DNA from: Cellulomonas cellasea
Lineage (GTDB): Bacteria > Actinomycetota > Actinomycetes > Actinomycetales > Cellulomonadaceae
Length of the DNA stretch: 64,000 nt
NCBI RefSeq assembly: GCF_030372105.1
Contig: NZ_JAUDBQ010000016.1
Coordinates: 1 to 64,000 of the forward strand
Direction of reading: 5' to 3'
Below the pieces are notes generated by a model that did no database searches, was not told the origin of the DNA, and saw nothing but the letters and a program-made list of their open reading frames with translations. Of the stretch, positions 1 through 64,000 are shown in pieces (position 1 is the stretch's first letter; each line of letters begins with the position of its first letter). The position numbers and the translations under genes were made by a program.

Positions 1-168
1 CTGGGTATCCTGCTGAAGGAGCCCAGAAGAGACACGAGCGCGGGGCCCGCCTGGCCGCCTACGCGGCGGGTGACGTGGTCGACCGTGCCTGCGGGGCAAG
101 ATCGAACAGAGCTGCCAGGCGGGGATGAGACCATGGTGGTTGCAGCACGATGAGGGGAACTCACACAC
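1..168. other. Leader region before the first gene
   Basis: No gene can be supported here. One plus-strand frame stays open from the edge to a TGA at 151-153, but its translation is Arg/Pro-rich, matches no family I recognise and could be chance in GC-rich DNA. A purine-rich GAGGGG at 152-157 is the ribosome binding site of the gene starting at 169. No convincing -35/-10 pair was seen. Confidence 0.4.
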
Positions 169-2682
169 ATGAACAGTGACGACGGAGCACGTCCGCCCAG
201 GACGCCGCGTACGAACGCAGGCAACACGGGCGGCGCCAGTGACCGGGGACGTCCCGCCGGAGGCGGTCGACCCCCGCGCGTCGCAGGTCAGCCGCCACGC
301 TCAGCGCGCGGCGCGTCGTCATGGGGCGGTGCGAGGGGAAGTGACTCCTCGCGTGGCGCCGCAGGCAGCGGCGCGCGACCCGACACGCGCGGCCAGCGCC
401 CCGAGCGCGACGACCGCAGCGCGCCTCGCGAGAGCTGGGGCGCCGGTCGCGACACCCGCTCCTCGCGCCCCGCATTGGGGGGCGAGTGGAGGTCCAACCC
501 TCGCGACGCCGGCTCCGGCCAGCGATTCCAGCGTGATGACCGGCCGGTTCGGCCCGCCACAGGTGGGCCGCGGCGCGATGGGCAGCGGCCCGACAGCAGC
601 GGCCGTCCGTTCCGCGACGACCGTCGCGGAGCCCAGGACCGTCCGTACCAGCAGCGCGGCGAGCGTCCCGGTGAGGGGCGGCCGTCGTTCGACCGGGACA
701 ACCGTTCTTCCCGCCCGTCCAGCAGCGGTCGTGACGACCGCTTCGGCGGCGGCGCCCGCGGCTCGGACGACCGTCCGCAGCGCGGGGAGCGTCCCTACCG
801 CGCCTCGGGCGATGCCCCGTGGCAGCGTTCCGGCGACTCGCGGCCCGACCGCGGCGACCGCCGTCCTGCGCGCGACGACCGCAGCGGCGGCCGCGGCGAA
901 CGTCGCCCCGACGACCGTGCCGGGCGCACTGACCGTGGCGCCGGCGGCTTCCGCCCGTCGAGCGCGTCGCCTCGATCCGAGGGCCAGCGGCCCGGCGGGT
1001 CCTACCGCGCCGGCTCGGACGACCGCCGTCCGCCGCGCTCGGACGAGCGCCACCCGTCGCGCGACACCCGTCCGTCCCGGGACTCGTGGGCTCCGCGTGA
1101 CGACCGCTTCGGCGGCCGTGACTCGCGCCCGGCCCGCGACTCGCGCGCGCCCCAGCGGGACGATCGGTACCCGTCCCGCGACGCGCGTCCCGCGCGTGAG
1201 GGATCTGGGTGGAGTGGTGACGCAGGTCGTCCCCAGCGTTCAGACGACCGCCGTCCGCCCCGGGACGACAGGTATCCCGCGCGTGACGACCGTCGATCCG
1301 GCGAGCGCACGGGGCGCCCTGAGCGGGGTGGCCCCGGCGGGTTCCGCCCGGCTGGCTCGGGTCCGCGGTTCGAAGGGCAGCGCTCCGGCGGCTCCTACCG
1401 ACCGGGCTCCGACGAGCGCCGTCCTCCGCGTGACGACTTCCGTCCCGCGCGTGACGACTCGCGCCCTGCCCGGGACCCCCGGTCTCCGCGCGACGACTTC
1501 CGTCCGGCTCGTGAGGGCTTCCGTCCGTCGCGTGACGACTCGGCTCCGCGCGATGCGCGTCCGGCGCGCGATGAGTCGCGTCCCCCTCGATTCAGTGAGC
1601 GCCCCCGTGCCGACGACCGTCGGCCCGCGCGTGACGACCGGTTCGCCGGGCGTGGCGAGTCGCGTCCGGCCTCGCGTGACGAGCGGCCCCGCACTGACGA
1701 CCGTCGGCCCGCCCGTGAGGCGCGTGGTGACGCGCGGCAGGGCAGCGGCCCGCACGCGGGTCGCTCGCAATGGGCGGAGCGCCCGGCGCGAGACCGCGAC
1801 GACGCACGGCCAACCCGCCCGCCGCAGAGCGTGCGCGACAACGCGCCGGAGCTGCCTGAGGACATCCAGTTCTCCGACCTGGACCGTTCGGTCCGCGCGC
1901 GGTTGCGGACGTTGAGCAAGGAGAACGCCGAGAGCGTCGGGTTGCACCTGGTGATGGCCGGGCGGCTGCTCGACGAGCAGCCCGAGTTGTCGTACGAGCA
2001 CGCTCAGGCGGCGGTGCGGCGTGCCGGTCGAGTCGACGTGGTCCGCGAGGCCGCGGGTCTCGCCGCGTATCGGACGGGCCGGTTCGCCGAGGCGCTGCGC
2101 GAGCTCCGCACGGTGCGCCGGCTGAACGGGTCCTCCGAGCACTTGGCGATCATGGCCGACTGCGAGCGGGGCCTGGGTCGCCCGGAGCGCGCCCTCGCCC
2201 TCGCGTCCAGCCCTGAGGCGGAGGGCCTGGAGCCCGCCGCACGGGTGGAGCTGGCGATCGTCGCCAGTGGCGCCCGGCTCGAGCTCGGAGAGCCTGACGC
2301 GGCAGTCGCCGCGCTCGCGACGCCCGAGGTCCGCGGCGCGACCGGGGTGCTCGCTGTGCGGGTCGCCCAGGCCCGTGCCACGGCACTGGAGGCAGCAGGC
2401 AAGACCGCCGAGGCTGAGGCCGAGCTGGCGCCGTACACGGAGCAGCAGCTCGCCGAGGCATCCGGGCAGCTCGTCGGCGACGACGAGGACGACGTGGTCG
2501 TCTACGACCTGGACGACGAGGTCGAGACCGAGGTCGAGACCGAGGTCGAGAGCGACGAGGTCGAGACCATCGAGTCCGAGAGCGCCGACGTCGTCGAGCA
2601 CGCAGGGGCCGACGAGGAGGGCGTCGACGCGCCGGCTGCTGTCGACGAGGCGGATGAGGCACGGGCGGAGGACCAGCTGTGA
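169..2682 (+). CDS. Large disordered Arg/Asp-rich protein with helical-repeat (TPR-like) C-terminal domain
   Basis: An 837-residue protein of unknown role. Residues 1 to about 555 are low complexity, built from endless variants of R-D-D-R, R-P-A-R-D and S-R-P with Gly, Pro and Ser, forming a mixed-charge disordered chain. About 560-775 is a compact Ala/Leu-rich helical region that looks like tetratricopeptide repeats (L-R-x-Y-x-T-G-R-F-A-E-A-L and L-E-L-G-E-P-D-A-A patterns). The tail is very acidic, with E-V-E-T repeated. The ATG at 169 has GAGGGG 11 nt upstream. The stop overlaps the next gene (GTGA), so it is coupled to a HAD phosphatase and then tlyA. Repeat number in the N-terminus probably varies between relatives. 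The TPR call is by pattern only. Confidence 0.8.
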   Translation: MNSDDGARPPRTPRTNAGNTGGASDRGRPAGGGRPPRVAGQPPRSARGASSWGGARGSDSSRGAAGSGARPDTRGQRPERDDRSAPRESWGAGRDTRSSRPALGGEWRSNPRDAGSGQRFQRDDRPVRPATGGPRRDGQRPDSSGRPFRDDRRGAQDRPYQQRGERPGEGRPSFDRDNRSSRPSSSGRDDRFGGGARGSDDRPQRGERPYRASGDAPWQRSGDSRPDRGDRRPARDDRSGGRGERRPDDRAGRTDRGAGGFRPSSASPRSEGQRPGGSYRAGSDDRRPPRSDERHPSRDTRPSRDSWAPRDDRFGGRDSRPARDSRAPQRDDRYPSRDARPAREGSGWSGDAGRPQRSDDRRPPRDDRYPARDDRRSGERTGRPERGGPGGFRPAGSGPRFEGQRSGGSYRPGSDERRPPRDDFRPARDDSRPARDPRSPRDDFRPAREGFRPSRDDSAPRDARPARDESRPPRFSERPRADDRRPARDDRFAGRGESRPASRDERPRTDDRRPAREARGDARQGSGPHAGRSQWAERPARDRDDARPTRPPQSVRDNAPELPEDIQFSDLDRSVRARLRTLSKENAESVGLHLVMAGRLLDEQPELSYEHAQAAVRRAGRVDVVREAAGLAAYRTGRFAEALRELRTVRRLNGSSEHLAIMADCERGLGRPERALALASSPEAEGLEPAARVELAIVASGARLELGEPDAAVAALATPEVRGATGVLAVRVAQARATALEAAGKTAEAEAELAPYTEQQLAEASGQLVGDDEDDVVVYDLDDEVETEVETEVESDEVETIESESADVVEHAGADEEGVDAPAAVDEADEARAEDQL

Positions 2683-3743
2683 GGGGCGGGCTGCTGGGAT
2701 GCGACGTCCCGCTCGCGTCGCGGTACGACCTCGCGTTGGTCGACCTCGACGGTGTGGCGTACCGCGGCCATGAGCCGATCGACGGCGCGGCGGAGGGCCT
2801 GGCAGGCGCGCGAGCGCTCGGTCAGCGGCTGGTGTTCGTCACGAACAACGCCTCTCGCGAGCCCGAGTCGGTGGCCAGCCAGCTCACGGGCTTGAGCATT
2901 CCCGCGACGCCGGAGGAGGTGATGACGGCTGCCCAGGCGGCCGCCGTCGTCCTGACCACCCGGCTGCCGCGGGGCGCCAAGGTGCTCGTGGTGGGCGGCG
3001 CCGGACTCGTCACAGCGGTGCGCGCGGCGGGCTACACCGTCGTGACGTCCGCTGACGACGAGCCCGACGCGGTGGCGCAGGGCTTCGCCCCCGAGCTGGG
3101 GTGGGCGCAGCTCGCCGAGGCGGCGTACGCCGTCCAGCGGGGCGCGTGGCATGTGGCGAGCAACCTCGACCTGAGCCTGCCCACCGCTCGCGGGTTCGCC
3201 CCCGGGAACGGCGCGTTGGTGGGCGCCGTCCGCTCGGCGACGGGGGTGGAGCCGTCCAGCGCCGGCAAGCCGGCGCCCACGATGTACCAGCTCGCGGTCG
3301 AGCGGGCGGGTGCGCGGGCGCCGCTCGTCATCGGCGACCGGCTGGACACCGACCTGGGCGGCGCGCGCGCCGCCGAGTACCCGGGGCTGCATGTGCTGAC
3401 CGGTGTGAGCACGGCACGCGACGATGTGCTCGCCGCGCCGGGCGAGCGGCCGACGTTCATCGGCGCCGACCTTCGCTCGTTGCTGGTTCCGCATCCTGAG
3501 CCCACCCCGGGCGCCGAGGGCTGGTGGGCTTGCCGGTCCGCCGCCGCGCGGGTGCGGGACGGGCGGCTCGAGCTGCACCGTGAGGCGGGCGCCGGCGCGG
3601 CGTCCATCGAGGACGGCGTGGACCTGGTGCGCGCGGCCTGTGCGGCGGCGTGGTCGGCGGTCGACGCCGGGGAGCCGCTCGACGCGGAATCGGTTCCCGA
3701 CCTGGATGTGCATGACATCAGCTCCGAGGCAGTCGCCCGGTAG
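2679..3743 (+). CDS. HAD superfamily class IIA hydrolase (NagD/PGP-like phosphatase)
   Basis: A 354-residue cytoplasmic phosphatase. The nucleophile motif D-L-D-G-V-A-Y-R-G lies at about residue 22, motif II T-N-N at about 55, the motif III Lys in A-G-K-P-A-P near 195, and the metal-binding motif G-D-R-L-D-T-D-L-G-G near 215. This matches NagD/4-nitrophenylphosphatase relatives that dephosphorylate small sugar or nucleotide phosphates; the substrate cannot be read from sequence. About 80 extra C-terminal residues follow the fold. The GTG start overlaps the stop of the preceding gene by 4 nt. Confidence 0.9.
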   Translation: MRGGLLGCDVPLASRYDLALVDLDGVAYRGHEPIDGAAEGLAGARALGQRLVFVTNNASREPESVASQLTGLSIPATPEEVMTAAQAAAVVLTTRLPRGAKVLVVGGAGLVTAVRAAGYTVVTSADDEPDAVAQGFAPELGWAQLAEAAYAVQRGAWHVASNLDLSLPTARGFAPGNGALVGAVRSATGVEPSSAGKPAPTMYQLAVERAGARAPLVIGDRLDTDLGGARAAEYPGLHVLTGVSTARDDVLAAPGERPTFIGADLRSLLVPHPEPTPGAEGWWACRSAAARVRDGRLELHREAGAGAASIEDGVDLVRAACAAAWSAVDAGEPLDAESVPDLDVHDISSEAVAR

Positions 3744-3825
3744 CGTGGCCGTGCGCGTGGCGGCGCCCCGGCTGGGGCGCCGCCACGAGCCCACGATGGG
3801 ATCCGACGGCGGGGAGTGGACAGCG

Positions 3826-4083
3826 GTGAGTGACGTGGACGAGGCGCGCATCGAGCGCGCGTCCCAGGTGGTCGGCGTGCCCCGCCCGCCCGGGAAGCCC
3901 AGTGACCCCGGGGCGTCGCGCGATGCCGATGCCACGGGTGTGGGCGACTTCGGCGACGCGCAGGTGGACGAGGCCCTGTCGGGACTCGTCGGCTTGTCCG
4001 AGCTGCCCCTGCCGGGGCACGTCACCGTCTTCGAGGGCATCCACGCCGCGCTGCAGGCGCGTCTCGCGGACACCGAGGGCTGA
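3826..4083 (+). CDS. Small conserved-context hypothetical protein before tlyA
   Basis: An 85-residue acidic soluble protein with no recognisable domain. The N-terminal half is probably flexible (Pro, Asp and Gly-rich). The C-terminal half, with D-E-A-L-S-G-L and V-F-E-G-I-H-A-A-L-Q-A-R-L, looks helical. GTG 3826 is preferred because GGGGAG lies 9 nt upstream; an in-frame ATG at 3796 would add ten residues. It sits 7 nt before tlyA and 82 nt after the HAD gene, so it is probably cotranscribed. Small proteins of this kind occupy this slot in many actinobacteria; the function is unknown. Confidence 0.7.
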   Translation: MSDVDEARIERASQVVGVPRPPGKPSDPGASRDADATGVGDFGDAQVDEALSGLVGLSELPLPGHVTVFEGIHAALQARLADTEG

Positions 4084-4090
4084 GGATCAG

Positions 4091-4921
4091 ATGAGCTCCC
4101 GTCTGGACAGCGAGCTCGTGCGGCGCGGGGCGGCTCGTTCGCGTCGCCACGCGGCCGAGCTGATCGCCGCGGGCCGTGTGCTCGTCGACGGCGCGGTGGC
4201 CCGCCGTAGCGCGACCGCCGTCCACGACGGACAGCGGGTCGAGGTCGAGGGCGCGGAGGGCGCGGAGCCGGCGTTCGCGTCCCGGGCCGCGCACAAGCTC
4301 CTGGGCGCCCTCGACGCCTGGTCGGGCTCCGGCCTGCGGGTCGAGGGCAGGCAGTGCCTGGACGCGGGCGCCAGCACGGGCGGGTTCACCGACGTGCTGT
4401 TGCGCCGCGGCGCCGCGCGAGTGGTGGCCGTCGACGTTGGGCACGATCAACTCGTGCCGGAACTGCGCGAGGACCCCAGGGTCGAGGTGCGCGAGGGCGT
4501 GAACGTGCGCCATCTCGCCGCCGGCGACGTGGAGCCCGCGCCCGAGCTGGTGGTCGCCGACCTCTCGTTCATCTCCCTGACGCTGGTCCTGCCCGCGCTC
4601 GTGGCGGTGGCCCGGCCCGACGCGGACCTCGTCGTCATGGTGAAGCCGCAGTTCGAGGTCGGCCGAGAGCGACTGGGCTCCGGCGGTGTCGTGCGCTCAC
4701 CGGCGCTGCGGGTCGAGGCCGTGCTCGGGGTCGCGCGCGAGGCGGTGCGGATCGGGCTGGACGTCGCGGGCGTGGTGCGCAGCCCACTGCCAGGGCCGAG
4801 CGGGAACGTCGAGTACTTCTTGTGGTTGCGCCGTGCGGGGACCCCCTCCTCGGACGTGGAGCTCGTCGAGCAGGTGGAGCGCGCGGTCCGCGCCCCTGCG
4901 ACCGGAGGTGGTGAGGCGTGA
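4091..4921 (+). CDS. tlyA: TlyA family 16S/23S rRNA (cytidine-2'-O)-methyltransferase
   Basis: A 276-residue protein with an N-terminal S4 RNA-binding domain (about 1-60: S-R-L-D-S-E-L-V-R-R-G, then the V-L-V-D-G loop) and an FtsJ-like Rossmann methyltransferase domain. The SAM motif D-A-G-A-S-T-G-G-F-T-D is near residue 95, and the catalytic-type K in V-K-P-Q-F-E-V near 185. Known TlyA enzymes 2'-O-methylate C1409 of 16S and C1920 of 23S rRNA, and loss gives capreomycin resistance in mycobacteria. The stop overlaps the nadK GTG by 4 nt. Confidence 0.93.
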   Translation: MSSRLDSELVRRGAARSRRHAAELIAAGRVLVDGAVARRSATAVHDGQRVEVEGAEGAEPAFASRAAHKLLGALDAWSGSGLRVEGRQCLDAGASTGGFTDVLLRRGAARVVAVDVGHDQLVPELREDPRVEVREGVNVRHLAAGDVEPAPELVVADLSFISLTLVLPALVAVARPDADLVVMVKPQFEVGRERLGSGGVVRSPALRVEAVLGVAREAVRIGLDVAGVVRSPLPGPSGNVEYFLWLRRAGTPSSDVELVEQVERAVRAPATGGGEA

Positions 4922-5811
4922 CACGTCGTGCACTGGTCGTGACCCACAGCGGACGCGAGGAGGCGGTCGCCGCCACGCAGGAGACGCTGCGGGCGCTGGA
5001 GGCGGTGGGGATGACCCCGGTGCTGGCCGTCGACGATGGCGACCTGGCGCCGTTGGGCGACCTGGAGATGGCGATCGTGCTCGGTGGGGACGGCACGATC
5101 CTGCGGGCGGCGGAGCTGACCCGGGGGACTGGCATTCCGCTGCTGGGGGTCAACCTCGGCCATGTCGGCTTCTTGGCGGAGAGCGAGCGGGAGAACATCG
5201 CCGAGGCGGTGCGCCGGCTCGCGGACGGCGACTACGAGGTGGAGGAGCGGGGCACGCTCGACGTGACGGTCCACCTGCCGGGCGACGAGGAGCCGGCCAC
5301 CGGGTGGGCGTTGAACGAGGCCGCGCTCGAGAAGAGCGACCCGGCGCGGATGATCGAGGTGGTCGTCGAGGTGGACGGCCGCCCGCTGTCCTCCTTCGGC
5401 TGCGACGGGGTGGTGATGGCGACGTCGACGGGCTCGACGGCGCACGCGTTCTCCGCCGGTGGGCCCGTGGTGTGGCCGGATGTGGCCGGGATGATCTTGG
5501 TGCCGCTGTCGGCGCATGCGCTGTTCTCTCGGCCGCTCGTGGTGGGCCCGTCGAGCGTTCTGGCCGTCGAGTTGATGAGCCGGTCTCCGGCCAGCGCCAT
5601 CCTCAGCTGTGACGGGAGGCGCCGCATCGAGGTGCCCGTCGGCTCGCGGGTAGAGGTGGCGGCGAGCCCGATACCGGTCCGCCTGGCCCGGTTGACGCAT
5701 GCGCCGTTCACCGACCGGCTGGTCAGCAAATTCGGTCTTCCTGTGGAGGGCTGGCGCGGGGGAGCAGAGGCGCTCCGGCCGTACGGGACATCCATCGGAC
5801 GGGAGGGCTGA
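4918..5811 (+). CDS. nadK: NAD kinase
   Basis: A 297-residue cytosolic enzyme that phosphorylates NAD to NADP. The diagnostic G-G-D-G-T motif is at residues 56-60, the conserved N-E pair (A-L-N-E-A) near 140, and the T-S-T-G-S-T-A motif, which helps bind the nucleotide, near 163. Length is typical for the bacterial family. It is translationally coupled to tlyA by a 4-nt overlap, and recN starts 3 nt after its stop. The tlyA-nadK-recN order is conserved in Gram-positive bacteria. Confidence 0.95.
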   Translation: MTRRALVVTHSGREEAVAATQETLRALEAVGMTPVLAVDDGDLAPLGDLEMAIVLGGDGTILRAAELTRGTGIPLLGVNLGHVGFLAESERENIAEAVRRLADGDYEVEERGTLDVTVHLPGDEEPATGWALNEAALEKSDPARMIEVVVEVDGRPLSSFGCDGVVMATSTGSTAHAFSAGGPVVWPDVAGMILVPLSAHALFSRPLVVGPSSVLAVELMSRSPASAILSCDGRRRIEVPVGSRVEVAASPIPVRLARLTHAPFTDRLVSKFGLPVEGWRGGAEALRPYGTSIGREG

Positions 5812-5814
5812 GCC

Positions 5815-7557
5815 GTGCTCGAGGAGATCCGGATCCAGGACCTGGGCGTGATCGGCCGGGCGCACGTCCCACTGCGGCCGGGCCTCACCGTGCTCACGGG
5901 CGAGACGGGCGCCGGCAAGACGATGGTGCTCACCGGGCTCAACCTGCTGCTGGGTGGCAAGGCCGACCCCGCGACAGTGCGCATCGGCGGATCCTCGGCG
6001 GCCGTGGAGGGCCGGGTGCTGCTGCCAGCGGGCTCGCCGGTGCTGGCCCGCGCGCTCGAAGCCGGTGGAGAGTTGGACGACGACGGCTCGCTGGTGCTCG
6101 TGCGGACGGTCGGCGCGTCCACGCCCGACTCGCCTGGACGGTCCCGGGCGTTCCTGGGCGGACGCTCGGTGCCGCAGGCAGTGCTGGCGGAGATCGCCGA
6201 CGAGCTCGTGACGGTGCACGGCCAGGCGGACCAGGCCCGGCTCCGCTCGCCCGCGCGCCAGCGCCAAGCCCTGGACGCGTACGCCGGACCGGAGCACCAG
6301 GACCTGCTCACCGCCTACCGCGAGAGTTGGGCCCAACGCCAAGCCGTCGTCGCCGAGCTGCGCGAGCTGACCGAGCGCAAGCACGACCGCGCCCGTGAGG
6401 CCGAGCTGCTGCGACTGGGCCTCGGCGAGGTGGAGCGCGTCTCTCCGCAGCCCGGCGAGGATGTCGCGCTGACGGCGGAGATCGAGCGGCTCGCGCACGC
6501 CGAGGACCTGCGGTCCGCGGCGAGCGGGGCCCATGCGGTGCTGGTCGGTGACGACGGCGTCGCGCTGGGCGAGGAGCAGGCCGTGGTGACGTTGATCGAG
6601 CATGCGCGCCGGTCGCTCGAGCAGGCCGGGGAGCACGACGCGACGCTGGCGGCCCTCGCGACCCGCGTGGCCGAGGCCGGGTTCCTCCTGACCGACGCGG
6701 CAGCCGAGCTCGCCTCCTACCTCGACGGCCTGCAGGCCGATCCAGCACGGCTCGACCACGCCCAGCGCCGTCGGTCCGAGCTGGCGTCGCTGACCCGCAG
6801 CTACGGCGCCGACATCGCCGAGGTGCTCGACTGGGCGGACACCGCCAGCCGTCGCCTGCTCGACCTGGACGGCGGGGATGAGCACCTGATCGCCCTCACG
6901 GAGCGCCAGGCCGAGCTGACCGCGACGCTGGAGTCCCTCGGGGAGTCCATCAGCGCCGGGCGGCGGCGGGCTGCCGCGTCCCTCGCGGAGGCCGTCACCG
7001 CCGAGCTGGCGGGACTGGCCATGAGCGGCGCCCGGCTCCACGTCCAGGTCGAGCCGGCCGACGAGCCCGGACCGCACGGCGTCGACGTCGTCGAGATGCT
7101 CCTCGTCCCGCACGCCGGCGCTCCGGCCCGGCCGCTCGGCAAGGGGGCATCGGGCGGCGAGCTGTCGCGCGTGATGCTCGCGATCGAGGTGGCGCTGGCC
7201 ACATCGCCCGGATCCGGCGCGCACCGGCCCGCCACGTTCGTCTTCGACGAGGTCGACGCCGGAGTCGGGGGCAAGGCCGCAGTCGAGGTGGGCCGGCGCC
7301 TCGCCGCCCTCGCCCGCGGAGGGCAGGTGCTCGTGGTGACCCACCTCGCACAGGTGGCGGCGTTCGCCGACCAGCACCTCGTGGTGACGAAGTCCACAGG
7401 CGACGGGGTCGACGTGGTGACGGAGTCCGACGTGCGGAACGTCACCGACGAGGAGCGCGTGCGCGAGCTCGCGCGGATGCTCTCCGGCCAGGAGGACTCG
7501 GACGCCGCACGGACCCACGCAGCCGAGCTTCTCAGCCTCTCCGGCATGGGACGATGA
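5815..7557 (+). CDS. recN: DNA repair protein RecN
   Basis: A 580-residue SMC-like ATPase for double-strand break repair. The N-terminal Walker A is G-E-T-G-A-G-K-T at 29-36. A Glu/Arg/Ala-rich coiled-coil middle follows (about 155-350). The C-terminal half carries the ABC signature (G-A-S-G-G-E-L-S-R) and Walker B in V-F-D-E-V-D-A-G-V-G-G. The protein forms a head-tail rod that holds broken ends and acts with RecA. The GTG start is set by the close nadK stop. No SOS box was seen directly upstream, which fits its place inside an operon. Confidence 0.95.
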   Translation: MLEEIRIQDLGVIGRAHVPLRPGLTVLTGETGAGKTMVLTGLNLLLGGKADPATVRIGGSSAAVEGRVLLPAGSPVLARALEAGGELDDDGSLVLVRTVGASTPDSPGRSRAFLGGRSVPQAVLAEIADELVTVHGQADQARLRSPARQRQALDAYAGPEHQDLLTAYRESWAQRQAVVAELRELTERKHDRAREAELLRLGLGEVERVSPQPGEDVALTAEIERLAHAEDLRSAASGAHAVLVGDDGVALGEEQAVVTLIEHARRSLEQAGEHDATLAALATRVAEAGFLLTDAAAELASYLDGLQADPARLDHAQRRRSELASLTRSYGADIAEVLDWADTASRRLLDLDGGDEHLIALTERQAELTATLESLGESISAGRRRAAASLAEAVTAELAGLAMSGARLHVQVEPADEPGPHGVDVVEMLLVPHAGAPARPLGKGASGGELSRVMLAIEVALATSPGSGAHRPATFVFDEVDAGVGGKAAVEVGRRLAALARGGQVLVVTHLAQVAAFADQHLVVTKSTGDGVDVVTESDVRNVTDEERVRELARMLSGQEDSDAARTHAAELLSLSGMGR

Positions 7558-7563
7558 GCCCCG

Positions 7564-8751
7564 ATGAGAGTCTCGCTGCGCAAGCGCGCCCCCCTGCCCG
7601 ACGAGCCCGGAATCGTCGGGCCCGCCCGTGTCGACCCTCGGACGAAGGCGCTGACCAAGCGGCTCCGCCCGGGTGACGTCGCGGTCATCGACCACCTGGA
7701 CATCGACCGGGTCTCGGCCGAGGCGCTCGTCGCCTGCCAGCCGGCCGCCGTCCTCAACGCGTCGCTGTCCACGTCGGGCAGGTACCCGAACCTGGGCCCG
7801 GAGATCCTGGTCCAGGCCGGCATCCCGCTGATCGACGACCTCGGCCCAGACGTCATGACCATCCCCGACGGCCATGTGCTGCGCGTGGTCGACGGCGCGG
7901 TGCACGACGGCGCGACACTGGTGGCCGAGGGCGTCGTGCAGACGGCCGAGACGGTCGAGGCCGCGATGGCCGAGGCGCGCGCCGGACTGTCGGTGCAGCT
8001 CGAGTCGTTCGCGGCCAACACGATGGACTACCTGCGCCGCGAGCGGGACCTGCTGCTCGACGGCGTCGGCGTGCCCGACGTGTCGACGGTGATCGACGGC
8101 CGACAGGTGCTCATCGTCGTGCGCGGCTACCACTACAAGGAGGACCTGGTCACGCTGCGGCCCTACATCCGCGAGTACCGCCCGGTGCTCATCGGGGTGG
8201 ACGGCGGCGCGGACGCGATCCTCGAGGCGGGGTGGACGCCCGACCTCATCGTCGGCGACATGGACTCCGTCTCCGACCGGGCGCTGCGCTGCGGCGCGGA
8301 GGTCGTGGTGCACGCCTACCGCGACGGCCGGGCCCCGGGCCTGGCCCGAGTCGAGCAGCTCGGCGTCCCGCACGTCGTGTTCCCGGCGACGGGCACCAGC
8401 GAGGACGTCGCGATGCTCCTCGCCGACGACAAGGGCGCGGAGCTGATCGTCGCGGTCGGCACCCATGCCACGCTCGTGGAGTTCCTCGACAAGGGGCGCT
8501 CGGGCATGGCCTCGACGTTCCTCACCCGCCTGCGGGTCGGCAGCAAGCTGGTCGACGCCAAGGGCGTCTCGCGGCTGTACCGTCAGCGCATCTCCAACGT
8601 GCAGCTCCTGCTGCTCGTCCTGGCCGGGCTGCTCGCGCTCGGCGTCGCGCTCGCCTCCACGGAGGCGGGGCAGACGCTGCTGGGCCTCACCGGCGCCCGG
8701 TTCGACGATTTCTTCTCGTGGTTCCGCTCGATCTTCAGCTCGACGTCATGA
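7564..8751 (+). CDS. steA: SteA-like cytokinetic protein (thiamine pyrophosphokinase-like fold with C-terminal membrane anchor)
   Basis: A 395-residue protein. The middle carries a thiamine-pyrophosphokinase-like signature (G-V-D-G-G-A-D-A-I-L-E-A-G, P-D-L-I-V-G-D-M-D-S), and a hydrophobic helix at about 345-365 (Q-L-L-L-L-V-L-A-G-L-L-A-L-G) anchors a short Phe-rich tail. This layout matches SteA, which with SteB acts in septal wall cleavage at division in corynebacteria. The gene directly downstream encodes the SteB partner, which strengthens the call. The ATG lies 6 nt after the recN stop. Pyrophosphokinase activity itself is doubtful. Confidence 0.85.
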   Translation: MRVSLRKRAPLPDEPGIVGPARVDPRTKALTKRLRPGDVAVIDHLDIDRVSAEALVACQPAAVLNASLSTSGRYPNLGPEILVQAGIPLIDDLGPDVMTIPDGHVLRVVDGAVHDGATLVAEGVVQTAETVEAAMAEARAGLSVQLESFAANTMDYLRRERDLLLDGVGVPDVSTVIDGRQVLIVVRGYHYKEDLVTLRPYIREYRPVLIGVDGGADAILEAGWTPDLIVGDMDSVSDRALRCGAEVVVHAYRDGRAPGLARVEQLGVPHVVFPATGTSEDVAMLLADDKGAELIVAVGTHATLVEFLDKGRSGMASTFLTRLRVGSKLVDAKGVSRLYRQRISNVQLLLLVLAGLLALGVALASTEAGQTLLGLTGARFDDFFSWFRSIFSSTS

Positions 8752-8803
8752 CGGCGTCGCAGATGATCCGGCCCACGCCCGCACCTGACCGAGAGACCAC
8801 ATC

Positions 8804-9835
8804 GTGATCGACTTCCGTTACCACATCGTCTCGCTCATCTCGGTGTTCCTGGCGCTCGCCGTCGGGATCGCGCTCGGCGCCGGGCCGCTCAAGGAGACCA
8901 TCGGCGACACCCTCACCGGTCAGGTCCAGGCGCTCCGCGCGGAGAAGGAGACCCTGCGCGCCGAGGCCGACGTGGCCAATGCCGACTTGCAGAACTCCAC
9001 GACGTACATCGAGGCCGCGGCGCCCCAGCTCCTGTCCGGGGCCCTGGCCGAGCGCCGGGTCGCGGTCATCGCCTTGGGCGAGGTCACCGAGGACGAGGTC
9101 GACGGCCTCGAGGCCCAGCTGACCGCGGCCGGCGCCGAGATCAGCGGCGTGGTCACCCTCACCGAGACGTGGACCGACCCCGGGATGCGCAGCTTCCGGC
9201 AGGCGCTGGTCGGGACGCTGGTGGAGTACCTCGACCCGGTGCCCGCTGACGACGCCGGCACCGACGCCGAGCTGGCCACCGCGCTCGTCCAGGCGCTCAC
9301 CGGCGCCAACCCGCAGGCCCCGAACGAGTTCTCGGAGCCCGCCTCCGTGATCCTCGAGCTGCTGAGCGTGGACGAGAAGCCGCTGCTCACCGGCGCCGAC
9401 TCCGTCACCGCCCCGGCTGACGCCATCGTCGTCCTCACGCCGCAGGGCACGGACGACGAGGACGCCGTCGACGACGCGGAAGCCTCCGCGGTGGCGTCGG
9501 CGCAGCTCGCCGTGCTCACTGCCGCGCAGGACGGATCCGAGGGAGCGGTCCTGGCCGACGCCGGGACGTCCACGACGAGCCTGACGAGCCTGGTGCTCGC
9601 CGACGACACGCTCGCGGAGAAGATCACGACAGTCTCGGGCGTGGACGAGGTTCCCGGGCAGGTCTCGGTGCCGCTCGCGCTCAACGCGCGGATCGGCGGT
9701 GTGAACGGCCATTACGGGTTCGCCGAGGGCGAGACCACCGTGCCGACGAAGGTCACGCTCGCCCCGGTGGACCGCACGCCCGTGCCTGAGCCGCAGCCGG
9801 ACGACCTCACTGCGCCCGACGGCGCGGCCGGATGA
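8804..9835 (+). CDS. steB: SteB-like envelope protein (copper transporter/MctB family)
   Basis: A 343-residue protein with one N-terminal membrane helix (about residues 5-25, I-V-S-L-I-S-V-F-L-A-L-A-V-G-I-A-L-G) followed by a coiled coil (residues 35-65, Glu/Ala/Leu-rich) and a large, probably extracytoplasmic, acidic domain. The start I-D-F-R-Y-H-I-V-S-L is the hallmark of the family often annotated as copper transporter or MctB; corynebacterial members with SteA are named SteB. The GTG start lies 52 nt after steA. Its stop overlaps the next ATG by 4 nt. A transport role is unlikely for a single-pass protein. Confidence 0.85.
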   Translation: MIDFRYHIVSLISVFLALAVGIALGAGPLKETIGDTLTGQVQALRAEKETLRAEADVANADLQNSTTYIEAAAPQLLSGALAERRVAVIALGEVTEDEVDGLEAQLTAAGAEISGVVTLTETWTDPGMRSFRQALVGTLVEYLDPVPADDAGTDAELATALVQALTGANPQAPNEFSEPASVILELLSVDEKPLLTGADSVTAPADAIVVLTPQGTDDEDAVDDAEASAVASAQLAVLTAAQDGSEGAVLADAGTSTTSLTSLVLADDTLAEKITTVSGVDEVPGQVSVPLALNARIGGVNGHYGFAEGETTVPTKVTLAPVDRTPVPEPQPDDLTAPDGAAG

Positions 9836-10728
9836 GCGTGGGGATGGGGCAACGGCTCGCCGCGGCGCTGACCGCCTCGGGCGCGACCCTCGCGGTGCGC
9901 GGGGCCCTCGACGAGGACCCGCCCGGCGGGTCGCGCCGCTGGACTCGGATGAACCACCGCGGCGAGCCCGTCAGCCTGCTGGCCGGCCCCGCCGCCGCCG
10001 CCGGGCTGCTCGCGGGCGGTGTGGTCGGGGCCTCGTCGACCCGTGGCGCAGTCGCTTCGGGGATCGCGACGGCGGCCGGCGCCGCATTCGGGTTGGTCGA
10101 CGACCTCGCGGAGGACCAGGACCGGCGCGCGAAGGGCTTGCGCGGACACCTGGGGGCGCTGCGCTCCGGCCACCTCACCACCGGCGCGCTCAAGGTGCTG
10201 GGCATCGGGGCGGGCGCTGTGGTGGCCGCCGCGGTGGCGACCCCGCTGCGGGGGGCTGACGGCGCGCGACGCCCAGCCATCGGGTGGGCCGCCGACGTGG
10301 CGGCCTCCGGCGCCCTGATCGCCGCGACGGCGAACCTGGTCAACTTGCTGGACCTGCGCCCGGGCCGCGCCCTCAAAGCGGTCGCCCTCGCGGCCGCGCC
10401 CATGGCCGTCGCCGGGGGAGCGGGCGCCGGCGCCGCGGCAGCCGTCGTCGGGGTCGCCTCCGCCGGGCTCGAGGCGGACCTCGCCGAGCGCGACATGCTC
10501 GGAGACGGCGGAGCGAACGCGCTCGGCGCGATGCTCGGGGCCGCTGTGGTGCTCGACGCACCCCGAAAGGCGCGCTTGGCGTTGCTCGCCGGCGCCGTCG
10601 CCCTGACGGTGGCGAGCGAGCGGGTCAGCTTCACGCAGGTCATCGCGCGCACTCCCGTGCTCCGCGAGCTCGACGCCTGGGGCAGGCGCCCCGCGGCGCC
10701 TGCCGGAGACGAGAGCCCCCGCGCGTGA
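9832..10728 (+). CDS. MraY/WecA-like polyprenyl-phosphate glycosyl-1-phosphate transferase homologue
   Basis: A 298-residue multi-pass membrane protein. Three segments recall the GT4/MraY superfamily: F-G-L-V-D-D-L near residue 87 (the Mg-binding D-D pair), N-L-V-N-L-L-D-L-R-P-G-R-A-L-K near 167, and D-M-L-G-D-G-G-A-N-A-L-G near 220. Classical enzymes move a sugar phosphate from UDP-sugar to undecaprenyl phosphate. Membrane helices are Ala/Gly-rich and the protein is shorter than MraY (about 330-360), so it is a divergent relative and its substrate is unknown. It is coupled by 4-nt overlaps to steB upstream and the MurJ-like gene downstream, suggesting a lipid-linked envelope step. Confidence 0.75.
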   Translation: MSVGMGQRLAAALTASGATLAVRGALDEDPPGGSRRWTRMNHRGEPVSLLAGPAAAAGLLAGGVVGASSTRGAVASGIATAAGAAFGLVDDLAEDQDRRAKGLRGHLGALRSGHLTTGALKVLGIGAGAVVAAAVATPLRGADGARRPAIGWAADVAASGALIAATANLVNLLDLRPGRALKAVALAAAPMAVAGGAGAGAAAAVVGVASAGLEADLAERDMLGDGGANALGAMLGAAVVLDAPRKARLALLAGAVALTVASERVSFTQVIARTPVLRELDAWGRRPAAPAGDESPRA

Positions 10729-12383
10729 GCGCGTCGACGAGGCGGGCCCTGGGCGGCCTCGCCAGCGCGGCGGCGATGATCGCCGCGATCACCGTGCTCA
10801 GCCGGCTCCTCGGCTTCGGGCGGTGGTTCGTGCAGGCCGGCGCCGTGGGCTCCGGCCTGATCGGCGGGGCGTACAACACCGCGAACACGCTGCCGAACGT
10901 GCTGTTCGAGGTCGCCGCGGGCGGCGCCCTCGCGGGCGCGCTGATCCCCGTGATCACCGGGCCCCTGCGGCGCGGCGACCGGGCCGAGGTCAACCGCATC
11001 TCCTCCGCCCTGTTGGGCTGGACGCTGCTGGTGCTCGTGCCGCTGGCGATCCTGCTCGCCCTCGCCGCCGATCCGCTCGCGCGGCTGTTCGCGGGGATCA
11101 GCGAGGGCCCCGTCGAGCCCGAGCTGATCCGCTACTTCATCCTGGTCTTCGCGGTGCAGATCCCGCTCTACGGCCTCGGCGTCGTGTTGTCCGGCCTGCT
11201 GCAGGCGCAGCGCCGGTTCTTCTGGCCGGCCCTCGCCCCGGCGCTGTCCACGGCCGTGGTGATCGTCGCGTACGCCGTCTACGGGCAGCTCGCGGACCAG
11301 CAGCGCAACGACGCGTCGGCGCTGCCGCCTGGCGCCTTGGACTGGCTGGCATGGGGCACCACGGCGGGGGTCGCGGCGATGAGCCTGCCGCTGCTCATCC
11401 CGGTGCTGCGCTCGGGCGTGCGCTTCCGGCCCACGTTGAGCTTCCCGCCCGGAGTGGCCGCGAGGGTGCGCAGCCTCGCGTTCGCGGGGATCGGCGCCCT
11501 GGTCGCCCAGCAGGCCTCCGTCGTGGTGATGCTGCTGCTGGCCGGCGGGCGGGCCTGGACCGTCTTCCTGTACGCCCAGGCCGTCTACCTGCTCCCGTAC
11601 GCCGTGCTGGCGGTCCCGCTGGCGACGAGCACGTTCCCGCGGCTCGCCGACCGTGCCGCCCGGCCGGCCCGCGAGGGATTCGCCGAGATGGCGGCGTTGA
11701 CCACCCGCGCCGTGGTCGTCGCGGCGGGTGTCGGGGTGGCCGCGCTGATCGCCGCCGCCCCGGCCGTCGCCGAGCTGTTCATCTCGATCGCGCAGCCCGA
11801 GGAGTCCGGCTTGGTGCTGGCGATGGGACCCGCGCTGACTTGGATGGCGCCGGGCCTGCTGGGCTTCGCGCTGCTGTTCCACGTCTCGCGGGCCCTGTAC
11901 GCCTTGGAGCGCGGGCGGGCCGCGGTCGTCGCCGCGGCCTGGGGCTGGTCCGCCGTCGCCGTCTCCGCCGGGCTCCTCGCCTGGCTCTGGGTCCCCACGG
12001 GCGACGACGCCCGCATGCTCACCGCCCTCGGGGTGGCGAACACGATCGGCATGACGGTGGCCGGCGTGGCGCTGCTGGCGGCGCTGCGGCGGGCCGGCGG
12101 CACAGGTGTGCTGCATGGCTTCCCACGCACGCTGGCGGTCCTCGCGGCCGGGGTGCTCGTCGGCGCCGTGGCGGGCCGGTGGACGACAGTCGAGGCGCTC
12201 GCGATCTTCGGCCACGGCTGGGCGCCAGCCGTGGGCGCCGGGGCCGGGGGCGGCGCGCTCGCGGTGCTGGTGGTCGTCGCCGCTGTGGTGGCCTTCGACC
12301 GGGGGACGCTGCGCGGCGTCCTGGGCCTGGACCGCGGAGCGCGGCCGCTGGCGCCGCGAGCCGACGAGGAGGAGACGCTGTGA
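10725..12383 (+). CDS. murJ: MurJ/MviN-like lipid II flippase
   Basis: A 552-residue integral membrane protein of the MOP/MurJ superfamily with about 13-14 hydrophobic helices. The N-terminal V-L-S-R-L-L-G-F-G-R and the A-N-T-L-P-N-V-L-F-E-V-A-A-G-G-A-L segment (about 45-60) match the conserved MurJ start. The family flips lipid-linked wall precursors across the membrane. Actinobacteria usually have another MurJ near the origin, so this copy may serve a second lipid-linked substrate; this is inference. The GTG start overlaps the MraY-like gene stop by 4 nt, and its own stop overlaps the glycosyltransferase start by 4 nt. Confidence 0.85.
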   Translation: MSASTRRALGGLASAAAMIAAITVLSRLLGFGRWFVQAGAVGSGLIGGAYNTANTLPNVLFEVAAGGALAGALIPVITGPLRRGDRAEVNRISSALLGWTLLVLVPLAILLALAADPLARLFAGISEGPVEPELIRYFILVFAVQIPLYGLGVVLSGLLQAQRRFFWPALAPALSTAVVIVAYAVYGQLADQQRNDASALPPGALDWLAWGTTAGVAAMSLPLLIPVLRSGVRFRPTLSFPPGVAARVRSLAFAGIGALVAQQASVVVMLLLAGGRAWTVFLYAQAVYLLPYAVLAVPLATSTFPRLADRAARPAREGFAEMAALTTRAVVVAAGVGVAALIAAAPAVAELFISIAQPEESGLVLAMGPALTWMAPGLLGFALLFHVSRALYALERGRAAVVAAAWGWSAVAVSAGLLAWLWVPTGDDARMLTALGVANTIGMTVAGVALLAALRRAGGTGVLHGFPRTLAVLAAGVLVGAVAGRWTTVEALAIFGHGWAPAVGAGAGGGALAVLVVVAAVVAFDRGTLRGVLGLDRGARPLAPRADEEETL

Positions 12384-13510
12384 GGGTCTTGCAGGTGCTG
12401 GGATCGAGCGCGGGCGGGGTGGCGCGCCACGTCGCGCAGGTGACGAGCGCACTGGGCTCACTGGGCGAGCCGGGCGAGCCGGGCGAGGCCGCGGACACGG
12501 TGCACGTCGCGGGTCCGGCCGAGCTCGCTGCCGTCGTGGCGCCGTCCGATGGCGCGGCCGTCTTCCACACGACGCCGATCGCCGACCGCCCGCGACTTTC
12601 CGACATCCAGGCGGTGCTCAGGCTGCGCGCGTTGTCCGCCGGCGCGGACGTGGTGCACGCCCATGGGCTGCGCGCGGGCGCGCTCGCGGTGCTAGCCGTC
12701 CGAACCCTCCCATCGCGAGCGCGTCCCCGCATGGTCGTCACCCTGCACAACCTGCCCGTCGGCGGGCGCGCGATCCGCACGGTCTCCGCGGTGCTCGAGC
12801 GGATCGTGGCGCGGGGCGCCGATGTGGTGCTGGGGGTGTCGGGCGACCTGGTCGTCCTGGCCAAGGCCCGCGGTGCGCGGCAGGCGAGTCGGGCGCTGGT
12901 CCCGGCCCCGCCATTGCCCCAACCGTCCCGGGACCGCGCCGCCGTGCGCGGCGAGCTCGGCCTGGCGGAGCACGGCACGCTCGTCGTGAGCGTCGCGCGC
13001 CTGGCGCCGCAGAAGGGCCTCGGGCTGCTCGCGGACGCCGCGGCGCTGCTCCACGGCAGGTCCGGGCATGGCGTGCTCTGGGCCCTCGCCGGGGATGGCC
13101 CGTTGCGGGGCGAGCTGCAGGCGCGCATCGACGCCGAAGGGCTTCCTGTGCGGCTCCTCGGGCGCCGCGAGGACGTGGCCGACCTGATGGCGGCCGCCGA
13201 CGTGGTGGCCAGCACCGCTGTGTGGGAGGGGCAGCCCATCGCCGTGCAGGAGGCGCTCCAGCTCGGCTGCCCGCTGGTGGCCACCGACGCCGGGGGCACT
13301 CGGGAGGTCACCGGGGACGCCGCCGTGCTGGTCCCGGTGGGCGATGCGGATGCGTTCGCTCGGGCACTGTCAGAGGTCCTCGCCGACCCGTCGCGCCGGG
13401 AGGCGCTCGCCGCGTCCTCGCGGGCGCAGGCGGCGACCCTGCCCCGCGTCGCCGACGTGGTGGCGCAGCTCCGAGCGGTCTACAGCGGCCGGGCGGCGTC
13501 GGGCGAGTGA
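12380..13510 (+). CDS. GT-B fold glycosyltransferase, family 4
   Basis: A 376-residue cytoplasmic or membrane-peripheral glycosyltransferase. The N-terminal domain opens [15 protein letters not shown] and has D-V-V-H-A-H-G-L-R near 95. The C-terminal nucleotide-sugar domain has [12 protein letters not shown] near 205, A-G-D-G-P-L-R near 240 and the E-x7-E-like region ([11 protein letters not shown]) near 295. Donor and acceptor are unknown. Coupling to the MraY-like and MurJ-like genes suggests it extends the same lipid-linked intermediate. GTG start overlaps the murJ stop. Confidence 0.85.
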
Positions 13511-13577
13511 GCCCGCGGCGCGGCGCGCTCGACGGCTCAGGCCGCGCGAGAGTGCTGTGACTCACCCTGTGCGAGGG

Positions 13578-13605
13578 TCGACGGCGCGGAAGTGTCCGGT
13601 AGAGT
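13578..13605 (+). promoter_or_regulatory. pyrG promoter, leaderless type
   Basis: TAGAGT at 13600-13605 is a good actinobacterial -10. TCGACG at 13578-13583 is a 4/6 match to TTGACA with a 16-nt spacer. The pyrG GTG follows the -10 by only 8 nt and has no Shine-Dalgarno, so transcription probably starts at or next to the start codon. Confidence 0.6.
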
Positions 13606-13613
13606 GGAAGCCC

Positions 13614-15299
<1,686 letters not shown>

Positions 15300-15300
15300 C

Positions 15301-15957
15301 GTGGGCGAGTCCCACGCCGGCGACGTCGAGCGCGTCGCAGCGACGCAGGGCCTGACCGACCTGCGGGCGCCCCGGCCCGTCACCGAGCACACGCAGATCC
15401 ACGCCGGCAAGGTGTGGGACGTCGTGGGCGACGTGGTGGACCTCGGCTCCTCGCAGGTGCTGCGCGAGTATGTGGCGCACCCCGGCGCGGTCGCGGTCAT
15501 CGCCCTCGACGAGGACGACCGGGTGCTGCTGCTCTCGCAGTACCGGCACCCGGTGCGCACCGAGCTGTGGGAGCCGCCGGCGGGCTTGTTGGACGTCGCG
15601 GGGGAGCCGCTGGTGGACGCCGCGGCACGTGAGCTCGGCGAGGAGGCGGACCTGCGCGCCGGCTCCTGGCAGGTGCTCGTGGACTACTTCTCCTCGCCGG
15701 GCGGCTCCGACGAGCGGATCGTCATCTTCCTAGCCCGCGACCTGTCGCCGGTGCCGGACGACGAGCGCTTCGCCCGCGAGGACGAGGAGGCCGACATGGT
15801 GCCTGTGTGGGTGCCGTTGGACGAGGCTGTCGAGGCGGTGCTGGGCGGCCGCCTGCACAGCCCGACGGCGGTGCTCGGGATCCTCGCCGCGTCCGCCGCG
15901 CGCGACCGTGGCTGGTCCACGTTGCGCGCTGCCGACGAGGTGGCCGTGGTGGGCTGA
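15301..15957 (+). CDS. Nudix hydrolase, ADP-ribose pyrophosphatase-like
   Basis: A 218-residue hydrolase. The Nudix box spans about 97-119 (G-L-L-D-V-A-G-E-P..A-A-R-E-L-G-E-E-A-D-L), matching G-x5-E-x7-R-E-x2-E-E. The preceding Q-Y-R-H-P-V-R-T-E-L-W-E-P-P-A-G segment is typical of ADP-ribose pyrophosphatases, which cleave ADP-ribose to AMP and ribose 5-phosphate. Substrate is inferred from family. It is coupled to pyrG (1-nt gap), an arrangement also known from other actinobacteria, and is followed by a strong hairpin terminator. Confidence 0.9.
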   Translation: MGESHAGDVERVAATQGLTDLRAPRPVTEHTQIHAGKVWDVVGDVVDLGSSQVLREYVAHPGAVAVIALDEDDRVLLLSQYRHPVRTELWEPPAGLLDVAGEPLVDAAARELGEEADLRAGSWQVLVDYFSSPGGSDERIVIFLARDLSPVPDDERFAREDEEADMVPVWVPLDEAVEAVLGGRLHSPTAVLGILAASAARDRGWSTLRAADEVAVVG

Positions 15958-15981
15958 GCCCGCGGCGGCATGAGATCAGCA

Positions 15982-16021
15982 ACGACGAAGGCCGGCCCCC
16001 TGGGGGGCCGGCCTTCGTCGT
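15982..16021. terminator. Perfect 19-bp hairpin between convergent genes
   Basis: Arms 15982-16000 and 16003-16021 are exact reverse complements (core AAGGCCGGCCCCC). The drawn loop is 2 nt, so the last pairs probably open. It lies between the Nudix gene (plus) and ctaA (minus) and is symmetric, so it can end transcription from both sides. There is no T-run, as is common in high-GC actinobacteria. Confidence 0.85.
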
Positions 16022-16057
16022 GCGTGCGCTCTGACGGGGCGCCGAGGCGGGTGCGGG

Positions 16058-17035
16058 TCAGGCGACGGCGGGGGAGCCGACCCGACCAGCGTCGTCTCCC
16101 GCCGTGTCCGGGAGCGTGGCCTGCGCGCGGGTCCGGAGGCTCACCAGGAACCAGGTGAGGGCGGCGGCGAGCAGCCCGGCGCCCAGCATGTGCACGCCGA
16201 CGAGCAGTGCCGGCAGCCCGGTGAAGTACTGCACGTACCCGACGAGCCCCTGGGCCAGCGTGACCGCCACCAGGAGGATCCCGGAGCGGCGGACCGCGGC
16301 GGGGGCGCCCGTGCGCCACAGCGCGACGAGCATCACGGCGAGCACACCGCAGAAGACCCACACCGCGAGGGCGTGGAGCCGTGACATGAGCGCCGGGTCG
16401 ACGGCGAACCGGTAGGCGACGTCGTCATCCCCGCCGTGCGGGCCCGCGCCGGTGACGATCACGCCGAGGCTCAGCAGCACCACCGCGACACCGGCGAGCA
16501 GCCACCCGGCGCGCACCATCGCGGGGCCCACCACGGTGTGGGCGGGGCCGTCGCCCTCGCGCTCACGGCGCAGCAGCAGCGTCGAGACGCTGATCAGCGC
16601 CAGGGAGATGAGCATGTGCACGGCGACCACCGCGGGGTGCAGGTCCAGGAGCACCGTCACACCGCCCACCAGCGCCTGCAGTGCGACCCCGATCAGCGGG
16701 GCGAGCCCGAGCTTGCGGTAGGCATCGCCACGGCTGCGGTTCGTCCACACCAGGTAGGCCACCGCGAGGGCGATCACGCCGAGCACGCCGGTGAGCGTGC
16801 GGTTGCCGAACTCGATGAACGAGTGGCCCGTCGCGGCCGCGTGCCGCACGGGGGTGAACGCGCCCGGCTCGCACATCGGCCACGTGGAGCAGCCGAGCCC
16901 GGAGGCGGTCAGCCGCACGGCGCCGCCGGTGACGACGATGCCGATCTGCGCGACGAGGTTCGCGACGATCGCGCGGTGGCGCCACACGTCACGCCGTGCG
17001 GCGGGGAGGTCAGGGGCGACGAGGGCTGCGCTCAC
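16058..17035 (-). CDS. ctaA: Heme A synthase (CtaA/COX15)
   Basis: A 325-residue membrane protein with about eight helices, converting heme O to heme A for cytochrome aa3. The N-terminal half has the conserved T-G-G-A-V-R-L-T-A-S-G-L-G-C-S-T-W-P-M-C and the heme-ligand His in T-G-H-S-F-I-E-F-G-N-R. The second half repeats the fold with V-T-G-A-G-P-H-G-G and H-x-L histidines (S-R-L-H-A-L, V-H-M-L-G). A GTG start at 17035 follows a -10 element by 7 nt. It lies beside ABC transporter genes and the suf operon, as in mycobacteria. Confidence 0.93.
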   Translation of the reverse strand: MSAALVAPDLPAARRDVWRHRAIVANLVAQIGIVVTGGAVRLTASGLGCSTWPMCEPGAFTPVRHAAATGHSFIEFGNRTLTGVLGVIALAVAYLVWTNRSRGDAYRKLGLAPLIGVALQALVGGVTVLLDLHPAVVAVHMLISLALISVSTLLLRREREGDGPAHTVVGPAMVRAGWLLAGVAVVLLSLGVIVTGAGPHGGDDDVAYRFAVDPALMSRLHALAVWVFCGVLAVMLVALWRTGAPAAVRRSGILLVAVTLAQGLVGYVQYFTGLPALLVGVHMLGAGLLAAALTWFLVSLRTRAQATLPDTAGDDAGRVGSPAVA

Positions 17036-17042
17036 GCGGACC

Positions 17043-17048
17043 AGCGTA
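17043..17048 (-). promoter_or_regulatory. ctaA -10 element, leaderless type
   Basis: Minus-strand TACGCT ends 7 nt before the ctaA GTG, with no Shine-Dalgarno in between. No clear -35 was found. Confidence 0.5.
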
Positions 17049-17098
17049 CGTGCGGGCGCCTCTGGTTCAGAGCCTGGCCGGTGTGACGTGCGCCGGGC

Positions 17099-17902
17099 TC
17101 AGCGGCTGGTGGAGACGCGGTACTGCGCGTTGGCGAGCGGGACGAAGACCGCGAGGATCACCACGCACCACATCAAGGTGTAGGCGACGGGGTGCTGCAG
17201 CGCCCAGCCGGTGGGCTCCGGCGTGCCGGCGGGGATGTTCCCGAAGAGCTCGCGCGCCGCCTGGGTGACGGCGGACACCGGGTTCCACTCCGCGAAGGCC
17301 TGCAACGGGGCGGGCAGCGTGTCGAGGGGGACGAAGGTGTTCGCGACGAACGTCAGCGGGAAGATGATGATGAACGAGGCGTTGTTCACCACCTCCGGGC
17401 TGGGGACGAGCATGCCGACCCACGCGAAGATCCACGAGACCGCGTACGCGAACACGATGAGCAGCAGGTACCCGGCCACGGCGTCCCAGAACGAGCTGGT
17501 GATCCGCCAGCCGACGACCAGCCCGGTGAGCGACATGACGATGAGCACGAGCACGTTGTTGATCACGTCGGAGAATGTGCGGCCCGTGAGGACCGCAGAC
17601 GGGGACATCGGCAGCGACCGGAAGCGGTCGATGATGCCCTTCTTGACGTCCTCGGCCAGCCCGGCGCCGGTGATCGTCGAGCCGAAGATGACCGTCTGGG
17701 CGAAGATCCCGGCGATGAGGAACTGCCGGTACTCGTCGCCGCTCCCGCCCTCGATCGCCCCGCCGAAGACGTAGGCGAACAGCAGGACGAACATGATGGG
17801 CGACAGCGTGGTGAAGACCAGCAGGTCGGGGACGCGCTTGATCTTGATGATGTTGCGCGTCGCCACGACCGACGCGTCGGCGACGACATGGGGCACCCTC
17901 AT
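17099..17902 (-). CDS. ABC-2 type transporter permease (DrrB-like)
   Basis: A 267-residue permease with six hydrophobic segments. It has the family layout: an N-terminal cytoplasmic part ending R-N-I-I-K-I-K-R-V-P-D, the F-R-S-L-P-M-S-P segment near 95 (DrrB/ABC-2 coupling region), and W-N-P-V-S-A-V-T-Q-A-A-R-E near 220. It forms an exporter with the ATPase whose stop overlaps its ATG by 4 nt. The substrate is unknown; the family exports lipids, antibiotics or polyketides. Confidence 0.88.
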   Translation of the reverse strand: MRVPHVVADASVVATRNIIKIKRVPDLLVFTTLSPIMFVLLFAYVFGGAIEGGSGDEYRQFLIAGIFAQTVIFGSTITGAGLAEDVKKGIIDRFRSLPMSPSAVLTGRTFSDVINNVLVLIVMSLTGLVVGWRITSSFWDAVAGYLLLIVFAYAVSWIFAWVGMLVPSPEVVNNASFIIIFPLTFVANTFVPLDTLPAPLQAFAEWNPVSAVTQAARELFGNIPAGTPEPTGWALQHPVAYTLMWCVVILAVFVPLANAQYRVSTSR

Positions 17903-18873
17903 GACTGCCGTCCTTCCGACTCGTCGTCCTCGTCATGCGTGGTGCGGCCGGTCAGCGAGAGGAACACGTCGTCGAGCGTCGGGCGGCGCAGGCCGATGTC
18001 GTCCAGCGCGATCGACGTCCCGTCCAGGACCCGCAGCGTCTCCGCGAGGGTCGTGGCGCCACCGGCCACCGGCATCAGCAGCGTGCGCCGGCCGACGTCG
18101 AGCGTCGGGGGGCCGAGGCCCAGCGGGGTGAGGAGCCTCTCGGCCTCGGGGAGCTGGCTGCCATCGGACAGCGTGAGCTCGAGCCGCTCCCCGCCGACCT
18201 CGCGCTTCAGGTCGTCGGAGGTGCCCTGCGCGATGATCTTGCCGTGGTCGATCACCACGATCTCGTCGGCGAGCAGGTCTGCCTCCTCCAAGTACTGCGT
18301 GGTGAGCAGCAGCGTCGTGCCCTTGGCGACGAGGGTCTGGATGACGTTCCACATCTCGGTGCGCCCACGCGGGTCGAGCCCGGTGGTGGGCTCGTCCAGG
18401 AAGATCACGGGCGGGTCGGCCACGAGCGCCCCGGCCAGGTCGAGGCGGCGCCGCATCCCGCCGGAGTAGGTGCGTGTGGGCCGGTCGCCCGACTCGGCGA
18501 GCGAGAAGTTCTCCAGCAGCTCGCGGGCGCGCACTCGCGACGCGCGCCGCCCGAGGTGGTAGAGCCGGCCGATCATGACGAGGTTCTCGAAGCCCGTGAG
18601 GTACTCGTCGACGGCGGCGTACTGGCCGGACAGGCCGATGTGGCGGCGCACGCGCGCCGGCTCGGCGAGGACGTCGGCCCCCGCGACGGTGGCGCTCCCG
18701 GCGGTGGGCCGCAGCAACGTGGTGAGGATGCGCACCACTGTCGTCTTCCCGGCGCCGTTCGGGCCGAGCAGCCCGAGCACCGTGCCCGTGGGCACGGTCA
18801 GATCGACGCCGTCGAGGGCGACGACATCCCCGTACTTCTTGACCAGTCCGCGCGCGATGATCGAATCGCCCAT
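17899..18873 (-). CDS. ABC transporter ATP-binding protein (DrrA-like)
   Basis: A 324-residue ATPase. Walker A G-P-N-G-A-G-K-T-T lies near 40, signature Y-S-G-G-M-R-R-R-L-D-L near 138, Walker B V-I-F-L-D-E-P-T-T near 160. The long C-terminal extension with R-R-P-T-L-D-D-V-F-L is typical of DrrA. ATG 18873 is preferred because TAGCAT ends 7 nt upstream; a start at 18903 would add ten residues and overlap that -10. The downstream permease overlaps by 4 nt, so the two form one transporter. Confidence 0.9.
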   Translation of the reverse strand: MGDSIIARGLVKKYGDVVALDGVDLTVPTGTVLGLLGPNGAGKTTVVRILTTLLRPTAGSATVAGADVLAEPARVRRHIGLSGQYAAVDEYLTGFENLVMIGRLYHLGRRASRVRARELLENFSLAESGDRPTRTYSGGMRRRLDLAGALVADPPVIFLDEPTTGLDPRGRTEMWNVIQTLVAKGTTLLLTTQYLEEADLLADEIVVIDHGKIIAQGTSDDLKREVGGERLELTLSDGSQLPEAERLLTPLGLGPPTLDVGRRTLLMPVAGGATTLAETLRVLDGTSIALDDIGLRRPTLDDVFLSLTGRTTHDEDDESEGRQS

Positions 18874-18880
18874 GCGGGCG

Positions 18881-18886
18881 ATGCTA
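18881..18886 (-). promoter_or_regulatory. -10 element of the DrrAB-like operon, leaderless type
   Basis: Minus-strand TAGCAT ends 7 nt before ATG 18873 and there is no Shine-Dalgarno. This spacing decides the start codon. No clear -35. Confidence 0.5.
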
Positions 18887-18986
18887 GGCGCATCGTCCGA
18901 CATGCGCGTTTTGGGAGCGATGTCCAGGGTGTGCGGGGCGTCGCCCGGGGGTCAGGCCGGCTGCGGCGTTGACCCCGATGGAGCGG

Positions 18987-19759
18987 TCAGTGCCAGCGGA
19001 ACAGCCGTGCCGCGCCCCAGCCGAGGGCCCCCGCCCAGGCGACCAGGACGGGGGCCGTCCAGCCGGGCACGCTGCCGGCCAGCAGCGCTTGGCGCAGGCC
19101 CTCTCCGAGGGCGCCCGAGGGCAGGAAGAGCGCGAGGCCGGCCAGCGGCCCGGGCAATTGCTCCGCGGGGACCAGCACGCCGCCGCCGACGGCCAGCAGC
19201 ACGAGCAGCAGGTTCGCCACCGCCAGCACCGCCTCGGAGCGCAGGGTCCCGGCGATGAGCAGCGCGAGGGAGGTGAACGCGGCGGTGCCCAACACGATGG
19301 TGAGCAAGGCGAGGGGGATGCCGGCGGGGTCGGGCCGCCAGCCGAGGGCCACGGCGAGGGCCCCGAGCACCACGATCTGCACGAGCTCGACGGCGAACAC
19401 CGCGAGGATCTTCCCCGCGAGCAGGCCGCCGCGCCCGAGCGGTGTCGTCGCGAGCAGCCGCAGCACGCCGTTGCGGCGGTCGAACGCCGTGGCGATGGCC
19501 TGCGACGTGAAGGACGTGCTCATCACGGCGAGCGCGATCACCCCGGGGGCCACGAAGTCGATCCGTGCGGCGCCGCCGGTCGACAGCTCGACCAGGTCGC
19601 TGCGCGTGAGCCCGATGAGGATGAGTGCGGGCAGCGCGAGGGTCACCATGAGCTGCTCGGCGTTGCGCAGGATCGCCTGCGTCTCGAAGGCCGTCTGGGA
19701 CAGCACGCGGCGTGCGGGGCTCGCGGGCGCGGACGCGCGGCGCACGTCGGTGACGGTAG

Positions 19760-19763
<4 letters not shown>
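18987..19763 (-). CDS. ABC-2 type transporter permease
   Basis: A 258-residue permease with about six helices. After a cytoplasmic N-terminus it has A-F-D-R-R-N-G-V-L-R-L-L-A-T-T-P-L-G-R near 95-112, the coupling region of ABC-2 permeases, and a late L-P-G-P-L-A-G-L-A-L-F-L-P-S-G-A segment. The ATG at 19763 overlaps the stop of the ATPase gene upstream by 4 nt, making a second ATPase/permease exporter. In mycobacteria a like pair sits beside sufR; the substrate is not known. Confidence 0.88.
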
Positions 19764-20719
<956 letters not shown>

Positions 20720-20726
20720 GGCGACG

Positions 20727-20732
20727 AGTCTA
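20727..20732 (-). promoter_or_regulatory. -10 element of the second ABC operon, leaderless type
   Basis: Minus-strand TAGACT ends 7 nt before GTG 20719. No Shine-Dalgarno and no clear -35. The iron box (20769-20781) lies 37-49 nt upstream of it. Confidence 0.5.
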
Positions 20733-20768
20733 GGCGCAGGCGCGTCCTGGGCAGGGCTGTCGCGACGT

Positions 20769-20781
20769 GGTGAGGCTCACC
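20769..20781. promoter_or_regulatory. DtxR/IdeR-like iron box
   Basis: GGTGAGGCTCACC is a perfect palindrome around a central G. It matches 11 of 13 positions of the actinobacterial DtxR/IdeR core GGTTAGGCTAACC. It lies in the sufR/ABC divergent gap, 15 nt from the SufR-type operator. Binding is inferred from sequence only. Confidence 0.6.
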
Positions 20782-20796
20782 TTGCTTGCGAGGAAC

Positions 20797-20826
20797 GATA
20801 TTGGCAACAAGGATGTTGGCAATATC
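20797..20826. promoter_or_regulatory. SufR operator
   Basis: Arms GATATTGGCAAC (20797-20808) and GTTGGCAATATC (20815-20826) form an inverted repeat with 11 of 12 positions matching and a 6-nt spacer. The core is exactly CAAC-N6-GTTG, the site described for cyanobacterial SufR. It ends 47 nt before sufR, consistent with autoregulation and control of the suf operon. Confidence 0.75.
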
Positions 20827-20873
20827 AAGGCCAGCGCCGACGTCTGGCAGTAGCCCATCGAACGGAGGTGCGG

Positions 20874-21644
20874 ATGAGTGCCGTCATGCCTGTGTCACGG
20901 ACCCACGCGTCCGTGCGGGCTTCTGCGCGCGCACGCGCCGTCTCGGTGTGGCGCCCGGCGGAGGACGAGGTCGCGGACCACGAGGCGGGCACCCGTGAGC
21001 GGGTGCTGAAGATCGTGACCGCCGACGGCCCGATCTCGGCCGCGGAGCTGGCCGCCGAGCTCGACCTGACGACGGCGGCCATCCGCCGCCATCTGGCCGT
21101 GCTCGAGGGCAACGGCCAGATCACCGTGCACGAGGCGCAGGGCGGCATGCCCGCCCGGCGTGGCCGCCCCGCCCGCAGGTACGTCGTGACCAACCAGGGC
21201 CAGGCAGCCCAGCCCCACGCCTACTCGGGCATCGCCACGGAGGCCCTGCGCTTCCTCGCCGAGGTCGTCGGGCCGGACGCGGTGGAAGAGTTCGCCGAGC
21301 GGCGCGTGCGCGAGCTCGAGGACCGCCACGGCGCAGCAGTCGAGGCCGCGGGGGACGACCCCGTCGCCCGTGTCCGCGCCCTGGCCGACGCCCTGGCCGA
21401 CGACGGGTACGCCGCCACCGCGCGGCCGGTGCCCGGCACAGCCGCGATCCAGCTCTGCCAGGGCCATTGCCCGGTGCAGCAGGTCGCCCAAGAGTTTCCC
21501 CAGCTCTGCGAGGCCGAGGCCCAGGCCTTCTCGCGGATGCTGGGTGTCCACGTGCAACGCCTCGCGACGTTGGCCGGGGGCGGCCACGTCTGCACCACGA
21601 ACATTCCGACGATGACGAACCCTGCCCCCGCGGAAGGACGATGA
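20874..21644 (+). CDS. sufR: SufR-type Fe-S cluster-sensing transcriptional repressor
   Basis: A 256-residue DeoR/ArsR-like winged-helix regulator. HTH lies at about 55-95 ([20 protein letters not shown]). The C-terminus carries the SufR cysteine set: L-C-Q-G-H-C-P, then L-C-E-A-E 13 residues on, then a late V-C-T-T-N. In characterised SufR these bind a cluster, and the holo form represses suf. ATG 20874 has CGGAGG upstream. The stop lies 1 nt before the sufB ATG, making sufR the first gene of the operon. Confidence 0.93.
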
Positions 21645-21645
21645 C

Positions 21646-23088
21646 ATGAGCGCACCCACTGAGAGTGCTGCTGGCACCCCGTTGACCCAGGACGAGGCGA
21701 TCGCCTCGATCGGGAACTACACCTACGGGTGGCACGACAAGGACGACGCGGGCGCCATCGCCCAGCGAGGGCTCTCCGAGGCCGTCGTGCGCAACATCTC
21801 GGCGCTCAAGAACGAGCCCGAGTGGATGCTGAAGACGCGTCTGAAGTCGCTGCGCCTGTTCGAGAAGAAGCCCATGCCGTGGTGGGGCTCCGACCTCACG
21901 GGCATCGACTTCGACAACATCAAGTACTTCGTGCGCTCGACCGAGAAGCAGGCCACCACCTGGGAAGAGCTGCCCGACGAGATCAAGGACACGTACGACC
22001 GGCTGGGCATCCCCGAGGCCGAGAAGCAGCGCCTCGTCGCGGGCGTCGCCGCGCAGTACGAGTCCGAGGTCGTCTACCACCAGATCCAGGAGGAGCTCGA
22101 GGAGCAGGGCGTCATCTTCCTCGACACCGACACGGCCCTGCGCGAGCACCCGGAGATCTTCCAGCAGTACTTCGGCTCGGTGATCCCCCCGGGCGACAAC
22201 AAGTTCGCCTCGCTCAACACCGCTGTGTGGTCGGGCGGCTCGTTCGTCTATGTGCCGCCGGGCGTGCACGTCGAGATCCCGCTGCAGGCCTACTTCCGGA
22301 TCAACACGGAGAACATGGGCCAGTTCGAGCGGACGCTGATCATCGCGGACGAGGGCTCGTACGTGCACTACGTCGAGGGCTGCACCGCCCCGGTGTACTC
22401 GTCCGACTCGCTGCACTCGGCGGTCGTCGAGATCATCGTCAAGAAGAACGCCCGCGTGCGGTACACGACCATCCAGAACTGGTCGAACAACGTGTACAAC
22501 CTCGTGACCAAGCGGGCGACCGCGGCCGAGGGCGCGACGATGGAGTGGGTCGACGGCAACATCGGCTCCAAGGTCACCATGAAGTACCCGGCGATCTACC
22601 TGATGGGCGAGCACGCCCGCGGCGAGACGCTGTCGATCGCGTTCGCCGGCGAGGGCCAGCACCAGGACGCGGGCGCGAAGATGGTGCACGCCGCGCCGCA
22701 CACGTCGTCCTCGATCGTCTCCAAGTCGGTGGCGCGCGGCGGTGGGCGCACGTCCTACCGCGGCCTCGTGCAGGTGCTCGAGGGCGCCGAGCACTCCGCC
22801 TCGAACGTGCTGTGCGACGCGCTGCTCGTCGACCAGATCTCCCGCTCCGACACCTACCCGTACGTCGACGTCCGTGAGGACGACGTGTCGATGGGCCACG
22901 AGGCGACTGTCTCGCGGGTGAGCGAGGACCAGCTGTTCTACCTGATGTCCCGCGGGATGACCGAGACCGAGGCCATGGCCATGATCGTGCGCGGCTTCGT
23001 CGAGCCGATCGCGCGCGAGCTGCCCATGGAGTACGCCCTCGAGCTGAACCGCCTGATCGAGCTGCAGATGGAAGGGGCCGTCGGCTGA
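21646..23088 (+). CDS. sufB: Fe-S cluster assembly scaffold protein SufB
   Basis: A 480-residue scaffold of the SufBC2D complex, where Fe-S clusters are built. Full length and strongly conserved: [15 protein letters not shown] near 205, H-Y-V-E-G-C-T-A-P near 240, and the C-terminal [13 protein letters not shown] with [10 protein letters not shown]. The ATG at 21646 has GGAAGGA upstream. Its TGA shares one base with the sufD ATG. Confidence 0.97.
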
Positions 23089-24377
23089 TGTCGACCACCA
23101 CACAGGACACCGCCGGGCTGTCGACTGACCACAGCCGGGCCACCGCCGACGGCGCGCACAGCCACGGCGTCGTGCCGCAGGGCTCGCGCGCCGAGCGGCT
23201 CACGTCATTCGACGTCGCCGACTTCCCCGTGCCCACCGGGCGCGAGGAAGAGTGGCGCTTCGCTCCCGTCGACCGGATCGCCCCGCTGTTCGGCGCCGAC
23301 ACCGACGGCGTGCTCCCGGGCCACGGCGTGCTCACCACAGTCGTGGAGGCGCCCGAGGTCACCGTGGAGATCGTCGACCGTGACGACCCCCGCCTCGGAT
23401 CGGCCGGCCGCCCCGGCGACCGCGCCGCCGTCGCCGCCTGGGCCTCGTTCCCGCGGGCGACGGTCGTGACGATCCCGAAGCAGGCCGTCGCCACGAGCGC
23501 CACCTCGATCCGGGTGGAGGGCGTCGAGGGGCAGGACCCGCTCGAGCCCACCGGCGCGCACCTGCTGGTGCACGCGCAGGAGCTCAGCGAGGCAGTCGTC
23601 GTGCTCGACCACGTCGGGCAGGCACTGCTCACCGAGACCGTCGAGGTCGTCGTCGAGGACGGCGCGCACCTCACGCTCGTCTCGGTGCAGGACTGGGCGC
23701 CGGGCACCGTGCACACCGCCTCGCACCGGCTGCGCCTGGGCCGCGACGCGACGGTCAAGCACATCGTGGTGACGCTCGGCGGCGACGTCGTGCGCGTGAC
23801 GCCGGACGCCGAGTTCGTCGGCGAGAACGGCTCCGTCGAGATGCTCGGCGTGTACTTCGCGGACGCCGGCCAGCACCAGGAGCACCGGCTCTTCGTCGAC
23901 CACGCCGTGCCGAGCTGCCGCTCGCGCGTCACCTACAAGGGCGCGCTGCAGGGCCAGGGCGCCCACGCGGTGTGGGTCGGCGACGTGCTGATCCGCGCCG
24001 AGGCCGAGGGCACCGACACCTACGAGCTCAACCGCAACCTCGTGCTCTCCGACGGCGCCCGCGCCGACTCGGTGCCGAACCTCGAGATCGAGACGGGCCT
24101 CATCGAGGGCGCCGGGCACGCCAGTGCCACCGGCCGCTTCGACGACGAGCAGCTCTTCTACCTGCGTGCCCGCGGCATCCCGGAGCTGGACGCGCGCCGG
24201 CTCGTGGTGCGCGGGTTCTTCGCCGAGCTCATCCAGCAGATCGGCGTCGAGGAGGTCGAGGAGCGCCTGATCGCCTCGATCGAGAACGAGCTGAACGCGT
24301 CGATGAGCTCGTTGGAGACCGCTGCCGAGCCCCACGTCGAGGGCGCGGAGGCGGCCGCCCAGACGGAGCGCGCATGA
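23088..24377 (+). CDS. sufD: Fe-S cluster assembly protein SufD
   Basis: A 429-residue paralogue of SufB that completes the SufBC2D complex and is needed for iron entry. The N-terminal G-R-E-E-E-W-R-F region near 47 and the C-terminal D-D-E-Q-L-F-Y-L-R-A-R-G-I-P-E-L-D-A-R-R-L are family features. The middle is a beta-helix with V-E-M-L-G-V-Y-F-A-D and H-A-V-P-S-C-R-S-R-V-T-Y-K-G-A-L. Coupled to sufB (1-nt overlap) and to the Rieske gene (4-nt overlap). Confidence 0.95.
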   Translation: MSTTTQDTAGLSTDHSRATADGAHSHGVVPQGSRAERLTSFDVADFPVPTGREEEWRFAPVDRIAPLFGADTDGVLPGHGVLTTVVEAPEVTVEIVDRDDPRLGSAGRPGDRAAVAAWASFPRATVVTIPKQAVATSATSIRVEGVEGQDPLEPTGAHLLVHAQELSEAVVVLDHVGQALLTETVEVVVEDGAHLTLVSVQDWAPGTVHTASHRLRLGRDATVKHIVVTLGGDVVRVTPDAEFVGENGSVEMLGVYFADAGQHQEHRLFVDHAVPSCRSRVTYKGALQGQGAHAVWVGDVLIRAEAEGTDTYELNRNLVLSDGARADSVPNLEIETGLIEGAGHASATGRFDDEQLFYLRARGIPELDARRLVVRGFFAELIQQIGVEEVEERLIASIENELNASMSSLETAAEPHVEGAEAAAQTERA

Positions 24378-24706
24378 GCGCCCAGCTGGCCTGTCTGACG
24401 GCCGACGTCCCCGTGGCCGGCGCCCTGCGCGTCGAGCTCGAGGGGGCGGCCGGCCGCGTCGAGGTCGCCGTCGTGCGCGACGAGGACGGCCAGCTGCACG
24501 CCATCAGCGACATCTGCTCCCACGGGGCCGTGTCGCTGTCCGACGGCGAGGTGGAGGGCTGCACCGTCGAGTGCTGGCTGCACGGCTCGCGGTTCGACCT
24601 GCGCACCGGCAAGCCGCTCAGCCCGCCTGCCGTGCGCCCCGTCCCCGTCTACCCCCTGACCGTCGACGGCGAGCGTGTGCTCGTCGATGTCGACGCGCCC
24701 CTGTGA
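24374..24706 (+). CDS. Rieske-type [2Fe-2S] ferredoxin of the suf operon
   Basis: A 110-residue soluble Rieske protein. Ligands are visible as C-S-H-G (about 50) and C-W-L-H-G-S-R-F-D (about 70), the C-x-H...C-x2-H arrangement, followed by L-R-T-G-K-P-L. Such proteins are usual between sufD and sufC in actinobacteria; a role as electron donor or as a cluster recipient is inferred, not shown. It overlaps sufD by 4 nt, and sufC starts 20 nt downstream. Confidence 0.93.
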   Translation: MSAQLACLTADVPVAGALRVELEGAAGRVEVAVVRDEDGQLHAISDICSHGAVSLSDGEVEGCTVECWLHGSRFDLRTGKPLSPPAVRPVPVYPLTVDGERVLVDVDAPL

Positions 24707-24726
24707 CTTTCGAGGAGAACCTGAGT

Positions 24727-25494
24727 ATGTCCACGCTTGAGATCCGCGACCTGCACGTCAGCGTCGAGACCAAGGAAGGCCCCAAGCCGATCCTGCGCGG
24801 CGTCGACCTGACGATCGCCAGCGGCGAGACCCACGCGATCATGGGCCCCAACGGCTCGGGCAAGTCGACGCTGGCGTACTCGCTGGCCGGCCACCCCAAG
24901 TACCAGATCACCTCGGGCACTGTGACGCTCGACGGCGAGGACCTGCTCTCGCTGAGCGTCGACGAGCGTGCCCGGGCCGGGATGTTCCTGGCGATGCAGT
25001 ACCCCGTCGAGGTCCCCGGCGTGAGCGTCGCGAACTTCCTGCGGACCGCCAAGACCGCCATCGACGGCCAGGCGCCGCCGGTGCGGACCTGGGTCAAGGA
25101 GGTCCGTGGCGCCATGGACGCGCTGCGCATGGACTCGACGTTCGCCGAGCGCTCCGTCAACGAGGGCTTCTCCGGCGGTGAGAAGAAGCGCCACGAGATC
25201 CTCCAGATGGAGCTCCTCAAGCCGAAGTTCGCGATCCTCGACGAGACCGACTCCGGCCTGGACGTCGACGCGCTGCGCGTCGTCTCCGAGGGCGTCAACC
25301 GGGTGCGCTCGGGCGGCGACGTGGGCATCCTGCTCATCACGCACTACACGCGCATCCTGCGCTACATCACGCCGGACTTCGTCCACGTCTTCGTCGACGG
25401 CCGCGTCGCCGAGGAGGGCGGGCCCGAGCTGGCCGAGCGCCTGGAGAACGAGGGCTACGACCGCTTCCTGCCCAGCGGGAGCATCAGCGCCTGA
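24727..25494 (+). CDS. sufC: Fe-S cluster assembly ATPase SufC
   Basis: A 255-residue ABC-type ATPase that drives conformational change of SufBD. Walker A G-P-N-G-S-G-K-S-T near 40, the Q-loop in A-M-Q-Y-P-V-E-V-P-G-V near 93, signature F-S-G-G-E-K-K-R-H-E near 150 and Walker B A-I-L-D-E-T-D-S-G-L-D near 172, the SufC-specific form. ATG 24727 has GAGGAGAA upstream at about 24710. It is soluble, with no permease partner. Confidence 0.97.
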   Translation: MSTLEIRDLHVSVETKEGPKPILRGVDLTIASGETHAIMGPNGSGKSTLAYSLAGHPKYQITSGTVTLDGEDLLSLSVDERARAGMFLAMQYPVEVPGVSVANFLRTAKTAIDGQAPPVRTWVKEVRGAMDALRMDSTFAERSVNEGFSGGEKKRHEILQMELLKPKFAILDETDSGLDVDALRVVSEGVNRVRSGGDVGILLITHYTRILRYITPDFVHVFVDGRVAEEGGPELAERLENEGYDRFLPSGSISA

Positions 25495-26862
<1,368 letters not shown>

Positions 26863-26872
26863 GAGGGGACTC

Positions 26873-27361
26873 ATGAGCACGGGCTCGATGGAGCAGCTGT
26901 ACCAGCAGGTCATCCTCGACCACGCGCGGACGCCGCACGGCAAGGGGCTGCAGGAGCCAGTGGCGACCGTGGGGGAGTCGCACCAGGTGAACCCGACCTG
27001 CGGCGACGAGGTGACGCTGCGGGTGGAGCTCGACACCAGCGCCCCCGAGGCGCGGGTGAGCCGCATCAGCTGGGAGGGGCAGGGCTGCAGCATCTCGCAG
27101 GCCTCCATCTCAGTGCTGCACGACCTGGTCACGGGCGCGGGCCTCGGGCAGGTCGACGACCTCGCCGGGACGTTCCGCGCGCTGATGCACGCGCGCGGCG
27201 CGGGGCTGGACGAGGAAGCCGAGGACGCGCTGGGCGACGCGACGGCGTTCACCGGCGTCGCCAAGTACCCCGCACGGATCAAGTGCGCGCTGCTCGGCTG
27301 GGCCGCGCTGCAGGACGCCCTCATCAAGACGGGCGCCACCACATCTCAGGAGGACGCATGA
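26873..27361 (+). CDS. sufU: SufU sulfur-transfer protein
   Basis: A 162-residue zinc-bound partner of SufS that accepts persulfide sulfur. Family cysteines are seen in N-P-T-C-G-D-E near 42, G-Q-G-C-S-I-S-Q-A near 67 and R-I-K-C-A-L-L-G near 137; an Asp or His completes the site. The long loop between the second and third Cys separates SufU from IscU. ATG 26873 has an AGGAGG upstream. Its stop overlaps the next gene by 4 nt. Confidence 0.95.
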   Translation: MSTGSMEQLYQQVILDHARTPHGKGLQEPVATVGESHQVNPTCGDEVTLRVELDTSAPEARVSRISWEGQGCSISQASISVLHDLVTGAGLGQVDDLAGTFRALMHARGAGLDEEAEDALGDATAFTGVAKYPARIKCALLGWAALQDALIKTGATTSQEDA

Positions 27362-27690
27362 CCGCCACGAACCCGGCCCAGCCGACGACGGCCGCCGACG
27401 TCGAGGAGGCCCTCCGCGACGTCATCGACCCCGAGCTGGGCATCAACGTCGTCGACCTCGGCCTCGTGTACGGGGTCACGATCGACCAGCAGAACCACGC
27501 AGTCGTCGACATGACGCTCACCTCGGCGGCGTGCCCGCTGACCGACGTGATCGAGGAGCAGGCGGGGCAGTCGCTCGACGGCATCGTCGACGGCTTCCGC
27601 ATCAACTGGGTGTGGATGCCGCCGTGGGGCCCGGAGAAGATCACGCCTGACGGCCGCGAGCAGATGCGGGCCCTCGGCTTCAACATTTGA
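27358..27690 (+). CDS. sufT: Metal-sulfur cluster assembly factor (SufT-like, DUF59/MIP18 family)
   Basis: A 110-residue protein for Fe-S cluster maturation or carriage. It has V-I-D-P-E-L-G-I-N-V-V-D-L-G-L-V-Y near 22-38 and the reactive Cys in T-S-A-A-C-P-L-T-D near 59, then W-M-P-P-W near 85, all standard for the family. It is the last gene of the operon, overlapping sufU by 4 nt, and a hairpin terminator begins 5 nt after its stop. Confidence 0.92.
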   Translation: MTATNPAQPTTAADVEEALRDVIDPELGINVVDLGLVYGVTIDQQNHAVVDMTLTSAACPLTDVIEEQAGQSLDGIVDGFRINWVWMPPWGPEKITPDGREQMRALGFNI

Positions 27691-27694
27691 GTTC

Positions 27695-27743
27695 GACCAA
27701 CCTCAAAGCCCTGGTCAGCGAGCTGGCCAGGGCTTTGTTGGTC
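27695..27743 (+). terminator. suf operon terminator
   Basis: Arms CAAAGCCCTGGTCAGC (27704-27719) and GCTGGCCAGGGCTTTG (27722-27737) pair over 16 positions with one G-U. Outer GACCAA (27695-27700) pairs with TTGGTC (27738-27743) after a 3-nt bulge. Directly after the last suf gene. Confidence 0.85.
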
Positions 27744-27815
27744 GGCTGATCGTGACGTTCATTCGTTCATAGGGCCGCCAGCGAGACCAACGCCGCCCCG
27801 ATGGGAACAGCGCGA

Positions 27816-28112
27816 CTACTGGCCGTGAATCTCCCGGCGCAGGTCAGCCATGAACGCTTCTGCCTCGGGGTCGAGGTCTTCGTCGGGAGGGTCTACCTCG
27901 GCAGCCCAGGCGCGCTCGGTCACGGTGGCCACGATGACCGACCAGTCGCGAGGGGATAGTCCATGGACGTGCAACGATTTGGCATGGTCGCGGACGATGC
28001 CAGTGAACAGGGCGAGGCTGTCGTGGTTGCGCCGCTCCTCTAGCGCCCAGGGTTCCAGCAGCGCCCGCAGCCGCATACACCGACGGGCGTAAGGCGAGAT
28101 CTGGCGTGCCAT
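27816..28112 (-). CDS. Small hypothetical protein, unknown function
   Basis: A 98-residue soluble protein I do not recognise. It is rich in charged residues and probably helical (R-R-C-M-R-L-R-A-L-L-E-P-W-A-L-E-E-R-R, then R-D-W-S-V-I-V-A-T-V-T-E-R-A-W), with an acidic stretch E-V-D-P-P-D-E-D-L-D-P-E-A-E. ATG 28112 is chosen because TACCTT ends 6 nt before it; the open frame continues 16 codons upstream. Codon use is less GC-biased than the suf genes, which suggests a later arrival. It stands alone between the suf terminator and a metallopeptidase gene. Confidence 0.55.
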   Translation of the reverse strand: MARQISPYARRCMRLRALLEPWALEERRNHDSLALFTGIVRDHAKSLHVHGLSPRDWSVIVATVTERAWAAEVDPPDEDLDPEAEAFMADLRREIHGQ

Positions 28113-28118
28113 GACACG

Positions 28119-28124
28119 AAGGTA
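28119..28124 (-). promoter_or_regulatory. -10 element of the small gene, leaderless type
   Basis: Minus-strand TACCTT ends 6 nt before ATG 28112; no Shine-Dalgarno. It is the main support that this small frame is a gene. Confidence 0.45.
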
Positions 28125-28287
28125 GACCAGCAGTGGCCTCACGCCGGGACAGTTCTTCACTCGGCTGCCGGATCCACTCCCGCGTCACTTTCAACGGCCG
28201 GCGCGATGGCCGAACGGCGGCTCAAGCCGCCGTTGACGGTCGCGCTGGATCGGGTCGTTTGGCGCGGCGCCGCCATGTGCGGGCCGG

Positions 28288-29163
28288 TCAGAGCTGCGCG
28301 GCGGCGAACGTGTCGCAGGCCGCCAACTCGCCCCGCTCGTAGCCGGTGGTGAACCAGCGCTGGCGCTGCTCGCTGGACCCGTGGGTCCAGGTGTCGGGGT
28401 TGACGCCGCCCGAGGACTGCGCCTGCAGGTGGTCGTCGCCGACGGCCGCGGCCGCGGACAGTGCCTGGGCGAGCTGGTCGGGGGTGATCGGCTCGAGGAA
28501 CGCCACGCCCGTGTCCGGGTCGACGGTGCTCGCCGCGTGCCCCGCCCACAGGCCCGCGTAGCAGTCGGCCTGCAGCTCGACGCGCACCGAGTCGGACTCC
28601 GCCCCGCCGCCCTGGCGGTTGGCGCGATCCATCACCCCGGTGAGGTTCTGCACGTGGTGGCCGTACTCGTGCGCTGTCACGTACATCTCGGCGAGCGGGC
28701 CGCCAGCGGCCCCGTACTGGCTCTGCAGCACGTCGTAGAACGACAGGTCCAGGTAGATCGACTGATCGGACGGGCAGTAGAACGGACCGGTGGCGGAGGA
28801 CGCCTGGCCGCAGCCGGTGGACGTGCCCCCGGTGAACGACTCGACGCCCGGCTCGGCGAGCCCGGACGGCAGCGCTGTCGCCCAGTAGGCGTCCAGGGCC
28901 TGGATGGTGGCGGACAGGCGGCATTGCGGGTCGCTGTTGGCCTGCTCCGCGGTGCAATCGCCGACCACGCCCTGCTCGACGCCCGCCCCCGCGCCGCCGC
29001 TCGCCCCGAGGAGCTGGCTGGGGTCGGCGCCGGTCAGGAGCGAGACGACGAGGACCACCAGCAGGCCGAGGCCCCCGATCCCGCCGCCGATCGCCGCGCC
29101 GCGGCCACCGCGGCTCGTGCGGACTCGGCCACCCTCGAAGCTGCCACCCTCGCTGAACGTCAT
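28288..29163 (-). CDS. Neutral zinc metallopeptidase (YpfJ family)
   Basis: A 291-residue membrane-anchored protease-like protein. A Gly-rich N-terminus precedes one membrane helix (about 28-45: L-G-L-L-V-V-L-V-V-S-L-L-T). The zinc site H-E-Y-G-H-H-V-Q-N-L is near 165, with a downstream E-L-Q-A-D-C-Y-A-G-L-W. Four or more extracytoplasmic Cys may form disulfides. ATG 29163 follows a TACGTT -10 by 6 nt; a longer frame to 29217 would run through it. Substrates of this family are unknown. The gene stands alone. Confidence 0.9.
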   Translation of the reverse strand: MTFSEGGSFEGGRVRTSRGGRGAAIGGGIGGLGLLVVLVVSLLTGADPSQLLGASGGAGAGVEQGVVGDCTAEQANSDPQCRLSATIQALDAYWATALPSGLAEPGVESFTGGTSTGCGQASSATGPFYCPSDQSIYLDLSFYDVLQSQYGAAGGPLAEMYVTAHEYGHHVQNLTGVMDRANRQGGGAESDSVRVELQADCYAGLWAGHAASTVDPDTGVAFLEPITPDQLAQALSAAAAVGDDHLQAQSSGGVNPDTWTHGSSEQRQRWFTTGYERGELAACDTFAAAQL

Positions 29164-29169
29164 CCGCAG

Positions 29170-29175
29170 AACGTA
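29170..29175 (-). promoter_or_regulatory. -10 element of the metallopeptidase gene, leaderless type
   Basis: Minus-strand TACGTT ends 6 nt before ATG 29163. It fixes the start downstream of the longest open frame. Confidence 0.5.
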
Positions 29176-29213
29176 GCGGGGCGCCGTCGCGGCCGCATGG
29201 TCAAGCGTCCAGG

Positions 29214-29852
29214 TCACTCACCGATGCCGCGGGCGGCCAGGGCGTCGCCGGTGGCCCGGGCGCGGGCGACGGTGCGCACCGCGGCCGGGGCGAGCAACGC
29301 GCGGGGGTCGCGCTCGAGCCCGCGGGCCCGGGCGGCGTCGCGGACCTCGCCGAACGTCTCGAGGAGCGCGGGGATGGCGCGCAGCATGAGGCTCACGGCG
29401 AGCGCGAACGTCTCGGGAGGCAGGCCGACGTGCCGCAGGGGTCGCGCTGCCCGGGCCAGCGTGTCGAGCATGTGGTCGGCGCGGGTGGTGGCGGTGAGCA
29501 CGCTCGCGGCCAGCACGATCGTCACGAGGTCGAGCGCGATCTCCAGGCCGACCTGCCAGCCGCGCGCCCAGGTCTGATAGGCGAGCACCAGGGCGGCGGT
29601 CACGAGCACGGGAGCGGCGCCGCGGGCCGTGGCGCGCAGCGGCACCCGGCCGACAGCCACGAGGACCAGGGCCACGGCGGTCAGCGCCAGGGTCGCGGGG
29701 ACGCCTCGCAGGGCCACGACGAGGACGCTGAGCATCATCAGCCCGGCGAGCTTCGTGCCGGGGCGGGCGCGGTGCAGTGGGCTCGTGCCGGGGTGGTAGA
29801 GCCCGAGGGGCCCGGCCCACGCCCGGCGCCTGGGCCCGCGTGAGCCCCTCAC
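29214..29852 (-). CDS. bioN: Energy-coupling factor transporter transmembrane protein (BioN/EcfT)
   Basis: A 212-residue T-component with about five helices. The family segments P-G-T-K-L-A-G-L near 30 and the two coupling helices with an A-R-A or A-R-G motif (V-R-D-A-A-R-A-R-G-L-E near 168; the last residues V-A-R-A-R-A-T-G-D-A-L-A-A-R-G) are visible. GTG 29852 overlaps the stop of the ATPase gene by 4 nt. With BioM and BioY it forms the biotin ECF importer; BioN joins the ATPase to the substrate-binding subunit. Confidence 0.88.
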   Translation of the reverse strand: MRGSRGPRRRAWAGPLGLYHPGTSPLHRARPGTKLAGLMMLSVLVVALRGVPATLALTAVALVLVAVGRVPLRATARGAAPVLVTAALVLAYQTWARGWQVGLEIALDLVTIVLAASVLTATTRADHMLDTLARAARPLRHVGLPPETFALAVSLMLRAIPALLETFGEVRDAARARGLERDPRALLAPAAVRTVARARATGDALAARGIGE

Positions 29853-30574
29853 CACGGGACCGGGGCCGCGGCCATGAGCTCGCGGTAACAGGCGACGCCG
29901 GTTTCCGGGTCGCCGTCGTGCACCACGGCGCCCGCGTCGACCACGAGCACCCGGTCCGCGCGCGCGGCGGCCTCCAGGTCGTGCGTCACGAGGAGCACCT
30001 GCTGCTCGAGCCCGTCGATCAGGTCGTCGACGACACGCTGCCAGCGCAGGTCGAGCCGCGTGGTCGGCTCGTCGCAGACCAGCACCGACGGCTCGGTCGC
30101 GAGCACGCCGGCGAGCGCGAGGAGCTGCTTCTGACCGCCGGAGAGGGCATGCACGGGCACCTCGGCGCGGCCGCCCAGCCCGAACCGGGCGAGGATCTCT
30201 TGTGCGCGGGCGGCGCGCTCGGACGCGGGGACGTCGAGCCGGCGCAGCGACAGCGCGACGTCCTCGACGGCCGTCGGCATCACGAGCTGCGCGTCGGGGT
30301 CGGAGAACACGAACCCGACCCGGCGGCGCACCGCGGGGCCCTGCCGCACGGTGTCCAGCCCTTCGACGCGCACGCTGCCCGCCGAGGGCAGGGCGAGGCC
30401 GTTCACGAGTCGCGCCAGCGTGGACTTGCCCGAGCCGTTCGCGCCGATCACCGCGACGCGCCGCTCGGTGAGCCGGCACGTCACCGGGTGGAGCAGGGTG
30501 CGGACCTCGTCGGTCGTGCCGCCACCGTCACGCGCGGCGTACACGGTGACGGTGGCGGCGTCGAACTCGATCAT
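29849..30574 (-). CDS. bioM: Biotin ECF transporter ATP-binding protein BioM
   Basis: A 241-residue ABC ATPase. Walker A G-A-N-G-S-G-K-S-T near 45, the ECF-type Q-loop F-S-D-P-D-A-Q-L near 92, signature L-S-G-G-Q-K-Q-L-L near 142, Walker B V-L-V-C-D-E-P-T-T near 162 and the H-loop T-H-D-L-E near 198. It powers biotin uptake with BioN and BioY. Its start lies 17 nt after the bioY stop. Confidence 0.9.
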   Translation of the reverse strand: MIEFDAATVTVYAARDGGGTTDEVRTLLHPVTCRLTERRVAVIGANGSGKSTLARLVNGLALPSAGSVRVEGLDTVRQGPAVRRRVGFVFSDPDAQLVMPTAVEDVALSLRRLDVPASERAARAQEILARFGLGGRAEVPVHALSGGQKQLLALAGVLATEPSVLVCDEPTTRLDLRWQRVVDDLIDGLEQQVLLVTHDLEAAARADRVLVVDAGAVVHDGDPETGVACYRELMAAAPVPW

Positions 30575-30591
30575 GCGGGAAGGCCTCGGGG

Positions 30592-31239
30592 TCAGCGCGA
30601 GCGGCGCAGCAGGTCCGGGAAGGCCCGGAACACGGCCGTCGCGACGAGCGCCGCGAGCAGGTTCTTGATGACGTCGCCCGGCAGGAAGGTGGCCCCAGCG
30701 GCGATCGCCTCAGTCGCCGACATGCCGAGGCGCCAGCCCATGACGGTGATGCCGATCGGGTGGATCAGCAGCAGGCTGGCGGTCATCGCCGAGCCGAACA
30801 GCGCCGGGTAGCGCAGCGCGGGCCGCACCGACGCCGCGCGCTGGGCGAGGAAGCCGGCGAGGAACGCGGCGAACGGGAATGCGAGCAGGTAGCCGGCCGA
30901 GGCTGTGCCGAGCACGCCGACGCCGCCGGAGCCGCCGGCGAACACGGGCAGGCCCGCGAAGCCGACCGACAGGTAGAGCAGCACCGCGAGGCTCCCGCGG
31001 CGCGACCCGAGCACCAGGCCCGCGAGCATGACGCCGAAGGTCTGCAGGGTGATCGGCACGGCCAGGCCCGCGACGGCGATGGGCGGCAGGATCGCGCACA
31101 CGGCGAGCAGCGCCGCGAACGTCGCCACCAGCGCGATGTCGGTGGCCGCCGACGTGCGGGCCAGGGGAAGGGGGGCGGTGGCGGGGACGGAGTCCGTGGA
31201 ACTGGCGCTGACGAGGGGCTCGCCGGGGATGTGGGACAT
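30592..31239 (-). CDS. bioY: Biotin transporter substrate-binding protein BioY
   Basis: A 215-residue membrane protein with six helices, the biotin-binding S-component. Family features are P-I-T-L-Q-T-F-G-V-M-L-A-G near 65 and G-T-A-S-A-G-Y-L-L-A-F-P near 115, and P-G-D-V-I-K-N near 190. ATG 31239 is chosen for AGGAGA 5 nt upstream; a longer frame from 31302 lacks a ribosome site. It leads bioY-bioM-bioN, the complete tripartite system. No biotin synthesis genes are in the window, so uptake may be the main source; this is inference. Confidence 0.92.
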   Translation of the reverse strand: MSHIPGEPLVSASSTDSVPATAPLPLARTSAATDIALVATFAALLAVCAILPPIAVAGLAVPITLQTFGVMLAGLVLGSRRGSLAVLLYLSVGFAGLPVFAGGSGGVGVLGTASAGYLLAFPFAAFLAGFLAQRAASVRPALRYPALFGSAMTASLLLIHPIGITVMGWRLGMSATEAIAAGATFLPGDVIKNLLAALVATAVFRAFPDLLRRSR

Positions 31240-31294
31240 GTCTCTCCTGAGATGGGGGAGCAGGGGTTCTGGTGCCGGACAGGGGCCTCGGGCC

Positions 31295-31321
31295 GTTGAC
31301 AACGCTAGCCGGTCGTAAACT
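31295..31321. promoter_or_regulatory. Divergent bioY / ABC-F promoter region
   Basis: GTTGACAAC (31295-31303) is a short palindrome containing a consensus TTGACA (31296-31301) for the plus strand. TAAACT (31316-31321) is a fair -10, but the spacer is only 14 nt. Minus-strand TAGCGT (31302-31307) could be the bioY -10. The assignments are tentative. Confidence 0.3.
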
Positions 31322-31407
31322 TGGTGGCGTTTGTGCCCGCGTCCAATGAAGATGACGGGCGTTCAGAGGAAACCCCAGTCGGCTCAGCCGGCGTTGGAAG
31401 GACATCC

Positions 31408-33006
<1,599 letters not shown>

Positions 33007-33010
33007 CGGC

Positions 33011-33037
33011 GGCGCCCGCGTGACACCCGCGGGCGCC
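33011..33037. terminator. Hairpin between convergent ABC-F and SURF1 genes
   Basis: Arms GGCGCCCGCG (33011-33020) and CGCGGGCGCC (33028-33037) pair perfectly with a 7-nt loop, 4 nt after the ABC-F stop. Confidence 0.7.
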
Positions 33038-33048
33038 CGTCGGCGTGC

Positions 33049-35371
<2,323 letters not shown>

Positions 35372-35429
35372 CCCCCGCCACCGCTCGACCCCTCCAGCAC
35401 TTCACGACTAGCGGAACGGAACAGCACCC

Positions 35430-36197
35430 ATGGGTCTGCTCGACGGCAAGAAGCTCCTCGTCACCGGCGTCCTCACCGACGGCTCGATCGCGTTCCACGT
35501 CGCGCGCCTCGCCCAGGAGCAGGGCGCGCAGGTGGTCCTGACCTCCTTCGGCCGGCAGTTCCGGCTCACGCAGGCCATCGCGCGGCGGCTGCCGCAGCCC
35601 GCGCCGGTGGTGCAGCTCGACGTCACCGACGAGGATGACCTGGCCGCGCTCGCGGACCGCGTGCGCGAGCACGTCGACGGGCTCGACGGCGTGGTCCACT
35701 CGATCGGCTTCGCGCCGCAGTCGGTGATGGGCGGCAACTTCCTCGCCGGCGAGTGGGACGACGTGGCCACCGCGCTGCGGGTCTCCGCGTACTCGCTCAA
35801 GTCGCTCGCCGTGGCGGCGCAGCCCCTGCTGGGCAGCGGCTCGTCGATCGTCGGCCTCACGTTCGACGCGCGCTACGCGTGGCCCGTGTACGACTGGATG
35901 GGCGTCGCGAAGGCCGCCTTCGAGTCCACCGCCCGCTACCTCGCCCGTGACCTGGGCCCCGAGGGCGTCCGCGTGAACCTCGTGTCCGCTGGCCCGATCC
36001 GCACCACGGCCGCCAAGTCGATCCCCGGCTTCGAGGCCATGGAGGGCGGCTGGCCCGACCGCGCGCCCCTCGGCTGGGACGTCACCGACCCCGAGCCCAC
36101 GGCGCGTGCCGTCGCCGCGCTGCTCTCCGACTGGTTCCCGGCGACGACGGGCGAGATCGTCCACGTCGACGGCGGCGTCCACGCGATGGGACTCTAG
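35430..36197 (+). CDS. fabI: Enoyl-[acyl-carrier-protein] reductase FabI/InhA type
   Basis: A 255-residue NADH-dependent reductase for the last step of fatty acid elongation. It starts G-L-L-D-G-K-K-L-L-V-T-G-V-L-T-D-G-S-I-A like InhA. The catalytic pair is Tyr154 and Lys161 (Y-D-W-M-G-V-A-K), and H-S-I-G-F-A-P lies near 90. The cofactor pocket and triclosan/isoniazid target region are conserved in kind. ATG 35430 has a GGAACGGA upstream; 58 nt separate it from fabG. Confidence 0.95.
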   Translation: MGLLDGKKLLVTGVLTDGSIAFHVARLAQEQGAQVVLTSFGRQFRLTQAIARRLPQPAPVVQLDVTDEDDLAALADRVREHVDGLDGVVHSIGFAPQSVMGGNFLAGEWDDVATALRVSAYSLKSLAVAAQPLLGSGSSIVGLTFDARYAWPVYDWMGVAKAAFESTARYLARDLGPEGVRVNLVSAGPIRTTAAKSIPGFEAMEGGWPDRAPLGWDVTDPEPTARAVAALLSDWFPATTGEIVHVDGGVHAMGL

Positions 36198-36200
36198 GGG

Positions 36201-36719
36201 GTGACCTCCACCGCGCCCCGACGTCTCGTGCTGCTCCGTCATGCCAAGGCGGAGCACGGCCAGCTCGAGGACTGGCTGCGGCCGCTCGCGCTCAAGGGGC
36301 GCGCGCAGGCGGCCGGCGTCGGGGCGAGCCTGGGACGCGACGGGCTCCTGCCCGACCATGTCGTGTGCTCGGCCGCCGTCCGCACCCGGCAGACCTGGGA
36401 CCTGGCGCGCGCCACGCTCCCCGGCGAGCCGGGGTCCGTCGACCTCAACGAGGACCTCTACCTCGCCGACACGCGCCGTGTGCTGGAGATCGTGCGCGCG
36501 GTGGGCGACGACGTGGCGACCCTGCTGGTCGTGGGGCATGAGCCGGTGATGTCGCAGGCCGCCGCCACGCTCGCCGGGCCAGGCTCCGACGAGGCGGTGC
36601 TCGACCGGGTGCGCCTGGGCGTGCCCACCGCCACCTACACGGTGCTCGAGACGGACGCCCGATGGTCGGAGCTGGAGCCGGACGGCGCCCGCCTGGTGCG
36701 GATGGTCGCCCCCGGCTGA
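36201..36719 (+). CDS. SixA-like histidine phosphatase
   Basis: A 172-residue branch 1 histidine phosphatase. The catalytic R-H-A-K-A-E is at 13-18 (phosphorylated His14), and the second His lies in V-V-G-H-E-P-V-M near 112. Small members such as SixA remove phosphate from phosphohistidine; others act on small molecules, so the substrate is open. The GTG lies 3 nt after fabI, implying cotranscription. It converges with serB 7 nt away. Confidence 0.9.
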   Translation: MTSTAPRRLVLLRHAKAEHGQLEDWLRPLALKGRAQAAGVGASLGRDGLLPDHVVCSAAVRTRQTWDLARATLPGEPGSVDLNEDLYLADTRRVLEIVRAVGDDVATLLVVGHEPVMSQAAATLAGPGSDEAVLDRVRLGVPTATYTVLETDARWSELEPDGARLVRMVAPG

Positions 36720-36726
36720 TCGGGCC

Positions 36727-37410
36727 TCAGCCGGCCAGGGTGAACGGCGCGAGGGCCAGCACGTCGTCGAGACGGCCGCGCACCACGGCGTCGGCCTGGC
36801 CGCACACCAGCGGCTTCGCGTTGAACGCGATGCCGAACCCGGCCTGGTCCAGCATGTCCAGGTCGTTGGCCCCGTCGCCGATCGCGATGGTCTGCTCCAA
36901 GGGGATGCCCGCCTCGGCGGCGAACTCGCGCAGCGCGATCGCCTTCGCGGCCCGGTCGATCACGGGGCCGCGCACCTGGCCGGTGAGCACCCCGTCGTGG
37001 GCCTCGAGGCCGTTCGCGCGGAACCGGGTGATGCCCAGGCTCGCCGCCAGCGGCTCCACCACCTCGACGAAGCCGCCGGAGACGAGCGCCACCGGCCAGC
37101 CGCGCGCGTCGAGCTCGGCGACGAGCTCGACGGCGCCGGGGGTGAGCTCGACCTCCGCCAGCACGTCGCCGAACACCGAGGTGCTCAGTCCGGCCAGGGT
37201 GGCGACCCGCTGGTGCAGGGAGGCCGCGAAGTCGATCTCCCCGCGCATCGCCCGGTCGGTGATGTCCGCCACCGCGTCGAGCGAGCCCGCCCGCGCCGCG
37301 AGGAGCTCGATCACCTCCGCCGTGATGAGCGTCGAGTCGACGTCCATCACCACGAGTCGGGGGGCGGCGGAGGTCGCGGGGGTGCTCAGGGCGTCAGGCA
37401 GCGTGCTCAC
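36727..37410 (-). CDS. serB: Phosphoserine phosphatase SerB
   Basis: A 227-residue HAD phosphatase, the last step of serine synthesis. Nucleophile motif D-V-D-S-T at 23-27, G-G-F near 113 (S-G-G-F-V-E-V-V), and the metal motif G-D-G-A-N-D-L-D-M near 180. It lacks the N-terminal ACT domains of some actinobacterial SerB. GTG 37410 follows a -10 by 6 nt. Single gene between convergent sixA-like and glgC. Confidence 0.92.
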   Translation of the reverse strand: MSTLPDALSTPATSAAPRLVVMDVDSTLITAEVIELLAARAGSLDAVADITDRAMRGEIDFAASLHQRVATLAGLSTSVFGDVLAEVELTPGAVELVAELDARGWPVALVSGGFVEVVEPLAASLGITRFRANGLEAHDGVLTGQVRGPVIDRAAKAIALREFAAEAGIPLEQTIAIGDGANDLDMLDQAGFGIAFNAKPLVCGQADAVVRGRLDDVLALAPFTLAG

Positions 37411-37416
37411 CTGGGC

Positions 37417-37422
37417 AGGGTA
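37417..37422 (-). promoter_or_regulatory. serB -10 element, leaderless type
   Basis: Minus-strand TACCCT ends 6 nt before GTG 37410. Confidence 0.5.
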
Positions 37423-37453
37423 GTGCGCGGGGCTCCGAGCCCACCTGCGGTGC

Positions 37454-38695
37454 TCACGCCTTGATGACTGTGCCCTTCGGGACCACGGTGATGCCCGTCT
37501 CGGTGACGGTGAAGCCGCGCGCGAGGTCGTGCTCGCGGTCCAGTCCCACCCGTGCCCGCTCGGGCACCACCACGTTCTTGTCGAGGATGGCGCGGTGCAC
37601 CTGCGCGTACCTGTCGACGGTCACGCCGTCCATCAGCACGGAGTCGGTGACCTGGGCCCACGAGTGCAGGTACACGCCGGGGGACAGCACCGAGCCGGAG
37701 ACCGTCGCGCCGGAGACCAGCACGCCGGGGGAGACGATCGAATCGGCGGCGTGGCCGAGGCGGCCGGCGCCCGCGTGCACGAACTTGGCGGGCGGCAGGC
37801 CGGTGTAGCCGGTGTGCAGCGGCCACTCGTAGTTGTAGAGGTTGAACACGGGCTCGATGGAGATGAGGTCCTGGTTCGCGTCGTAGTACGAGTCGAGCGT
37901 CCCGACGTCGCGCCAGTAGTCGCGGTCGCGCGGCGTGGAGCCGGGCACGTCGTTGCGGATGAAGTCGTACACCGCGGCGGTGCCGCGCTCCACGAACGCG
38001 GGGACGAGGTCGCCGCCCATGTCGTGGCGCGAGGTGGGGTTCTCGGCGTCGGCAGTCACCGCGCGCACCAGGGCGTCGGCGTTGACGACGTAGTTGCCCA
38101 TCGACGCGAGGATCTCGTTCGGGGAGTCCGCCAGGCCCTGCGGGTCGACGGGCTTCTCACGGAACGCGGTGATGCGGGTCGGGTCGTCCGCGGACGTCTC
38201 GATGACGCCGAACTGGTCGGACATCTCGATGGGCTGGCGGATGCCCGCGACGGTCAGCTCGGCGCCCGAGGCGATGTGCTGGTCGACCATCTGGGAGAAG
38301 TCCATGCGGTACACGTGGTCCGCGCCCACGACCACGACGATGTCGGGCCGCTCGTCGTCGATGATGTTCAGGCACTGGTAGATCGCGTCGGCGCTGCCCA
38401 GGTACCAGTGCTTGCCCACCCGCTGCTGCGCGGGCACCGGCGCCACGTAGTTGCCGAGCAGCGACGACATGCGCCACGTCTTGGTGACGTGCCGGTCGAG
38501 GCTGTGGGACTTGTACTGCGTGAGCACGATGATGTGCAGGTAGTGGGAGTTCACGAGGTTCGACAAGGCGAAGTCGACGAGGCGGTAGATCCCACCGAAC
38601 GGCACCGCGGGCTTGGCCCGGGCTGCCGTCAAGGGCATGAGTCTCTTGCCCTCTCCACCTGCAAGGACGATCGCAAGGACGCGCGGCGCTGCCAT
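37454..38695 (-). CDS. glgC: Glucose-1-phosphate adenylyltransferase GlgC
   Basis: A 413-residue enzyme making ADP-glucose from glucose 1-phosphate and ATP. The N-terminal [16 protein letters not shown] is the nucleotidyl transfer motif (9-24); K-P-A-V-P-F-G-G at 28-35; the G-A-D-H-V-Y-R-M-D near 122; C-terminal left-handed helix repeats ([12 protein letters not shown]). ATG 38695 follows a -10 by 6 nt. Divergent from glgA, as in Mycobacterium tuberculosis. Confidence 0.95.
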
Positions 38696-38701
38696 GGCAT
38701 G

Positions 38702-38707
38702 ACCCTA
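38702..38707 (-). promoter_or_regulatory. glgC -10 element, leaderless type
   Basis: Minus-strand TAGGGT ends 6 nt before ATG 38695. Confidence 0.5.
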
Positions 38708-38742
38708 GGGCCACCGACCCGTCCGGGGCGAGGCGGCGGCGA

Positions 38743-38770
38743 TTGAGGCGCTAGCGTGTCGCGCTAAACG
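38743..38770 (+). promoter_or_regulatory. Candidate glgA promoter
   Basis: TTGAGG (38743-38748) and TAAACG (38765-38770) with a 16-nt spacer. TAGCGT nearby is an alternative -10. A GGGGAGGG ribosome site lies before GTG 38807, so this mRNA has a leader of about 30 nt. Confidence 0.4.
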
Positions 38771-38806
38771 GCTGGGCGGATCCACTGCCCACGGGGAGGG
38801 ACAGAC

Positions 38807-40054
38807 GTGCGGATCGACCTGTTGACGCGTGAGTACCCGCCGCATGTGTACGGCGGCGCAGGGGTGCACGTCGCGGAGTTGGCGGCGGTCTTGCGGCGCA
38901 GCATCGACGTGCGCGTGCAGTGCTTCGACGGCGGGCGGCATGAGCCGGGCGTCGTGGGGCACGCGGTCCCCGCGGAGCTGGCCGACGCGAACCCGGCACT
39001 GGCCACGTTCGGCGTCGACCTGCGGATCGCCGACGCCGTGGGCCGCCCCGGCGACCGGGTCGCCGAGCACGACGTCGACGGGCCCGCCGAGCTGGTCCAC
39101 TCCCACACCTGGTACGCGAACCTCGCCGGCCGCCTCGCCGCGCTGCAGTACGGCATCCCGCATGTGGTGACCGCGCACTCCCTCGAGCCGCTGCGGCCCT
39201 GGAAGGCCGAGCAGCTCGGCGGCGGGTACGCGTTGTCGAGCTGGGCCGAGCGCACCGCGTTCGAGTCCGCCGACGCGGTCATCGCCGTCAGCGCCGGGAT
39301 GCGCCAGGACATCCTGCGCAGCTACCCGCAGGTGGACCCCGCGCGGGTGCACGTGGTGCACAACGGCATCGACCTGGACGGCTGGCAGCGGCCCACCGAC
39401 GCCGCCGAGCTGGCCCGGGCCGACGAGGTGGTGCGGGGGCTCGGCATCGACCCCGAGCGGCCGTCTGTGGTGTTCGTCGGCCGGATCACCCGGCAGAAGG
39501 GCCTGCCGTACCTGCTGCGCGCCGCCGAGGCGCTGCCGCCCGAGGTCCAGCTCGTGCTGTGCGCGGGGGCCCCGGACACCCCGGAGATCGCCGCGGAGGT
39601 CAGCGGCCTGGTGGCGGACCTGCGCACGCGCCGCGACGGCGTGGTGTGGATCGAGCAGATGCTGCCGCGCCCCGACTTGATCGCCGTGCTCGCCAGCGGC
39701 ACGGTCTTCGCATGCCCGTCGGTGTACGAGCCCCTCGGCATCGTCAACCTGGAGGCCATGGCTGTCGGCCTGCCCGTGGTGGGCAGTGCCACGGGTGGCA
39801 TCCCCGAGGTGGTCGACGACGGCGTGACCGGGGTGCTGGTGCCGATCGAGCAGCTGCAGGACGGCACCGGCACGCCCGTCGACCCCCAGAAGTTCGTCGC
39901 CGACCTCGCCGCGGCGCTCGTGAACATGGTGGGCGACCCGGCGCGCGCCGCCGAGATGGGCGTCGCGGCGCGCCGGCGCGTGGAGGAGCACTTCTCCTGG
40001 GAGGCGGTGGCCGAGAGCACGCTCGAGGTCTACCGCTCGGTGCTGCCGGGCTGA
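38807..40054 (+). CDS. glgA: Actinobacterial glycogen synthase / maltose-1-phosphate synthase (GlgA/GlgM type)
   Basis: A 415-residue GT4-type glycosyltransferase. It opens I-D-L-L-T-R-E-Y-P-P-H-V-Y-G-G-A-G-V-H, then H-S-H-T-W-Y-A-N near 98. The donor domain has F-V-G-R-I-T-R-Q-K-G near 223 and C-P-S-V-Y-E-P-L-G-I-V-N-L-E-A near 305. Relatives of this size (Rv1212c type) use ADP-glucose and glucose 1-phosphate to make maltose 1-phosphate for the GlgE route; older annotation is glycogen synthase. Divergent from glgC, which supplies ADP-glucose. Confidence 0.92.
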   Translation: MRIDLLTREYPPHVYGGAGVHVAELAAVLRRSIDVRVQCFDGGRHEPGVVGHAVPAELADANPALATFGVDLRIADAVGRPGDRVAEHDVDGPAELVHSHTWYANLAGRLAALQYGIPHVVTAHSLEPLRPWKAEQLGGGYALSSWAERTAFESADAVIAVSAGMRQDILRSYPQVDPARVHVVHNGIDLDGWQRPTDAAELARADEVVRGLGIDPERPSVVFVGRITRQKGLPYLLRAAEALPPEVQLVLCAGAPDTPEIAAEVSGLVADLRTRRDGVVWIEQMLPRPDLIAVLASGTVFACPSVYEPLGIVNLEAMAVGLPVVGSATGGIPEVVDDGVTGVLVPIEQLQDGTGTPVDPQKFVADLAAALVNMVGDPARAAEMGVAARRRVEEHFSWEAVAESTLEVYRSVLPG

Positions 40055-40069
40055 GCCGCCCGCCGCAGG

Positions 40070-40858
40070 TTAGGGGTGCGTGGGCTGCTGCTGGGTGGCC
40101 GCCGACATCGCGCGGCGGGCCGCTCGGTCCACCTCGCGCAGGGCTGTGGACCGCTGGTCCGCCTGCCACAGGTTCACCGCGCCGCCGTCGTCAGCGGTGG
40201 CGAGCTCCACGATGGCCCGCAGCCGCGCGGCGCTGCCGAGCACCCGCACGCGTCGCCCGTCGATGCTGCTGGGCAGCGCCCAGCCCGGGTCGACGCCAGT
40301 GCGCAGCGCGGCGATCGCGTCCGCCGCGTCGGGGCGCCATCGGGCGACGTCGAGCGAGGCCAGGGCCTCGGTCGCCTGCGTGAGGGCCCGGCGCAGCTCG
40401 GACTCCGAGTCCGAGAGCGAGCCGACCTGCCCGTGGAAGGTCGTGCGCCAGTCCGGCACCCGCTGGACGTCCCACGTCACCAGGTGGCCCTGCTCGTACA
40501 CCGACCCGAACGCCTCGACCTCCGGCACCGCCGCCCACGCGCCCTGGTCGGTGTGCACCAGCACGCACTCGCCGGCATGCGTCGCGGCGCTGGACACCAC
40601 GGCCGGCACGCCTGTGGGGTCGCCGGGGGCGGGAAGCACTGCCGCGACGGCCCGCGGGCCCGACGCCCAGGCGGCGACCAGCTCGGACAGCGTCCCGCCG
40701 AGCTCGGCGGCGTCGTCGGCGGTCCGCACGGCATGCGGCTCGTCGTCGCCCTCCACCGCCTCGAGGAGCCGGCGGACGGGCGCGGCGCCCGCGCCCACCT
40801 CCTGCAGCCAGAGCGCGAGGACGACCGATCGCGGCAGGGCCAGTGCGGAGTGATCCAT
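40070..40858 (-). CDS. Hypothetical protein, unknown function
   Basis: A 262-residue soluble protein with no domain I recognise. Two alpha/beta-looking parts flank a central L-V-T-W-D-V-Q-R-V-P-D-W segment near 125-140; a long Glu/Leu/Ala helix (S-D-S-E-S-E-L-R-R-A-L-T-Q-A-T-E-A-L) follows near 150-168. ATG 40858 follows a TAGGTT -10 by 6 nt. It faces glgA and is divergent from an ABC ATPase gene 64 nt away. Confidence 0.8.
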   Translation of the reverse strand: MDHSALALPRSVVLALWLQEVGAGAAPVRRLLEAVEGDDEPHAVRTADDAAELGGTLSELVAAWASGPRAVAAVLPAPGDPTGVPAVVSSAATHAGECVLVHTDQGAWAAVPEVEAFGSVYEQGHLVTWDVQRVPDWRTTFHGQVGSLSDSESELRRALTQATEALASLDVARWRPDAADAIAALRTGVDPGWALPSSIDGRRVRVLGSAARLRAIVELATADDGGAVNLWQADQRSTALREVDRAARRAMSAATQQQPTHP

Positions 40859-40864
40859 CGCACC

Positions 40865-40870
40865 AACCTA
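40865..40870 (-). promoter_or_regulatory. -10 element of the 40070-40858 gene, leaderless type
   Basis: Minus-strand TAGGTT ends 6 nt before ATG 40858. Confidence 0.5.
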
Positions 40871-40908
40871 CGACGCGCGGCGCGTCCCCCGACCGAACCG
40901 CGCCCGAC

Positions 40909-40914
40909 TAGGGT
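40909..40914 (+). promoter_or_regulatory. -10 element of the ABC ATPase gene, leaderless type
   Basis: TAGGGT ends 8 nt before ATG 40923. A GTG at 40917 would be only 2 nt away, so the ATG is preferred. Confidence 0.45.
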
Positions 40915-40922
40915 TTGTGCCC

Positions 40923-41708
40923 ATGAGTGACGTGCTCGACCTGCAGGACGTGTCCATCCGCCGTGGGACCACGACGATCCTCGACGGGGTGTCGTGGACG
41001 GTGCGCGACGGCGAGCGCTGGGTGGTGCTCGGGCGCAACGGCGCCGGCAAGACGACGCTGCTGCAGATTGCCGCGGGGCGGATGCACCCGTCGTCGGGCA
41101 CGGCGGACCTGCTGGGCTCCCGCCTCGGGCGGGTCGACGTCTTCGAGCTGCGCCCGCGCATCGGGCTGTCCAGCGCCGCGCTCGCGGACCGCATCCCCGC
41201 GGGCGAGCTGGTGCGCGACGTCGTCCTCACCGCCGCGTACGGCGTGACCGGGCGGTGGCGCGAGGCCTACGAGTCCCTCGACGAGGGGCGCGCCCAGGAC
41301 CTGATGGCGGCGTTCGGGGTGGACCACCTGGCCAGCCGCCGGTTCGGGACGCTCAGCGAGGGGGAGCGCAAGCGCGCCCAGATCGCCCGATCGCTGATGA
41401 CCGACCCGGAGCTGCTGCTGCTCGACGAGCCCGCCGCCGGACTGGACCTGGGCGGCCGCGAGGAACTGGTCTCCGCGCTGGCCGAGCTCGCGCGCGACCG
41501 CCGCTCGCCGGTGATGGTGCTGGTCACGCACCACGTCGAGGAGATCCCGCCGGGCTTCACGCACCTGCTGCTGCTGCGCGATGGCAAGGTGCACTCGGCG
41601 GGCCCGATGGAGGAGACGCTCACCGCGGAGAACCTCTCCTCGGCGTTCGGCCTCGAGCTGGTGGTGGACCGCCACGGCGACCGCTGGGCGGCCCGCGCCG
41701 CGTCCTGA
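40923..41708 (+). CDS. Stand-alone ABC transporter ATP-binding protein
   Basis: A 261-residue ABC ATPase with no permease beside it. Walker A G-R-N-G-A-G-K-T-T near 38, signature L-S-E-G-E-R-K-R-A near 142 (Glu in place of the usual Gly), Walker B L-L-L-L-D-E-P-A-A near 162, H-loop V-T-H-H-V-E near 200. The end P-P-G-F-T-H-L-L-L-L-R resembles YlmA/ModF-like soluble ATPases. Substrate and partner are unknown. Confidence 0.87.
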   Translation: MSDVLDLQDVSIRRGTTTILDGVSWTVRDGERWVVLGRNGAGKTTLLQIAAGRMHPSSGTADLLGSRLGRVDVFELRPRIGLSSAALADRIPAGELVRDVVLTAAYGVTGRWREAYESLDEGRAQDLMAAFGVDHLASRRFGTLSEGERKRAQIARSLMTDPELLLLDEPAAGLDLGGREELVSALAELARDRRSPVMVLVTHHVEEIPPGFTHLLLLRDGKVHSAGPMEETLTAENLSSAFGLELVVDRHGDRWAARAAS

Positions 41709-41747
41709 GCCTCGCCCGTCCTGAGCCTCGCCGGGCCTGAGCCTCGC
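41704..41747. repeat. Three copies of a 16-bp repeat between convergent genes
   Basis: CCTGAGCCTCGC occurs at 41704-41715, 41720-41731 and 41736-41747, with 4-nt spacers, a strict 16-bp period. The first copy contains the TGA stop of the ABC ATPase, and the third abuts the stop of the convergent hydrolase. No good hairpin was seen. Confidence 0.8.
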
Positions 41748-41748
41748 G

Positions 41749-42603
41749 TCAGGCGGCCGCGAAGTCGGCGACGGCCTGGACGACCTCGGGCGCGGTGAGC
41801 ATGCGCTGGTGGTCGAGGCCTCGGGTCACGAGCAGCTCGCCGGCGTCCGCGTGGGCGGCGAGCATGCGCTGGCCGTGCGCGATCGGCACCACAGGGTCCT
41901 CGTCGTCGTGGACCACGAGCACGGGGATCTGAGGGTCGTGCGGGCCCCGGTCCACCGTGAGGCTGCGCCAGGTGTGGTCCTCCTTGCGCAGGTGGCGCTC
42001 GACCCGGCTGCGGACGGCCGAGGTGAGCCGCGGGTGCAGGTCGAGCTGCCGCGAGAAGGTCTGGAGCAGGTGCTCCGGGTCGCTCACGGGGGCCAGGGCG
42101 GCGAAGCGCTCCGCGGGCACGCCCTGGCGTAGGGCCAGCGTGGCGCCGAGCGCCCCGAAGGAGTGCGCGACGAGGGCGGTCAGCGGGCCGGTGTCCTGGA
42201 CGATCTGATCGATCACGGCGGCGACCTGGGGCACGTCGGTGGTGCGGCCGGGCGAGTCGCCGTGGCCGGGGGCGTCGAAGGCGATGGGGGACAGGCCCCG
42301 CGCGGCGAGCGCGGCCGCGAGGGGCGCCCATCGGGAGGCGCGGGCCTGCCAGCCGTGCACCAGGAGCACGGGGCGGGCGCCGTCGCCCCAGTGGTAGGCG
42401 CGCACGGTGGCGCCCCGCCCCGTGGCGCCCCGCACCGCCACGTCGCGGACGTCGGCGCTGGCCAGGGCCTCGCGCTCGATGGACCAGACCCGCGCACGGG
42501 GCACGGGGCTGAGGAACAGGGCCGCGGCCCCGGCGCTGGCGAGGGGCGGGGCCAGGCGGTGGGTCACTCGCAGGGCGTGGCGCGCGGTGACACGCAGGTC
42601 CAT
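41749..42603 (-). CDS. Alpha/beta hydrolase
   Basis: A 284-residue hydrolase. V-L-L-V-H-G-W (oxyanion) near 82, F-D-A-P-G-H-G-D-S near 108, nucleophile V-A-H-S-F-G-A near 146, acid D in V-V-H-D-D-E-D-P-V near 231, and His in G-L-D-H-Q-R near 263. A hydrophobic N-terminal stretch (A-S-A-G-A-A-A-L-F-L) may be an anchor. ATG 42603 has GAGGAG 8 nt upstream. It is divergent from a TetR gene, and the TetR operator overlaps its -10, so it is probably the regulated target. Confidence 0.88.
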   Translation of the reverse strand: MDLRVTARHALRVTHRLAPPLASAGAAALFLSPVPRARVWSIEREALASADVRDVAVRGATGRGATVRAYHWGDGARPVLLVHGWQARASRWAPLAAALAARGLSPIAFDAPGHGDSPGRTTDVPQVAAVIDQIVQDTGPLTALVAHSFGALGATLALRQGVPAERFAALAPVSDPEHLLQTFSRQLDLHPRLTSAVRSRVERHLRKEDHTWRSLTVDRGPHDPQIPVLVVHDDEDPVVPIAHGQRMLAAHADAGELLVTRGLDHQRMLTAPEVVQAVADFAAA

Positions 42604-42642
42604 GGTCGTTCTCCTCGGCGGTGTCAAGCGTCACGCGACAAT

Positions 42643-42658
42643 ACGCACGGACGTGCGT
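42643..42658. promoter_or_regulatory. TetR operator in the divergent gap
   Basis: ACGCACG (42643-42649) and CGTGCGT (42652-42658) form a perfect 7-bp inverted repeat around GA. It touches the minus-strand -10 TATTGT (42638-42643) of the hydrolase and sits just upstream of the TetR -35. Confidence 0.7.
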
Positions 42659-42666
42659 TCAGAGCA

Positions 42667-42695
42667 TTGCACAGGTCCCGGCCGCCGGATAGCGT
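42667..42695 (+). promoter_or_regulatory. TetR gene promoter, leaderless type
   Basis: TTGCAC (42667-42672), a 17-nt spacer and TAGCGT (42690-42695), ending 6 nt before ATG 42702. One of the clearest promoters in the window. Confidence 0.7.
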
Positions 42696-42701
42696 CCCCG
42701 C

Positions 42702-43373
42702 ATGACCGACAGCGCAGAGCGCCTTGACGGACGGGTCGAGCGGGGCAACCGCACCCGTGCCGCAGTGCTCGCCCGCGCGGTGCAGATCGCCTCGGTGGAC
42801 GGCCTGGCCGAGCTCTCGCTCGGACGGCTGGCGAACGACGTCGGCGTCAGCAAGAGCGGGATCTTCACGCTCTTCGGCTCCAAGCAGGCACTGCAGCTCG
42901 CCACCGTCGAGGCCGCGCGCGCGGTGTTCGTCGACCACGTCGTGGGCCCCGCGCGCGAGGTGCCCGACGGGCTGGACCGGCTGCGCACGCTGTGCGCGTT
43001 GTGGCTCGACTACTCCCGCAGCAGGGTCTTCGACGGCGGGTGCTTCTTCTCCGCGGTGACCGCCGAGTTCGACTCCCGCACCGGCCCGGTGCACGCCGCA
43101 GTGGTCGACTCCTACGCCGCCTGGTCGCGTCACGTCCGGGGCATCGCCGCCAGGGCGCTGGACGCCGGGGATATCGTCGAGGGGACAGACGTCGACCAGC
43201 TCGAGTTCGAGCTCACCTCGATGCTCGAGATGGCCAACACGCTCTCGTTGCTGCACGGGGACGACTCGGTGTACGGCCGGGCCCTCGCCGCGGTGGAGGA
43301 CCGGCTCAGCCGGGTCGCCGCCCGGCCCGAGCGGCACCCGTGGCTCGCACGGGAGGGCGCGGCACAGCGGTAG
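42702..43373 (+). CDS. TetR/AcrR family regulator
   Basis: A 223-residue repressor. N-terminal HTH at about 18-60 (R-T-R-A-A-V-L-A-R-A-V-Q-I-A-S-V-D-G, then L-G-R-L-A-N-D-V-G-V-S-K-S-G-I-F-T-L-F-G-S-K). The C-terminal ligand domain has D-Y-S-R-S-R-V-F-D-G-G-C-F-F near 105-118, typical of the YcdC/TetR_C_6-like group. It is divergent from the hydrolase with a palindromic operator between; ligand unknown. Confidence 0.9.
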   Translation: MTDSAERLDGRVERGNRTRAAVLARAVQIASVDGLAELSLGRLANDVGVSKSGIFTLFGSKQALQLATVEAARAVFVDHVVGPAREVPDGLDRLRTLCALWLDYSRSRVFDGGCFFSAVTAEFDSRTGPVHAAVVDSYAAWSRHVRGIAARALDAGDIVEGTDVDQLEFELTSMLEMANTLSLLHGDDSVYGRALAAVEDRLSRVAARPERHPWLAREGAAQR

Positions 43374-43413
43374 CCCGAGGGCTGACGGCCCCGGGACGAG
43401 CAGGGAGGCCCCG

Positions 43414-43866
43414 ATGAACGCCGGATGGCTGTGGTGGGTGGGCGGCGCCCTGCTGCTCGGCATCGCCGAGATGATCTCCCTCGACCTGATCTTCCTGATG
43501 CTGGCCGGCGGGGCCATCGCCGGGGCGGTGGCGAACGCGCTCGGCGCCTCGGTCCCCGTGCAGATCGTCGTGGCCGCGGGGACGGCCGTCGTGCTGCTCT
43601 TCGCGCTGCGGCCCTGGCTGTTGCGGCACCTGCGGGCCCGGACGACGCTGGTGGAGACGAACGCGGCCGCGCTCGTCGGGCGCACCGCCGTGGTGGTCAC
43701 CCCCACCACGGAGGCCGGAGGCCGGGTGAAGCTCGCGGGCGAGGTCTGGTCGGCGCGCGCCGGCCAGGAGGGCGCCGTCTTCCCGGCGGGCGCCGAGGTG
43801 CGGGTCAGCCGGATCGAGGGCGCGACTGCCGTGGTGGTCGCGCAGCAGGACGCCCCGCACGGGTGA
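43414..43866 (+). CDS. NfeD-like membrane protein
   Basis: A 150-residue short NfeD. Two to three helices occupy residues 5-70 (W-V-G-G-A-L-L-L-G-I-A-E-M, I-F-L-M-L-A-G-G-A-I-A-G, V-V-L-L-F-A-L-R-P-W), then an OB-fold domain (G-R-T-A-V-V-V-T-P; G-R-V-K-L-A-G-E-V-W-S-A-R). NfeD proteins pair with SPFH proteins in membrane microdomains, and the SPFH gene follows after 55 nt. AGGGAGG precedes the ATG. Confidence 0.9.
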   Translation: MNAGWLWWVGGALLLGIAEMISLDLIFLMLAGGAIAGAVANALGASVPVQIVVAAGTAVVLLFALRPWLLRHLRARTTLVETNAAALVGRTAVVVTPTTEAGGRVKLAGEVWSARAGQEGAVFPAGAEVRVSRIEGATAVVVAQQDAPHG

Positions 43867-43921
43867 GCGAGGCGCGACGGGCCGCTTGGCGCGCCGCGCG
43901 GCCTGACGAGGAGGACGCATC

Positions 43922-45169
43922 GTGTTCGACGAGAACCTCGACCCCGGGCAGGTGCTCGGGCTGATCGTGCTGGCGTTGGTCGTCATCTTCGTGGTGGTGG
44001 CCCTCGCGCGGGCGGTGCGGATCGTGCCGCAGGCCGTCGCGGTGGTGGTCGAGCGGCTGGGCCGGTACTCGCGCACCCTCGACGCGGGGCTGCACCTGCT
44101 CATCCCGTTCGTGGACCGGGTGCGCGCCGCCGTCGACCTGCGCGAGCAGGTCGTCTCCTTCCCGCCGCAGCCGGTGATCACCTCGGACAACCTCGTGGTG
44201 AGCATCGACACGGTCATCTACTTCCAGGTGACCGACCCGAAGTCAGCGGTGTACGAGATCGCCAACTACATCACCGGCATCGAGCAGCTCACCGTCACCA
44301 CGCTCCGCAACGTGATCGGGTCGATGGACCTCGAGCAGACCCTCACGAGCCGCGACCAGATCAACGGCCAGCTGCGCGGGGTGCTGGACGAGGCCACGGG
44401 GCGCTGGGGCATCCGCGTCAACCGGGTCGAGCTCAAGGCCATCGACCCGCCCGCCTCGGTGCAAGGGTCGATGGAGCAGCAGATGCGCGCCGAGCGCGAC
44501 CGACGTGCGGCAATCCTCACGGCCGAGGGCGTCAAGCAGAGCCAGATCCTCACGGCCGAGGGCGAGAAGCAGGCGGCGATCCTGCGGGCGGAGGGCTCGG
44601 CGCAGGCCGCGATCCTCAACGCCGAGGGCGAGGCGCGGGCGATCCTGCAGGTCTTCGACGCGGTGCACCGCGGCGACGCCGACCCGAAGCTGCTGGCCTA
44701 CCAGTACCTGCAGACCCTGCCGAAGGTGGCCGCCAGCCCGGCCAACAAGGTGTGGGTGATCCCCTCGGAGCTGACCGGGGCGCTCGGGCAGTTCGTGCAG
44801 GGCTTCGCCGGCATGGGAGCCCCGCCGCCCGGGGGCGCCCCTCGCGAGCCCGAGCCCTCGCCCCTCGGGTCGGGGCTGCCCTCGGTGGCGCTCAAGGATC
44901 CCGCCGAGGCGCTCGCGGAGGCCCGGCGGGACTCGCAGGCCGCCACCGAGGACGCGACGAGCGCGGGCACGCTCAGCGGGCTGCCGTTCGACCCCGGCGC
45001 GGAGCTGGGGCAGCGGCCCGTGGTCCCGCAGCGCGAGGACGTCCCGCCGCCACCGGAGCCTGAGCGCGGCGCGCCGATCGTGCCGAGCGAGCCGCCAGAG
45101 GACGTCGACCCCATCGTCCCGCCAGACTCCGACGAGCCGGGATCGGGCCCCGCCGCGGGGCGCCCCTGA
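43922..45169 (+). CDS. SPFH/band 7 domain protein (stomatin/QmcA-like)
   Basis: A 415-residue membrane protein. One N-terminal helix (about 12-30) is followed by R-I-V-P-Q-A-V-A-V-V-V-E-R-L-G-R-Y, the SPFH start. A coiled coil with repeated I-L-T-A-E-G and A-I-L-x-A-E-G units lies at about 190-245, and the last 110 residues are Pro/Glu-rich and disordered. Such proteins oligomerise and organise membranes or chaperone FtsH-type proteases; the NfeD partner is next door. GTG 43922 with GAGGAGG upstream. Confidence 0.92.
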   Translation: MFDENLDPGQVLGLIVLALVVIFVVVALARAVRIVPQAVAVVVERLGRYSRTLDAGLHLLIPFVDRVRAAVDLREQVVSFPPQPVITSDNLVVSIDTVIYFQVTDPKSAVYEIANYITGIEQLTVTTLRNVIGSMDLEQTLTSRDQINGQLRGVLDEATGRWGIRVNRVELKAIDPPASVQGSMEQQMRAERDRRAAILTAEGVKQSQILTAEGEKQAAILRAEGSAQAAILNAEGEARAILQVFDAVHRGDADPKLLAYQYLQTLPKVAASPANKVWVIPSELTGALGQFVQGFAGMGAPPPGGAPREPEPSPLGSGLPSVALKDPAEALAEARRDSQAATEDATSAGTLSGLPFDPGAELGQRPVVPQREDVPPPPEPERGAPIVPSEPPEDVDPIVPPDSDEPGSGPAAGRP

Positions 45170-45190
45170 CCGAGGGCGTATGAAATCAAC

Positions 45191-45219
45191 TTGTGAGTGA
45201 GTTCTCACTCACTTACGAT
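45191..45219 (+). promoter_or_regulatory. TetR/ABC operon promoter with embedded operator
   Basis: TTGTGA (45191-45196), a 17-nt spacer and TACGAT (45214-45219), ending 7 nt before ATG 45227. A perfect inverted repeat, GTGAGTGAG (45193-45201) and CTCACTCAC (45204-45212) around TT, fills the spacer and overlaps the -35. This is the classical place for an autorepressor. Confidence 0.8.
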
Positions 45220-45226
45220 GGACCCC

Positions 45227-45904
45227 ATGCCCTTTGACGCCCACCCACGCTCCCGTCGGGCCCCCGCGATGGCGCCCGACGACCGGCGCGCCGCGATCCT
45301 CGAGGCCGTCGTCCCGCTGCTGCGCGAGCGCGGCGGCGGCGTGACCACGCGCGAGCTCGCCACCGCCGCCGGCGTCGCCGAGGGGACGCTGTTCCGCGTC
45401 TTCCCCGACAAGGAGACCCTCGTGCGCGCCGCCGTCGAGCGGGCCCTGGACCCGGTGGACCTGGTCGCGCAGATCGAGGCGATCCCCACGTCGCAGGCCC
45501 TGCGGCCCGCCCTCACCGAGGCGGTGCGGCTCATGCAGGACCGCGCCGGCCAAGTCGTCGACCTGCTCTTCGTGGCCCACCACGCGCCCGACGGCGAGCA
45601 CCGCCCTGACCCCGGCCACGGGGTCAAGCCGCAGGGGCATCGCGCCCACCGCCACCACGCGTCCGTGGAGCCCGTGGTCGACGCCGTCGCCGAGCTCCTC
45701 GCGGCGCATGCCGCCGAGCTGCGCCTGGCGCCCCTGGACAGCGCGCGCATCCTCATGGGGCTCGTGCTGTCGACGCGGCGCCCCGGAGCCTGGGGGAGCG
45801 GGCTGAACCTGTCCGCCGAGGACCTCGTCGCAGTCGCCCTGGACGGCCTCGCCCACCACGCGTCCGACGGCCGCACATCCGCCAACCACGGGGAGGAGGG
45901 CTGA
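45227..45904 (+). CDS. TetR family regulator of the downstream ABC exporter
   Basis: A 225-residue repressor. HTH at about 25-65 (V-V-P-L-L-R-E-R-G-G-G-V-T-T-R-E-L-A-T-A-A-G-V-A-E-G-T-L-F-R-V-F). A His-rich loop lies near 125-145 (H-H-A-P-D-G-E-H, G-H-R-A-H-R-H-H-A), which could bind metal; this is speculative. ATG 45227 follows the -10 by 7 nt. Its stop shares one base with the next ATG, and a palindromic operator covers its own promoter, so it probably controls itself and the exporter. Confidence 0.92.
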   Translation: MPFDAHPRSRRAPAMAPDDRRAAILEAVVPLLRERGGGVTTRELATAAGVAEGTLFRVFPDKETLVRAAVERALDPVDLVAQIEAIPTSQALRPALTEAVRLMQDRAGQVVDLLFVAHHAPDGEHRPDPGHGVKPQGHRAHRHHASVEPVVDAVAELLAAHAAELRLAPLDSARILMGLVLSTRRPGAWGSGLNLSAEDLVAVALDGLAHHASDGRTSANHGEEG

Positions 45905-47643
45905 TGCTCACGCAACTCCTGAAGGAGTACCTCAGGCCGTACCGCCGGTCGGTCGCCGCGGCGATGACGCTGCAGCTCGTGCAGACCATCGCGACCTTGT
46001 ACCTGCCCAGCCTCAACGCGCACATCATCGACGACGGCATCGCACGCGGGGACACCGGCTACATCATGCGCGAGGGCGGCATCATGCTCGCCGTCAGCCT
46101 GCTCCAGGTCGTGTGCGCCATCGCGGCTGTGTACTTCGGCGCCCGCACCGCCATGGCGTTCGGCCGTGACGTCCGCGAGGGCCTGTTCACGCATGTGCAG
46201 ACGTTCTCCGCGCGTGAGGTCGGCCAGTTCGGCGCCCCCACGCTCATCACCCGCACCACCAACGACGTGCAGCAGATCCAGATGGTGGTGCTGCTGACGT
46301 TCACCGTCATGGTGATGGCGCCGATCATGCTGGTCGGCGGCGTGATCATGGCCCTGCAGGAGGACGTCGGGCTGTCCGCCGTGCTGCTCGTGGCGGTGCC
46401 CGTGCTGGGCGTCGTGATCGGGTTCGTCGTGGCGCGGATGGTCCCGCAGTTCCGCGTCATGCAGAAGCGCATCGACACCATCAACCGGGTGCTGCGCGAG
46501 CAGATCACCGGCATCCGGGTGATCCGCGCGTTCGTGCGCGAGCGCCAGGAGTCCCGCCGCTTCGAGGACGCCAACAGCGCGCTGTTCGACACCTCGCTGC
46601 GGGTCGGCAAGATCATGGCGCTGATGTTCCCGCTCGTCATGCTGATCATGAACGCGACGAGCGTGGCGGTGCTGTGGTTCGGCGCGGGCCGCATCGACTC
46701 CGGGCAGATGCAGGTCGGGTCGCTCGTCGCGTACCTCAGCTACATCGCCTACATCCTCATGTCCGTGATGATGTCCACGATGATGTTCATCATGGTCCCG
46801 CGGGCCGTGGTCTCCGCGGAGCGCGTCGGCGAGGTGATGAAGGCGCAGACCTCCGTGCAGCCGCCCGCCCGTCCGGTGCCCCTGGACCCCGCCGAGCGCG
46901 GACGCCTGCAGATGCGCGGCGTGGAGTTCCGCTACCCGGGCGCCGAGCACCCCGTGCTGCACGGCATCGACCTCGACGCCCAGCCCGGCCAGACCACGGC
47001 GATCATCGGCTCGACGGGCGCCGGCAAGACGACGCTGTTGGGCCTGGTGCCCCGCCTGTTCGACGCCACCGGCGGCTCGGTGCTGGTGGGCGGCGTGGAC
47101 GTGCGCGAGCTCGACCCGGACGACCTGTGGTCGGCCATCGGGCTGGTGCCGCAGAAGCCCTACCTGTTCACCGGCACCATCGCCACGAACATCCGGTACG
47201 GCAAGCCGGACGCCACCGACGAGGAGGTGTGGCACGCGCTGGAGGTGGCGCAGGCCCGCGACTTCGTCGAGGCGACGCCGGGCGGCCTCGACGCGCCCGT
47301 CGCGCAGGGCGGCTCCAACTTCTCCGGGGGCCAGCGCCAGCGCCTGGCCATCGCCCGGGCGATCGTGCGACGGCCCCAGATCTACCTGTTCGACGACTCG
47401 TTCTCCGCGCTCGACTTCGCCACCGACGCCGCGCTGCGCGCCGCTCTGGTCCCCGAGACCCGCGGGTCCACCGTGCTGATCGTGGCCCAACGCGTCGCGA
47501 CCATCCGGCACGCCGACGAGATCGTCGTCCTCGAGGGCGGGGCCATCGTGGCCCGCGGCACCCACGAGAGCCTGCTCGAGACGTCCGAGACCTACCGCGA
47601 GATCGTCTTCTCGCAGATCAGCGAAGAGGAGGCCGCCGCGTGA
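45904..47643 (+). CDS. Heterodimeric ABC exporter, subunit 1
   Basis: A 579-residue half-transporter: six helices (about 15-310), then an ATPase domain. Walker [10 protein letters not shown] near 372, canonical signature F-S-G-G-Q-R-Q-R-L near 474. Walker B reads I-Y-L-F-D-D-S, so the catalytic Glu is replaced by Asp, as in the degenerate half of heterodimeric exporters such as BmrC/TM287. It pairs with the next gene (4-nt overlap). Regulated by the TetR gene upstream; multidrug export is inferred. Confidence 0.92.
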
Positions 47644-49640
47644 GCGCGAACCAGCGACCCGGCGCAACGCCGGTCGGGGAGAAGCCCGCGACGGGTGGGC
47701 GCCGTCCTCCGCACGGCGGGGGCCACGGCCCGATGGGCGGGCTCGGCATGCCCACAGAGAAGTCGATGGACTTCCGCGGCTCCGGCGGCAGGCTGCTCGG
47801 CTACCTGCGGCCCGAGCGGCTGAAGATGACCCTCACCGTGGCGCTCGCGATCGTGTCGGTGGCGCTCGTCGTCACCGGGCCGAAGATCCTCGGCCAGGCG
47901 ACGAACATCATCTTCGAGGGCGTCATCGGCCGCCAGCTCCCCGAGGGGATCAGCAAGAGCGAGGCCATCGCCGGGCTGCGCGCCAGGGGCGAGGACAGCT
48001 TCGCGGACCTGTTGTCGGGCGCGGACGTGGTGCCGGGGCAGGGCGTCGACTTCACACGCCTGCGCGACGTGCTGCTGCTCGTCCTGGCCATCTACGTCGG
48101 GTCGTTCGTGTTCGGGTGGCTGCAGGGCCGGCTCACCGCGGGCATCGTGCAGCGCACCGTCTTCCGGATGCGCAAGTCCGTCGAGGGCAAGCTCCAGCGG
48201 CTGCCGCTCTCGTACTTCGACAAGCAGCCCCGCGGCGAGGTGCTCAGCCGTGTCACCAACGACATCGACAACATCGCCCAGACGCTGCAGCAGACCCTGT
48301 CGCAGGTGATCACCTCAGTGCTCACCGTCATCGGCGTGCTCGCGATGATGTTCTGGATCTCGCCGCTGCTGGCCCTCGTGGCCCTGGTGACCGTGCCGCT
48401 GTCCGTGGTGGTGACCGCCGCCATCGCCAAGCGGTCCCAGCCGCAGTTCGTCGCGCAGTGGCAGCGCACCGGGACGCTGAACTCGCACATCGAGGAGATG
48501 TACACCGGCCACGCGCTGGTCAAGGTGTTCGGCCACCAGCGCGAGGCGATCTCCACGTTCCACGACGAGAACGGCAAGCTGTACGACGCGTCGTTCCGCG
48601 CCCAGTTCATCTCGGGGATCATCCAGCCGGCGCTGGGCTTCCTGTCGAACCTCAACTACGTGATCATCGCGGTGATCGGCGGCCTGCGGGTCGCGTCGGG
48701 GACCATGTCGCTGGGCGACGTGCAGGCGTTCATCCAGTACTCGCGCCAGTTCACCCAGCCGCTCACGCAGATCGCGTCGATGATGAACCTCCTCCAGTCC
48801 GGCGTCGCGTCCGCCGAGCGGGTCTTCGACCTGCTGGACGCCGAGGAGCAGAGCCCCGACCCGGACCCCGCGGCGCCTGTGCCCACCCCGGTGCTGGGCC
48901 GCGTGGCCTTCGAGGACGTGTCGTTCAGCTACGACCCGGAGAACCCGCTCATCGAGCACCTGTCCTTCGTGGCCGAGCCCGGGCAGACAGTCGCCATCGT
49001 CGGACCCACCGGCGCCGGCAAGACCACGCTGGTGAACCTGCTCATGCGGTTCTACGAGGTCGACTCCGGGCGCATCACCCTCGACGGCGTGGACACCGCC
49101 GCCATGACCAGGGACGACCTGCGCTCGCAGATCGGCATGGTGCTGCAGGACACGTGGCTGATCAGCGGCTCCATCGCCGAGAACATCGCCTACGCCGCCG
49201 ACGAGATCACCCGCGAGCACCTCATCGAGGCGGCGCGGACCACGCACGTCGACCACTTCGTGCGGACCCTCGCCGAGGGCTACGACACGGTGATCGACGA
49301 CGAGGGGTCGAACGTCAGCGCGGGGGAGAAGCAGCTGCTCACGATCGCCCGCGCGTTCGTCGCCGACCCCGCGATCCTGGTGCTCGACGAGGCGACGTCC
49401 TCGGTGGACACCCGCACCGAGGTGCTCGTGCAGCAGGCGATGAACGCGCTGCGCGCCGGGCGGACGTCCTTCGTCATCGCGCACCGGCTGTCCACGATCC
49501 GCGACGCGGACGTCATCCTCGTCATGGAGCACGGGTCGATCGTCGAGCAGGGCACCCATGAGGAGCTGCTCGCGGCCGACGGCGCCTATGCGCGGCTGTA
49601 CGCGTCGCAGTTCGCGGAGGCGGCCACGGCGCTCGACTAG
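47640..49640 (+). CDS. Heterodimeric ABC exporter, subunit 2
   Basis: A 666-residue half-transporter. A Gly/Pro-rich cytoplasmic start (about 1-50) and an inserted loop (about 95-140) make it longer than subunit 1. Walker [10 protein letters not shown] near 460; Walker B V-L-D-E-A-T-S-S with the catalytic Glu; signature V-S-A-G-E-K-Q-L is atypical. Together with the Asp in subunit 1, both deviations fall in one composite ATP site. GTG 47640 overlaps the subunit 1 stop. A terminator follows. Confidence 0.92.
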
Positions 49641-49661
49641 GGCGCTCGACGGGCGTTCGAC

Positions 49662-49697
49662 GCGCCCCGGTCCGGACGGTGGTCCGGGCCGGGGCGC
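49662..49697 (+). terminator. Terminator after the ABC exporter
   Basis: Arms 49662-49677 (GCGCCCCGGTCCGGAC) and 49682-49697 pair over 16 positions with one G-U and a 4-nt loop GGTG, 21 nt after the stop. Confidence 0.8.
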
Positions 49698-49707
49698 CGG
49701 GCGCGGG

Positions 49708-50568
49708 ATGATGGACGACGTGCCAGCGCCCGAGATCATCCCCCTCACCGACCCCGCCGACGAGCGCCTCGCCGACTACGTCTCGCTGACCGACGTCGCG
49801 CTGCGCTCCAAGCACGAGCCCGCGAAGGGCCTGTACATCGCGGAGAGCTCCACGGTGCTGCGCCGCGCGATCGACGCCGGGCACCGGCCACGGTCGGTGC
49901 TGGTGTCACCACGCTGGCTGCCCGACCTGGAGGAGATGCTCGCGAGCCTGCCCGACGACGGCACGCGCGTGCCCGTCTACGTCGCCGAGCCCGACGTGCT
50001 CGAGGCCATCACCGGCTTCCACGTCCACCGCGGGGCGCTCGCGGCGATGCACCGGCCGGTGCTGCCGTCCGTGGAGGACGTGCTGCGCGGGGCGCGCGGC
50101 GGCAACGGGGCTCGACGGGTGGCCGTGCTCGAGGACATCGTGGACCACACCAACGTCGGCGCCGCGTTCCGCTCGGCGGCGGCGCTGGGCGTCGACGCGG
50201 TGCTGGTCACGCCGCGCTGCGCCGACCCGCTCTACCGGCGCTCGGTGCGCGTGTCGATGGGCACGGTGTTCCAGGTGCCGTGGACCCGCATCGACGAGTG
50301 GCCCGCCGGGATGGAGACCCTGCGCGACGCCGGTTTCGTCACGGCGGCCCTCGCGCTCTCCGACGACTCGATCAGCCTCGACGCGCTCGAGCGCGACCTG
50401 CCGGAGCGGCTCGCGCTGATCCTCGGCGCCGAGGGGCACGGGCTGAAGGCGACGACGGTCGCGGCGGCCGACCTGACGGTGCGCATCCCGATGGCGGGGG
50501 GAGTTGACTCGCTCAACGTGGCCGCGGCGGCGGCGGTCGCGTTCTGGGCCACTCGCGCCACGTCCTGA
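49708..50568 (+). CDS. TrmH/SpoU family RNA 2'-O-methyltransferase
   Basis: A 286-residue SPOUT methyltransferase. The N-terminal substrate-binding part has S-L-T-D-V-A-L-R-S-K and Y-I-A-E-S-S-T-V-L. SPOUT motifs: E-D-I-V-D-H-T-N-V-G-A-A-F-R-S-A near 135, L-I-L-G-A-E-G-H-G-L near 232, and I-P-M-A-G-G-V-D-S-L-N-V-A-A-A near 258, which form the knotted SAM site. The rRNA or tRNA target is unknown. Tandem ATGs at 49708 and 49711 and a GTG at 49720 are possible starts; no clear ribosome site decides. Confidence 0.88.
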   Translation: MMDDVPAPEIIPLTDPADERLADYVSLTDVALRSKHEPAKGLYIAESSTVLRRAIDAGHRPRSVLVSPRWLPDLEEMLASLPDDGTRVPVYVAEPDVLEAITGFHVHRGALAAMHRPVLPSVEDVLRGARGGNGARRVAVLEDIVDHTNVGAAFRSAAALGVDAVLVTPRCADPLYRRSVRVSMGTVFQVPWTRIDEWPAGMETLRDAGFVTAALALSDDSISLDALERDLPERLALILGAEGHGLKATTVAAADLTVRIPMAGGVDSLNVAAAAAVAFWATRATS

Positions 50569-50589
50569 CACGGCAGACCTCGAGCGGCC

Positions 50590-50595
50590 TAGGCT
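50590..50595 (+). promoter_or_regulatory. GNAT gene -10 element, leaderless type
   Basis: TAGGCT ends 7 nt before GTG 50603. TGACAC at 50566-50571 is a fair -35 with an 18-nt spacer. Confidence 0.5.
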
Positions 50596-50602
50596 CGCGG
50601 AC

Positions 50603-51073
50603 GTGACGGCCATCATCCGGCCCGCCGACGACGCGGACCTGCAGGGCCTGCTGGGGCTCTATGGCGAGCTGAACCCTGACGACTCGGCATTGCCTGACGC
50701 TCGCGCGCAGGAGGTGTGGGCGGCGGTCCGCAGCCAGCGGGGCCGGACGATCCTGGTCGCCGTCGTCGGCGACGCACTGGCAGGCAGCATCGACTGCGTG
50801 GTCCTGCCGAACCTCACCCGTGGTGGGCGGTCCATCATGTTCGTGGAGAACGTCATCGTCGCGCGGCAGCACCGTCGGCGTGGGATCGGGCGGCTGTTGA
50901 TGGACGCGGCGCTGTCGCTCGCTGAGTCGACCCGTTGCTACAAGATCCAACTCTTGGCGGCGGACAGCGAGGAAGCGCACGACTTCTACGCCGCGTCCGA
51001 GTACCGGCCGCTGGCGCAGGGATTCCGGCGCTACCTCGACGAGCCGGCACGCATCGGACATCACCGCCCATGA
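50603..51073 (+). CDS. GNAT family N-acetyltransferase
   Basis: A 156-residue acetyl-CoA-dependent transferase. The acetyl-CoA loop R-R-R-G-I-G-R-L-L-M-D-A-A near 95 follows beta-4 V-E-N-V-I-V; Y-K-I-Q-L-L and A-H-D-F-Y-A-A-S-E-Y near 130 complete the fold. Substrate unknown. GTG 50603 follows a -10 by 7 nt. The stop overlaps the ATG of the broken HIT gene by 4 nt, so the two once formed an operon. Confidence 0.88.
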   Translation: MTAIIRPADDADLQGLLGLYGELNPDDSALPDARAQEVWAAVRSQRGRTILVAVVGDALAGSIDCVVLPNLTRGGRSIMFVENVIVARQHRRRGIGRLLMDAALSLAESTRCYKIQLLAADSEEAHDFYAASEYRPLAQGFRRYLDEPARIGHHRP

Positions 51074-51494
51074 CCGAGGAGCTGGTGGCCAAGGAGTGCG
51101 TCTTCTGCGCCATCGTGGCGGGCCATGCGGAAGCCAGCATGGTGTTTGAGGACGAGACCGTTGCCGTGTGGATGGACCTGAACCCCGTCACGCACGGGCA
51201 CCTACTCGTGGCGCCACGGAGGCACGCCGTCGGCCTCGAAGACCTTGATGGCGTCACGAGCGCTCACGTGTGGTCGGTTGGCCACGACATGGCGACGGCG
51301 AAGCCGCCTTCCAGACGGTCTTCCATTTCCACTTGCACGTGATCCCTCGCTACCCAGGAGACGGCCTGGGGGAGCCTTTCAAGGTCGAGACTCACGAACG
51401 CGAGAAGTCGCTGCGTGACAGCGACGCGCAAGCGATCAAAGCCGCCATCGCGTCAACCAACGAGGATGTCGCTCCTCCGTCCGAGACCAGATAA
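51070..51494 (+). pseudogene. Broken HIT family hydrolase gene (internal deletion and frameshift)
   Basis: The first part, from ATG 51070, reads a normal HIT start: E-C-V-F-C-A-I-V-A-G-H, V-W-M-D-L-N-P-V-T-H-G-H-L-L-V-A-P, then H-V-W-S-V-G-H-D-M-A. Right after this, near 51290-51300, the frame is lost. The rest, D-G-E-A-A-F-Q, then the HIT triad H-F-H-L-H-V-I-P-R-Y-P-G-D-G, continues in another plus frame to 51494. Intact relatives have about 20 more residues here, so a deletion not divisible by three is likely. An in-frame product would stop at 51342 without the catalytic histidines. Confidence 0.8.
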
Positions 51495-51510
51495 CGCAGG
51501 CCGCGAGTCC

Positions 51511-52293
51511 TCACACGGGCGTCTGCGTCGGCAGGGTGAGGATCTCGGCGCCGTTGTCGGTGATGGCGATGGTGTGCTCGCTGTGGGCGGTGCGGCAGCC
51601 TGTGGCGCTGCGGAGCGTCCACCCGTCGGCGTCGGTGACGAGTTCTGCGGTGTCTGCCATGACCCAGGGCTCGAGGGCGAGCAGCAGCCCGGGGCGCAGC
51701 GTGTACCCGCGTCCGGGGCGTCCGGTGTTCGTGATGTGCGGGTCCTGGTGCATCGTCGATCCGATGCCGTGCCCGCCGAACTCGGTGTTGATGGGGTAGC
51801 CGGCCTCGCTGAGGACCGTGCCGATTGCGTGGGAGAGGTCGCCGATGCGGGCGCCCGGCCGGGCGGCGGCGATCCCGGCGGCCAGCGCGTTCTCGGTGGC
51901 GCGGATCATCGCGAGGCTGTCCGGGGGCTGTGACGCGCCCACGACGAAGCTGATGGCGGAGTCGGCCGCGATCCCGTCGAGGGACACGGCCAGGTCGAGG
52001 GTCAGCAGGTCGCCGTCGGCCAGCGCGTAGTCGTGGGGCAGCCCGTGGAGCACAGCGTCGTTGACGGAGGTGCAGATGTAGTGGCCGAAGGGCCCGCGCC
52101 CGAAGGAGGGCTCGTAGTCGACGTAGCAGGACTGCGCGCCGGCCTGGAGGATCATCTGCTGGGTCCAGCGGTCGATGTCGAGCAGGTTCGTGCCGACTGT
52201 GGCGCGGCTCCTGAGCGACTGCAAGATGCCGCCGACGAGGGCGCCCGTCTGCCTGGCTCGGGCCAGCTCGGTGGAGTTCAGGATCTCGATCAT
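51511..52293 (-). CDS. map: Methionine aminopeptidase, type I
   Basis: A 260-residue metalloprotease that removes N-terminal Met. Metal ligands are seen: two Asp in L-T-L-D-L-A-V-S-L-D-G-I-A-A-D-S-A near 105-115, His in F-G-G-H-G-I-G near 175, Glu in L-A-L-E-P-W-V near 208 and Glu in H-S-E-H-T-I near 240. ATG 52293 has GAGAGGG 8 nt upstream; a TTG 10 codons earlier is less likely. It is divergent from an XRE gene, not next to secY/adk as the housekeeping copy usually is, so it is probably an extra copy. Confidence 0.93.
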   Translation of the reverse strand: MIEILNSTELARARQTGALVGGILQSLRSRATVGTNLLDIDRWTQQMILQAGAQSCYVDYEPSFGRGPFGHYICTSVNDAVLHGLPHDYALADGDLLTLDLAVSLDGIAADSAISFVVGASQPPDSLAMIRATENALAAGIAAARPGARIGDLSHAIGTVLSEAGYPINTEFGGHGIGSTMHQDPHITNTGRPGRGYTLRPGLLLALEPWVMADTAELVTDADGWTLRSATGCRTAHSEHTIAITDNGAEILTLPTQTPV

Positions 52294-52325
52294 GGGGGGA
52301 GCCCTCTCGACGACAGAAGCCAATA

Positions 52326-52358
52326 ACTATACCGGCCATAGTATCCCGGTATTAGTAT
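52326..52358. promoter_or_regulatory. Divergent map/XRE promoters with inverted repeat
   Basis: Minus-strand TATAGT (52326-52331) is the map -10. TAGTAT (52353-52358) is the XRE -10, ending 7 nt before ATG 52366. Between them ATACCGG (52329-52335) and CCGGTAT (52346-52352) form a perfect inverted repeat with a 10-nt spacer, overlapping or touching both -10s. Confidence 0.6.
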
Positions 52359-52365
52359 CGGCCAC

Positions 52366-52671
52366 ATGGTCAGACTGCCCCTCACTCCCGCCGAGGTCGA
52401 GCGCGGACAGCGCCTAGGAGCCCTGCTGCGTCGCGCCCGGGGCCAGCGCTCGATGCTCGAGGTCGCCCTCGACGCGAGGGTGTCGCCAGAGACCCTGCGG
52501 AAGATCGAGTCGGGCCGCGTCGCGACGCCCGCCTTCCCGACCATCGCGGCAATCGCTGCTGTCCTCGGCCTCTCCCTCGACGACGTGTGGGCCGAGATCA
52601 ACCAGCCGGTGCCAGGGGTCGAGCCGGCGACTGCCGCCGCCTTCGCGCGACTGGCTAGTCGTCGCGACTAG
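52366..52671 (+). CDS. XRE family HTH regulator
   Basis: A 101-residue DNA-binding protein. The HTH spans about 14-68 (G-A-L-L-R-R-A-R, S-M-L-E-V-A-L-D-A-R-V-S-P-E-T-L-R-K-I-E-S-G-R, then F-P-T-I-A-A-I-A-A-V-L-G). It has no ligand domain. ATG 52366 follows a -10 by 7 nt without a ribosome site. It probably binds the inverted repeat in the gap to control itself and map. Confidence 0.88.
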   Translation: MVRLPLTPAEVERGQRLGALLRRARGQRSMLEVALDARVSPETLRKIESGRVATPAFPTIAAIAAVLGLSLDDVWAEINQPVPGVEPATAAAFARLASRRD

Positions 52672-52829
52672 GGGACGTCTCCCCTCAAGGGTGCTGGGTA
52701 GAAGTCGATCAACGTCCTCTCTGGAAATGCGGAGGGATGTCGTGCCTGCCTTCGATAGGACGCGAGATGCCCCGACGAACAGCAGTCGACGCCCGCGATG
52801 GTGGCGAGCGCCGAGGTGGCGCGCTTCGG

Positions 52830-53678
52830 TCAGGGCCGAGTGCTGAGCCACGTGGTGAGGTAGTGCCGGAAGGGCGCCGGTTGCTCAATCCACGGGTAGT
52901 GGCCGCAGTCTGCGATCAAGGCCAGGTCAGCGCTGAGAAGCGCTGCGTAGTCCCTGACCGGCTGCACGCCGGTGAGGAGGTCTTGGTCGCCGCCGATGAC
53001 GAGGCTTCGAGGCGAGCGCATCGTGCGGATGCGTTCGACGGCGTCGTCGGGGATGTCGGTGAACCACGCGGAGGCCGCTGCCAGGCTGACGGCCCCGACG
53101 TCCGCATGCGCCTGTTCCGTAGGGGTCCAGTGTGCGTAGCTGGCCGGAGCCTGCCGGCGGAAGGACTCTCGGAAGTCGGATTCTGTGCTGGGCTCGTCGG
53201 TCGACATCGCGATGAGAGCATCGAGTGCTTCGCGCTCGGCGTGTTCGGCGGCGATCGACTCGATATCGGAGGGTGTGCCGGTCAACCAAGTCGCCGGTGG
53301 TGTGACGAGCGCCATGGATCGCACTCGGTCGGGGAACTGCGCTGCGGCGGCTAGGGCGAGCCGAGTTCCGGCAGAGTGAGCCACCAGGTCAATGGTGTCG
53401 AGGCCGAGTGCATCGGCCAGCGTGATGACGTCCGCTGCGTCGGTCCACCATCCGCGCGAGATGCCCCCGCTCCTTGGCGTTCCTCGGGGGTGGAGGACTG
53501 CCAGTGCGTGATCGCTTCCCAGGCCGGCGAACTCGCCCAAGTACTCAGGGCCGCGGCAGGGGCCGCCGGGCAGGACGATCGCCGGCTCTCCGAGGGCTTC
53601 TCCGAGAGTGGAGACGGCGAAGGGCAATCGAAGGTCATCGACGCGCACGCCGCAGCCTTTCACGTTGGCGGTGCGCAC
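52830..53678 (-). CDS. Alpha/beta hydrolase
   Basis: About 282 residues, proline iminopeptidase-like. L-P-G-G-P-C-R-G-P-E-Y near 35, V-L-H-P-R-G-T near 62, nucleophile V-A-H-S-A-G-T-R near 97, acid in I-G-G-D-Q-D-L near 225, and catalytic His in D-C-G-H-Y-P-W-I-E near 258. The start is uncertain: GTG 53678 or 53663 fit the fold; the open frame reaches TTG 53783. Codon third positions are less GC-biased than in the core genes. Between XRE and Fic genes; substrate unknown. Confidence 0.78.
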   Translation of the reverse strand: MRTANVKGCGVRVDDLRLPFAVSTLGEALGEPAIVLPGGPCRGPEYLGEFAGLGSDHALAVLHPRGTPRSGGISRGWWTDAADVITLADALGLDTIDLVAHSAGTRLALAAAAQFPDRVRSMALVTPPATWLTGTPSDIESIAAEHAEREALDALIAMSTDEPSTESDFRESFRRQAPASYAHWTPTEQAHADVGAVSLAAASAWFTDIPDDAVERIRTMRSPRSLVIGGDQDLLTGVQPVRDYAALLSADLALIADCGHYPWIEQPAPFRHYLTTWLSTRP

Positions 53679-53821
53679 GACCGCTCGAATCTGATCGTCT
53701 TTCGCGGATGTCGCCTCGTCTCCGGTGTGGCGGCGTCCGCCAGTGAGCGCGTGGACGATGGGCCCGCTGCGTCCGTCGGCCAAGTCCTCTCAGCGTGCTC
53801 CAGCTTTCCGTTGGCGACGCC

Positions 53822-53855
53822 CTTGCGGAAGGATGCGGTGCTAGCCTTCCGTAAG
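53822..53855. promoter_or_regulatory. Inverted repeat at the fic promoter
   Basis: CTTGCGGAAGG (53822-53832) and CCTTCCGTAAG (53845-53855) pair at 10 of 11 positions with a 12-nt spacer. TAGCCT (53842-53847), a possible fic -10, lies at the right arm, so the repeat could be an operator; it could also form a hairpin. Confidence 0.45.
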
Positions 53856-53863
53856 AGCGCGAG

Positions 53864-55081
53864 ATGGGGAAGCTTATGAGTCGAGAGCTCGTCACCCCTG
53901 GGTGGCCGCCACTCGGAGTCGAGCGTCGCGAGTGGACCTCGCGCATCGACCCCGGGCGTCTCGACGTCTGGGAGCGCATCCGGATCGCTCGGCCCTACGA
54001 CGCGAGCGTTCCGGCGTTCATCGCGCCCCTCGAGGTGCGGCTGGAGCCCGAGACGGCCGCGATCGTGGCCTCGGCGAGCGCCGAAGTGGTGCGGTTCGAC
54101 GCCGAGATGGCGGCCATGCCCGTCCCCATGCCCGCCATCCTGCTGCGCAGCGAGTCGGCGTCCAGCTCCCAGATCGAGCGGCTGACGTCCAACGCCCGCA
54201 ACCTGGCCATCGCCGAGTTAGACCTGGGGTCGCGGCAGAACGCCGAGCTCGTCGTTGCCAATGTCCGCGCGATGCAGCGCGCCCTGGACGTGGGGACCGG
54301 CATCACGCGGCGCTCGATCATCGAGACGCACCAGAGGCTGCTCGAGCACTCCGACCCCGAGATCGTCGGCGGGCTGCGGAGCGAGCAGGTGTGGGTGGGG
54401 GGCTCGGACGCGAGCCCGCACGGCGCCGAGTTCGTCCCGCCGCACGCTGATCGCGTGTCAGCGCTTATCGACGACCTCGTCGATTTCTCCGCCCGGGACG
54501 ACATCCCGGTGCTCGCCCACGCGGCACTCGTCCATGCGCAGTTCGAGACGATCCACCCGTTCCTCGACGGCAACGGCCGCACCGGCCGCGCGATCATGCA
54601 CACCCTGCTGCGCGGGCGTGGCTTGACTCGGCACTCCACCGTGCCGGTCTCCTCGGGGCTGCTGCGTGACACGGCCCGGTACTTCCAGGCGCTCACCGCC
54701 TACCGGGAGGGCCACCACGACGCGATCGTCGCCGAGACGGCGCGCGCCGCGTTCGCCGCCGTGTCGAACGGGCGGCAACTCGCCTCCGAGATGGCCGCGA
54801 TCCGTGAGACGGCCCGCGCAAGCCTCGTGGCCCGAGCCGACTCCGCCGCCTGGCCGCTGATCGACCTGCTGATGCGCCAACCGGTGGTCAACGCCGAACG
54901 AGTGGCCCGCGAGCTCGGCGTCACCACACGCACTGCCCGCAACGCTCTGGACCTCCTGGCAGAGGCGGGTGTCGTGGCCCTGGCGAGCACCGCGAAGCGT
55001 GACCGCATCTGGCAGATCACCGCGGTCACGGACGCGATGGACGCCTTCGCGCGGCGGGCTGGTCGTCGGGCGAACGGATAG
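53864..55081 (+). CDS. Fic family protein with C-terminal winged helix
   Basis: A 405-residue protein of the Fic_N-Fic-HTH layout. The Fic motif H-P-F-L-D-G-N-G-R-T-G-R is complete from His231. An inhibitory-helix motif S-S-Q-I-E-R lies at about 101-106: Ser and Glu are kept, but Arg replaces the usual Gly or Asn. The C-terminal 70 residues form a winged helix (V-N-A-E-R-V-A-R-E-L-G-V-T-T-R-T-A-R-N-A-L). Such enzymes AMPylate proteins. ATG 53864 or 53876 may be the start. The neighbours suggest an accessory locus. Confidence 0.9.
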   Translation: MGKLMSRELVTPGWPPLGVERREWTSRIDPGRLDVWERIRIARPYDASVPAFIAPLEVRLEPETAAIVASASAEVVRFDAEMAAMPVPMPAILLRSESASSSQIERLTSNARNLAIAELDLGSRQNAELVVANVRAMQRALDVGTGITRRSIIETHQRLLEHSDPEIVGGLRSEQVWVGGSDASPHGAEFVPPHADRVSALIDDLVDFSARDDIPVLAHAALVHAQFETIHPFLDGNGRTGRAIMHTLLRGRGLTRHSTVPVSSGLLRDTARYFQALTAYREGHHDAIVAETARAAFAAVSNGRQLASEMAAIRETARASLVARADSAAWPLIDLLMRQPVVNAERVARELGVTTRTARNALDLLAEAGVVALASTAKRDRIWQITAVTDAMDAFARRAGRRANG

Positions 55082-55090
55082 CGCCTCGCG

Positions 55091-56119
55091 TCACGAGGGG
55101 CGGCTGGCGCCGGTGAGCGCGCGGACGATGGGGCCGGCGACCTCCGGGTCGGCCAAGTAGTCCTCGACGGCATGTGGGGAGGACGGGTTGTTCGTCCGCT
55201 CGTCCCGGATCGCCTCGCCACCGGTGAAGAGCGGCCCCAGCGGGTGGACCAGGGCGATGACGTCACGGACGTCGTAGGCGTTGACCCAGCCAGGCGCGGC
55301 GGGCTCCCACGGTTGGATGGCCTCGGGCACGGGGCGGTGCTCGGTGCCGGCGCCCGGCCCGCTCAGGTGGCGGCGCACCACGCGCAGGCCCAGCGGCGAC
55401 CCTGTGGTGGCGAGCAGCCGGATCACGACCCCGGGCGGCAGGCTCTGGCAGGCGTCGTAGGCGACCACGCTGCCCAGGCTGTGGCCGATCACGACCAGGT
55501 CGGTGTGCCCGTCGTCGACCGCCGACGCCACCGACCTGTGCACCACGCCCTGCACCAGGGTGCGCAGCCCCACATCGGTCAGGTAGTAGGCCACGTCCCG
55601 GTAGAACTGCTCGATGACCCACGCGGCCAGCCCGGTCTTCACGGCGAGGAACTGGAGCGCCGAGCGGGCGACCTGCAGCCGCAGGAAGTCGGACCACTCG
55701 ACCTCCGGGTGGACGAGCTGCTCCGTGCGCCGGATCTCCTGGATCTCGGCCACGGCCGCGCGCCCGTCCGCGCCGGTCTGCGGCAGCCGGTCCTCGGCGC
55801 GGTACCCGGCGCCCTCGGCGGCGTCGATCAACATGTGCTGGATCAGCGCGTCCACGTCCTGGCCGCTCGCGAGGTCCGGCGGCGGGCCGCCCGCGGCGTC
55901 GAGATCGGCCACGCGGGCTGCGAGGTCGTTCCCGTAGAAGGGGAGGTGGACGGCCTCCAACGTCGGCGGCCCCTCGGCTGCGAGGACCGCGCCCTTCGCG
56001 AGCCCGGCCAGCCACAGGCGGGTCAGGGCGGCGACGTGCCGCGCGACGTCCTCCGGCGACCGGCCCATGCCCAAGGGCATCTGCTGGCCACGCCCATGCA
56101 CCAGGAGCAGAGCGGTCAT
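55091..56119 (-). CDS. Lipase-like alpha/beta hydrolase, unknown substrate
   Basis: A 342-residue protein starting T-A-L-L-L-V-H-G-R-G-Q-Q, the oxyanion side of an alpha/beta hydrolase, with the nucleophile elbow V-I-G-H-S-L-G-S-V-V-A-Y-D near 210. A Phe/Tyr-rich helical stretch (I-E-Q-F-Y-R-D-V-A-Y-Y-L) near 170 may cap the site. A candidate His is in A-L-V-H-P-L-G-P-L near 290. ATG 56119 has GGAGG 6 nt upstream, preferred to ATG 56176. It converges with the fic gene 9 nt away. Confidence 0.82.
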   Translation of the reverse strand: MTALLLVHGRGQQMPLGMGRSPEDVARHVAALTRLWLAGLAKGAVLAAEGPPTLEAVHLPFYGNDLAARVADLDAAGGPPPDLASGQDVDALIQHMLIDAAEGAGYRAEDRLPQTGADGRAAVAEIQEIRRTEQLVHPEVEWSDFLRLQVARSALQFLAVKTGLAAWVIEQFYRDVAYYLTDVGLRTLVQGVVHRSVASAVDDGHTDLVVIGHSLGSVVAYDACQSLPPGVVIRLLATTGSPLGLRVVRRHLSGPGAGTEHRPVPEAIQPWEPAAPGWVNAYDVRDVIALVHPLGPLFTGGEAIRDERTNNPSSPHAVEDYLADPEVAGPIVRALTGASRPS

Positions 56120-56363
56120 GACTGCCTCCGTCGTCGGCGATGCCGCGTCCGACGCGTCGCGCCGTCGCCCTTGCATCGTGGCACGGACCCGCTCGCGGGG
56201 CGCACGCAGCAGGCGTTTCGCCGCGTGATCCTGCTGGAGGACGAGTGAGATACAAGCGGGATGCGAGTCGCGCGAGGCGGTTGCGGGCCCGCCCGGACCG
56301 GCGCAATGTCGAGATGTGGGGTCCCCGACCGGGTGGCCGCCACGCCGGCGACGGAGGCCCGTG

Positions 56364-57548
56364 ATGTCGCAAGATCCCCACCCGCCCGGCCCTGGCCCCG
56401 AGGCTCCGGCCCTGCCCGGCGACCTGCTCGCGAGCCTGGGCGCAGGCGCCGGAGACGTGGCCGATCGGGTGCTCGCCGCCCTGCTCGGCTCCCAGGAGCT
56501 GCACGCGCTCTACGCGGGCGACCGCCTCGGTTGGTACCGGTCGCTCGCGGAGCATGGCGCGTCCACGGCCGAGGAGCTCGCGCGGCGCACCGGCACCGAC
56601 GCCCGGTACACCCGCGAATGGCTCGAGCACCAGGCGGCGGTCGGCTACCTCACGGTCGAGGCCACCCCTGTCGCCGCGCCGGGCGCGGAGCCTGCCGCCG
56701 AGGCGGACGCGCGCCGCTTCGCCCTGACCCCGGGCGCGCAGGAGGTGCTCACCGACATGGCCTCGTTGGCCTACCTGGCGCCCTTCGGGCGGCTGGCCGC
56801 AGCCTCCTGGCGGGTGATCGACGAGACCGTCGAGGCCTACCGCACCGGCACGGGCGTCAGCTGGGCGCGCCTGGGCGCCGACGCGCGGGAAGCCCAGGCC
56901 GCTCTCAACCGCCCGTTCTTCCTGCGCCAGCTCGCCCAGGAGGTCGTGCCCCAGCTCCCCGCGCTCGCGGCGCTGCTCGCGGACGGCGCCCGCGTCGCGG
57001 ACATCGGGTGCGGCGAGGGCTGGTCGTCGATCGCGTTCGCGCTCGGGTTCCCCACCGCGCGGGTGGACGGCATCGACCTGGACGGGCCGTCAGTGGCGGC
57101 CGCCCACGGGCACGCGCGGCAGGCGGGCGTGGGGGACAGGGTGCGGTTCGTCGAGGCGGACGCCGCGGGGTACGCGGACGCTGGCCCCGGCCACGCCGGC
57201 GCCTACGACGTGGTGACCGCCTTCGAGTGCGTGCACGACCTGCGCGACCCGGTGGGCGTGCTGCGCGGCATGCGGGCGCTCGCGGACCCACAGGGGTACG
57301 TGCTCGTCGTCGACGAGCGCACCGAGCCGGCGTTCAGCGCGCCCGCCGGTGTCGCGGAGCGGCTGTTCTACGGCTACTCGCTCACGGTGTGCCTGCCCGA
57401 CGCGCTCGCCGAGGCGCCCAGCGCGGGCACCGGGACCGTGATGCGGCCCGACGTGCTGGCCGGGTACGCGCACGCGGCGGGGTTCGACGACGTCGAGGTG
57501 CTAGGCGTCGAGCACGACACCTTCCGGTTCTACCGGTTGGTGCTCTGA
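56364..57548 (+). CDS. SAM-dependent methyltransferase with N-terminal winged helix
   Basis: A 394-residue class I methyltransferase. The N-terminal about 100 residues form a winged-helix dimerisation domain (S-T-A-E-E-L-A-R-R-T-G-T-D-A-R-Y-T-R-E-W-L). SAM motif I is V-A-D-I-G-C-G-E-G-W near 212, with D-G-I-D-L-D near 236 and F-E-C-V-H-D near 290. The layout matches Rv2258c-like enzymes acting on small molecules; the substrate is unknown. ATG 56364 has GGAGG 6 nt upstream. Confidence 0.9.
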   Translation: MSQDPHPPGPGPEAPALPGDLLASLGAGAGDVADRVLAALLGSQELHALYAGDRLGWYRSLAEHGASTAEELARRTGTDARYTREWLEHQAAVGYLTVEATPVAAPGAEPAAEADARRFALTPGAQEVLTDMASLAYLAPFGRLAAASWRVIDETVEAYRTGTGVSWARLGADAREAQAALNRPFFLRQLAQEVVPQLPALAALLADGARVADIGCGEGWSSIAFALGFPTARVDGIDLDGPSVAAAHGHARQAGVGDRVRFVEADAAGYADAGPGHAGAYDVVTAFECVHDLRDPVGVLRGMRALADPQGYVLVVDERTEPAFSAPAGVAERLFYGYSLTVCLPDALAEAPSAGTGTVMRPDVLAGYAHAAGFDDVEVLGVEHDTFRFYRLVL

Positions 57549-57560
57549 CGCCTCGCTCCA

Positions 57561-57648
57561 GTGGCATCCGGGCCGGTGGCATCCGCTCCAGTGGCATCCG
57601 GGCCGGTGGCATCCGGGCCGGTGGCATCGCGGTCCGGTGGCGTCGCGG
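57561..57648. repeat. 15-bp tandem repeat array
   Basis: A unit GTGGCATCCGGGCCG (variant GTGGCATCCGCTCCA) starts at 57561, 57576, 57591, 57606 and 57621, with a degenerate copy at 57637. It fills the gap between the methyltransferase and the convergent deacylase. It reads open in some frames but shows no ribosome site. Confidence 0.85.
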
Positions 57649-57655
57649 TTGGGAC

Positions 57656-58228
57656 TCAGGGCAGCGCGAGCCCGTCCACGACCTCGGCGCCCGGCGCGGT
57701 GGCGAGCAGGGCGCCCGGCAGGGCCAGCTTCGAGCGGCGCAGGCCGCTGCCGATGATCACCGGGTCGCCCGCCGGGTCCGGCGCGGCCACCCGGGCGTCC
57801 ACCAGCACGCGGTACCCGTCGGGCAGGCCGATCGGGGTGATCCCGCCGTACTCCATGCCCGACTCCTGCGTGGCGCGGTCCATCGGCAGGAATGACGCCT
57901 TGCGGACGTCCAGCAGCCGCTTGACCGCGTTGTTCACGTCGGCCCGGGTCGTGGCGCGCACGACGGCCGCGGCGATGCGCTCCGCGCCCTCGCGGCGGCC
58001 CGCGACGAGCACGCAGTTGACCGACGCGGACAGCGGCAGGCCATGCGCCTCCGTCATCGCGGCGGTGTCGGCGAGGTCGGGGTCGATCTCGGCGACGACC
58101 ACGGACTCGGCGACGGATGGCTCCACGGCCGCCCAGCCGCTGAGCGCGGCGAACGTGGGCTCGGCCAGCAGCTCGGGGTGGTCGAGGGCGCGCAGCCAGG
58201 TCAGGGTCCCGAGGGTCGTCACGGTCAT
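57656..58228 (-). CDS. YbaK/EbsC-like aminoacyl-tRNA deacylase
   Basis: A 190-residue YbaK/ProX fold protein. Family pattern: C-V-L-V-A-G-R-R near 75, V-N-N-A-V-K-R-L near 102 with the key Lys, and Y-G-G-I-T-P-I-G-L-P near 132. YbaK-type proteins hydrolyse mischarged tRNA such as Cys-tRNA(Pro); the exact substrate here is inferred. ATG 58228 follows a -10 by 7 nt, preferred to a longer frame at 58285. Confidence 0.88.
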   Translation of the reverse strand: MTVTTLGTLTWLRALDHPELLAEPTFAALSGWAAVEPSVAESVVVAEIDPDLADTAAMTEAHGLPLSASVNCVLVAGRREGAERIAAAVVRATTRADVNNAVKRLLDVRKASFLPMDRATQESGMEYGGITPIGLPDGYRVLVDARVAAPDPAGDPVIIGSGLRRSKLALPGALLATAPGAEVVDGLALP

Positions 58229-58235
58229 GAGGGCG

Positions 58236-58241
58236 AGGCTA
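58236..58241 (-). promoter_or_regulatory. Deacylase -10 element, leaderless type
   Basis: Minus-strand TAGCCT ends 7 nt before ATG 58228; fixes the start. Confidence 0.5.
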
Positions 58242-58297
58242 GCGAGGGGCCTGGCGGGCTGGCGTGGCCGTCCGGCCCGCGTCACGGCGGAGCGCGG

Positions 58298-58837
58298 TCA
58301 GCGCTGGGCGGTGCCCATCAGGACCCCGCGGGCCAGCGTGTGCCGCACTGCCGCGAGGGAGACGGCGCCGGGCATCGCGCCCACCGTCACCCCCAGGCGC
58401 TCCACATCCAACGCGTGCACCGCGATGTAGTACCGGTGCGGGCGGTCGCCGTGGGGCGGCCCGGCCCCCTCGTATCCCGCGAGCCCGTGGTCGCCGCGCA
58501 CATGGAAGGCGCCAGGCGGCAGCCGGTTCCCCTCGGGGGTCCCGACGCCGTGCGCCAGCGACGTCGTGGTGACGGGCACGTCGACCAGCACCCAGTGCCA
58601 GAACCCGGAGGCGCCCGGCGCGTCGGGGTCGAAGACGTTGACCAGGAACGAGCGCGTCTGGGCGGGGAAGCCGGACCAGCTCAACTGCGGCGAGGCGTTG
58701 CCGCCCGGTGGCGCCTGCACCGAGTCCGGCAGCGGCTCGCCGTGGCGCACGTCCTCGCTGACGAGGTCGAACGACGCGACGTGCGGGAGCATCGCGTACG
58801 GCTCAGGGGCCAACGGGCGGGTCAGTGAGACGGCCAT
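58298..58837 (-). CDS. YbhB/YbcL family Raf kinase inhibitor-like protein
   Basis: A 179-residue phosphatidylethanolamine-binding-protein fold. S-P-Q-L-S-W near 49, D-P-D-A-P near 70, W-H-W-V-L-V-D-V-P near 80, and G-P-P-H-G-D-R-P-H-R-Y near 127 line the anion pocket. Bacterial roles are unclear. ATG 58837 has GGAGGT 6 nt upstream, preferred to the longer frame. It lies upstream of the deacylase, which has its own promoter. Confidence 0.9.
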   Translation of the reverse strand: MAVSLTRPLAPEPYAMLPHVASFDLVSEDVRHGEPLPDSVQAPPGGNASPQLSWSGFPAQTRSFLVNVFDPDAPGASGFWHWVLVDVPVTTTSLAHGVGTPEGNRLPPGAFHVRGDHGLAGYEGAGPPHGDRPHRYYIAVHALDVERLGVTVGAMPGAVSLAAVRHTLARGVLMGTAQR

Positions 58838-58889
58838 GAAGACCTCCGCGCGGGTCGGGGTCGGCTCGGCTCCCCGGCCGACCCCTCCA

Positions 58890-60635
58890 TCATGCGCGGG
58901 GGTGTGGCCCGGCGCCTGTGGGGAGCCGGTCGCCGCCGCCGCGGCGCACATGCGAGCGGGCATGCTCGATCGCGTCGTCCAGGTCGGCGAACAGGTGGTG
59001 CTCGTGCTGCAGCTCCTCGAGCACCCCGACGGACTCCACGAGGCGCCGGTGCTCGGGACGCAGGCCCTTGAGCAGCACCACGATGCCGCGGCGCCGCAGG
59101 TCCGCGACGACCTCGGCGAGGGCGTTCGCCCCGCTCGTGTCCAGGACGTTGATCGAGGAGAGGCGCAGCACCACGACGCGCACGTCGGCGACCTGCGCCA
59201 GCTCGTCGAGGAAACGGCGCACGTCCGCGAAGAACAGCGCGCCGTCGATCCGGTACAGCGCGATGTGCTCGTTCAGCAGCGCGTGCTCCTCGGCCAGGCC
59301 CACGGCCTCCGTGTCGGAGGCGGGGATCTGCTCGCGGTGCAGGCCGCTGGCCCGGGCCACGGCGCGCAGGGCGAGCACCGCGGCGACGGCGATCCCGATC
59401 TCGACGGCCATCACCAGGTCGAACACGATCGTGGCGCCCAGCGTCAGCACGAAGACCAGCGCGCCGGACCGGCCCGATCGGCAGATCGAGCGGGCCGTCG
59501 GCAAGTCGATCATCCGGGCCGCCGTGACCAGCAGAACGCCCGCGAGCGCCGAGAGCGGGATCCGCGCGACCCACGGCGCGGCCGCGTAGACGATCACCGC
59601 GAGCACCCCCGCGTGCAGCAGCGCGGACATCCGGGTGCGGGCGCCGGCGCGCACGTTCACAGCGGTGCGGGCGATGGCGCCGGTCGCGGGCATGCCGCCG
59701 AACAGGCCGGAGGCGACGTTCGCCAGCCCCTGGCCCACGAGCTCGCGGTTGGGCTGGGTGCGGGGGATGTCGTCGGCCATCCCGTCGGCCACGCGCGCGG
59801 ACAGGAGCGACTCGAGGGCGGCGAGCGCGGCCACGGCCAACGCCGCCGAGAACAGCGCGGAGGTGGTCTCGACGCTCGCTATCGGCACCGAGGGGGCGGG
59901 CAGGGAGGACGGGAGCGCGCCGATCCGGTCCACGCCCAGGCCCGTGAGCTCGACCAGCAGCGTCGCGGCCACCACGGCGACGAGGGAGGCGGGCAGGGTG
60001 CGGTTGACCCGCGGCAGCAGCGTCATGATCGCGATGACGAGCGCGACGACGCCGAGCGCGGGCAGCGCCGCGAGCCAGTCGACCTGGCCCAGGGTGCGCA
60101 GCGCGACGAGGGCCGCGTTCTCCCCGGCGGCCTTGGGGGTGTCCAGGGCCAGCGGGACCTGCTGCAGGGCGATGACGACGCCGATGCCCAGGGTGAACCC
60201 CTCGACCACGGGCCAGGGGATGTAGGCGACGAGCCGCCCGAGGCCCACGAGGCCGCCCAGGATGACCAGGCCGCCGGCCATGATCGAGACCACCGCGACG
60301 GACTCGGGGCCGTAGCGGGCCACGATGGGGATGAGCACGACTGTCATCGCGCCGGTGGGCCCGGAGACCTGCAGCTGGGAGCCGCCGAACACGGCCGCGA
60401 CGGCGCCGGCGACGACGGCGGTGACGAGGCCCGCGGTGGCGCCCAGGCCGGAGGTGACCCCGAACCCGAGGGCGAGCGGCAAGGCGACGATGGCGACGGT
60501 GAGGCCGGCGACGGCGTCGGCGCGCCAGGAGCCGCGCAGCCCCGCGTAGTCGGAGCGGCGGGGGAGGGTGCGGCGCGCGAGCAGGGCCGCTGTGGCGCGC
60601 CAGTCGACCCGCGCCAGGAATGCCGGGGCGCTCAT
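58890..60635 (-). CDS. SulP family anion transporter with STAS domain
   Basis: A 581-residue transporter with 10-14 helices and a C-terminal cytoplasmic STAS domain (about 440-555). It begins with the family segment D-A-V-A-G-L-T-V-A-I-V-A-L-P-L-A-L-G-F near 40, then V-S-G-P-T-G-A near 90. STAS carries L-S-S-I-N-V-L-D-T-S-G-A-N-A-L, with the Ser that is phosphorylated in anti-sigma antagonists. SulP members carry sulfate, bicarbonate or dicarboxylates; which one is open. The start overlaps the ArsR stop by 4 nt. Confidence 0.92.
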   Translation of the reverse strand: MSAPAFLARVDWRATAALLARRTLPRRSDYAGLRGSWRADAVAGLTVAIVALPLALGFGVTSGLGATAGLVTAVVAGAVAAVFGGSQLQVSGPTGAMTVVLIPIVARYGPESVAVVSIMAGGLVILGGLVGLGRLVAYIPWPVVEGFTLGIGVVIALQQVPLALDTPKAAGENAALVALRTLGQVDWLAALPALGVVALVIAIMTLLPRVNRTLPASLVAVVAATLLVELTGLGVDRIGALPSSLPAPSVPIASVETTSALFSAALAVAALAALESLLSARVADGMADDIPRTQPNRELVGQGLANVASGLFGGMPATGAIARTAVNVRAGARTRMSALLHAGVLAVIVYAAAPWVARIPLSALAGVLLVTAARMIDLPTARSICRSGRSGALVFVLTLGATIVFDLVMAVEIGIAVAAVLALRAVARASGLHREQIPASDTEAVGLAEEHALLNEHIALYRIDGALFFADVRRFLDELAQVADVRVVVLRLSSINVLDTSGANALAEVVADLRRRGIVVLLKGLRPEHRRLVESVGVLEELQHEHHLFADLDDAIEHARSHVRRGGGDRLPTGAGPHPRA

Positions 60636-60988
60636 GGCCGCTCCTCGCGTTCGAGGTCGGCGAGCGCGGACTTCGCGCCGGCGAGGGTGTCGAGCAGCAC
60701 GGTGCGGGCGGCGGCGAGCATCTGGGCCACCGCGGGGTGGGCGAGCGTGTAGTGCACGGCGTTGCCCTCTCGCCGCGCGGTGACGACTCCGGCGCGGCGC
60801 AGCACGGCCAGGTGCTGGGACAGGTGGGAGGCCTCGATCCCGATCTCGGCGAGCAGCTCGCTGACCTGGCGGGGCTGCTCGGCGAGCAGTTCCAGCGTGC
60901 GGATGCGCACGGGGTGGGCGAGGGCCTTGAACAGCTCGGCCTTGAACTCGTGGACGGGCCGGTCGACGCCCGGCGGGGGAAGGGGCAC
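60632..60988 (-). CDS. ArsR/SmtB family regulator
   Basis: A 118-residue winged-helix repressor. HTH at about 38-75 (Q-V-S-E-L-L-A-E-I-G-I-E-A-S-H-L-S-Q-H-L-A-V-L-R-R-A-G). F-K-A-L-A-H-P-V-R-I-R precedes it. No C-V-C metal site is visible, so the signal may be an anion, a redox change or something else. GTG 60988 has GGAG upstream. It leads a two-gene operon with the SulP transporter and has a palindrome upstream. Confidence 0.9.
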   Translation of the reverse strand: MPLPPPGVDRPVHEFKAELFKALAHPVRIRTLELLAEQPRQVSELLAEIGIEASHLSQHLAVLRRAGVVTARREGNAVHYTLAHPAVAQMLAAARTVLLDTLAGAKSALADLEREERP

Positions 60989-61007
60989 AGCTCTCCGATC
61001 ACACGAC

Positions 61008-61023
61008 TTGATGGATTCATCAA
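61008..61023. promoter_or_regulatory. Candidate ArsR operator
   Basis: TTGATG (61008-61013) and CATCAA (61018-61023) are perfect inverted arms with a 4-nt spacer, 20 nt upstream of the arsR-like start. Confidence 0.55.
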
Positions 61024-61060
61024 TCCGTTGAGCGATCGTACGCCGTCTGGGGGCGCTCGA

Positions 61061-61090
61061 TTGACAGCCGCTCAGATGTCAGCGTGTACT
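61061..61090 (+). promoter_or_regulatory. imuA promoter
   Basis: Consensus TTGACA (61061-61066), an 18-nt spacer and TGTACT (61085-61090). The LexA box begins 8 nt downstream of the -10, at the likely start of transcription. Confidence 0.55.
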
Positions 61091-61097
61091 GGCATGA

Positions 61098-61113
61098 TCG
61101 AACAGGTGTTCGA
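61098..61113. promoter_or_regulatory. lexA box: LexA SOS box
   Basis: TCGAACAGGTGTTCGA contains CGAAC-N4-GTTCG, the Gram-positive/actinobacterial LexA consensus, and pairs perfectly outside the central GG. It overlaps the start of transcription expected for imuA, the usual repression position. Confidence 0.85.
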
Positions 61114-61157
61114 GATCTGTTCGATTTCGAGATGTGCTCGATAGGGAAGGGCGGGGC

Positions 61158-62111
61158 ATGGAGACGGCGGTGCTGAGCCGGGAGGAGCGTGCGGCCCGTG
61201 CCCGCGCGGCGCTGGCCCACGCCGAGCAGCGGACCGGGGCGCGCCCCCTCGTGCTCCCCGGCGGGGAAGCCGTCCCCCGGCCGGCCGGGCCGGGGGCCAG
61301 TGGCATGGCGGAGGCGGACGTGGGGCCTCGGGGCGGCGCGGAGCCCTTCAATGGCGCGGAGCCTTTCAACGGCGCGGAGCCTTTCCTCGGCGCCGTGCTC
61401 TTCAGCGGTGCGGAGTCCGGCAGTGCGGAGGCCCGCCCCGTGGCCCCGGCCGAGGCGCCCCAGCGCTCGCTGCTCCTGAGCGAGCGGCCCTCATTGCCCG
61501 TTCCCGACGAGCTCGCGCCCCTGCTGCCCGACGGGCTGCGCCGGGGCAGCGCCCTGGCGGTCATCGGCTCCACCTCGCTGCTGCTCACCCTGCTCGCCCA
61601 CGCGTGCGCCGAGGGCGCCTGGGCGGCCGTCGTCGGGCAGCCGAGCGTGGGCCTGCTCGCCGCGGCGCAGGCGGGGGTGGCCCTGGAGCGCCTCGCGCTG
61701 GTGCCCCGCCCCGGCCTCGACGCGCCGAGTGTGGTGGCCGCCCTGGTCGACGGCCTCGACGTCGTGCTCGTCGGGCCCGGCGCGGTGCTCGCCGACAGCG
61801 ACCGGCGACGGCTCACAGCGCGCGCCCGCGACCGGGGGGCCGTGCTGCTCTCGAGCGTGGCGTGGCCGGGGGCGAACGTCGTCTTGACCGCCGCCAGCGA
61901 GCGGTGGAGCGGCGCCGAGGACGGCGCCGGGAGGCTGCGCGCGCATGACCTGCGCGTCACCCGCAGTGGACGTGGTGGCGCCGGCGTCCCGCAGAGCATC
62001 GGCCTGACACTCCCACTCGGCAGGTCGGCGGGCAGGCCCCCGCCCGTCCCGGGCGCTGGGCGAGGGCGTGGGGCGGCACGGGGGCCTGCGCCGCTGCGGT
62101 TGGTCGGATGA
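61158..62111 (+). CDS. imuA: ImuA-like mutasome protein
   Basis: A 317-residue RecA-fold relative preceding imuB. The core (about 105-260) has the RecA-like order, but the P-loop position reads V-I-G-S-T-S-L-L-L, without the G-K-T/S, so ATP binding is doubtful, as in the actinobacterial ImuA' class. Residues 60-89 hold a hexapeptide repeat. The C-terminus is Arg/Gly/Pro-rich and possibly flexible. With ImuB and usually DnaE2 it acts in SOS mutagenic DNA synthesis. ATG 61158 follows GAAGGGCGGGG; the stop overlaps imuB by 4 nt. Confidence 0.82.
   Translation: METAVLSREERAARARAALAHAEQRTGARPLVLPGGEAVPRPAGPGASGMAEADVGPRGGAEPFNGAEPFNGAEPFLGAVLFSGAESGSAEARPVAPAEAPQRSLLLSERPSLPVPDELAPLLPDGLRRGSALAVIGSTSLLLTLLAHACAEGAWAAVVGQPSVGLLAAAQAGVALERLALVPRPGLDAPSVVAALVDGLDVVLVGPGAVLADSDRRRLTARARDRGAVLLSSVAWPGANVVLTAASERWSGAEDGAGRLRAHDLRVTRSGRGGAGVPQSIGLTLPLGRSAGRPPPVPGAGRGRGAARGPAPLRLVG
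61335..61424 (+). repeat. 18-bp in-frame repeat inside imuA
   Basis: Three near-identical units at 61335, 61353 and 61371 encode G-A-E-P-F-N, G-A-E-P-F-N and G-A-E-P-F-L. Two degenerate copies follow (G-A-V-L-F-S, G-A-E-S-G-S). Confidence 0.85.
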
Positions 62112-63712
62112 GCACGCGCACCACGGTCGTGTGGGTGCCGGATTGGCCGGTCGTGGCCGCCGTGCGCGGCGACGAGGTGGCCCCGCACCTGCCCGCCGCC
62201 GTCCACGACGGGCGGCGTCTCGTCGCCGTCTCCGCCCTCGCCCGCACACAGGGCGTGCGCCGGGGGATGCGCCGTCGGCAGGCGCAGGGCTGCTGCCCCG
62301 AGCTCGTGCTGCTCGCCGCCGACGAGGGGCGTGACGTGCGGCTCTTCGAACCCGTCGCCACAGCGGTCGAGACAGTCGTCGCGGGCATCGAGGTGGCCCG
62401 CGCCGGCCTGCTGCTGCTGCCGGCCGGGGGAGCCAGCCGCTACCACGGCTCGGAGGAGGTGCTCGCGGAGCGGATCGTCACGGCCGTCGCCCAGCGCACC
62501 GGCCACGAGGCCCACGTCGGGACGGCCGACGGGCTGCTCGCCGCGATCCTGGCCGCCCGCGAGGACGCGACGGTGCCACCCGGCGCCTCGCGTGACTACT
62601 TGGCCCCGCGCGGCATGAGCGAGCTCGCCCACGCCGCCGTCCAGGACGGCCTCGACGCCCAGGTGCGCGATCTTGTGGACCTGCTCGGCCGATTGGGCCT
62701 GCGGGTCCTCGGCGACCTCGCCGCCCTGCCCGACGGGGACGTGCAGGCCCGGTTCGGCACGCTCGGCGCCTGGGCGCAGCTGCTCGCGCGCGGCCACGAC
62801 GCCCGCCCGCCGGCTCGCCGCCGCCCGGAGACAGACCTCGAGGTGTCCTGCGAGCTCGACCCGCCGGCCCACCGGGTCGACATCGCCACCTTCATGGGCA
62901 GGCGGCTCGCGGAGGAGCTCCACGCGCTGCTCATGGAGCACTCGGTCACCTGCGGGCGCCTCCAGATCACCGCCCGCACCGACGAGGGCGAGGACCTGGT
63001 CCGGGTGTGGCGCACCGACACGGGCGGGCTCGGCGGGCTCACCGCCGCGCGCATCACCGACCGGATCCGCTGGCAGCTCGAGGGGTGGCTCACGTCGGGC
63101 GCGCTGACCCGGGCGCCCCAGGAGCCCGAGGACGCCCACCCGGTGGCCTTGGTGAGCCTGGCCCTGGCCGCGCAGGACGTCGCCCCGGCGGGCGCCGAGC
63201 AGGGCCGGCTGTGGGGCGGGGCCTCGGGCGGCGACCTGCGGGCGCATCGGGCCCTGGACCGGGTGCAGGGGCTCATCGGCGGTGACGGGGTGCTGACCGC
63301 GGCGCTGCAGGGCGGTCGGGACGTGCGCGACCAGGTGTCGCTGCGGCCCTGGGGTGACCAGACCGCCGCCCCGCGCCCCGCCGACCGGCCGTGGCCTGGG
63401 CGGTTGCCCGAGCCCGCGCCGGCCACGGTGCTGCCCGAGCCCGAGCCGGTGGAGGTGCGCACCGCCGCCGGGGAGCCGGTCCGCCTCGACGAGCGCTTCG
63501 TGATGAGCGGCAACCCCGCGACAGTGCGGGGCTCGCGCGACGGCACGGCCGAGCGTGCGGTGGTGGGGTGGGCGGGCCCATGGCCACTGGTCGAGCGGTG
63601 GTGGGCGCCGGGGGCCCGGCGCCGGGCGCATCTGCAGGTCAGCCTCGCCGACGGCGGCGCGCTGCTGCTCTCCTGGCAGGGGCGCTGGATGTGCGAGGGG
63701 GCCTACGACTGA
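62108..63712 (+). CDS. imuB: ImuB-like Y-family DNA polymerase homologue
   Basis: A 534-residue protein of the Y-family polymerase fold. It starts V-V-W-V-P-D-W-P-V-V-A-A, the ImuB form of the first motif, where the pair of catalytic acids seen in DinB is not kept. V-S-A-L-A-R-T-Q-G-V-R-R-G-M near 42 and the helix-hairpin region L-G-R-L-G-L-R-V-L-G-D-L-A near 193 follow. ImuB is thought to bridge the beta clamp and DnaE2. No dnaE2 lies in this window. ATG overlaps the imuA stop; SOS control comes from the shared LexA box. Confidence 0.9.
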   Translation: MSTRTTVVWVPDWPVVAAVRGDEVAPHLPAAVHDGRRLVAVSALARTQGVRRGMRRRQAQGCCPELVLLAADEGRDVRLFEPVATAVETVVAGIEVARAGLLLLPAGGASRYHGSEEVLAERIVTAVAQRTGHEAHVGTADGLLAAILAAREDATVPPGASRDYLAPRGMSELAHAAVQDGLDAQVRDLVDLLGRLGLRVLGDLAALPDGDVQARFGTLGAWAQLLARGHDARPPARRRPETDLEVSCELDPPAHRVDIATFMGRRLAEELHALLMEHSVTCGRLQITARTDEGEDLVRVWRTDTGGLGGLTAARITDRIRWQLEGWLTSGALTRAPQEPEDAHPVALVSLALAAQDVAPAGAEQGRLWGGASGGDLRAHRALDRVQGLIGGDGVLTAALQGGRDVRDQVSLRPWGDQTAAPRPADRPWPGRLPEPAPATVLPEPEPVEVRTAAGEPVRLDERFVMSGNPATVRGSRDGTAERAVVGWAGPWPLVERWWAPGARRRAHLQVSLADGGALLLSWQGRWMCEGAYD

Positions 63713-63844
63713 GCCGCCAGCCCGTGGGGGCGAGCTGTCGACGGCGAACGGCGCCGTGCCCGGGGGAGGTGTGGCGCGCACCCGTCCTGGGCCCGTGACC
63801 TGGCAGTGTGGGCATTCGAGTGACGTGACGAGGAGGTCATCGCT

Positions 63845-64000
63845 GTGCTGCCCCACCTGACCGACCAGGGAGCCGCCCTGGGAACGAGCCCCCGGCCGGA
63901 CCCGGCCATGTCGCATCGGATCGCCGACGTCACCGTGACGGTGCGCGACGCCCAGGGGCAGCCGCTGGCGGACGCGCCGGTGGTGGTCGCCCAGACCGCG
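63845..64000 (+). CDS. Start of a probable GH10 endo-1,4-beta-xylanase (partial)
   Basis: Only 52 codons are in the window. After GTG 63845 (AGGAGG 8 nt upstream) comes L-P-H-L-T-D-Q-G, then S-H-R-I-A-D-V-T-V-T-V-R-D-A-Q-G-Q-P-L-A-D-A-P-V-V-V-A-Q-T. This beta-sandwich-like opening without a signal peptide resembles the N-terminus of cytoplasmic actinobacterial GH10 xylanases, as I recall it. The catalytic domain is outside the window. ATG 63908 is a possible later start. Confidence 0.5.
   Translation, partial: MLPHLTDQGAALGTSPRPDPAMSHRIADVTVTVRDAQGQPLADAPVVVAQTA

Follow-up and report, generated by a model that had tools for sequence, protein, structure and literature searches.

The closest described counterparts of the locus reported here are the SteA-SteB complexes of Corynebacterium and Mycobacterium, which control daughter-cell separation in the former and, at least through SteA, in the latter, according to the available excerpts of PMC12977500 and PMC12338722; the excerpt of PMC6705760 likewise describes steAB as an operon that takes part in separating cells. 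The accessible portion of PMC12977500 likens the core of SteA to the thiamine pyrophosphokinase nucleotide site; in it, GDP or UDP stabilises CgSteA whereas the MtSteA results were inconclusive, and the specific SteA ligand is given as not known, the authors suggesting that wall-precursor metabolites are sensed. The excerpted text of PMC12338722 has the mycobacterial SteA homologue acting through MtrB, with an operon partner not needed for separation, which shows that the output of SteA is not the same in all lineages.

The 64,000-nucleotide stretch of DNA analysed here (the window) belongs to a 3.81 Mb genome in 33 contigs that is 99.9% complete. It shares with the corynebacterial and mycobacterial systems the same two protein families (SteA having a cytosolic TPK-like domain and a C-terminal membrane domain), the recN side and the pyrG side, and differs from them in what lies between steB and pyrG: genomes of family f7, which we infer to be Mycobacteriales, mostly show steB followed by pyrG with no match to the intervening trio (Table 1). 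All genes run on the plus strand in the order nadK, recN, steA, steB, mraL, murJ2, gt4, pyrG, nudix. The first-pass annotation had described a five-gene run with the last four genes joined by 4-nt overlaps, and this is borne out by the three overlap junctions (ATGA for steB/mraL, GTGA for both mraL/murJ2 and murJ2/gt4), steA and steB being separated by a 52-nt gap. Among the best 80 of 561 confirmed loci the 4-nt overlap recurs at mraL/murJ2 in 67 of the 78 testable loci, at steB/mraL in 38/79 and at murJ2/gt4 in 20/34. A literature search by titles and abstract openings, with subscription journals mostly outside its reach, retrieved no description of a mraL/murJ2/gt4 set, nor do the available parts of PMC12977500, PMC6705760 and PMC12338722 mention such genes beside steAB. 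Farther along the window (16058-20719, minus strand) the ORF list shows, by eye, a CtaA-like membrane protein and two ABC transporter ATPase/permease pairs.

Table 1. Features of the locus within the window (mraL and murJ2 are working names coined in this analysis).
Feature	Position	Strand	Assignment
nadK	before recN	+	assigned by order and length
recN	5815..7557	+	upstream neighbour, conserved
steA	7564..8751	+	NF040608 equivalog, 508.9 bits (cut-off 150); PF12555
steB (MctB family)	8804..9835	+	PF11382, E 1.1e-76, 259 bits (cut-off 25.6)
mraL	9832..10728	+	divergent MraY/WecA-fold polyprenyl-phosphate sugar-phosphate transferase-like protein, 298 aa
mraL D90-D91	10099..10104	+	equivalent of MraY DD (D117/D118, A. 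aeolicus numbering)
mraL N168-K182, loop C	10333..10377	+	NxxNxxD kept; DLRPGR..K in place of DGLDG
mraL M222-N229, loop D	10495..10518	+	MLGDxGAN; D225 aligned to MraY Mg-binding Asp
mraL E263-R285, C-terminal motif	10618..10686	+	ExxSF..VI...L...DxxGR, at place of MraY/WecA histidine loop E
murJ2	10725..12383	+	second MurJ-family flippase, 552 aa; PF03023 E 8.5e-40
gt4	12380..13510	+	GT4 glycosyltransferase; PF00534 E 8.3e-29; PF13692
pyrG	13617..15299 (start codon approximate)	+	PF06418; downstream neighbour, conserved

We consider it an even proposition that steA-steB-mraL-murJ2(-gt4) constitutes an old chromosomal lipid-glycan module coupled to SteAB. The basis of this reading is gene order, co-occurrence, fold, the conservation of catalytic residues and their loss in one lineage devoid of SteA and murJ2; from these we infer catalysis, donor, product, flipped substrate and the coupling to SteAB.

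The structure prediction of the MraY-like protein, one of the checks proposed in the first-pass annotation, gave a confident model (pLDDT 95.2) in which the top 18 rows of the structural comparison were all MraY/DPAGT1-type, giving an MraY fold with the DD and GD aspartates of the MraY/WecA/DPAGT1 family (PF00953) in place. In the alignment, D90, D91 and D225 of MraL correspond to D113, D114 and D279 of the MraY of the same genome, and the role of their counterparts D117/D118/D265 is treated in the available text of PMC6606608, which is also the source of the uridine-pocket residues. The protein had further been called divergent from both MraY and WecA, and rightly so: at 0.01 the window MraL matched no Pfam family, PF00953 included, and its 287-aa core alone gave one DUF998 match below cut-off. 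Of 30 orthologues, 8 matched PF00953 with an E value of 0.01 or lower (1.5e-4 for the best), the one from genome G010 lying above the family cut-off with 30.1 bits and that from G007 below it with 21.4. Outside a single SteA-less genus discussed below, the three catalytic aspartates, K121, N168, N171 and K182 are invariant in 117/117 sequences, D90-D91 being kept also in the 5/5 sequences from that genus. MraL departs from the described enzymes in carrying L175, R176, P177 and M222 at the MraY uridine-pocket positions G194, L195, D196 and F262 (A. aeolicus numbering; K70 was left unaligned) within its invariant DLRPGR..K and MLGD motifs, in a C-terminal DxxGR motif of its own, and in the absence of the histidine-rich loop E: H338 is invariant across a 23-row MraY/WecA set, whereas the invariant C-terminal columns of the MraL alignment hold no histidine. 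This replacement of base pocket and loop E by other invariant residues would also suit a protein that is now no enzyme and acts as a carrier- or nucleotide-binding scaffold aiding SteAB or MurJ2, as would the fact that 43 of the best 80 of 561 loci show no GT4 (4 of the 43 stretches end before the gt4 site) and none of the 80 has a GT2 of the kind seen in deeper lineages. The invariance of the catalytic aspartates, K121, N168, N171 and K182, together with the recurrence of a GT4 or GT2 as sugar-transferring partner, argues against such a scaffold, which we hold to be quite improbable.

MurJ2 belongs by sequence to the family of the MurJ lipid II flippase (PF03023, 137.1-137.5 bits against a cut-off of 27.4; TIGR01695 equivalog, 140.6 bits, below the cut-off of 235.55), and its profile matches solved MurJ structures along nearly the whole length at E 1e-26 to 1.2e-35. 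The count of other murJ and wecA genes, suggested as a further check, yielded one more PF03023 gene and two more PF00953 genes in the host genome. The former scores higher than murJ2 (241.5 versus 137.5 bits) and, therefore, murJ2 is not the only MurJ of the cell; the latter look by eye like a WecA/TagO-type gene and a MraY with HHH. In a FastTree phylogeny with midpoint root, built from 26 of 76 class murJ2, 10 murJ from deeper lineages and 21 other MurJ, murJ2, as a second copy, branches separately from the other MurJ of the class. Residues R52 and R270 of E. coli MurJ were considered as a substrate clue. The idea was dropped because 12 of the 21 other class MurJ likewise have an acidic residue (D or E) where murJ2 has E62, and R is not one of the four letters listed as commonest in that column; for R270 the comparison was by eye.

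The third gene encodes a GT4 with R207, K212 and the pair E283-x7-E291, which we take to be the catalytic set of such enzymes. Once too-short sequences had been removed, R207 and K212 were kept in all 35 named sequences of sufficient length, counting that of the window (from the best 80 of 561 loci), and in 7/7 from deeper lineages. Its nearest solved relatives include the GT4 enzymes BshA and PimA, and no NCBIfam cut-off was reached among the best 25 of its 28 matches. A link to MglA, an alternative MurG described in the available part of PMC8092295 as a MurG homologue with PF03033 and PF04101, was rejected because neither family is among those of gt4. In the family of the window, a GT4 was matched at E 1e-40 in 31 of 61 genomes (with up to 33 candidates scored in each), always on the contig of mraL and 2.4-3.1 kb away from it, and was without match in the other 30, which counts against the module reading. 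GT4 is thus dispensable and not a fixed part of the set, whose core is therefore mraL plus murJ2. The three proteins, of the kinds that also make and flip lipid II, placed beside cell-separation genes and including a MurJ2 that aligns with solved MurJ over nearly its full length, might form a spare MraY-MurG-MurJ route to a septal peptidoglycan precursor. We regard this as very improbable in view of the uridine pocket changed from G194/L195/D196/F262 to L/R/P/M, the missing histidine loop, the lack of a MurG-type (GT28) domain among the Pfam families of the GT4, and the PF03023 and PF00953 genes present elsewhere in the genome.

The module reading, for its part, draws on how regularly these genes occur together. 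Of 148 class genomes, 63 gave a MraL match in a search with the single window sequence, by which divergent copies can be missed. A murJ2 profile scored 290 bits or more in 60, a threshold set after seeing a gap between 295.1 and 287.2 bits; beneath it are ordinary copies of MurJ, a fragment, and the MurJ genes of family f21, which has them singly. Both genes were found in 59 genomes, mraL only in 4, murJ2 only in 1 and neither in 84 (Fisher 3e-35, with shared ancestry uncorrected and the threshold chosen after seeing the scores). SteA was matched in 90 class genomes at E 0.001 (87 over its cut-off); 58 had SteA and mraL, 5 mraL only, 32 SteA only and 53 neither, bearing in mind that genes may escape a search with one sequence or be missing from a draft assembly. 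We examined 37 stretches, one for each discordant genome. Among the 32 SteA-only genomes, 24 show steB then pyrG with no trio profile match between them, namely 8/9 genomes of family f7 and 16 further ones (with a larger gap in G011 and G107), and the remaining eight are mostly cut short or have a stretch without steB or steA. The other f7 stretch (L123, G031:C99) shows steA then pyrG and no steB match. Genome G099 has a remnant-like mraL match (27 bits) between steB and gt4 and no murJ2. In the named locus L092 mraL is intact and gt4 present, yet the stretch holds no murJ2, which counts against the module reading.

A 49-row MraL profile extended the survey to the phylum, where it matched 148/396 genomes at E 0.001; 12 of these had a best match weaker than 1e-10 and, since such matches may be ordinary MraY/WecA or a cut gene, 136 were kept. 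Three stretches of weak matches (L196-L198) held no steA, steB or pyrG. In the family of the window mraL was present in 60/61 genomes, and the best 80 of the 561 loci confirmed in one scan of genome contigs, in which the nearest named relative of mraL was that of Cellulomonas timonensis (92%), carried steA in 78, steB in 79, murJ2 in 78, pyrG in 68 and gt4 in 37 (36 with and one without murJ2). Another 42 had murJ2 and no gt4, three of them cut by the stretch end; in L037, L039 and L060 mraL was hidden by an overlap filter though a mraL match had fetched the locus. The order of the five genes is therefore not due to chance. The annotation had proposed a lipid-linked glycan route of initiating transferase, flippase and sugar-adding enzyme, and asked how often the trio occurs with steAB: a tie to steAB reaching far beyond this genome supports that idea, and neither of the two refuting conditions that the annotation named (a sole murJ essential for peptidoglycan, or a MraY-like protein without an active-site pocket) has come true, whereas the variable GT4 stands against it; the proposal is partly supported. 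Coupling is not proved by gene order alone, the surroundings from nadK-recN to pyrG-nudix being stable in general. A genuine route to a lipid-linked glycan might simply co-reside with SteAB, functionally unrelated to it, in a stable stretch of chromosome whose nadK, recN, pyrG and nudix genes keep their order though not envelope genes, and SteAB does persist without mraL in 32 of the 90 SteA-bearing class genomes. The 4-nt steB overlap in nearly half of the named loci and the persistence of mraL at this site, with partners that vary, in other classes and in a clostridial record speak for coupling, and we judge mere co-residence a serious option, if a somewhat unlikely one.

Those other lineages were represented by 36 deeper loci, all outside the class (40 selected stretches minus the three weak matches and one stretch of the SteA-less genus). 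They carry steA in 32, steB in 33, pyrG in 36, a GT2 in 23 and murJ in 10 (on the opposite strand in L164, L176 and L189), with GT4 in 5, or 7 by a looser scan, and none of the partners in 4; GT2 often takes the place of murJ2 and GT4. PF00535 matched each of the three GT2s scanned, and the nearest solved relatives of one include GpgS and dolichol-phosphate mannose synthase. That 26/36 stretches have no murJ and 4/36 none of the partners counts against the module reading, as does the FastTree placement, in which class murJ2 group with only 2 of 10 deeper murJ (L162, L189), the other 8 lying elsewhere, some nearer to other MurJ; the deeper murJ genes, therefore, need not be murJ2. A protein of about 770 aa near mraL in 11 of the 36 loci (L168:4764-6950; similar in L162, L167 and L193) looks alkaline-phosphatase-like by eye, and the one scanned had no Pfam match at 0.01. 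The single clostridial record, a 2.63 Mb 'plasmid' of Acetoanaerobium noterae (NZ_CP154629.1, L251:8944-12492), reads argR-recN-steA-steB-gt2-mraL-...-nudix, with argR assigned by eye, SteA 50.8% identical to that of the window over 80%, steB at 60 bits and mraL at 133 bits. SteA, a SteB match, GT2 and mraL thus lie together in a clostridial record despite the statement, in the available text of PMC12977500, that SteAB is largely restricted to Actinobacteria. Both this record and another 'plasmid', NZ_LT559118.1 (11.85 Mb), have the look of chromosomes, each with recN, steA and genes next to them.

Under the module reading, MraL would transfer a sugar-1-phosphate, or something similar, from a nucleotide donor to a polyprenyl phosphate carrier, the GT4 where present (GT2 in deeper lineages) would add a further sugar on the cytosolic side, and MurJ2 would flip the product to yield an envelope glycan or glycolipid. 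SteAB, as septal activator of peptidoglycan hydrolases, would be coupled to this MraL/MurJ2 pathway, in the simplest case through a SteA nucleotide pocket reading a UDP- or GDP-type compound that these enzymes take as donor or release as by-product. It is tempting to go further and to see in MraL the founder of a transferase branch that uses a non-UDP-HexNAc donor and produces, in two phyla, a lipid-linked glycan not yet described, with the donor or by-product nucleotide as the SteA ligand and glycan synthesis licensing septal wall cutting, a speculation that we rate as unlikely. An old, widely conserved sugar-lipid set beside steAB, found across the phylum and in the clostridial record, nonetheless offers a lead on what SteA may sense, with specific enzymes and nucleotide sugars as candidate signals. 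Following it may also uncover an envelope polymer, overlooked because the best-studied steAB organisms, judging from family f7, seem to be without the genes.

The lineage in which SteA is missing bears on the same question. In a single genus (f22/g25, genomes of 6-10 Mb), which is probably Streptomyces, five genomes show recN-mraL-gt4 with no steA, steB or murJ2 in the stretch; genome-wide, four of the five gave no match to SteA and none to murJ2 at 290 bits, the two being sought in the fifth (G486) within its stretch only, as was steB in all five. In five other f22/g25 genomes of the phylum listing the mraL profile found no match. All five MraL keep D90, D91, D174 and D225 but have N168H, K182G or A, and N229H, and their frame ends before the C-terminal motif, while in the GT4 R207 is changed to S/A and K212 to R/H. 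That both MraL and the GT4 have altered residues in genomes devoid of SteA and murJ2 is suggestive of a function in common and argues against mere co-residence. This decay represents one lineage and not five events, a point against the module reading, and, the changes being confined to it, which of the absences matters cannot be told. A literature search on the Streptomyces locus numbers SCO1776-1779 led to papers that contain SCO1776 alone. Among the SteA-less loci (L127, L128, L129, L130 and L199), L127, L128 and L199 show by eye PucR-like and GH15-like genes nearby.
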